Origin: a virus
DNA: 29,567 nt
Reading direction: 5' to 3' (one strand)
IMG/VR virus record: IMGVR_UViG_3300020118_000020
Coordinates: 1-29,567 of that record
The position numbers were made by a program, and so were the translations under genes. How positions within the stretch are numbered: position 1 is the stretch's first letter; every line of letters begins with the position of its first letter. Shown piece after piece: positions 1 through 29,567 of this stretch. The notes under the pieces are model-generated. The model was not told the origin of the DNA. It worked only from the letters and a program-made list of their open reading frames with translations, and did not search any database.

Positions 1-414
1 CGGGCTAAGACGTTCGCGGCGAAACGTTCAGCAGTTGAGATATTTGTTGATGCGTTCGGTTCGGATCATGTGTCAATCACGCCGAACAGCAGGATATCGG
101 ATCGCGTCAATGCGGCTCGCGTGCTAATTCCGCGTGTTGAGTTTCACGCGACGAACTGCTCTAAAGGGCTTGATGGTTTGCGTGGTTGGCAATATGAATA
201 TAACGAAGAAACAAAGATATTCAGTAGTGAGCCGGTGCATGATTGGGCGTCGCATGATGGCGATGGATTCTCGTACGGCTGTTTGATTATGCAGCAGGTT
301 GCGCCGCCCCCCCCATTGCGTGAACCGATGCGCGGCATCACGGTAGGCAACAACACAGTAACTTTAGACGAACTTTGGAAGCAAACTCCGAAGCGCGGCA
401 ATACACGAATTTAA
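1..414 (+). CDS. terL: Terminase large subunit, C-terminal fragment (5' end outside window)
   Basis: The frame is open from the first base, so the gene begins upstream of the window and only the last 137 residues are seen. They match the tail of the nuclease domain of phage large terminases: a run ending in ISDRVNAARVLIPRVEF, then GLRGWQYEYNEETKIF and VHDWASHDGDGFSYGC. The last is the usual 'D-W-H/S-x-A-D-A-F-R-Y'-type motif near the C-terminus, with a late active-site Asp. The ATPase domain lies outside the window. The protein cuts concatemeric DNA and pumps it through the portal. The stop is followed within 10 bases by the next gene, with an AAGGA site between them. The call rests on the C-terminal motif and on the position upstream of portal, scaffold and capsid. 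Confidence 0.85.
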   Translation, partial: RAKTFAAKRSAVEIFVDAFGSDHVSITPNSRISDRVNAARVLIPRVEFHATNCSKGLDGLRGWQYEYNEETKIFSSEPVHDWASHDGDGFSYGCLIMQQVAPPPPLREPMRGITVGNNTVTLDELWKQTPKRGNTRI

Positions 415-422
415 GGAAATCT

Positions 423-608
423 ATGACTACCAATCCAAAATGGCTTGACAGAGAATATGTGAAGGCTCGGATGTCAGCCTCACCATCGAGCATATGGTCA
501 TGTGGGCAATGTAATCCACCAAAAGAGCTATTTGTAAATAAAGATACCGGATTGCTTGAGTGTCCAGTACATGGTAATGATATCGGCGGCAACGGCAAGC
601 AGCCGTAA
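423..608 (+). CDS. Small zinc-ribbon-like hypothetical protein, 61 aa
   Basis: The ATG at 423 is chosen over an in-frame codon at 375 because AAGGA at 414-418 sits just upstream and the longer form would overlap terL. The product has C27-x2-C30 and C47-x2-H50, a CxxC/CxxH pair about 16 residues apart, which could bind one zinc ion. The rest is polar and lacks membrane segments. I do not recognise a family. Its place between terminase and structural genes suggests a small accessory to packaging or head assembly, which is inference from position only. Confidence 0.65.
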   Translation: MTTNPKWLDREYVKARMSASPSSIWSCGQCNPPKELFVNKDTGLLECPVHGNDIGGNGKQP

Positions 609-624
609 TACGAATTTAACTTAA

Positions 625-636
625 CGTCGCGAGACG
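625..636 (+). promoter_or_regulatory. CGTC-GCGA-GACG hairpin, copy A
   Basis: A perfect 4-bp stem (CGTC 625-628, GACG 633-636) closes a GCGA loop, which is a GNRA tetraloop if transcribed. It lies 16 bases before the ATG at 653, just ahead of the GGAG ribosome site. The stem recurs at 5637, 6964 and 22213 with GNRA-class loops, always in the leader of a structural gene. Copy A and the copy at 22213 also share flanking bases (ACGTCGCGAGACGCT). The function is unknown; possibilities are a protein-binding RNA site such as an antitermination or translational operator, or an mRNA processing or stability element. Confidence 0.6.
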
Positions 637-652
637 CTTGGAGTACTATATA

Positions 653-1855
653 ATGGCAACTGGCGACCAATACATCAACGGTAGGCGGATATCTGCGACT
701 GGTGAGGCATATCAGAAGAGTGACCCCACGTCCACAGTGATGACAGGGCTTTCGACGCCTAGCCTTGCCGCGATTGGTATTTACCAGCAGATCAACCCAT
801 ACGGACCTAGCCGTGTGAGCATTGAGCCGGGGACGATGCTGACTGACCCGTTTGATGGCGCGACAATTGACGTTAGTAAATGGACTGCTGCAGGCACATC
901 TCCGCCCACCCAAACTAATGGCAATTTAACGCTATCGCTTGGAGCTAGCAATTCCATCTCCAGCACATTGATTTCGAAGTCGACCTTCCCGCCGACGCTA
1001 GGCTTTAATCTGGCCGGCGCGACGATTGGTCTTGACTCAGCCAAGCAGGCAAATCCTAACTGTCATCGGTTCTTTGGATTTGGGCAGGTTACGGCGTATG
1101 CGGCTCTCACCCCAGTAACTGACGGCTGCGGATGGGAAATTGATTTAACTGGTGAATGTAACGCCGTCGTCTATGTGGGCGGAACGCGCTACGTTATCAA
1201 TTCGACCAACACGGCCTTAATCACTGCGCAGGCGTCGTTGCCGACTGGCGCGTCGTCCAGCACGTACGGGCAAACGCTTACATGGCCGTCGAACCTGCAC
1301 CGGTTTATCACGGCGATTCGTGGCGACTTGGTGTATTTTTATCTAGATAGCTTGGATGTTCCAGTAGGCGTTGCGAACTTCGTGCAGCCCAACGTGACAA
1401 TCTTGCCTTTGCGCATAGCGGCGATCACCACTGTTGCGGTATCGACCGTTCTTGCTACGACATTTACAGTTGGCGCGCTCGGAGTGGGGGATTCTGCTGC
1501 CGCTAGTCAAGTGATGCTGCCATCGCCTGCGTTGTGGGCCTCCCCTAATAATGCGAGTTCGACTGCTTACGAGGCTAGCCACATTGTCAAGGCAGGGCCG
1601 GGCAATATGTACGGCATCAGTGGGTATAACTCTGGCGGCGCGCAGTTTATCCAGTTGCACGATTCCGCAACACTGCCCGCAGACACCGCAGTTCCTGTTA
1701 CGTTAATTCCCGTTGCTGCTACATCCGTCTTCAGTATCGATTTCGGCGTGTACGGCAAAAAATTTGTGAACGGTATTGTGGTGTGCAATTCCAGCACAGG
1801 ACCAACTAAGACGATCGGTGCGGCAAATTGTTTCTTTGATCCGAGGTTTGCATGA
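653..1855 (+). CDS. Virion protein with a concanavalin/LamG-like domain
   Basis: 400 residues, starting at the ATG at 653 behind GGAG (640-643). A TTG at 638 in the same frame is less likely because it lies before that site. The N-terminal part is polar. From about residue 63 there is a segment beginning TDPFDGATIDVSKW, followed by alternating small and hydrophobic residues (GNLTLSL, FFGFGQVTAYAAL, GWEIDLTG, LVYFYLDSL). This is the usual opening and strand pattern of concanavalin A-like beta-sandwich domains. No membrane segment or enzyme motif is visible. It overlaps the next gene by ATGA. A beta-sandwich protein between terminase and portal is most likely a head surface or fibre protein, possibly carbohydrate-binding. 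The fold call is from sequence pattern only. Confidence 0.6.
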   Translation: MATGDQYINGRRISATGEAYQKSDPTSTVMTGLSTPSLAAIGIYQQINPYGPSRVSIEPGTMLTDPFDGATIDVSKWTAAGTSPPTQTNGNLTLSLGASNSISSTLISKSTFPPTLGFNLAGATIGLDSAKQANPNCHRFFGFGQVTAYAALTPVTDGCGWEIDLTGECNAVVYVGGTRYVINSTNTALITAQASLPTGASSSTYGQTLTWPSNLHRFITAIRGDLVYFYLDSLDVPVGVANFVQPNVTILPLRIAAITTVAVSTVLATTFTVGALGVGDSAAASQVMLPSPALWASPNNASSTAYEASHIVKAGPGNMYGISGYNSGGAQFIQLHDSATLPADTAVPVTLIPVAATSVFSIDFGVYGKKFVNGIVVCNSSTGPTKTIGAANCFFDPRFA

Positions 1856-2253
1856 CCATCGTATTTTCGCCACCAGTTGCGGCAATCAATCAAGGGCAGA
1901 TACTGTTTGTCATTCGTAGCGCGAACATGCAGTCAACTGCCGATCAGTCATTTACGAAATTTTTCGCCGGCACGAATTACCGAATAACTGACATTATTGC
2001 ACGTCAACGCACTGGTGCTTGCACAGTCGTTTGCGCGGGTGGTATTTATGATGCCGCATCTAAGGGCGGTAACGCATTGGTGGCAGCTGCACAATCATGG
2101 GTAACGCTAGCGGCAGCGGTTGTTGTGGCGCCGGCTTTAGCGGCGGTGGATTCAACCGCGTTATTGAGTGGTACGCCGATTTTGTCGTTGACGACAGGCT
2201 CGACCGGTGTTTGTACGGCCGACATCTTTATTTTCGGATATGTGATTGATTGA
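1852..2253 (+). CDS. Hypothetical virion-associated protein, 133 aa
   Basis: The ATG overlaps the stop of the upstream gene (ATGA, 1852-1855), so the two are probably translationally coupled. The product is beta-rich and low in charge, with Ala/Val/Thr runs (SWVTLAAAVVVAPALAAVDS) that could look hydrophobic but are typical of small phage capsid-surface or fibre-attachment proteins. Similar short proteins, with NTTTTLLYTVPAA- or AGTNYRITDIIARQRTGACTVVCAGGIYD-like patterns, occur elsewhere in phage fibre regions; the product at 22855 has the same character. Its stop overlaps the portal ATG (TGATG). The role is inferred from composition and position. Confidence 0.6.
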   Translation: MTIVFSPPVAAINQGQILFVIRSANMQSTADQSFTKFFAGTNYRITDIIARQRTGACTVVCAGGIYDAASKGGNALVAAAQSWVTLAAAVVVAPALAAVDSTALLSGTPILSLTTGSTGVCTADIFIFGYVID

Positions 2254-4604
2254 TGTTGCCGCCAATCGATCCGATGCAGCCGGTTCCAGGAGCGCAAGGA
2301 GTGGCCGCGCCTATGGTGTCTGCCGTCATGCCTGAACATGAACAGCAGAAGGAGCCTGAGAAGATTGAAGTAGACACTGCTGCGTGGCTCGTAAAGATTG
2401 CCGCTTACGATACTGAGTTCAAGCCGTGGCAGCAACGCGTCGAGAAGATCGTCAAGCGGTACCGAGATGATAAGCGAGATTCGGACGCGGCAAATCCCGC
2501 TAAGTTTAATATCCTATGGTCGAATGTGCAGACCGCTGTGCCTGCAACGTTCTCCAGACTTCCAAAGCCTGACGTAAGCCGGCGTCATCGCGACAATGAT
2601 CCTGTGGGGCGCGTAGCCGCCCTGATTATCGAGCGCGGACTAGAGTACGAGATCGAGCATTATCCAGATTACCGTGCCGCAATGAAGAATTCGGTCTCTG
2701 ATCGATTCTTGGGTGGGCGCGGTATTTCGTGGGTACGCTATGAGCCGCATTTCCGCGCTGCTGAGTCCGGTACGCCGTCTGATGGTTTGCAAGTAACCAA
2801 TGATGCAGATGAGGAAGAGGACACTCCCGAAGCGCAGGAAGAGATTGATTACGAGTGCTGCCCAGTTGATTACGTGCATTGGAAGGATTTCGGGCATGTT
2901 ATAGCGCGCACTTGGGAAGAGGTTCCCGCAGTGTGGCGCCGTGTTTATATGACGCGTCCTGCATTGATCGAGCGTTTCGGCGAAGAAATCGGCAAGGATA
3001 TCGCGCTCGACACTGGGCCAGACGATGATAACAAGAGCGTCGCCAAGGGCGAGAAAACCAAAGACCAGGCTTGCGTGTACGAGATTTGGGATAAGGCGAC
3101 TAATACAGCTATCTGGCTATCCAAGAGCCGCACTGAAGCGTTAGACGCGCGCCGCGATCCGCTGAAGCTGGAATGTTTTTTCCCATGCCCGCGTCCGTTG
3201 TTTGCGTCGATCACGACTGACAGCTTGATCCCAGTCCCTGACTTCACAATGTATCAGGACCAAGCGAACGAGTTAGACCAGTTGGCAGGCACGATTGACG
3301 GATTAATAAAGGCGCTCCAGATTCGCGGTGTGCATGATGGAGCTGTGCCGGAGTTAGCGCGCCTATTCACGGAAGCCGGCAATACAGATTTGATTCCAGT
3401 GGCTAACTGGATGGCATTCTCTGAAAAGAACGGGTTGAAGGGCGCGATTGATATCGTAGACCTAACGCCGATCGGCAATGCACTCGCAGCAGCCTACATT
3501 GCGGTTGATCACGTCAAGGCGCAGATTTACGAGATAACTGGACTCTCCGATATCATTCGCGGATCAAGCGATCCTCGCGAGACGGCCACTGCAGTGCAGA
3601 CGAAAGGACAGTACGGCTCGATGCGGTTGCGATCCATGCAGGGCGATGTCGTGCAATACGCGACTGAGATATTGCAGATCAAAGCGCAGATCATGTGCAC
3701 GCAATATTCACCTGAAACATTAGTGCAGATTTCAGGTGCCGAGCAGTTATCACAGCAGGATCAGCAGTTGATTCCGCAGGCGTTGCAGTTGATCCGCAAC
3801 AATCCATTGCGCGGATTCCGCATCGAGGTGTCAAGCGACTCCATGATTCAGATGGACGAGAATCAGGAAAAAGCTGATCGCATGGAGTTCATGAAAGTGG
3901 GTGGAGGTTATTTGCAGAATCTTGTGCAAATATCGCAGTCACCACAAGCCGCTGAAATTATGCCGTTGGCCGTCGACATGCTCAAGTTCGCCGTGAGTGG
4001 CTTCAAGGTCGGCAAGACGCTGGAAGGTGCATTCGATCAATTGGGCGACCAGTTACGAGATGAGGCAGCGAAGAAAGCCGCGCAACCTAAGCCAGCACCG
4101 CAGCCACCTCCGCAAGTGCAAGTTCAACAAATGAAGAATGAGGCTGACGCACAGAAATTCCAGGCGCAGCAGCAAGCCGACCAAGCGGACGCGCAGCGAG
4201 AACAGCAGATGGAGATGCAATCTAAGGCGCAGGATCTGCAGGTTGAGCAGCAACGTCTTGCGATGGAAGCGCAGGCCGAGGATCGACGCCAGCAGAATGA
4301 AATGGTGGTCGCGCAGCATGCCCAACAAGTGCAGGCGATGCAAGTCGAGAAACAGAACCAACTTGAAGCACAGCGAGCGCAGATGCAGGCAGTAGCCGAC
4401 GCGCGCGAGGCGCAGATGCAGCGCATGCACGAGGCCATGATGGAGCAGAACAAGCAGCAATTCGAGATTTTCATGGAGCGGTTGGGTAACGCGAATCGCA
4501 TCGACGTTGCGGAAGTCTCGAAGGAAACAACGTTGCAGGCCGCGCAAATCGCTGCGGCTAATCGCGGATCGCAGGACGATTCGCCAACTGATGCGGAGGC
4601 GTGA
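2253..4604 (+). CDS. Portal protein (head-tail connector)
   Basis: 783 residues from the ATG at 2253, which overlaps the previous stop. A TTG at 2250 is also possible. The body carries portal-type segments: KPWQQRVEKIVKRYRDD near residue 60, then FNILWSNVQTAVPATFSRLPKPDV, a conserved pattern of P22/podovirus-type portals where the clip and wing begin. An acidic insertion (DADEEEDTPEAQEE) follows. From about residue 600 to the end the protein is Gln/Ala/Met/Glu-rich and heptad-like, predicting a long alpha-helical barrel as in P22 gp1. The dodecameric ring sits at one capsid vertex, docks the terminase motor and later the neck. Length and order (terminase, portal, scaffold, capsid) agree. Confidence 0.88.
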   Translation: MLPPIDPMQPVPGAQGVAAPMVSAVMPEHEQQKEPEKIEVDTAAWLVKIAAYDTEFKPWQQRVEKIVKRYRDDKRDSDAANPAKFNILWSNVQTAVPATFSRLPKPDVSRRHRDNDPVGRVAALIIERGLEYEIEHYPDYRAAMKNSVSDRFLGGRGISWVRYEPHFRAAESGTPSDGLQVTNDADEEEDTPEAQEEIDYECCPVDYVHWKDFGHVIARTWEEVPAVWRRVYMTRPALIERFGEEIGKDIALDTGPDDDNKSVAKGEKTKDQACVYEIWDKATNTAIWLSKSRTEALDARRDPLKLECFFPCPRPLFASITTDSLIPVPDFTMYQDQANELDQLAGTIDGLIKALQIRGVHDGAVPELARLFTEAGNTDLIPVANWMAFSEKNGLKGAIDIVDLTPIGNALAAAYIAVDHVKAQIYEITGLSDIIRGSSDPRETATAVQTKGQYGSMRLRSMQGDVVQYATEILQIKAQIMCTQYSPETLVQISGAEQLSQQDQQLIPQALQLIRNNPLRGFRIEVSSDSMIQMDENQEKADRMEFMKVGGGYLQNLVQISQSPQAAEIMPLAVDMLKFAVSGFKVGKTLEGAFDQLGDQLRDEAAKKAAQPKPAPQPPPQVQVQQMKNEADAQKFQAQQQADQADAQREQQMEMQSKAQDLQVEQQRLAMEAQAEDRRQQNEMVVAQHAQQVQAMQVEKQNQLEAQRAQMQAVADAREAQMQRMHEAMMEQNKQQFEIFMERLGNANRIDVAEVSKETTLQAAQIAAANRGSQDDSPTDAEA

Positions 4605-4690
4605 TGGCTGTTCTTTATGCATTGGCTTTTTCTTTATTTATTATTGGTGCCACATTACTTTGTGGAATTTGCGCACGGGCGCTTGGTTAA
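4604..4690 (+). CDS. 28-residue single-span membrane peptide
   Basis: Its ATG at 4604 overlaps the portal stop (TGATG), and a near-perfect GGAGG at 4595-4599 is placed 4-5 bases before it, better than most genes in the window. The product is almost one hydrophobic helix (ALAFSLFIIGATLLC) with a short C-terminal ICARALG tail carrying one Arg. It is too short for routine gene calling. Such peptides in phages may act in the membrane, for example as holin-like or superinfection-related factors, but I cannot assign a role. The strong ribosome site is the main argument that it is translated. It could also serve only to couple translation onward to 4702. Confidence 0.5.
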   Translation: MAVLYALAFSLFIIGATLLCGICARALG

Positions 4691-4701
4691 TGGAGTAATC
4701 A

Positions 4702-5175
4702 ATGCAACTAATGCAAATCGCTAAGCTGGCCGCTGAATATGGGCTTGATATCACATCAATGCAGATCGCGGGCCATCAGAAATTTATCAGCGTGTGCCTG
4801 ACTGTAGACCCTGCGCAGTCCTATTTTGTTGAGACGGCAGCCAATGGCGCGGACCATGACATTTTCATAGCCACCCTAAATATCGTGTCTGCGCTCACGA
4901 AGATCAAAGAGCGCAAAGAGCAAGAGGGTCGCAGAGCAATCAAGCAGCGCGCACATCTAGTCATGAACGATATCGAGCCGTACATCAGTCAGATCGACGG
5001 CTCGTTGATCGGGTCGCGGTCGAAGCACCGCACGCACTTGCGCGACCACAATTGCATCGAAATCGGCAATGAAATGAAGCATATGAAGCATCAGAAACCT
5101 TTAGAGTCGCCGTCCGGGCTAAAGGAGACAATCATCCGGGCGGTTGATGAAGTGAAACGAAAAAGGAGTAATTGA
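4702..5175 (+). CDS. Hypothetical protein, 157 aa
   Basis: Starts at the ATG at 4702 with GGAG at 4692-4695. The first ~70 residues look like a compact alpha/beta domain (KFISVCLTVDPAQSYFVET). The rest is basic and helical (KIKERKEQEGRRAIKQRAH; ending VDEVKRKRSN), suggesting nucleic acid or acidic-partner contact. There is no signal peptide or membrane segment. It lies between the portal and a small structural-type protein in the head operon, so an assembly or packaging role is possible. I do not recognise the family. Confidence 0.65.
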   Translation: MQLMQIAKLAAEYGLDITSMQIAGHQKFISVCLTVDPAQSYFVETAANGADHDIFIATLNIVSALTKIKERKEQEGRRAIKQRAHLVMNDIEPYISQIDGSLIGSRSKHRTHLRDHNCIEIGNEMKHMKHQKPLESPSGLKETIIRAVDEVKRKRSN

Positions 5176-5176
5176 A

Positions 5177-5551
5177 ATGGCATTACCTACAGAACTAATG
5201 GGCGTCGGCTTTTCCGCTGCCCAAGCGTCTGGTGTTGGTGGCGGATATGCCGCTATCACTGGCGTTGGAACAGTACAAGGTGACGCAGTAGCGATCAATG
5301 CTGGTAGCGTTGTCGTAGCTGGCGCTGATGGCACTGTGGGCGCTCGCCTACCTGCTGTTGCAGTCGGGTCGGAGGTATGGGTTTTCAATAACTCCGCCTC
5401 GACGCTGAAACTCTGGCCTGACGTTGGCGCAGCCATTCCAGTGACCGGCACCGGCCTCGGTACTGCGAACTCGTCCTATGCCCTCCTGACATACAAGACC
5501 GCGCACTTGAAGCGCGTTACGTCGACGCAGTGGTTGATGGTGGTGACTTAA
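5177..5551 (+). CDS. Small beta-rich structural protein (decoration-like), 124 aa
   Basis: The ATG at 5177 lies behind AAGGAG (5163-5168), one base after the previous stop. The product is Gly/Ala/Val/Thr-rich with regularly alternating strands (AAITGVGTVQGDAVAINAGS, LPAVAVGSEVWVFNNSAS, LKLWPDVGAAIPVTGTGLG). This is the composition of small capsid-surface or fibre proteins that occur next to portal and capsid genes in many phages. It has no Cys, no membrane segment and no enzymatic motif. The call as a decoration-type protein is by composition and position, before the scaffold gene. Confidence 0.6.
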   Translation: MALPTELMGVGFSAAQASGVGGGYAAITGVGTVQGDAVAINAGSVVVAGADGTVGARLPAVAVGSEVWVFNNSASTLKLWPDVGAAIPVTGTGLGTANSSYALLTYKTAHLKRVTSTQWLMVVT

Positions 5552-5695
5552 TCCGCAGCCGTAACGATTTGGAGTCAACGCAGGTTGACGCATCCCTGCC
5601 CCGGTGAGGCCGATATAAATACACCGCGTAGTAAAACGTCGTGAGACGCCGCGCCGGCCGGGATACCTCGGCTGGCATAGACCAAAGGATTAAAA
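5552..5695 (+). promoter_or_regulatory. Hairpin-rich leader of the scaffold gene
   Basis: 144 bases without a gene. Three inverted repeats are visible: GTCAAC-GCAG-GTTGAC (5574-5589, perfect 6 bp); CGTC-GTGA-GACG (5637-5648); and GCCGGCCG-8 nt-CGGCTGGC (5653-5676, 8 bp with one G-T). CGCG at 5625-5628 could pair with CGCG at 5650-5653 and enclose the second. AAAGGA at 5684-5689 serves the ATG at 5696. None is followed by a T-run, so these are not intrinsic terminators. A structured 5' UTR controlling scaffold translation or mRNA processing is possible. Confidence 0.5.
5637..5648 (+). promoter_or_regulatory. CGTC-GTGA-GACG hairpin, copy B
   Basis: Same 4-bp stem as the copies at 625, 6964 and 22213. 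The loop is GTGA, a different GNRA member, so the loop changes while its structural class is kept. It lies 47 bases before the scaffold start and sits between two other hairpins. Confidence 0.6.
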
Positions 5696-6787
5696 ATGAG
5701 TAACGAGCAAATTACTTTGCGCGACACATTGGAGGCGAATTTTGACGCCGCCGAAGCACGAGAAGCAGAACAAGTAGCAGCAGCGCCAGTCGGTGAAGCG
5801 GCTCCAGCACCTGATTCAACTCAGGCCAGCACGGAACCAGCGGCAAGCGACAGGGCGAGAGATGAATTGGGGCAATTTGCAGCCAAGCCAGTGGAGCCCG
5901 TCAAGGTCGAAACTGCTCCGGAACAAACGCAGCCTGATCTAGTACCAGAAGCTCCGACGCCACGCCCAACAACGTGGAAAAAAGAGCATATGCCAGCGTG
6001 GGAAAAGATGGCAAAGGGCGAAGCGCTCACGCCTGACGAATCCCGCAAGTTAGCGCAATACACCGTCCAGCGCGAACGAGAGTTCGCCACAGGTGTGTCG
6101 ACGTACCGCGCAGAAGCGCAGAACGCCAAGCAGCTAACGGAGGCGCTGGCTCCATACATGCCGACGATTCAACAGCGCGGCATGTCACAAGGCGCGTTTG
6201 TGGCTGAAATGGGCCGCACGCATGAGATTTTGATGAGGGGATCGCCACAGCAGAAGATGCAGGCGATTTCCGATTTGGCGCGAAATGTTGGCGTTCCGAT
6301 CGAGGCGATTCAGCAACAGCAGTCCGGTCAACTCGATCCAGTTGTGCCGCAGTTGATGCAGCATATCCAGCAACTAGAAGCCAAGGTGAACGGCGTTTCA
6401 TCCTGGCGCGACTCGCAAGAGAATCAAGCCGTCAATGGCATCATCGCAAAGTTTCAAGATGGGGAGAAATACCCGCATTTTGAGAACGTCCGCGTCGCGA
6501 TGGGGCAGTTGATGGAAAGAGGATTTACCAACGATCCCGACGCGGCCTATCAAATGGCGGTCCGGATGGATAGCGACGCATGGCAGGCCGAGCAAGCGCG
6601 TCAAGCGCCGGCACAAGTCGCCGCGCCCGTTGTCGATAAGGTCGCGGCCGCCGCACAGGCTCGCGCAAATTTCATAAGCCCGCGCACGACAACGCCAAGC
6701 GGCACGCCGCAAACGATCAATTCAAAAGATATTCGGTCGGTACTTGAAAACGCGTTTGACGCGCATCAAGGCACAGGCCGGGTTTAG
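5696..6787 (+). CDS. Capsid scaffolding protein
   Basis: 363 residues, ATG at 5696 behind AAAGGA. The N-terminal ~95 residues are Ala/Pro/Glu-rich and probably disordered. The middle (about 100-300) is charged and helical with coiled-coil potential (ESRKLAQYTVQREREFATGV, QLMQHIQQLEAKVNGVSSW). Residues 300-363 are Ala-rich, then end in a short structured tail (SKDIRSVLENAFDAHQG), the kind of C-terminal helix that scaffolds use to bind the coat protein. There are no Cys residues or membrane segments. Acidic, helical, unordered-ended and directly before the major capsid gene, it fits the scaffold expected for a P22-like procapsid. No protease motif is seen. Confidence 0.82.
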   Translation: MSNEQITLRDTLEANFDAAEAREAEQVAAAPVGEAAPAPDSTQASTEPAASDRARDELGQFAAKPVEPVKVETAPEQTQPDLVPEAPTPRPTTWKKEHMPAWEKMAKGEALTPDESRKLAQYTVQREREFATGVSTYRAEAQNAKQLTEALAPYMPTIQQRGMSQGAFVAEMGRTHEILMRGSPQQKMQAISDLARNVGVPIEAIQQQQSGQLDPVVPQLMQHIQQLEAKVNGVSSWRDSQENQAVNGIIAKFQDGEKYPHFENVRVAMGQLMERGFTNDPDAAYQMAVRMDSDAWQAEQARQAPAQVAAPVVDKVAAAAQARANFISPRTTTPSGTPQTINSKDIRSVLENAFDAHQGTGRV

Positions 6788-7006
6788 TTTTACCGTATCA
6801 AGCTTAATTCGCCGCATCTACATGATGCGAGTTAAGGTCTTCCGGTGCAGTCGTTTTCTGGAATTACGCCAGCAATAAACGACCGCATCGCCCCGTTGCC
6901 TATACGCGGGATAGTGGTGTTGTCCGACTACTCGGTTCTTCATAACTATGAATTTGGCATATCCGTCGAGAGACGACATGTAATTCATTTTTAAGGAGAA
7001 TCCCTG
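6788..7006 (+). promoter_or_regulatory. Long structured leader of the major capsid gene
   Basis: 219 bases without a gene, ending in AAGGAG (6993-6998) before the ATG at 7007. Visible hairpins are CGCATC-TACAT-GATGCG (6813-6829); GTCGTTT paired with AAACGAC (6850-6856 / 6877-6883), enclosing CTGG-7 nt-CCAG (6858-6872); CCGA-CTAC-TCGG (6924-6935); TTCAT-AACT-ATGAA (6939-6952); and CGTC-GAGA-GACG (6964-6975). I find no good sigma70 promoter and no T-run. The number of perfect stems in so short a stretch suggests a folded 5' UTR or a small RNA. It could stabilise or process the capsid mRNA, which must be the most abundant late message. Confidence 0.5.
6964..6975 (+). promoter_or_regulatory. CGTC-GAGA-GACG hairpin, copy C
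   Basis: Third copy of the GNRA-loop hairpin, with loop GAGA, 31 bases before the major capsid start and about 17 before its AAGGAG site. Flanking bases differ from the copies at 625 and 22213, so only stem and loop class are kept. Confidence 0.6.
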
Positions 7007-8017
7007 ATGGGCTTCGCAAATTCCAGTCTAACCGACATTATTACCACGACGATTCAAAATCGATCCGGTACGGTGGCGGACAATCTTACGAACAATAATA
7101 TGTTCCTCCGTCGCCTGAAAGCGCGCGGGAATGTAAAACCGTTCGGCGGCGGTAATGTGATCGTTGAGGAGTTGATGTACAACGACAGCACGACCGACAA
7201 CTCAAATTCCTACTCAGGATATGAGGCAATTTCAATAACTCCGGACAGCCCCATCTCTGGTGCGCAGTTCAATATCATGCAGTATGCAGATTCGGTGTCG
7301 ATCAACGGGCTGGAAACTTTGCAAAATTCAGGCAAGGAAGCCATAATCGATTTGCTAGAAGCGCGTGTACGTGTCGCTGAAGCGCGGCTGCAAAACCGCA
7401 TTGCGTCGGACATCTATCTGGACGGTACCGGCAACGGCGGCAAGAACATCACGGGCTTGGCCGCCGCTGTTCCTGACGATCCAACGTTGGGCACATACGG
7501 CGGTATCAGCCGAGTGAACTACACCTTCTGGCGTCCGGGTAAGTATTCTGGCGTGACGAATGGTGGCGCCGCTGTATCTGCCGCAAACATTCAGGCGTAT
7601 ATGACTGCGGCCGCGCTCGCGCGTGTTCGCGGTTCTGATATGCCTGATCTGTACGTGGCTGACACGACCTACTACCAGTATTACGTGAACTCGCTGCAAG
7701 CAATTCAACGCATCAGCACCGAGGGCGGCGCGAACGACACTGGCGGATTGGGTAATGGCGCATCGCTGAAGTTTTTCGGCGGCGGCATGTCTGCAGACGT
7801 GATCATGGACGGCGGTATCGGCTCGAATGCAACGGCGAATCACATGTGGCTCCTGAACACGAATCACATTTTCTTCCGTCCGCATAAGGACCGCAATTTC
7901 GTCCCCATCGGTGGCGATCGTCAATCCGTCAACCAAGACGCGATTGTTCGGTTGTTCGGCTGGGCCGGTAATTTGACTTGCGACGGCGGCGAGTTCCACA
8001 GCGTTGTTATCGCCTAA
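7007..8017 (+). CDS. Major capsid protein
   Basis: 336 residues; ATG at 7007 with AAGGAG 8 bases upstream, a strong site. The N-terminal arm (SLTDIITTTIQNRSGTVADN) is followed by a basic patch and the capsid-type segment GGNVIVEELMYNDS. A helical spine-like stretch comes next (LLEARVRVAEARLQNRIASD), and a C-terminal half with LYVADTTYYQYYVNSLQAI and FVPIGGDRQSVNQDAIVRLFGWAG. This order fits the HK97 fold as found in podovirus coat proteins: N-arm, E-loop, long spine helix, A/P domain. No N-terminal propeptide is obvious. The position directly after scaffold and leader, and the strong ribosome site, support the call. It is a candidate acceptor for the sugar cassette that follows. Confidence 0.88.
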   Translation: MGFANSSLTDIITTTIQNRSGTVADNLTNNNMFLRRLKARGNVKPFGGGNVIVEELMYNDSTTDNSNSYSGYEAISITPDSPISGAQFNIMQYADSVSINGLETLQNSGKEAIIDLLEARVRVAEARLQNRIASDIYLDGTGNGGKNITGLAAAVPDDPTLGTYGGISRVNYTFWRPGKYSGVTNGGAAVSAANIQAYMTAAALARVRGSDMPDLYVADTTYYQYYVNSLQAIQRISTEGGANDTGGLGNGASLKFFGGGMSADVIMDGGIGSNATANHMWLLNTNHIFFRPHKDRNFVPIGGDRQSVNQDAIVRLFGWAGNLTCDGGEFHSVVIA

Positions 8018-8028
8018 GGAGAATCATC

Positions 8029-8562
8029 ATGGCATATACTTTTCAACATGATGTCGCAGGCTTGATGCCTATTGCGAACACAGACGCCGGCTACACGCCA
8101 GGCAACGCATCGGCGGCTATTCCATCGCCGCCGATGTCGCCCGGTATGATCATGACGGCAACCGATCCGACTTACGGTCAAGGGGAATTCATTCTCTTGC
8201 TGGGCGTCGCATCGACCATCGTTGGTTCGCTGGTTCGTTACAATGCGGTCAGCTTCCAGACTGTCTTGGCGGTCAATACAGCCGTTCAAGCCATGCCGGT
8301 GGCTGTTGCAATGTCGGCGAACTTGGCCGGCACATGGGGCTGGTATCAAATCTCAGGTACTGCGGTGCTGGCGAAAACAGCCGTTATCGTCTTGCCTAAC
8401 GTGGCCGTGTATATCTCGGGCACTGCGGGTAAGGTGAAGGCGATTGCGTCGGCTGGCTTGCAGGTTGTGGCTTGCCGTTCACAATTGGTTACAACGGCTA
8501 GTGCGTCGGGCACAGTGCTAGTTACTGTATCGCGCCCACACCTGCAATCGCAAATTACGTGA
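8029..8562 (+). CDS. Capsid decoration-like protein, 177 aa
   Basis: ATG at 8029 with AAGGAG at 8016-8021, 11 bases after the capsid stop. The sequence is low in charge, rich in Ala/Val/Thr/Gly, with alternating beta-type strands (GEFILLLGVASTIVGSLVRY, VAVYISGTAGKVKAIASAG) and no membrane topology. Small beta-rich proteins immediately downstream of the coat gene are usually head decoration or cement proteins that sit on the outer capsid surface. It is the last gene before the terminator at 8598-8627. No catalytic motif is visible. Thr- and Ser-rich surface stretches (TTASASGTVLVTVS) would be plausible glycosylation sites, but that is speculation. Confidence 0.68.
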   Translation: MAYTFQHDVAGLMPIANTDAGYTPGNASAAIPSPPMSPGMIMTATDPTYGQGEFILLLGVASTIVGSLVRYNAVSFQTVLAVNTAVQAMPVAVAMSANLAGTWGWYQISGTAVLAKTAVIVLPNVAVYISGTAGKVKAIASAGLQVVACRSQLVTTASASGTVLVTVSRPHLQSQIT

Positions 8563-8597
8563 TTTGAGTTTGTTTGGTTGGCGTTTCGTCGTTACAC

Positions 8598-8627
8598 ATG
8601 CGGGGGCTTCGGCTCCCGTATTTTTTT
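8598..8627 (+). terminator. Strong intrinsic terminator with a C(UUCG)G loop
   Basis: CGGGGGC (8601-8607) pairs with GCTCCCG (8612-8618) around TTCG, the exceptionally stable UUCG tetraloop, and is followed by TATTTTTTT. ATG/TAT flanks can extend the stem. It closes the capsid unit and stands only 9 bases before the ATG of the sugar cassette, with the GGAG ribosome site immediately behind its T-run. The cassette is therefore read only by read-through, antitermination or an unseen promoter. Confidence 0.88.
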
Positions 8628-8636
8628 GGAGCAAAG

Positions 8637-9392
8637 ATGTTTCGCGATACTACTATCGTCGTTACGGGCGCGGGCGGTTCAATCGGATCGGCACTGTGCA
8701 GGAAATTAGCAACAATGGGTTTGAAACAATTGATCATGTTCGAGTCGAGCGAATACGCGCTTTACCGAGTGGATCAAGATGTGCAATGCAATAAATTGGC
8801 CGTGCTTGGCGATGTCAAGGACAAGGGTCGATTAGACGAATTTATGGAGGGCGTGGATTATATTTTCCACTGCGCCGCCTACAAGCACGTTCCGATGTGC
8901 CAAGGCATCAATGCCAATGAGGCGCACAAGAACAATTACATCGGCACGGTCAACGTGCTGGAAGCCGGCAAGAAAGCAAAAGCAATCGTGCTGCTGTCCA
9001 CCGACAAGGCGATCAATCCCGCTTGCGTGATGGGCGAGACAAAGCGCATGGCAGAGCAGGCCGCAATTCGCTACGGGCGCACCGTGGCACGGTTGGGCAA
9101 TATCTTGGAGTCAAGCGGGAGCGTTATTCCGAAGTTTCGCGAGCAGATTGCGGCCGGCGGCCCGGTCACTGTGACGCATCCGGAAACGACACGCTATTTC
9201 ATTCCGATGGATCGCGCAGCGGATTTTATTTTAAGTTGTGCAACGCATCCCGCTGACACGTACACTGTGCCAATGGGCGAGCCGCGCAAGATTCTGGCTG
9301 TTGCCCGCGAAATGATTGGCGACAAGGATATCGAAATCGAGTTCATCGGCTTGCGCGACGGAGAGAAGTTGCACGAGGAAATTACCGAGTGA
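8637..9392 (+). CDS. FlaA1/CapD-type NDP-sugar 4,6-dehydratase (short form)
   Basis: 251 residues from the ATG at 8637 (GGAG at 8628-8631). This is an extended short-chain dehydrogenase with the Rossmann motif GAGGSIG at 11-17. It keeps the diagnostic FlaA1/CapD strings: CAAYKHVPMCQ (79-89), LSTDKAINPACVMGETKRM (120-138), RLGNILESSGSVIPKF (152-167), GGPVTVTHPETTRYF (174-188) and GEKLHEE (242-248). STDK plus M132 and K136 matches the Ser-Met-Lys arrangement of WbpM/PglF-type enzymes rather than Ser-Tyr-Lys. The family converts UDP-GlcNAc to a UDP-4-keto-6-deoxy-HexNAc. It is shorter than FlaA1 (~330) and lacks the N-terminal membrane part of WbpM. It overlaps the next gene by 4 bases. Confidence 0.88.
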   Translation: MFRDTTIVVTGAGGSIGSALCRKLATMGLKQLIMFESSEYALYRVDQDVQCNKLAVLGDVKDKGRLDEFMEGVDYIFHCAAYKHVPMCQGINANEAHKNNYIGTVNVLEAGKKAKAIVLLSTDKAINPACVMGETKRMAEQAAIRYGRTVARLGNILESSGSVIPKFREQIAAGGPVTVTHPETTRYFIPMDRAADFILSCATHPADTYTVPMGEPRKILAVAREMIGDKDIEIEFIGLRDGEKLHEEITE

Positions 9393-9766
9393 TCGCGCTA
9401 CAAACAATCGTCACATCGCGCAGCAAACTTACCGTCATTGAGAAACTGCCATTCGATATCAAGCGAGTTTATTATCTGCACGGCATAGATCCGGATGTGC
9501 CACGTGACGGTCATGCACATAAGGATCTGCGCAGGTTGCTGATTGCGGCTCATGGTAGCTTTATCGTGCGGCTGGATGGCGAAGAAATTACACTATCTGA
9601 TCCGTCCGAAGCGCTGCCAATCGAGCCGCTCCAATGGCTTGAATTTCTCGGCTTCACGCAGAATGCGGTAGTGATGGTAATCGCATCCAAAGAGCACGAC
9701 GAAACAGACTGCATCCGCAGCAAAGAAGAACTAACCAAACTTAAACTGGACTACTCCAATTTATGA
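9389..9766 (+). CDS. FdtA/WxcM-like sugar 3,4-ketoisomerase (cupin)
   Basis: 125 residues starting with GTG that overlaps the dehydratase stop (GTGA). A single cupin barrel: PFDIKRVYYL (21-30), then GHAHKDLRRLLIAAHGSFIV (41-60) with the paired His (H42, H44) that act in catalysis in FdtA/QdtA, then VRLDGEEITLSD, LPIEPLQWLEFLGFT and a closing KEHDETDCIRSKEEL. These are in family order. FdtA-type enzymes shift the keto group of a 4-keto-6-deoxy NDP-sugar to C3. FdtA and QdtA use dTDP-glucose derivatives; here the partner is a FlaA1-type enzyme, so a UDP-HexNAc substrate is inferred. The usual R-G before HAH is R-D-G, a small deviation. No aminotransferase follows. Confidence 0.85.
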   Translation: MIALQTIVTSRSKLTVIEKLPFDIKRVYYLHGIDPDVPRDGHAHKDLRRLLIAAHGSFIVRLDGEEITLSDPSEALPIEPLQWLEFLGFTQNAVVMVIASKEHDETDCIRSKEELTKLKLDYSNL

Positions 9767-11856
9767 TATCAATTATTTTGCCGTACTGGGATCGACAACA
9801 AGCAGCCGATGAAGCAATCACGCTGTTGAATAAGACATACGCAGGACTCGATTTAGAGTTGGTCATCGTGGACGACGGGAACAAAACCCCGTTCGTGATG
9901 CCGCCTACTGGCTTCAAAGTGAAATTGGTGACGCTCCCGCAAAAGAGCGAGCCGAAGTGCCCGACAACCGCATGGAACGCAGGCGTAGCAGCTGCGACCG
10001 GCGATGTGATCGTGCTGAGCTGCATCGAAATCCTGCATCAGAATCCGGTGCTAGAGCAGATGCTGGAGCAGTTGCAAGACATGGGTCCATCAGGCTACGT
10101 TCTCGCGGCTGCATGGTGTCCTGAGTCGTCCCAGTGGCATTGCCATAGCACTGTGAAGGTGCCGCGCAATCCGGAAGGAACCGGAATCGCATTCTGCGGC
10201 ATGATGTATCGGTCGCTGTGGGATAAGTCGGGCGGCTTCGATGAAGAGTACCGCGAAGGCGCGGGGTACGAAGACAATGATTTTATCAACCGCATGATCG
10301 AGGCGGGGGCGCGGTTCAAAATCCGCGATGATCTGGTGGTTGTGCATCCGAAAACGGGCGCATCAATCGAATGGGGTACTGGCAAGTTTGTGCGCAACGA
10401 GGCGCTATATTACTCGAAATGGCCTGATGAATTGCGCAAGCCTACGACTACGTTCGTTTGCCTGAATTCCGGAGATTATTGTGGTCGTGGTGCAGAGTAT
10501 GTGAACAATCTGTTTGACATGGTGAAGCGCAATCTGTCGGCGAATGTCGATGGGCGCTTCGTCTGTCTAACCGATGACGCGACAGGGCTGCATCCTGATA
10601 TTCAACCGATGATGCTACCGTCCGATATCAAAGGATGGTGGGGCAAACTCTACCTGTTCAAGGATGGGTTATTCCCCAAAAACGAGCGCATGATCTATTT
10701 CGATCTGGATACGCTGATCATCAATAACATTGATGAGATCATGGCGTATGACGGTGATATCGCGATGCTGGACGATTTCCTGAATCCTGGCACGATTGCG
10801 CCGGGTGTGATGCTGTGGCGCGCGGGCGTGGCTAACGCGATTTGGGATGAATGGAACCGCAACGGCAGGCCCGGGAATATCCAAGGCGACCTGTGGTTTA
10901 TCAATTCGATCGCGCATGCTTTGCCGAAAATCGAGAAGCTGCAAGAGTTGATGCCCGATGGCTTCGTCAGCTACAAGCAGAGCGCAACGACAGCGCCGCC
11001 GTTCGGCTCGTCCGTAGTCTGCTTCCATGGACTCCCGCGCCCGCATGAGGTCGAAGGCTGGGTCGCAGATGTCTGGAAAATCGACGGCGTGTCGAGTTCG
11101 GAATTGAAGGTAAAGAATAACGTCAATCTAGCGACGATCAAGCGGAATATTGATATTAATTCGCGGCGTGATATTCCGTGGATTGAATTGCAAGACGCAC
11201 ATGAGCGAGAGGTCCTGATTATTGGCGGTGGCCCATCGCTGATAGAAGACTTGAATGAAATTCGGGAAAGATTTGAAATCGGCGGTAAGGGCGGCTATAT
11301 CTTGGCGCTTAATGGATCGGCAAAGATGATTTCGGAGCAGGGGATGATACCAAATTCCATAGTCATCATAGACGCCAGAGAATCAAATGTGAAATTCACC
11401 GATCAAACAACGCACAAATTTTTTCTTGCCTCGCAGTGTGATCCATCAGTATTTGATAACGCCGTTGGCGCGACACTGTTCCACATCGATATCCCCGATC
11501 TCGGCTACTACGTTCCAGGCGATCGCCCGATTCAAGCTATCGGCGGCGGCAGCACAGTTGGGCTGATAGCCATGTCGCTAGCTTATACGCTCGGCTTTCG
11601 CACCATGCACTTGTATGGCTACGATTCGAGCTATGCTGACGATGCACATCATGCGTACGACCAGCCGGAAAATGACGACGAGCACACGTTTAACGCGCAC
11701 GTCGGCGGTAAGACCTTCCGCTGCGCGCCGTGGATGGTGACGCAAACGAATCAGTTTCAGAATTTGGCAAAACAATTGATCGAGATGGATTGCAAGATAC
11801 ACGTGCACGGAACCGGACTGCTTCCGACCGTGGCGTGGCAAATGATGGGCCGGTAA
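9763..11856 (+). CDS. Three-domain glycosyltransferase: GT2 + DXD glycosyltransferase + MptE/Maf-like domain
   Basis: 697 residues; the ATG overlaps the upstream stop (ATGA). Domain 1 (about 1-220) is GT2-like: ISIILPYWDR, VIVDDG (34-39), WNAGVAAATGD, GGFDEEY and GYEDNDF (168-174). Its usual DXD is replaced by LSCIEI (85-90). Domain 2 (about 228-445) is a second GT-A fold with a clear DXD, IYFDLDTLII (311-320, D314 and D316), GVMLWRAG and GDLWFINSI. Domain 3 (about 480-697) is of the MptE-like/DUF115 (Maf flagellin glycosyltransferase) type: VLIIGGGPSL (484-493), ALNGSAKMI, VIIDARES (534-541), GGGSTVG (594-600) and LYGYDSS (617-623). There is no membrane segment. It is the likely transferase for the sugar made by the two genes before it; the acceptor is unknown. 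Confidence 0.85.
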   Translation: MISIILPYWDRQQAADEAITLLNKTYAGLDLELVIVDDGNKTPFVMPPTGFKVKLVTLPQKSEPKCPTTAWNAGVAAATGDVIVLSCIEILHQNPVLEQMLEQLQDMGPSGYVLAAAWCPESSQWHCHSTVKVPRNPEGTGIAFCGMMYRSLWDKSGGFDEEYREGAGYEDNDFINRMIEAGARFKIRDDLVVVHPKTGASIEWGTGKFVRNEALYYSKWPDELRKPTTTFVCLNSGDYCGRGAEYVNNLFDMVKRNLSANVDGRFVCLTDDATGLHPDIQPMMLPSDIKGWWGKLYLFKDGLFPKNERMIYFDLDTLIINNIDEIMAYDGDIAMLDDFLNPGTIAPGVMLWRAGVANAIWDEWNRNGRPGNIQGDLWFINSIAHALPKIEKLQELMPDGFVSYKQSATTAPPFGSSVVCFHGLPRPHEVEGWVADVWKIDGVSSSELKVKNNVNLATIKRNIDINSRRDIPWIELQDAHEREVLIIGGGPSLIEDLNEIRERFEIGGKGGYILALNGSAKMISEQGMIPNSIVIIDARESNVKFTDQTTHKFFLASQCDPSVFDNAVGATLFHIDIPDLGYYVPGDRPIQAIGGGSTVGLIAMSLAYTLGFRTMHLYGYDSSYADDAHHAYDQPENDDEHTFNAHVGGKTFRCAPWMVTQTNQFQNLAKQLIEMDCKIHVHGTGLLPTVAWQMMGR

Positions 11857-11872
11857 CAGAACAAACTTCACA

Positions 11873-11901
11873 AGGCGTCTTAGGGCGCTTTTTTTACGCC
11901 T
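11873..11901 (+). terminator. Intrinsic terminator after the sugar cassette
   Basis: GCGTC (11875-11879) pairs with GGCGC (11884-11888), one G-T pair, around TTAG, and is followed by seven Ts (11889-11895). An alternative fold pairs AGGCGT (11873-11878) with ACGCCT (11896-11901). It lies 16 bases after the glycosyltransferase stop and together with the terminator at 8598-8627 frames the cassette. Confidence 0.75.
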
Positions 11902-11922
11902 AACCACTTAGGAAAATTAAAC

Positions 11923-12591
11923 ATGAGCATTAATCTCGACACCGATATCAAACGACCTGACTCGCATTTACAAGTGAGCTTCTACCAACGGACATTGAAG
12001 GACGACTATAAGTCGGAGCAACAAACGAAAGAGGCCGGAGAGCCGAAGACGGTTAATTATGTTGCCGACTACATCAAGATAGAAGTTCCCGGCAACAAGC
12101 ATCTGGTAATCGACACGCCGGCGCGCGAAGAACACAAAAAGCGCTTTCCTATGCATTGGGCCGCGTACCAAAACAACAGCAATGCAAATAATAGTTATGC
12201 CGGCACACCAATCGAGCAGTGGCCGCGCGTGATGATAAATCCAGATATGGCCGTTGAGTTGCGCTCGCTGAAATTCAACACAATTCAGGCGATCGCTGGC
12301 GCATCGGATTCGCAGTTGCAAGCCATCGGCATGGTAGCAGGTCAGAATGCATTCACGTTCCGCGATGACGCGCGGCAGTTCCTTGCGACGGAAGAATCAA
12401 AATTAAAATTGAGCGCCGCTGCCAAGACGAACGCGGAAGCCGATGCAAAACTGGCGGAGGCCAATGCAAAATTAGCGGCGCAGGCCGAGCAACACGCAAA
12501 AGACTTGGCAGAAATGAGAGACCAAATGCAGGCTTTCATGGCGGCGAATATGCCGAAAAAACCCGGGCGACCAGCAAAGGAAGTTGAATAA
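11923..12591 (+). CDS. Structural-module protein with C-terminal coiled coil and GRP tail
   Basis: 222 residues, ATG at 11923 with TAGGA upstream. The N-terminal ~140 residues are mixed alpha/beta with many charged residues (YIKIEVPGNKHLVIDTPARE, EEHKKRFPMHWAAYQ). From about 155 to 205 there is an Ala/Lys/Glu-rich coiled coil (AEADAKLAEANAKLAAQAEQ). The end, KKPGRPAKE, resembles an AT-hook, a minor-groove DNA contact. Proteins of this shape are common between capsid and neck genes of podovirus-like phages. An internal head or packaging role with DNA contact is inferred. It resumes the virion operon after the cassette terminator. Confidence 0.65.
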   Translation: MSINLDTDIKRPDSHLQVSFYQRTLKDDYKSEQQTKEAGEPKTVNYVADYIKIEVPGNKHLVIDTPAREEHKKRFPMHWAAYQNNSNANNSYAGTPIEQWPRVMINPDMAVELRSLKFNTIQAIAGASDSQLQAIGMVAGQNAFTFRDDARQFLATEESKLKLSAAAKTNAEADAKLAEANAKLAAQAEQHAKDLAEMRDQMQAFMAANMPKKPGRPAKEVE

Positions 12592-12899
12592 TGGAAATCG
12601 TGCCGATGAGAAAAATAAGCGACGTGCAGAGTAAGTGCGTAGCAATTGTGCGCTTTGGCCCGTCTGGCTTTGAAACGGATGGCTTGCGCGCCGGCGAGTA
12701 TTACCAAGTAACGATTGATCCTCAAAAGGTTTCGCCATCCGGCGAATTCATTCGCTTCGGAACGACGCAGGGCGACGAGATCATCGGATGGCAGCGCTGC
12801 GAGGCGCTGTGTGTCATCGAATTATTAGGTGAATGGGACGGCGATGAGCCGCCAATCATGCAATACGGGTCTGGATTCCTCACCAAAATAGCGGAATAA
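12591..12899 (+). CDS. Hypothetical protein, 102 aa
   Basis: The ATG overlaps the stop of the previous gene (TAATG, 12589-12593), so translation is probably coupled. Soluble, mixed-charge small protein with strands such as CVAIVRFGPSGFETDGLRAG and EYYQVTIDPQKVS that suggest a small beta-barrel. Two Cys near residues 71 and 76 (RCEALCVIE). It is located just before the adaptor-like protein and may be a neck or head-completion accessory. I do not recognise the family. Confidence 0.6.
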   Translation: MEIVPMRKISDVQSKCVAIVRFGPSGFETDGLRAGEYYQVTIDPQKVSPSGEFIRFGTTQGDEIIGWQRCEALCVIELLGEWDGDEPPIMQYGSGFLTKIAE

Positions 12900-12900
12900 A

Positions 12901-13809
12901 ATGTCATCTACGTTGCTGCAATTGATTCAACAGGCTACCGGCGAAATGGGGATTAGTGTGCCTACCTATGTTGCTGCGAATACTGCTACCGACAGCATTC
13001 AGCAGTTGGCATTATTGAATGCGCTCGGATATGAATTGCAGCAGCAATATGAATGGGAGCATGCGGCGGTTGCCTATCGTTTTACGACGGCATATTTGAC
13101 GACGACAGGCAATACCACGATCAACTCGCCGATCGTTACCAACATTCCTTCTACGGCTACGCTTTCAGCTCTCAATTTCACGGCGACCGGGTCGCCCTTC
13201 AACGCCGACACGCACATCTTGACGGTTGATTCCGCCACGCAGGTAACGTTGTCGCAGAATTGCACATCAACTGCGGCCGGCGGCGCAATTAATTTCTGCA
13301 AGACGAAATACACAATGCCGACTGATTATGACCGGCAGATCGAAAAGACGCAGTGGGACAAAACGAAGCATTGGGCGATGCTTGGCCCTGTCACGGCGCA
13401 GCAATGGGAGTTGTTGAAGTCGGGTTATATATCGACAGGACCGCGCATCCGTTACCGCATTTTCGGCGGCAAATTTCAGATATGGCCGCCGCTAACATCA
13501 AATGAATATCTCGGTTTTGAGTACATGTCTAATTATTGGGCATTAGATGTGAGCGGTACGGCGAAAGGTTCATTTACCGTTGATACTGACACTTGCGTTT
13601 TCCCAGATCGATTGATGGTTCTCGGGCTGAAGTTGAAATATTTTGAGGTAAAAGGGTTTGATACTACCGCCTTGAATCGAGACTTCAATCAGCAACTGAG
13701 TATCGCAAAAGCGGCAGATGGGGGCAGTCAGACATTATCGATGGCACCGCGAATAGGATCGATTTTGATTGGCCCTGACCAGATTCCGGATTCTGGATTT
13801 GGCAGCTAA
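12901..13809 (+). CDS. Head-tail adaptor-like (neck) protein, 302 aa
   Basis: Starts at the ATG at 12901, two bases after the previous stop; the ribosome site is weak (GGA). It opens with a helical bundle (LLQLIQQATGEMGISVPTYV, IQQLALLNALGYELQQQYEW), the pattern of P22 gp4/T7 gp11-type adaptors that stack under the portal. A Thr-rich beta insertion follows at about 60-130. The conserved-looking core is MPTDYDRQIEKTQW, then IRYRIFGGKFQIWPPL, and a helical end. It is likely the ring between portal and tail hub. Assignment is by fold pattern and by position right before the hub protein. Confidence 0.68.
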   Translation: MSSTLLQLIQQATGEMGISVPTYVAANTATDSIQQLALLNALGYELQQQYEWEHAAVAYRFTTAYLTTTGNTTINSPIVTNIPSTATLSALNFTATGSPFNADTHILTVDSATQVTLSQNCTSTAAGGAINFCKTKYTMPTDYDRQIEKTQWDKTKHWAMLGPVTAQQWELLKSGYISTGPRIRYRIFGGKFQIWPPLTSNEYLGFEYMSNYWALDVSGTAKGSFTVDTDTCVFPDRLMVLGLKLKYFEVKGFDTTALNRDFNQQLSIAKAADGGSQTLSMAPRIGSILIGPDQIPDSGFGS

Positions 13810-13814
13810 TCCAT

Positions 13815-15368
13815 ATGCCAATTAAGCCATCACAAAAGGCACGATCCTACGCGGTTACTGTTTCTGCTCCTGTAGGCGGATGGAACGCCCGCGACGCGTT
13901 GCCGGAAATGAAGCCGAATGAGGCGGTTTATCTTACGAATTGGTTCCCCGGAACCTCTTCGGTAATTCAGCGATACGGCTTCACACAAGCATCGACAGGA
14001 CTTGGTGCGCAAGTAGAGTCGTTATTCGCATATTCTGGCGGTACTGCATCTAAATTATTCGGCGTTGCCGGCACAAGTATTTTTAATTGTACGGCTGGTG
14101 GTGCGGTAGGGGCCGCAGATGTTACGGGGCTATCTAATGCGCGATTCCAATATGTCAATGTAGCCACATCGGGCGGCAATTTTATGTTGTGCGTTAATGG
14201 CGCGGACAAGTTGCGCGGGTATAACGGGACGGCTTGGTGGGCGGATGGTGATGGGACGCACGACATCACTGGCATCAACACAGCGACCTGCATCAATATT
14301 AATTTGCACAAGAACCGTGTTTGGCTAATTGAGGCTGGCACGCTGAATGCATGGTATTTGCCGACTTCGGCAATTGCTGGTGCAGCTACATCTTTTCCAT
14401 TGCAAGGAGTAGCCCAATTAGGTGGCTACATCATGGCAACGGGGACTTGGACGATGGACGCCGGGTATGGCGTCGACGACATGGCCGTCTTCGTGACCAA
14501 TAAGGGAGAGGTTATTGTCTATAAGGGCACCGACCCGGCAAGCGCTAGCACATGGTCATTAGTAGGGGTGTGGCGGCTTGGCTCTCCAATCGGAAGGCGG
14601 TGCCTTTACAAGTATGCCGGTGATTTGCTGTTGATTTCGCAGGATGGCGTCGCGCCAATGTCAGGCGCATTGCAGTCCGATCGACTCGACCAGCGAGCTG
14701 AATTAACTAATAACATTCAGAAGGCAATTTCTGATGCGGTGACGAATTATGGTTCAAATTATGGATGGCAGTTGCTTTCCTTCCCAAAAGAAAATCAGCT
14801 TTATTTAAATGTCCCGATTGCGACCGGCTCGACGCAGCAGCAATACGTAATGAACACGATTACAAAGGCGTGGTGCAATTTTACTGGGTGGAATGCAAAC
14901 GTTTTTGAGCTATACGGCGACAATCTTTATTTCGGTGGCAATGGATTTATCGGTAACGCATGGAGTGGATTGTCTGACAATGGCGCGAATATCCAGACGA
15001 CCGGGAAGCAAGCATTTAATTACTGCGGTGATCCCACTGCATTTAAGCGATGGACTTTGATGCGCCCGATGATTTTATCAGACGGCGTGCCATCGATCTT
15101 GTGTGGCGTTGATGTGGATTTTCAAGATATCGATTTAACTGGCGCGCTACAATTTTCTGCTAGTACTTATGCCACATTCGATGGTGTGGGGCCGACATCT
15201 TATTGGGATACGGCCGTATGGGGTGGTGCGTTGAGCATTATCAGAAATTGGCAGGGCATCAATGGCATGGGGAATTGCGCCGCGCCTCGATTGAAAACAG
15301 GGTCAATGAATATCCGCATCGAATGGGTGAACACGGAATTGGTCATGGAAAATGGCGGGATACTCTAG
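13815..15368 (+). CDS. Tail hub/nozzle protein, P22 gp10-like beta-propeller
   Basis: 517 residues from the ATG at 13815. The start carries the signature of this family: GGWNARDALPEMKPNEAVYLTNWFP, then VIQRYGF. The remainder is a run of similar beta-blades (ARFQYVNVATSGGNFMLCVNGADKLRGYNG, KNRVWLIEAG, MAVFVTNKGEVIVYKGTDP, YAGDLLLISQDGVAPMS), typical of the propeller of packaged-DNA stabilisation and nozzle proteins. It forms the central tail tube plug below the adaptor, keeps DNA in the head and binds spikes or fibres. Length agrees with gp10-type proteins (~470-530). There is little space between it and its neighbours, so it shares their operon. Confidence 0.78.
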   Translation: MPIKPSQKARSYAVTVSAPVGGWNARDALPEMKPNEAVYLTNWFPGTSSVIQRYGFTQASTGLGAQVESLFAYSGGTASKLFGVAGTSIFNCTAGGAVGAADVTGLSNARFQYVNVATSGGNFMLCVNGADKLRGYNGTAWWADGDGTHDITGINTATCININLHKNRVWLIEAGTLNAWYLPTSAIAGAATSFPLQGVAQLGGYIMATGTWTMDAGYGVDDMAVFVTNKGEVIVYKGTDPASASTWSLVGVWRLGSPIGRRCLYKYAGDLLLISQDGVAPMSGALQSDRLDQRAELTNNIQKAISDAVTNYGSNYGWQLLSFPKENQLYLNVPIATGSTQQQYVMNTITKAWCNFTGWNANVFELYGDNLYFGGNGFIGNAWSGLSDNGANIQTTGKQAFNYCGDPTAFKRWTLMRPMILSDGVPSILCGVDVDFQDIDLTGALQFSASTYATFDGVGPTSYWDTAVWGGALSIIRNWQGINGMGNCAAPRLKTGSMNIRIEWVNTELVMENGGIL

Positions 15369-15377
15369 GAAAATGAA

Positions 15378-17024
15378 ATGACGACACAGCAAACCGGAAT
15401 GCCGCAGATCGATCAAACAACAGGGAAATATTCTGCGGGTTCAGTCAATCCTTATCAGCCAAGTGACCCTAGATACAACAATTACACGAATTTGGATTCG
15501 CGCCCACAAGGTTACAACCCGTTGACTGGGAATGTTGATATCGGCGGCTTCACTAGGGATCAATACGGTATGCCAGTGTGGTCTGCGAGCGGGCATATGA
15601 CCGGTTCTTACAACGACATTCCTTCGGCGCCAGCCACGCAAACTGGTGGGGACATGCCTACCAAGCCCCTACTAGCCGGATCGCCGCAGCAAAACGGTAC
15701 CTTCAATTCTGGCGGTCAGACATGGCCGAATAATCAAATTACCACGTGGGAGCATCCGCAACAAACTCAAACCAGTAATTCCGGTTCTGGGTATGGTGGA
15801 TCGCCCCAGCAATACGGCGGCAATCTATTCGGGATAAACGGCAATGGGTCAGGTCCATCTGGACCATCGCAGCAGCCTAATCCGTACATGTCATCTAGCT
15901 ACGGCGGCAACAACATGCCATATGGCTCCGCGTACGGCGGCGGCACGTCTAGTCCGAATGGTGGATCAGGGCCGCAAGCATTCCAGACCGTACCAAACAT
16001 GCCGAACGGTGCGCCGAATTACCAAGGCGTCGCAAACCAGCAATCACAATACAACTGGCAGAACGCGCAAGATCAAAATTCAATGAACAATCCGAACCAA
16101 TACGGGCCAAATGGCGCGCAGGTTCGGACGCGGAATGCGGATGGCTCGTACTCGGTTACGCAGTCCTTGTCGCCGCAGATGCAACAACAGCTTGACCAGC
16201 AAAATAGTCTGAATAGTACACTCGGTAATCGTGCGGGCCAATTAGCTAACCGTGCTGATTTGAATTTCAACGGCGCGCCGGCTGCTCCATCGTTCAATAC
16301 TAGCGGCGTTCGTGGGATTCCTAATTCTGACGCCAACGATCTGGCTAAAACGCGTGATTCAGTCTATAACCAGTCGACGCAATATCTCGATCCGCAGTTT
16401 AAGCAAGAGCAGTCGGATATGGAATCAAAGCTCGCGAATCAGGGCATCATGCCGGGGTCGGAAGCATATAACCGCGAGGTAGGTAATTTCGGTCTGGCGA
16501 AGCAAAGAGCATACGGCGACGCACGAAATAGTGCCATACAAGCCGGAGGCGCGGAGCAGTCGCGTTTGTTTGGCCTCGGGCTGCAATCCCACACGACTGG
16601 CATGAATGACGCCTTGGCGGGCTTTAATACGGGCTTGCAGGGTCGTCAGCAAGGTGTATCAGAAGCTACGGCGATGCACAACTCGCCGATCAATGATATT
16701 TCGGCGTTGCGTGGGTTGCCGCAAGTCCAAATGCCAACGTATCAAGGGCAAGTTGGCACATCTATCCCCGGCGTCGATTTCCTAAACGCGGCGAACATGC
16801 AGAATAACGCAAATCTCGGCATCTCGAACGCTGATGCAGCATCACACAACAACATGATGAATGGCCTATTCGGTCTTGGCGGCGCAGCGCTGCAATCTGG
16901 CGCATTGAATGGCGCGGGCGGCTGGCTGAATGGTTTATTCGGAAGCGGCAACCAGTACGGGAATTTCTTATCGAGTAACAGCGGGCTAAATCTTTCGCCC
17001 GACGACCTTGGGAGCTTGCTCTAA
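15378..17024 (+). CDS. Asn/Gly/Gln-rich virion protein, probable ejection protein
   Basis: 548 residues, ATG at 15378 with AGGA at 15367-15370. Residues 1-270 are strongly enriched in Asn, Gly, Gln, Ser, Tyr and Pro (SSYGGNNMPYGSAYGGG) and probably disordered, almost prion-like. From about 280 a helical segment begins, with KTRDSVYNQSTQYLDPQFKQ, then ESKLANQGIMPGSEAYNREV and GGAEQSRLFGLGLQ, an arrangement common in podovirus internal virion proteins. The end is Gly-rich and mildly hydrophobic (NGLFGLGGAALQSGALNGAG). It is likely packed with DNA and injected into the host. The role is inferred from position (tail hub to fibres) and from composition. Confidence 0.65.
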   Translation: MTTQQTGMPQIDQTTGKYSAGSVNPYQPSDPRYNNYTNLDSRPQGYNPLTGNVDIGGFTRDQYGMPVWSASGHMTGSYNDIPSAPATQTGGDMPTKPLLAGSPQQNGTFNSGGQTWPNNQITTWEHPQQTQTSNSGSGYGGSPQQYGGNLFGINGNGSGPSGPSQQPNPYMSSSYGGNNMPYGSAYGGGTSSPNGGSGPQAFQTVPNMPNGAPNYQGVANQQSQYNWQNAQDQNSMNNPNQYGPNGAQVRTRNADGSYSVTQSLSPQMQQQLDQQNSLNSTLGNRAGQLANRADLNFNGAPAAPSFNTSGVRGIPNSDANDLAKTRDSVYNQSTQYLDPQFKQEQSDMESKLANQGIMPGSEAYNREVGNFGLAKQRAYGDARNSAIQAGGAEQSRLFGLGLQSHTTGMNDALAGFNTGLQGRQQGVSEATAMHNSPINDISALRGLPQVQMPTYQGQVGTSIPGVDFLNAANMQNNANLGISNADAASHNNMMNGLFGLGGAALQSGALNGAGGWLNGLFGSGNQYGNFLSSNSGLNLSPDDLGSLL

Positions 17025-17026
17025 TC

Positions 17027-18229
17027 ATGGCTGAAGGCGGATTTGATATTTCACCAGAAGAGTTTCAAAAGCAGCAGGATCAACAGCGGCAGATGCAAGC
17101 TATGGGCGGGGGCGAGATGGACCCGTGGAGTGCCAGCCAAATTATTTCAAATCTGGCAAAAGGCCCTATAGACCAATCGCGTATGGTGAATCCGCTAGAT
17201 TATTCTGCGGATTGGGGCAACAGACAATACTCTTGGGCCAATGGATCTAACCCGGCAACCGGCGATCCATGGTGGAAGGCAACCGGTATTGGTGGCGAGT
17301 CTCAGGTTCCTGGTCAAGGGGTCGACAAAATACCGCGCGAAGGGGGCTGGCTTGATCACAATCTGGTCGGCATTCTCGCGGCCATATTGACTGGAGGCGC
17401 AGCCGCAGAAGCAATGGGCGGCGGCGCGGCACTTGGTGAGGCCGCTGGTACTGCGGCCGGCGAAGGCGCGGGAGCGGCGCTAGGCGGGGCTGCGGGCGCC
17501 GGAGAGTTGGGCGGTGGCGGCATGCTGCTTGACACCGGCGGCATGGGCTTGACAGGCGCAGGAGGCATCGGTTCTGTTCCCTCATTAGCTGATGCTGGGA
17601 TTGCGGGATGGGGTAGCGGCGCTGGTGCCGCTGCTGGCGCCGGCGCCGGATTGGGCGCTCACTTTTCTGACGCTGGTTATGCGGCGCAACAAAATGCCTT
17701 AAACCCTTCATTGGGTCTTGATTCTGAATACGTCGGATCGGGCACTGGTAGTGGATGGGATGCCGGTGTAAGTGGTGGTAATCCAGATTATTCAAACGAA
17801 GGTCATAACTACCCAACATCCGAATCTACGCAGGGTATCGGCGGATCGCCAATCAATGCGACGACTGCAGGAACGCCCGGTCTCGGGCTTCCATCAGGGA
17901 TTCAAAATAGACTAATCTCGCAGCTACTGCAAACCGCGCTTAAGCCGAAACCAAACGGCGCAGGTGGCGGCTCTGGTTTGGGCGGCATGTTCGGCGCTGG
18001 CGGAACTGGCTACACACCCAACGAGATGGCGAACGAGACACCCGGAATGATGGGTACGGCTGCGGCTCCGCAATCTCAGCAGCAGGCATCAGCATCGCAT
18101 TTCCTCGGTGGCGCGCAACAACCGCAACTACAAGGCGTCGGCTACATGCAAGTACCGCAAGCTCAAGACCCGTCACAAATGATGAAACTCGCTCAAGCAC
18201 TACAGGGACAGGATCAAAACTATGGCTGA
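17027..18229 (+). CDS. Gly/Ala-rich virion protein, possible membrane-active ejection protein
   Basis: 400 residues. After a polar N-terminal 115 there is a hydrophobic Ala/Gly stretch at about 112-205 (LVGILAAILTGGAAAEAMGG and GAGAALGGAAGAG), which could insert in a membrane. The C-terminal part is Gly/Gln/Pro/Met-rich and probably disordered. The composition matches ejection proteins that form or line a conduit through the periplasm (compare T7 gp14 and P22 gp7/gp16/gp20, by analogy only). It overlaps the next start by 8 bases (18222-18229). GC is high locally because of the Gly/Ala codons, so the long antisense frame here is a composition effect. Confidence 0.6.
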   Translation: MAEGGFDISPEEFQKQQDQQRQMQAMGGGEMDPWSASQIISNLAKGPIDQSRMVNPLDYSADWGNRQYSWANGSNPATGDPWWKATGIGGESQVPGQGVDKIPREGGWLDHNLVGILAAILTGGAAAEAMGGGAALGEAAGTAAGEGAGAALGGAAGAGELGGGGMLLDTGGMGLTGAGGIGSVPSLADAGIAGWGSGAGAAAGAGAGLGAHFSDAGYAAQQNALNPSLGLDSEYVGSGTGSGWDAGVSGGNPDYSNEGHNYPTSESTQGIGGSPINATTAGTPGLGLPSGIQNRLISQLLQTALKPKPNGAGGGSGLGGMFGAGGTGYTPNEMANETPGMMGTAAAPQSQQQASASHFLGGAQQPQLQGVGYMQVPQAQDPSQMMKLAQALQGQDQNYG

Positions 18230-20003
18230 TATTCTCGCGCAAGGCATGCCATTGACGCCAATGGAGATGCAGGTGCAGCAGCAGGCGCTCGACCGTCAGC
18301 GCGCGATTGCGACTTTGCTGCAGCAGACCTCGATGACGCCGACAGAAGGCCAGATGGTAAGCGGTCATTACGTCAAGGCTAGCCCGTTGCAATTTATCTC
18401 GAAATTGGCGCAGGGTTTGATTGGCAAGAATCAGCAATCTGACCTCGACGCGAAACAATTGGCGCTTGCTACGCAGCAGGGCGATACCTTGCGCGGGCAG
18501 TTTGGGCTTGGCAATACACCGCAAATGGCATCGGCACCAAGCGCACCCGACGTTCCGGCCGCAGTGCAATCGGGATTAGCTCAAGGCGCAGCCGTCGGCA
18601 GTGTTGGACCAACTCCGGATAACCTCGCACGCATCGCGCAAGTGCTGCAAAATCAGCAACCGAGCGCGCCACAGCCGCAACCAAATTCCAGCATGATCAT
18701 CCCCGGCATGGACCCGCGCGTCGCGTTTCAGCAGTACGTGACCGATCCGAAGGGATATAACGAATCGTATCGCAAGCAGTTCGACCCGACCGATTTGCAA
18801 AAAATCATGGCGGCGTCAGGCATCGATCCGCGCTCGCCGCAAGGTCAAAAGATGTTGCAGGATAATATCGCGAAGACCAATTACATCGCGCCGACTTCGT
18901 TGCGCGGCCAAGCCTACCAAACGCCAGATGGCAAAGTCCACACGTTGCCCGATAACGCGCAACCTGGATTCATCAATAAATATGATCCGGTCGCTGATAG
19001 ATGGAGGCAGGAAGAGGTCGGCAATGGTCTGAATGCCGTCTCGCAATCCGCCGGAGCGATTCGCAAAGGGCAAAATCAGCAGACGATCGCCGACAAAAAT
19101 TTGCTCCCAACAAATGCAAACGGCACCGTTATTCCGACAACTATCGATGCGCTTATCAATGGCGGACAGCCTGCCGCCCCACGCGCACAGGTCGCATCGG
19201 GCTCGTCTATCTCGCCACAATCTGCGCCGACAGCATCGACTGTCGACGCTAACGGCAATATTGACCTCACAAAATTGCCGCAGGCCGATCAAGACTTTTT
19301 GCGCAAGCAAGACCCAGCGGCGTTCGACGCAGCAGTCGCACGGTTCAAAGGGGGCGCACCGCAAGGGGTAGGCGCACCATTCGGCGCAGAAGATGCAGCC
19401 AAACTCAAGCAAAAAGTAATGTCCGATAAGTTTCAAGATTTGACGGCATCCAATTCGCAAGCCGCGACGACAAATTCCTATTTGCAGAACATTAAGGGTT
19501 TGGCGGCCAATGCAGCTGTCGGCGCATTTTCGGATAAGGCGCAATTGGCAAACAATTTGCTGTCTTATGCTGGCATCAGCGATAAGGCAACGGATGCGGT
19601 TACGGCAAAAAACCTGCTGGACAAGTACAGCAACCAAATCACAGCGCGACTCGGTGGTGGCGCAAGTGGATCAGATGCACGCAGCGCCATTATTGCGGCC
19701 GCCTATCCAAATAGCCACATGACAAAAGCGGCCATTGATGACGCGGTTGATAACCTAGTCGGGGCGAATCAGATGACGCAAGCAAAACTGCGCGTGCTGT
19801 CGCCACACGCCAACGCAAGCGATCCGGTCGCGTATCAGCAGAAGGAACAGATTTTCGACACGAATGCCGACCCTCGTATCTGGCAATACAAGAACATTCA
19901 AGATCCGACCGCACGCAAAGCATTCGCCGCATCCGTGATGCGACAAGACCCTGCGTTCCCGGCTAAGATCAAGGCACTTGAAAGCATTGGGGCGCTGCAA
20001 TGA
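18222..20003 (+). CDS. Large virion protein, probable ejection protein
   Basis: 593 residues from the ATG at 18222, with AGGGACAGGA upstream in the end of the preceding gene. It opens with helical, Gln-rich segments (MEMQVQQQALDRQRAIATLL, GQMVSGHYVKASPLQFISKL), a pattern seen in podovirus internal virion proteins. The middle is Ala/Pro/Gln-rich. The C-terminal 160 residues form a more ordered helical domain (AQLANNLLSYAGISDKATDA) ending in KEQIFDTNADPRIWQYKNIQ. No lytic motif (such as a transglycosylase Glu context) is visible. It overlaps the next gene by ATGA. Function is from position and composition. Confidence 0.65.
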   Translation: MADILAQGMPLTPMEMQVQQQALDRQRAIATLLQQTSMTPTEGQMVSGHYVKASPLQFISKLAQGLIGKNQQSDLDAKQLALATQQGDTLRGQFGLGNTPQMASAPSAPDVPAAVQSGLAQGAAVGSVGPTPDNLARIAQVLQNQQPSAPQPQPNSSMIIPGMDPRVAFQQYVTDPKGYNESYRKQFDPTDLQKIMAASGIDPRSPQGQKMLQDNIAKTNYIAPTSLRGQAYQTPDGKVHTLPDNAQPGFINKYDPVADRWRQEEVGNGLNAVSQSAGAIRKGQNQQTIADKNLLPTNANGTVIPTTIDALINGGQPAAPRAQVASGSSISPQSAPTASTVDANGNIDLTKLPQADQDFLRKQDPAAFDAAVARFKGGAPQGVGAPFGAEDAAKLKQKVMSDKFQDLTASNSQAATTNSYLQNIKGLAANAAVGAFSDKAQLANNLLSYAGISDKATDAVTAKNLLDKYSNQITARLGGGASGSDARSAIIAAAYPNSHMTKAAIDDAVDNLVGANQMTQAKLRVLSPHANASDPVAYQQKEQIFDTNADPRIWQYKNIQDPTARKAFAASVMRQDPAFPAKIKALESIGALQ

Positions 20004-22042
20004 GTTTGGCCGATCAGTTCCTCGCGGATGCTGGAGTAAAGTCGTCGGATGGCGCGCAGCCGCTGACTCCTGCTGAATTGCTGAAATATGCAAATGCCCC
20101 GCGCATCGATACATCAGGTGTCGCGGCACCCGTTTCTTTGGCCGATCAATTCACGAAGGACGCGCAAGCGGCAACCGTCCCTGCGGCCGTCACGCCGAAA
20201 GCAGAAAAGAGTCTTGGCGGGTTTGTCGATTTCCTCGGCGGGAATCTTGAGGACGCGACAGCTGCATTCGGCCATCACGTAGGAAATTTCCTGAATGGGA
20301 CTGCGAATTTGGCAGAACAGGGGCTGGCGGCCGGCGCGAACAAAATCGCCCCAGGCAGCGATGCCACGAAATGGCTGCGCGCGACGGCTGATGCCGACCA
20401 AGCCCTGACGCCTGCGCGTGAGGCGGCATACCAGAAAGCTGTGCCAGACTCTCCTGGTGCGCTCGTGGGCGCCACTGTGGGCACCGTTGCGCCGTTCTTG
20501 ATGGGCGGTGAAGGCGGACTCGGGAGTAATGTTTCAAAAATTGGTGACGCGGTTGGCGCAGTCCCGAAATATCTCGGCGCTCAAATGGGAAAAGTGGGCA
20601 CTGCAATCGGCAATGTCGCAGGCAAGATCGCATCCAGCGCGACTCAGGGCGCTATTTATGGCACAACCGCGCCGGTACTTGATCCGGATAGCGCAAACTA
20701 TTGGGGCCATGTCGGCGATAGCGCAAAAACCGGAGCCGTTGTTGGCGGCAGTCTTTCCACGCTCGGCCAACTCGCCAAGGTTTTGATTGCGGGCGGAAAG
20801 TCGGCCATTGACGCGCTCGCGCCACTTACCAATATCGGCGGAGGTCAAGACAAGAAGGTTGCGCAATTCTTAATCGACAATATCGAAAATCCAGATGCAG
20901 CGCCGGCAGCATTGCGCAGCGCACCGGTTTATGTGCGGGGGTCAGAGCCGACTGCAGCGCAAGCGTTGCAAGATCCACGTCTCCTATCAGTGGAGCGCAC
21001 AACAAAACTGACGCAGCCGTTTTCGACGAAATTTGACGACCTGATGCGGTCCAACAATGCGGCGCGCGTCGGCGTCTTGAATGACATGGCCGGCGTCGAT
21101 GGGAAATATGATTTCCATGTTGCCGATCGCGCGACGACTGCCAACAAACTCTACGGCGAGGCGATGGATCAAGGCATCGATCAATCGGCCATTACGCCGA
21201 ATTTGAAAGGGCAAGTCACGCAATTGATGCAGCGGCCGTCGATGATCGCAGCGATGAAGTCCGCGCGACTGCAAGCTGCGGAAGACGGAATAAAACTCAA
21301 CGACAACACGTCGTTGCAAGGGCTGGATTACGCGAAAAAAGCACTTGATGATCAGATCAGTGCGGCGAAACGCGCTGGACTCGACAATCAGGTTCGGCTT
21401 CTGATGGGCACAAAAACCAAGCTCGAAGGCGTGATGAACAATCTCAGCCCAGCCTATGCCGAGGCGCGCGCAACTTTCGCCGAAATGAGCAAGCCAATCA
21501 ACCAGATGGAAGAAGTGCAAAAACTCACCTTACCACTGGCAAAGTCCGCTACCGATGTGAGCGGAACGCCGCAGTTGACGCGGTTTCAATTGGCAAGTGG
21601 GTTGATGAAGGTAAATCCGTCCGTGATGGCGTCGGAGCAGATGGCAGCATTGAATTCTCTCAAATCTGATTTGAATCGCGCCGACCTCACAAATACTGCG
21701 CAAAAACAAGTCGGGCCGGGCACCTCGCAGGATTTGACGACAATGAAGGATGTTGTTGACAAATTGCTGGGGAAATCGAATCTGTTGACGCGCATTCCGC
21801 TTGTGTCCGGCGCGGCAAAATCACTGACGGAAAACGCATCGAACGCGATGCAAAAGAAGTTGACGGACGTGCTGATTAATCGAAATGCGGCTGCTGACGC
21901 GATCCAGGCGCAACTGCAGCGCAACGCAAATCCGGGGTTGATTCGGTCGCTACTTGGCGATCCGGCGACGGCGGCACTTATTCAAAGCTCGCCACAGTAC
22001 GGCGCGCACATAGCGAGCCAAAAGGCCCTCCCATCGCCATAA
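20000..22042 (+). CDS. Large virion protein, probable DNA-ejection protein
   Basis: 680 residues; ATG overlaps the previous stop (ATGA). The N-terminus contains the repeated short motif SLADQF (residues 2-7 and about 46-51). A Gly/Ala-rich mid-hydrophobic region follows at about 148-260 (GALVGATVGTVAPFLMGG, VVGGSLSTLG). The C-terminal half is helical: RGSEPTAAQALQDPRLLSVE, LDYAKKALDDQISAAKRAG, YAEARATFAEMSKPINQMEE. It resembles the long injected proteins that end the virion block in Bcep22-like phages. Its last 93 bases lie opposite a possible minus-strand gene. A terminator at 22185-22204 follows. Confidence 0.68.
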   Translation: MSLADQFLADAGVKSSDGAQPLTPAELLKYANAPRIDTSGVAAPVSLADQFTKDAQAATVPAAVTPKAEKSLGGFVDFLGGNLEDATAAFGHHVGNFLNGTANLAEQGLAAGANKIAPGSDATKWLRATADADQALTPAREAAYQKAVPDSPGALVGATVGTVAPFLMGGEGGLGSNVSKIGDAVGAVPKYLGAQMGKVGTAIGNVAGKIASSATQGAIYGTTAPVLDPDSANYWGHVGDSAKTGAVVGGSLSTLGQLAKVLIAGGKSAIDALAPLTNIGGGQDKKVAQFLIDNIENPDAAPAALRSAPVYVRGSEPTAAQALQDPRLLSVERTTKLTQPFSTKFDDLMRSNNAARVGVLNDMAGVDGKYDFHVADRATTANKLYGEAMDQGIDQSAITPNLKGQVTQLMQRPSMIAAMKSARLQAAEDGIKLNDNTSLQGLDYAKKALDDQISAAKRAGLDNQVRLLMGTKTKLEGVMNNLSPAYAEARATFAEMSKPINQMEEVQKLTLPLAKSATDVSGTPQLTRFQLASGLMKVNPSVMASEQMAALNSLKSDLNRADLTNTAQKQVGPGTSQDLTTMKDVVDKLLGKSNLLTRIPLVSGAAKSLTENASNAMQKKLTDVLINRNAAADAIQAQLQRNANPGLIRSLLGDPATAALIQSSPQYGAHIASQKALPSP

Positions 22043-22171
22043 CGGATAGATCACGAAGAAAACGAAAAGCGTGAGCGCGCGAACAAGCCACGGTCGCCAG
22101 TAATCTTGCCGCAACAGGATGATTGTCAGGGATACGAAAAATCCTTCTATCGTCTTGTCGGCAGCGTCCAA
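21950..22171 (-). CDS. Candidate antisense small membrane protein, 73 aa
   Basis: Starts at a TTG at 22171 with GAGGTGA 4 bases upstream on the minus strand. About 130 bases lie in the space after the ejection gene and the last 93 lie antisense to its 3' end. The product has an aromatic hydrophobic segment (WLVRALTLFVFFVIYPLWRW) and a strongly basic C-terminus (NKCRRRRIAK), a normal topology for a one-span membrane protein. It would be the only minus-strand gene inside the virion block. The codons look normal and the plus strand has no gene in 22043-22170, but the frame may be chance. Confidence 0.35.
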   Translation of the reverse strand: MDAADKTIEGFFVSLTIILLRQDYWRPWLVRALTLFVFFVIYPLWRWEGLLARYVRAVLWRALNKCRRRRIAK

Positions 22172-22184
22172 ATTATCACCTCAT

Positions 22185-22204
22185 AGCCGCCTAGTGCGGT
22201 TTTT
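22185..22204 (+). terminator. Intrinsic terminator ahead of the tail fibre unit
   Basis: CCGC (22187-22190) pairs with GCGG (22196-22199) around CTAGT, extended by A-T and G-T outside, and is followed by five Ts (22200-22204). It lies 145 bases after the last ejection gene and only 9 bases before the hairpin at 22213. Confidence 0.65.
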
Positions 22205-22212
22205 GAATTATA

Positions 22213-22224
22213 CGTCGCGAGACG
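22213..22224 (+). promoter_or_regulatory. CGTC-GCGA-GACG hairpin, copy D
   Basis: Fourth copy, loop GCGA. The surrounding ACGTCGCGAGACGCT is identical to the copy at 625. It lies between the terminator at 22185-22204 and a short leader reading frame at 22236, in front of the tail fibre gene. Confidence 0.6.
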
Positions 22225-22235
22225 CTAGGGAAAAC

Positions 22236-22274
22236 ATGAATATTTACATATTACACATGCAGGTGATGTCTTGA
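22236..22274 (+). CDS. 12-residue leader peptide coupled to the fibre gene
   Basis: ATG at 22236 with AGGG upstream (22227-22230) encodes MNIYILHMQVMS and stops with TGA at 22272-22274. That stop overlaps the TTG start of the fibre gene (TTGA, 22271-22274). The fibre TTG alone is a poor start, so ribosomes finishing the leader could restart on it. The leader may set fibre output. It may also be chance, since a GGTGA site (22262-22266) also stands near the TTG. Confidence 0.4.
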   Translation: MNIYILHMQVMS

Positions 22275-22852
22275 GTCGGAATGGCGCCGGGGTATATAGC
22301 CTCTATCCAGGGGTTAACCCATGCGTGACCGGAACCGTAATTTCTTCCGCGTGGGCGAACAACACACTTAATGATTTGGCAACTGCGATGACCAATTCGC
22401 TCGCCTCCAATGGCGAAACGACGGTCGTTGCAAATCTCCCGATGTCAACATTCCGCCATACCGGCGTTGGCAATGGCGTCGCACGAACGGATTATGCAGC
22501 GCTCGGGCAGTTGCAGGATAGCGGTCCTTTGTGGGGCGGTACGGCTGCGGGCACTGCTGATGCGTTGACTATCTCGCTTATCCCTGCGATTACATCATAC
22601 GGCACGGGTCTGCACATCGTTTTTATCAGTAGTGCGTCACCTAACGCCACCACTACGCCGACGATGGCAATCAACGGGTTGGCCGCCAAAACGTTCGTCA
22701 CGAAAGCAAACGCCGTATTGGCCGCTGGCGATATCCCCGCTTCGACACTTTGCGAGGCCGTCTATGACGGCACATCATTGCGCCTTGTATCGACTGGCAC
22801 GTCAAATCTTTCAAACGTCACTTCCGACGTTGCATTCTTAATGGGCATTTAA
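22271..22852 (+). CDS. Tail fibre protein with podovirus-type N-terminal signature
   Basis: 193 residues from a TTG at 22271; no better in-frame start exists upstream. The opening SRNGAGVYSLYPGVNPCVTG followed by ISSAWANNTLNDLATAMTNS and TTVVANLPMSTFRHTGVGNG is the widespread N-terminal module of phage tail fibres, which attaches to the tail. After it come beta-strand repeats (ALTISLIPAITSYGTGLHIV, TPTMAINGLAAKTFVTK) and a short end. The whole protein is short, so it may be the fibre base, with the distal parts supplied by the genes downstream (22855 and 23184). The virion adsorption apparatus starts here. Confidence 0.8.
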   Translation: MSRNGAGVYSLYPGVNPCVTGTVISSAWANNTLNDLATAMTNSLASNGETTVVANLPMSTFRHTGVGNGVARTDYAALGQLQDSGPLWGGTAAGTADALTISLIPAITSYGTGLHIVFISSASPNATTTPTMAINGLAAKTFVTKANAVLAAGDIPASTLCEAVYDGTSLRLVSTGTSNLSNVTSDVAFLMGI

Positions 22853-22854
22853 TC

Positions 22855-23187
22855 ATGACGACAAACACGGCTAAACGGTTATCGCAGACCGCATTGACGA
22901 ATACGACGACAACTTTACTCTATACGGTTCCTGCGGCAACCTCGACAATCTTGAAGGAAATCGTGCTGTGCAATACCGACACGGTGGTTCGAACGGTCAC
23001 AATTCAGGCCGGCCCGACGCCGGCTACCTCGGTTGCTACGCGACTGATTAATGCTGTTTCGATTCAGCCTAACGAAACGCAAATCTATTCGTTCTCGAAT
23101 ACACTGCTAACGACTGATTTGGTCACCGGGGGCGCAAGCGCTGGATCGGTTGTATCGTGTTCGATCAGTGGATGGGAGATCGCATGA
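22855..23187 (+). CDS. Small fibre-associated protein, 110 aa
   Basis: ATG at 22855, two bases after the fibre stop. Beta-rich and Thr-rich (LTNTTTTLLYTVPAATSTIL, TRLINAVSIQPNETQIYSFS), with the character of small proteins found between fibre genes in many phages. No membrane segment or catalytic motif. It overlaps the next gene by ATGA (23184-23187). It is likely a structural part or capping subunit of the fibre. Its make-up resembles the protein at 1852-2253. Confidence 0.6.
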   Translation: MTTNTAKRLSQTALTNTTTTLLYTVPAATSTILKEIVLCNTDTVVRTVTIQAGPTPATSVATRLINAVSIQPNETQIYSFSNTLLTTDLVTGGASAGSVVSCSISGWEIA

Positions 23188-24248
23188 GCAATATTGCATC
23201 TTCTATGCGGCAAATTTACCCGCGCCACCCCGCTATATTTTTCGCAACAACCACTACATACACCATTCCGTCTAACGGATGGTATCGACTTTCTGCGGTC
23301 GGCGCCGGCGGCTCTGGCGCGGCGATCTTCACTACGACCACGGGCGGCGCAGCGTCTGGGGGTGGTGGCGGTGGATTTTGTGAAACTGAAGTATATCTCG
23401 TCGCGGGAACTGTGCTTACAATCACAATCGGCGCTGGCGGTGCCGGTAAATCCTCGTCGATTAGTGGCACTGGCGTAGCTGGCGCAGCTGGCGGCAATAC
23501 GTCGATTAGCGCGACTGGCCTTACCACGATGACCGCAAATGGCGGCGGCGCTGGCGCATTCACCGTCACAAATACTGCCACAGCAACAGGCGGTACTGGC
23601 GGCACAGCAACAGGCGGTACGACCGTCAACAGCACTGGAGGCGCTGGTGGCAATGCGACGCATGCGACGAACGGGACTGAATCAGGCGGCGGTGGATCTG
23701 CTGGAAGTCCGTTTGGCGTCGGTGGCGCGGGCGGCGCGGCATCCTCTGGTGTCAATAATCGAGCTGGCGGAGGAAGCATCGCTTTCGCTGGCCTCACTGC
23801 CACTGGTACCGCTGGTACAGGCGGCTCTGGAGTCGGTGGCGCGTCGACGGGAACTGCGGCTGGACTTAATGTATTGAAATTCGCAAGCGCCAATAGTGCG
23901 GACGGTCTTGCGAGAACAACCCCTGGATTTGAATCGTTCACCAACCCGTTCCGTGCGCTGTCCGGCGGGGGTGAGGCTGCTGTCAATATGAGCGCGCAAG
24001 TGATGCCCGGGGCTGGCGGCGGCGGTAGTGGATTAATTGACACGACAGGCGGTCAGCAAACGATTTTAATGAACGTGATGGGTGGTGGCGGTGGCGTGGC
24101 AAGCAGCGCGGCGTTTGCTTGCGGCTCCAATATCTCATCTGGCGGCGTAGGCGGAGGGACGGGCGGTGCGACATCATCGAATACTGGCCCAGCACTCTCC
24201 GCTGTCGGCGCAAACGGCTTGGTTTCTATTGAAGGGATAGGTGGATGA
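23184..24248 (+). CDS. Glycine-rich tail tip/receptor-binding-type protein
   Basis: 354 residues from the ATG at 23184, which overlaps the preceding stop; a GTG-like start at 23157 is less likely. A short head (IFFATTTTYTIPSNGWYRLS) leads to AVGAGGSGAA, the standard opening of glycine-rich phage tip domains. Poly-Gly loops and beta-strands follow (GGGGGGFCETEVYL, LTITIGAGGAGK, GGGGSAGSPFGVGGAGGAAS). Such proteins form polyglycine-II-type bundles at fibre tips that contact the receptor, as described for some T4-like and other adhesins. A tandem 24-base duplication lies at 23579-23620. The antisense open frame (Pro-rich) is an artefact of Gly codons. Confidence 0.72.
   Translation: MSNIASSMRQIYPRHPAIFFATTTTYTIPSNGWYRLSAVGAGGSGAAIFTTTTGGAASGGGGGGFCETEVYLVAGTVLTITIGAGGAGKSSSISGTGVAGAAGGNTSISATGLTTMTANGGGAGAFTVTNTATATGGTGGTATGGTTVNSTGGAGGNATHATNGTESGGGGSAGSPFGVGGAGGAASSGVNNRAGGGSIAFAGLTATGTAGTGGSGVGGASTGTAAGLNVLKFASANSADGLARTTPGFESFTNPFRALSGGGEAAVNMSAQVMPGAGGGGSGLIDTTGGQQTILMNVMGGGGGVASSAAFACGSNISSGGVGGGTGGATSSNTGPALSAVGANGLVSIEGIGG
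23579..23620 (+). repeat. 18-bp direct repeat, 24-bp period, in the glycine-rich gene
   Basis: CACAGCAACAGGCGGTAC occurs at 23579-23596 and again at 23603-23620, exact, separated by 6 bases. It encodes a repeated TATGGT unit in an 8-residue period. The exact DNA identity suggests a recent in-frame tandem duplication by slippage in the receptor-binding region. Confidence 0.8.
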
Positions 24249-24625
24249 TCTGCGAAATTTTAGATGTCGACGGCAATGTGGTCAATACGATTGTTGCCAA
24301 GGATTTTGCGGAAGTTGACGCAATTTATCCCGGGAAGTGTCGAATCGTGCCAGACCCGATTACACCCGCGCCCGCAGCGTCATGGCCCGCCTATGAGTTT
24401 TATCGTCGATTCACATCGGCAGAACGTATTGCAATTCGCGCGCTAGCTGATGTTGATCCGATTGAATATGACTTTCTGCGCACGCTGGAACATGCTATTT
24501 CCAGCAACAGTTCAGTGATGTCGAACGATCCTGATTTAATCGCTGGGCTTGCCTATCTTGAATCGCACCCTATCGGATCGCCTTGCCTGAGTATGGGGCG
24601 TGCTGCTATTATCCTGTCACCGTAA
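24245..24625 (+). CDS. Tail fibre assembly/hypothetical protein, 126 aa
   Basis: ATG overlaps the previous stop (ATGA, 24245-24248). Begins with a small beta region (ICEILDVDGNVVNTIVAKDF) ending in a Pro/Ala linker (PDPITPAPAASW), then a helical domain: YEFYRRFTSAERIAIRALAD, YDFLRTLEHAISSNSS, DLIAGLAYLESHP. The second part resembles short phage proteins encoded next to fibre genes, which often help fibre assembly. No membrane segment. It ends the fibre group. The likely promoter of the next gene lies within its 3' end. Confidence 0.6.
   Translation: MICEILDVDGNVVNTIVAKDFAEVDAIYPGKCRIVPDPITPAPAASWPAYEFYRRFTSAERIAIRALADVDPIEYDFLRTLEHAISSNSSVMSNDPDLIAGLAYLESHPIGSPCLSMGRAAIILSP
24583..24612 (+). 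promoter_or_regulatory. Probable sigma70 promoter of the lipoprotein gene
   Basis: TTGCCT (24583-24588; 4 of 6 to TTGACA) and TATTAT (24607-24612; 5 of 6 to TATAAT) are separated by 18 bases. Transcription would start near 24619, about 50 bases before the ATG at 24672. It is inside the end of the previous gene and no terminator lies between that gene and the lipoprotein. Match quality is moderate. Confidence 0.5.
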
Positions 24626-24671
24626 GCCAGCAAACTCAAAAGCGGTCGATTACGGATTTATGGGGAATCAC

Positions 24672-25391
24672 ATGATCAATCGATTTTGTATTTTACTCGT
24701 ATTATTTCTATCGGCGTGCGGTGGTGGAGGTGGTTCTAGCGCCGTGATTCCAATATCGGCCAAGCAACCTGTGGCGAGTGAGTACTATCCGTTCACCACT
24801 GGGGCGGCCTTGTACACCGAGGGGCCCATCGTGAGCGCGCGATGGAACGGCATCACGATTGTAGATGTGATTTCAAATATTGTTTGGGGGCCGCTGCTCG
24901 TCGAGCATTCGATGTATTCCGGTTGCGCGGGGGCGGGCGCGGGCTATCTGTCCGCGTTCCATGATACGACCGCTAGAGGGCAACCAACCAACTGGAAAAA
25001 CGCTTTGGTTGACGGTTACGCCACGGTCAACGGCATACCCGTCATTGCTGAGATTTACCAGCAAAACGGGCATAGCAACCCAGACGGTACGAATCCGGAA
25101 GTGATTATCACAGTTGCGCCAGTTGTCGGTGAGGTCATAGACGCCACGGCGCGGCTATATACGGATTGCAGCAATTCGGCGGTTGCAGGGTATGAGCACT
25201 ACATCTACCGCACCGTCGCAATTTCGGCGGATGGCGAATATGTTGAAGTCAGCCTGTATGAAGTCGATACCGGGACAGTGTATCGCTACCGGTATAAGCG
25301 CCATTGCGGCCTGGTCGAATTAGTTTGGGGGCCATTACATGCCGATGGAAGTGTTACCGGAAACGTTGCAACCTTCGAGTGCACAAAATGA
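24672..25391 (+). CDS. Phage-encoded lipoprotein (moron), 239 aa
   Basis: Starts at the ATG at 24672 (24660 is an in-frame alternative): MINRFCILLVLFLSAC gives a signal peptide ending in a lipobox LSAC with Cys 16 as the lipidated residue, followed by a flexible GGGGGSS linker. The mature part is a beta-type soluble domain of about 220 residues (ASEYYPFTTGAALYTEGP, YTDCSNSAVAGYEHYIY, GEYVEVSLYEVDTGTVYRYR, VELVWGPLHADGS) with no known motif I recognise. It lies behind a sigma70-like promoter and before a strong terminator. Phage lipoproteins of this kind often alter receptors or block superinfection (Llp/Cor class, by analogy only). Confidence 0.7.
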   Translation: MINRFCILLVLFLSACGGGGGSSAVIPISAKQPVASEYYPFTTGAALYTEGPIVSARWNGITIVDVISNIVWGPLLVEHSMYSGCAGAGAGYLSAFHDTTARGQPTNWKNALVDGYATVNGIPVIAEIYQQNGHSNPDGTNPEVIITVAPVVGEVIDATARLYTDCSNSAVAGYEHYIYRTVAISADGEYVEVSLYEVDTGTVYRYRYKRHCGLVELVWGPLHADGSVTGNVATFECTK

Positions 25392-25400
25392 TTTACCAGC

Positions 25401-25421
25401 GCCGCGTCAAGCGGCTTTTTT
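25401..25421 (+). terminator. Intrinsic terminator after the lipoprotein gene
   Basis: GCCGC (25401-25405) and GCGGC (25411-25415) form a perfect 5-bp stem with loop GTCAA and a T-run (25416-25421). It lies 9 bases after the lipoprotein stop and separates it from the lysis genes. Confidence 0.85.
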
Positions 25422-25468
25422 ACGTCCAATCACCCGATTGACTTCGGGGTAGCAGCGAAAGAATAAAA

Positions 25469-25828
25469 ATGGGCTCAGATAGCATGGAAGCAACGGTCGC
25501 GCGACTGGACGAGCGGATCAAAGGGATTAGCATTTTTATGGAACAGTTGACGAAGGATCAGGAGCGCGTCGCGGCTGCTTACGAAAAGCTCGTTGAAAGC
25601 AATCAACGTGTCGCATTGCTTGAAGCCGACATGGTTTCCGTCAAAACAGGTCACGCGAAATTATGGGAAAAGTACGACGTTCTCAATTCATCCTTTGCCG
25701 CTTCCGAAAAGAAGAGGATAGAGGACGAATTGAAGGCTAAGAATAAATGGATCGGCGAAGTCGGAAAAGCGATGCTCACCGCTGGCGTGACCGCGCTTCT
25801 GTTCTACCTTGGGATTCACCAAGCATGA
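25469..25828 (+). CDS. XhlA-like coiled-coil membrane protein (lysis region)
   Basis: 119 residues from the ATG at 25469. A heptad-rich N-terminal portion (ATVARLDERIKGISIFMEQL, YEKLVESNQRVALLEAD) leads to one C-terminal membrane segment (GKAMLTAGVTALLFYLGIHQ). This is the plan of XhlA/hemolysin-type proteins that associate with phage holins. It may be the holin partner or a regulator. It starts the lysis unit just after the terminator at 25401-25421, and its stop overlaps the next gene (ATGA). Confidence 0.65.
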   Translation: MGSDSMEATVARLDERIKGISIFMEQLTKDQERVAAAYEKLVESNQRVALLEADMVSVKTGHAKLWEKYDVLNSSFAASEKKRIEDELKAKNKWIGEVGKAMLTAGVTALLFYLGIHQA

Positions 25829-26283
25829 ACGCGCCGGTCGGGTACCACGTTTTCCATGGCGTCTATATCCAGGATCATGCGGCGCGCGTCACGACGGCGC
25901 TATTCGAGCGCACGCGCAAGGAATTGATCGCCGCCGGCGGCCGGTGCTGGATTTGCAACAAGCCACATACGCATGAAGATCCACTCGAACTCCATCACTC
26001 GCATATCGAGCGCTGCGAAATGGGGGAAATTGATTACGGGCCGGATGGCAATCTGCGCCGCGACTTGCCTGCGTTCGACTGGGTGAAATTTGATCCCGCT
26101 GATCCCGCGGAGTTCGTCGACGATGCGCGCAGCAACGGACTGCTTCTTTGCAAGCTCCATCATACCGGCCCGCTCGGCATCCACGTTCTGACGTTTCCAG
26201 AATTCGAAGCGCAGCGGTATCTGAAAGAGGGGACGCCGATCATTGAAGGCCATGTCGCGCACTTTTATCGAGACGCGACATGA
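25825..26283 (+). CDS. HNH-like/zinc-binding protein in the lysis cassette
   Basis: 152 residues from the ATG at 25825 (ATGA overlap). Shows CWICNKPH (C41-x2-C44), LELHHSHIERC with H57-H58 (56-64) and LLLCKLHHTGPLGIH (C109, H112, H113). The CxxC-HH-...-CxxHH layout fits an HNH-like zinc finger domain, where the first HH would be the active site. The N-terminal 40 residues are helical, and the C-terminal ~30 are helical too. Family nucleases in phages usually sit near packaging genes; here it lies between an XhlA-like protein and the endolysin, so its job is uncertain. Catalysis is not proven by the motif. Confidence 0.62.
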   Translation: MNAPVGYHVFHGVYIQDHAARVTTALFERTRKELIAAGGRCWICNKPHTHEDPLELHHSHIERCEMGEIDYGPDGNLRRDLPAFDWVKFDPADPAEFVDDARSNGLLLCKLHHTGPLGIHVLTFPEFEAQRYLKEGTPIIEGHVAHFYRDAT

Positions 26284-26951
26284 GCACTCTTTACCCGTCG
26301 GCAATCGCCGCAGCAACCGGCGCCACGCTCGCCACTGCGCAGAAGTGGGCGCCCGCGCTCAACGACGCGATGACGAAATACGGCATTACGACGCCGCAGC
26401 GACAGGCGGCATTTCTCGCGCAGTGTGGCGTCGAGAGTCAGGGTCTGCTGCATGTCGTCGAGAACCTGAATTACACGCCAGAAGCATTGATCGCGACTTT
26501 CAATAAGAAGGTGACGCGCTTTACCAAGATCGATGCCTACCGCTACGGCCGCACGCCGGACCATCCAGCGAATCAGGAAATCATCGCGAACATCGCGTAT
26601 TGCTCGCGCATGGGAAATGGCCCGTTTGAATCTGGCGATGGATGGACATTTCGCGGAAGAGGCCCCGGCATGATAACCGGCAAGGGTGAATACGCGAAAT
26701 ACGGCGCGGCAATCGGCATTGATCTTGTCGCGCATCCCGAAAATCTCGAATTGCCGTCAGTCGGCGCGATGGCGTTTGCATCTTTCTGGGACGCGAACAA
26801 ATTGAACCCGCTTGCGGACATCGGCGACTTCATCGGTATTTCGGGCGCGGTCAATTGCGGCAGCGCAAAAACACCATCGGCGCGCATCAACGGCCTTGCG
26901 GCGCGCATGGATCTGTGGGCCAAGGCCAAAACAGCATTGGGGGTCAAATGA
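26280..26951 (+). CDS. Endolysin, GH19-type
   Basis: 223 residues, ATG overlapping the previous stop (ATGA). GH19 chitinase-like lysozyme pattern: QRQAAFLAQCGVESQGLLHV (40-59; E52 the likely acid), ENLNYTPEAL (61-70; E61 the likely base), IIANIAYCSRMGNGPFESGDG, WTFRGRGPGMITGKGEYAKY and HPENLELPSVGAMAFASFWD. The usual RGRGLIQLTG is RGRGPGMITG and the NGG signature near the end is NCGS, mild variation. No signal peptide, so it needs a holin to reach the peptidoglycan. It cleaves the glycan strands at the end of infection. The holin candidate is the next gene. Confidence 0.88.
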   Translation: MSTLYPSAIAAATGATLATAQKWAPALNDAMTKYGITTPQRQAAFLAQCGVESQGLLHVVENLNYTPEALIATFNKKVTRFTKIDAYRYGRTPDHPANQEIIANIAYCSRMGNGPFESGDGWTFRGRGPGMITGKGEYAKYGAAIGIDLVAHPENLELPSVGAMAFASFWDANKLNPLADIGDFIGISGAVNCGSAKTPSARINGLAARMDLWAKAKTALGVK

Positions 26952-27124
26952 ACAAACCATCGGCGGTACAAACCTTCGTTCTCATCGCAATCGTAGTCGG
27001 CGGCGTCGTTTCCTACTTCCCGCCGGAACAAAACGCGGTTCAAATCTGGTCGCTCGTTTCCGGCTTTCTCGGCTACGCGATTCGCGACCTGTTCGGCAAT
27101 CAATCAACTCCACCAAAGGATTAA
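26948..27124 (+). CDS. Holin candidate, 58 aa with two membrane segments
   Basis: ATG overlaps the endolysin stop (ATGA). Two hydrophobic segments, AVQTFVLIAIVVGGVVSYF and VQIWSLVSGFLGYAIRDLF, are joined by a short polar loop (PPEQNA), with a polar KD-type end. Size and topology fit a class II-type holin, though the second segment is weak. It would form lesions in the inner membrane that release the endolysin. The only other membrane candidate nearby is the XhlA-like protein at 25469. Confidence 0.65.
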   Translation: MNKPSAVQTFVLIAIVVGGVVSYFPPEQNAVQIWSLVSGFLGYAIRDLFGNQSTPPKD

Positions 27125-27126
27125 CC

Positions 27127-27399
27127 ATGAAAACGCTATTCACCATCCTCGCACTTTTTTCTCTATCAGGGTGTGCCGGCTTCCAGCAAGCCTTGAGTGG
27201 CTATGAATCCAGCGCCGCCAAGGGCATCAACGCCGCGCAGGATAACTCCATAGCGGTATGGCTCTACGCGGCCTGTAATACGTCCTACGCGGCTGCAATC
27301 CGCAATCCGCAGGTTATTCCCGCACTCAAGGCCGCATGCTTGCCACAGGGCGCGGATAGCTCGCCCGCTACGCTGTTGGATACGGTGCCGAAGAAATGA
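27127..27399 (+). CDS. Small lipoprotein, possible spanin subunit
   Basis: 90 residues from the ATG at 27127, two bases after the previous stop. MKTLFTILALFSLSGCAG is a signal peptide with lipobox LSGC, so the mature protein is lipidated, probably in the outer membrane. It is helical and Ala-rich afterwards, with two Cys (AACNTSYAAA, KAACLPQG) and lacks the Pro-rich stretch typical of Rz1. Its place next to holin and endolysin suggests an o-spanin or other lysis helper. No i-spanin (Rz) gene was found. It overlaps the next gene by ATGA. Confidence 0.65.
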   Translation: MKTLFTILALFSLSGCAGFQQALSGYESSAAKGINAAQDNSIAVWLYAACNTSYAAAIRNPQVIPALKAACLPQGADSSPATLLDTVPKK

Positions 27400-27779
27400 G
27401 CCAATTTCTAACCCAGCTTTGCATCGAGGCCGAAGACCATACCGACGACGGCATGTGGATTGTACAAAAGCCGTTTGTCTATCAATCGGACGCGGCCGGC
27501 AAAGTCTTAACTGTGCCAGTCGGATACAAGACCGATTTGAACAGCAATCCTTTGCTCGACAAGTTCGCCAAGCTTGGGGGGCGTGCTTCGGTCGAGGCCG
27601 CCGTACAGCATGACCATCTCTATCAAACGCATGAGGTGGATCGCGCAACTGCGGACGCCGTGTTTCTGGAGGCGTGCCTGCTGACCGGTGATGGATGGTG
27701 GCTTGCACATAAAAACTGGATCGGCGTGCGGCTATTTGGCGGGCAGCACTGGGGCCCAGACCCAGAATCTATCACATGA
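27396..27779 (+). CDS. DUF1353 family protein
   Basis: 127 residues, ATG overlapping the previous stop. Recognisable DUF1353 features: VPVGYKTDLNSNP, AAVQHDHLYQTHEVDRATAD with the conserved HD-x2-Y, FLEACLLTGDGWWLAHKNWIGV and FGGQHWGP. The family is widespread at the end of phage lysis or tail modules and has no established biochemical role. A few members are suspected of peptidoglycan-related function because of the HD and neighbouring residues. It ends the plus-strand lysis group. Confidence 0.82.
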   Translation: MSQFLTQLCIEAEDHTDDGMWIVQKPFVYQSDAAGKVLTVPVGYKTDLNSNPLLDKFAKLGGRASVEAAVQHDHLYQTHEVDRATADAVFLEACLLTGDGWWLAHKNWIGVRLFGGQHWGPDPESIT

Positions 27780-27831
27780 CCATCACATAAGACTTAGCCA
27801 CAGCCGCCAAGCTCCACGGCTGATCACGGCA

Positions 27832-28005
27832 ATGTATCGGGGCGCAAAACTGCGCCACGTACGCTGTATGCAAATAGTGTGCAGTTGCGGGAGGCTGGGC
27901 GCTGAGATGGCATACGTCGAAGCTAGGGACGAACCGACGATCCGAGAGACGGCAATTATCGCGTGGAATCGCGCCATAATTGAGCGCGATCAAATTGGGA
28001 TTTAG
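27832..28005 (+). CDS. Lar-like restriction alleviation-type fragment, 57 aa
   Basis: The ATG at 27832 is a provisional start with a poor ribosome site. The product has VRCMQIVCSCGRLGAEMAYV, then AIIAWNRAI near the end. The C-x-CG and A-x-x-AWN patterns are the second half of small Lar-type zinc proteins of phages (usual start is a CPFCG pair). The first CxxC pair is missing. A plausible start at 27776, overlapping the DUF1353 stop (ATGA), reads only MTIT before a stop and is in another frame, which hints at a frameshifted or truncated gene. It runs head-on into the gene at 27956. Confidence 0.45.
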   Translation: MYRGAKLRHVRCMQIVCSCGRLGAEMAYVEARDEPTIRETAIIAWNRAIIERDQIGI

Positions 28006-28180
28006 CACCACCATCCGGACCATCTTGGCAGACATCCTCCAAATACCGCGCAATCGCCGCCTGCGTCCAAGTAATCAACAAATGACACGGCACTTTCTCC
28101 GCCATGAACGCAAAAGCCGTATCCTCTTCAAGCATGTCTATCACGAGTTTTGATACTTCGTTGATGTCTGGTTTAATCAT
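27956..28180 (-). CDS. Hypothetical protein, 74 aa
   Basis: Minus-strand ATG at 28180 with a strong GGAGG site about 6 bases upstream (28187-28191). Soluble, helical, acidic in the first half (INEVSKLVIDMLEEDTAF) and mixed after (EKVPCHLLITWTQAAIARYL). No family recognised. It is the last gene of the minus-strand chain. Its 5' end overlaps the stop of 28173-28340 by 8 bases, and its 3' end overlaps the 3' end of the plus-strand frame at 27832. Confidence 0.65.
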   Translation of the reverse strand: MIKPDINEVSKLVIDMLEEDTAFAFMAEKVPCHLLITWTQAAIARYLEDVCQDGPDGGAKSQFDRAQLWRDSTR

Positions 28181-28340
28181 GATTCCTCCAGATGATTTCA
28201 CTTACTCCAGCGGCGCAAAGTATTACGAAAATCGCATCCAAAGTACTGAATGGATCGCCCCTCCCGAAGTGTACGCCGAACTCAAAAGAGCCGAGTATCG
28301 TAAAAAGCAGGTAAATCATCCCCAATACGCGAATCTTCAT
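28173..28340 (-). CDS. Small membrane protein, 55 aa
   Basis: ATG at 28340 overlaps the stop of the upstream minus-strand gene by ATGA. Two hydrophobic stretches, VLGMIYLLFTILGSFEFGV and LDAIFVILCAAGVSEIIW, are separated by a short charged loop (HFGRGDPFST), so two membrane spans are predicted. The end is WRNHD. No family assigned. AAGGA lies close to the start. The function may be an early phage membrane protein of the host-takeover or exclusion type, which is guesswork. Confidence 0.6.
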   Translation of the reverse strand: MKIRVLGMIYLLFTILGSFEFGVHFGRGDPFSTLDAIFVILCAAGVSEIIWRNHD

Positions 28341-28504
28341 ACATCCTTCGGATGTTGTGCTACCTGCGGGGCTTGCTGGAGGGCTACAATATGTTCGATC
28401 AACGAAACCTGATCTCTCCACCAAAATTGCTCGTCGTGCGGATAATTGAATAGCCCGCATACGGCACGGTGGAATGCTTTAAATTGTGTCAATTGATCGA
28501 TCAT
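28337..28504 (-). CDS. Hypothetical 55-aa protein (very short gene)
   Basis: Found by hand: ATG at 28504 overlaps the previous minus-strand stop (ATGA, 28501-28504) and its own stop overlaps the next start (ATGA, 28337-28340). The product begins MIDQLTQFKAFHRAVCGLFN, continues with DEQFWWRDQVSLIEHIVALQ and ends in AQHPKDV. It is an ordered helical protein with no membrane segment. The exact double overlap and normal composition support it as a real gene. A nested shorter frame from 28512 is not favoured. Confidence 0.6.
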   Translation of the reverse strand: MIDQLTQFKAFHRAVCGLFNYPHDEQFWWRDQVSLIEHIVALQQAPQVAQHPKDV

Positions 28505-29223
28505 TTTGGCTCATTTGGTGATGGGGTTCCGCCTTGCAATTGCACGGACTCGCGCTTTGATTTAGGCCACGTGGCGACCTCGGCTTGCGCTTGCGTTACC
28601 TGCTGACCTAACGTGCTGTGTTTTTTCGCTACCGGCTCGACGGCTGGCGCTGCGTATTTACCTTCAGCTAGCCACCGGAATGCGTCTCGCACCATTTCTA
28701 TTTTTGCGAGTGGTATTTCCGACATTTCGTTAATCGTGCTCGAACCCCACACTTTTAACAGAACTTCATCATGCGGATACATCGTGATTTTTCGCTCACC
28801 GACCCACCATTCCATTGTGATGAAGCCGTTTTCGTCATTGCTAATATGAGGCAACGGCACGCCATACTCGCCGCGCGCCTGCCCCTCATCGACCAGCGCC
28901 TGTAATTCCAGCTCACTATTCGTGGCTCGCAAGGTGTCCACTTGCTCTTCCAACTGCCTGATAGTTTCGTCGCGGCTGTAGATTCCATCGTATGGGTGGC
29001 GTGGATCAATTTCGAGGCGCGTGCGCAAGGCGGATAGTTTGGCATCTCTGCTAGCGCATTCGCCTTTGATCCATCCGACGTAACTTTGCAATGCTTCCTC
29101 GTTAGCCTTGAGTGCGGCTAGTTGGGCTTCGATCAACTCGATACGGTCGGCGGCTTGGCCCCACGTCGTTACGCCTCTGCACATGTCAGCTTGACGACGC
29201 AATGCTGCTACTAAATCATCCAT
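28501..29223 (-). CDS. Early-region protein with long coiled coil, 240 aa
   Basis: Three in-frame ATGs (29229, 29226, 29223) follow one another. The AAGGA site fits the third best (6-base spacing), while the first gives an ATGA overlap with the upstream stop, so the start is uncertain by two codons. Residues ~1-115 are coiled coil (RIELIEAQLAALKANEEALQ, RQLEEQVDTLRATNSELELQ). Residues ~130-195 form a beta domain with GFITMEWWVGERKITMYPHD, a pattern of small Ea22/early-region-type phage proteins. The C-terminus is disordered. It is the longest gene of the minus chain. Function unknown. Confidence 0.72.
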   Translation of the reverse strand: MDDLVAALRRQADMCRGVTTWGQAADRIELIEAQLAALKANEEALQSYVGWIKGECASRDAKLSALRTRLEIDPRHPYDGIYSRDETIRQLEEQVDTLRATNSELELQALVDEGQARGEYGVPLPHISNDENGFITMEWWVGERKITMYPHDEVLLKVWGSSTINEMSEIPLAKIEMVRDAFRWLAEGKYAAPAVEPVAKKHSTLGQQVTQAQAEVATWPKSKRESVQLQGGTPSPNEPK

Positions 29224-29225
29224 CA

Positions 29226-29462
29226 TCATTCCTTCGCGATCAGTTTTTGCTTCTCGTGCCATGCGCCTATAAAACCGAGATTCTTGCCGCACTTGCTACA
29301 AATCGCATCGCAACTACTTGTTTCAGAAATGCGTTTGTCGTGCCTGCACAGGAATTGACGCGCGCCTTGATATGCGGATATCCCAAGCCACGCCGCCAAA
29401 CAGAGAATGGTTATTGTTGTGGCTATCGCATCGCCGATCGTCCACACGAAAATATGGTTCAT
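29226..29462 (-). CDS. One-span membrane protein with C-terminal zinc-ribbon-like motif, 78 aa
   Basis: ATG at 29462 with AAGGAAG upstream. One hydrophobic segment (AIATTITILCLAAWLGISAY) near the N-terminus, then a soluble tail with C-x-H (LCRHDKR), SSCDAICSKCGKNLGF, and IGAWHEKQ. The C-x-H...C-x3-C-x2-C layout could bind zinc. Such anchored zinc-ribbon proteins recur in phage early operons, but their role is unknown. Its stop overlaps the next start (ATGA) and its own start overlaps the stop of the truncated gene at the window edge. Confidence 0.65.
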   Translation of the reverse strand: MNHIFVWTIGDAIATTITILCLAAWLGISAYQGARQFLCRHDKRISETSSCDAICSKCGKNLGFIGAWHEKQKLIAKE

Positions 29463-29567
29463 TGCGCTTCCTTTTTGTCGTTAGCAACCATCTCAAAATC
29501 ATCCGCCATCAGAAAGCATCGGCGAAACTCATCAACGCGACTGCCATAGTCGAAATGGCCTGCCTGC
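29459..29567 (-). CDS. C-terminal fragment of an early gene, cut by the window edge
   Basis: Open from the right edge to a TGA at 29459-29461 that overlaps the ATG of the gene at 29462 (ATGA). The visible 35 residues, from HFDYGSRVDEFRRCFLMADD to FEMVANDKKEAQ, look like a normal helical protein end. The start lies beyond the window. No family can be named from so little. Confidence 0.6.
   Translation of the reverse strand, partial: QAGHFDYGSRVDEFRRCFLMADDFEMVANDKKEAQ

Follow-up and report, generated by a model that had tools for sequence, protein, structure and literature searches.

Virion glycosylation suggested by a Maf-like transferase fixed beside the capsid decoration gene of Mx8-like phages

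Background

To our knowledge, glycosylation of the virion has been demonstrated in only a few phages. Two glycoproteins were observed in phage XacN1 (PMC5852040), and the mycobacteriophages Che8, Corndog, and Myrna use their own transferases to glycosylate capsid and tail tube proteins, as reported in PMC12363180 citing Freeman et al. 2023. The locus described here resembles the mycobacteriophage systems in its probable role, with phage-encoded transferases acting on capsid or tail proteins; the hosts differ, and here a Maf-like core occupies a fixed slot in the capsid operon with sugar-nucleotide enzymes alongside. Virion glycosylation by phage enzymes is already known from the mycobacteriophages, and what is new is a Maf-like transferase fixed by the decoration gene and accompanied by exchangeable sugar enzymes.

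The Maf flagellin O-glycosyltransferases (Magnetospirillum Maf, 5mu5) contain a DUF115/MAF domain homologous to the phage domain, and in both systems the gene adjoins one for an abundant, assembled, and exposed protein. The phage DUF115 domain differs in being solitary, or fused with GT2, GT8-like, or methyltransferase domains, and its acceptor would lie in the phage particle. PglF, WbpM, and FlaA1 share a fold family and a T-D-K-Met active site with the phage dehydratase, but PglF and WbpM have a membrane part, whereas the phage enzyme is soluble, lacks that part, and is shorter at the C-terminus. The FdtA and QdtA 4-keto-6-deoxyglucose 3,4-ketoisomerases are of the same cupin family and have the same catalytic histidines as the phage ketoisomerase, which, unlike them, occurs without a partner aminotransferase and is paired with a UDP-HexNAc-type dehydratase. 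The gene order of capsid, decoration, and border gene is shared with Myxococcus phage Mx8, but there the slot is empty, the decoration gene lying directly before the border gene.

Results and discussion

Gene layout of the cassette

The window, meaning the whole stretch of DNA that was analyzed, is a viral record of 29,567 bases whose head and tail genes are ordered like those of Mx8. The features of the region are as follows.

7007 to 8017, + strand: major capsid protein, Mx8-like (phrog_9953 major head protein, 1.8e-94; 47.5% identity to the Mx8 major virion protein)
8029 to 8562, + strand: capsid decoration (cement) protein, by predicted fold (phrog_29386 virion structural protein, 1.1e-20; Mx8 homologue annotated 'major virion structural protein')
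8598 to 8621, + strand: intrinsic-terminator-like hairpin ending the capsid/decoration unit (10-bp stem and T run; -17 kcal/mol, z -3.7)
8637 to 9392, + strand: soluble NDP-HexNAc 4,6-dehydratase of the PglF/FlaA1 type, ATG start, 251 aa (PF02719, 3.6e-77; PglF/WlaL 5bju, 1.4e-52)
9389 to 9766, + strand: FdtA/QdtA-type sugar 3,4-ketoisomerase (cupin), GTG start, 125 aa (PF05523 FdtA, 1e-24; QdtA 4zu7, 3.4e-23; FdtA 2pa7, 4.3e-20)
9763 to 11856, + strand: three-domain glycosyltransferase, ATG start, 697 aa (Pfam domains, predicted model)
9763 to 10446, + strand: transferase domain 1, GT2-type GT-A, aa 1-228 (PF00535, 3.7e-6; PF02709; tandem GT-A fold)
10447 to 11082, + strand: transferase domain 2, GT8-like GT-A with DLD motif, aa 229-440 (phrog_1962 glycosyltransferase, 3.5e-26)
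11110 to 11853, + strand: transferase domain 3, DUF115/MptE-like and Maf-related (PF01973, 2e-18; profile matches)
11872 to 11891, + strand: weaker terminator-like hairpin 3' of the cassette (-10 kcal/mol, z -2.1, then T run)
11923 to 12591, + strand: conserved border gene, downstream edge of the slot, no assigned function (phrog_20268; right border in most relatives)
12901 to 13809, + strand: tail/neck-like protein (phrog_6013 tail protein, 3e-43)

A preliminary description of this DNA had named three genes, for a dehydratase, a ketoisomerase, and a large glycosyltransferase, overlapping by 4 bases each, and the gene boundaries (8637-9392, 9389-9766, and 9763-11856) confirmed this, with all three frames intact and a 4-base overlap at both junctions. 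Its assignment of the first two to the FlaA1 and FdtA families agreed with the Pfam matches (PF02719, 3.6e-77, and PF05523, 1e-24), and its placement of the cassette inside the virion operon was strengthened by the comparison with relatives. The range of 8598-11895 given there located the cassette correctly but takes in both terminators, the coding part being 8637-11856 on the + strand. Likewise, the decoration gene does lie directly upstream, but the neck genes do not adjoin the cassette on the other side, as the border gene at 11923-12591 intervenes and the tail/neck-like protein starts at 12901.

Of the strong terminators said to stand on each side, the first (8598-8621; -17 kcal/mol, z -3.7) fits that wording, and the second (11872-11891; -10 kcal/mol, z -2.1) is weaker. 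A hairpin 3' of the decoration gene was present in 16 of 54 relatives, with DUF115 present or absent, and because two of these (contigs L081 and L089) have it behind the decoration gene yet lack any glycosyltransferase at the site, we assigned the first hairpin to the decoration gene and not to the cassette. A hairpin of this strength could be a terminator that reduces transcription beyond the very abundant capsid genes, in which case the cassette enzymes would be expressed by read-through past it. The search for promoters yielded none exceeding the chance level.

The dehydratase and the ketoisomerase

The closest solved protein to the dehydratase is Campylobacter PglF (5bju, PglF/WlaL, 1.4e-52), and the phage enzyme keeps the TGxxGxxG nucleotide-binding motif together with the T-D-K and Met active-site positions. 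The alignment reaches residue 289 of 366 in 5bju, leaving a C-terminal stretch of about 75 residues in solved PglF without a phage counterpart. The ketoisomerase keeps the HAH motif, and both catalytic histidines are conserved; one position that we take to govern product stereochemistry is Leu, matching neither the FdtA nor the QdtA type, so that the product is unassignable.

Among phages, FdtA was found in four, the window and contigs L051, L107, and L174. Every FdtA found on a viral contig sits immediately 5' of the three-domain (triple) transferase, with 47-57% identity to that of the window; the best bacterial match in 300 genomes was 47% identical. The phage FdtAs form a group of their own. 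A DegT-type aminotransferase (FdtB/QdtB) was encoded within 500 bases of the ketoisomerase in 16 of 20 bacterial homologues and was absent from 11 phage records (the window and ten related). The final sugar may therefore be a keto sugar, or be completed by the host. The claim that the phage makes its own unusual sugar is accordingly incomplete, none of the 11 records supplying the aminotransferase.

The absence of this enzyme, the shortened C-terminus of the dehydratase, and the failure to find this dehydratase in any other viral contig (in a search reaching close relatives only) would all fit decayed or transient host-derived genes without present function. We consider this very improbable, given intact frames with 4-base overlaps, conserved active sites, phage FdtAs that form their own group and always precede the triple transferase, and a triple transferase that is full length in ten phages.

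The three-domain transferase

The glycosyltransferase unites three domains in one chain of 697 aa: GT2 first, then a GT8-like GT-A domain, and DUF115/MptE-like at the C-terminus. Its predicted model (pLDDT 84.7) matches two-domain GT-A polymerases, LARGE, and the flagellin transferase Maf, and the D314-L-D316 motif of the GT8-like domain is invariant across 10 relatives. The label 'Maf-type', applied earlier to the entire protein, suits the last third (DUF115) but not the other two domains, which are GT2 and GT8-like. A profile built from 29 phage DUF115 domains matched Maf (5mu5) at 2.2e-15, ahead of MptE (8sd5) at 6.9e-7 and, weakly, the GT42 sialyltransferases at 0.003. The MptE pterin pyrophosphokinase was ruled out as the closest solved relative by its weaker profile match compared with Maf and by the fusion of the phage domain to glycosyltransferase domains, and the naming of these DUF115 proteins as pterin kinases ('MptE-like') in databases is thereby questioned.

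Characterised Maf enzymes transfer nonulosonic acids, and not deoxyhexoses, to Ser/Thr of flagellin. No nonulosonate pathway genes were recognised in the window, and supply of nonulosonate by the host is possible. A Clostridium Maf enzyme takes several donors, according to PMC11339370, which may leave room for a host-made donor at the DUF115 step.

Phage GT-A enzymes can also act on hydroxymethylated bases, a precedent for supposing that the cassette glycosylates modified DNA bases in the T-even style. This is extremely improbable for the present locus, which lies among virion genes and includes a Maf-like domain; with no thymidylate-synthase-like gene, the maker of the hydroxymethylated base, in any of the 11 records, the DNA modification reading was set aside for want of supporting genes.

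A constant domain with changing partners

The preliminary description had proposed comparing related phage genomes at this site, and in that comparison the DUF115 domain was constant while the sugar enzymes varied. The slot recurs with differing contents in 80 contigs chosen by capsid protein similarity, about 30 of which have DUF115 in it. The common content is a single gene of about 450 aa that joins DUF115 to a SAM methyltransferase; in other relatives DUF115 is solitary or is followed by GT4-like and GT8-like genes (called by sequence inspection, with no Pfam match). Another group has the complete triple transferase, mostly behind a sugar C-methyltransferase of the Methyltransf_13/23/14 type. 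FdtA precedes the triple transferase in L051, L107, and L174, and the dehydratase together with FdtA does so in the window only. The dehydratase-ketoisomerase pair is not the heart of the site, the one enzyme having been found in the window alone and the other in four phages. The constant part of the slot is the DUF115/Maf-like domain, which the preliminary description had mentioned only briefly, and the neighbouring sugar enzymes vary from phage to phage.

Searching 2.9 million viral contigs with DUF115 alone gave at least 355 relatives; the alignment of 29 DUF115 sequences was too diverse for scanning and a ten-sequence subset was used. Mapping covered the best 80 of these at least 355, all of which lie in the slot as far as their contigs extend. 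Sixty-one are between capsid/decoration genes upstream and neck genes downstream, and of the remaining 19, 6 have capsid and decoration genes upstream, 5 a decoration gene upstream and neck genes downstream, and 8 neck genes downstream. At least one slot border is visible in each of the 19, and nearly all are cut by a contig end: seven of the eight neck-only contigs begin within the 1 kb preceding the domain, and L188 has 1.5 kb upstream of it without a recognisable capsid gene. Altogether, over seventy related phage contigs have a version of the DUF115 transferase in exactly this slot, the locus sets of successive searches overlapping in some contigs.

Relatives of the triple transferase were found with a two-sequence alignment, the whole transferase as a single-sequence query having found none. 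The full transferase profile had no match in 399 genomes of the order of Pandoraea, in a search run without a positive control. DUF115 had no match in 50,697 phage records, and hence there is no cultured relative with the cassette among them.

Phages commonly alter the host surface with gtr clusters, and the sugars made by PglF/FlaA1 and FdtA enzymes usually go into cell-surface polysaccharides or glycoproteins. By this precedent the cassette might modify an O-antigen or other envelope glycan, either during late infection or in the lysogenic state, excluding other phages or preventing adherence to debris, and L107, which is probably a prophage, would suit such a role. We nevertheless judge host-surface modification unlikely. 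The reported lack of a membrane flippase or anchor was borne out, as the GtrA flippase (PF04138) is absent from the 11 phage records and the three cassette enzymes have no clear membrane segments, and a gtr-type seroconversion cluster was rejected on these grounds. Moreover, in every relative that was mapped the site falls among the late capsid genes, and DUF115 remains tied to the capsid slot where capsid identity drops to about 33%.

The decoration protein and its association with DUF115

The decoration protein is homologous to an Mx8 protein annotated as a major virion protein, and its predicted model (pLDDT 84.9) matches capsid proteins of Pam3, TW1, Sf11, T1, and HFTV1 (best E 6.4e-4, TM about 0.5), suggesting a capsid cement fold. 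DUF115 is present in 45 of 57 phages with a long decoration protein and in 0 of 32 with a short one, so that all 45 DUF115 phages have the long type; the 12 long-decoration phages without DUF115 include Mx8. The capsid tree implies 9 changes of DUF115 state, 7 of which are required by supported branches, and at least 3 origins of the short decoration type. Comparing decoration type with DUF115, 2-3 of 6 independent pairs changed in the same direction and none in the opposite (p 0.25-0.5). Trees of neighbouring genes gave nearly the same pattern as the decoration gene, and linkage alone could therefore account for the association, which we regard as suggestive. The Ser/Thr content of the long decoration types was 22% versus 16%; its enrichment was dropped as an acceptor marker since short decoration proteins without DUF115 are richer (24%).

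The acceptor might instead be another part of the virion, such as a tail fibre, neck, or tail protein, with the glycan acting in adsorption and the slot being merely convenient. Neck and tail genes do lie directly downstream, and mycobacteriophage tail tube proteins are also glycosylated (PMC12363180). The tracking of decoration type by DUF115 (45/45 against 0/32), although based on few independent changes, makes this quite unlikely.

Glycosylation of the virion as the preferred reading

Based on the gene content and comparisons, we consider glycosylation of virion proteins by the cassette in the fixed slot of Mx8-like phages to be the best explanation, with a probability of roughly 0.7, and the original suggestion that the sugar is put on virion proteins is probably right. 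A phage-encoded glycosyltransferase lies among the virion genes, as expected of a virion glycosylation system. The DUF115 domain is constantly beside the capsid/decoration genes, and the decoration model resembles cement proteins. The domain is also nearer to Maf than to the pterin kinase, both by profile and by structure, and its partners in the slot are sugar-related (SAM methyltransferase, sugar C-methyltransferase, FdtA, GT4/GT8-like, and GT2). Counting against this reading are the 12 long-decoration phages that lack DUF115, a Ser/Thr content that does not point to the acceptor, and the use of nonulosonic acids by characterised Maf enzymes.

We propose that the DUF115/Maf-like domain would start the glycan by placing one sugar on a Ser or Thr residue of an abundant capsid protein. 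The acceptor would most likely be the product of the decoration gene immediately upstream, or its neighbour. Both GT-A domains of the transferase would then extend the glycan with further sugars. The dehydratase and ketoisomerase would provide one of the building blocks, an activated 6-deoxy keto-sugar (UDP-4-keto-6-deoxy-HexNAc converted into its 3-keto form), which a host enzyme may complete. Such a glycan would cover the capsid, changing its stability, stickiness, or recognition. A broader proposal, to which we give even odds, is that Mx8-like phages have a dedicated family of capsid O-glycosyltransferases that share ancestry with Maf, have a fixed place next to the decoration gene, and work with exchangeable sugar-making and sugar-capping enzymes, giving lineage-specific glycans that include keto-, C-methyl-, or O-methyl-deoxy sugars.

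If virion glycosylation is the function of the slot, glycan-bearing particles may be common in a phage group that has received little study, and a family fixed in one capsid-operon slot of many environmental phages would make the modification a general trait, with slot-fixed DUF115 as a simple marker for finding it. That the sugar enzymes are swapped while the transferase stays constant suggests selection for varied glycans. Some of the relatives are located in bacterial genome assemblies, and these, together with the probable prophage, make a laboratory test feasible.

Decoration protein forms and slot content

In the related phage loci L019-L025, L061-L079, and others, the interval from the capsid gene to the conserved border gene held, in place of the long decoration protein, a 92-100 AA gene that looks like a shortened form of it, and the DUF115 domain (MptE-like/Maf-related) was never found alongside this short gene. 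In three long-decoration phages without DUF115, the site between the decoration and border genes was occupied by a gene of 124-136 AA, apparently for a second surface protein:

L006 11578-11958, slot gene
L008 7651-8061, slot gene
L060 11726-12124, slot gene

A similar style was seen in window 5177-5551.

Transferase relatives and variants

The middle domain of the triple transferase (window 10447-11082) had distant relatives (about 26%) in P1 PmgQ, P7 HdmD, and XacN1 ORF373, the first two listed under 'putative morphogenetic functions'. Uncultured-phage relatives in UniProt (A0A6J5PVH5 and others), one of them with 50% identity across the full length, are labelled '6-hydroxymethylpterin diphosphokinase MptE-like', a name that is probably misleading for these phage proteins. 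The version in L108 (7875-10877) was 1000 AA long with a tandem pair of DUF115 domains, and in L112 (7989-10102) the triple transferase was split into two frames (547 + 171 AA), possibly through a frameshift or sequencing error.

Other window genes

13815-15368, among neck/tail genes, matching phrog_5107 ('amidase', 1.7e-118), a name that may be doubtful in this setting
23157-24248, very glycine-rich protein (phrog_863) resembling tail fibre assembly/minor tail proteins
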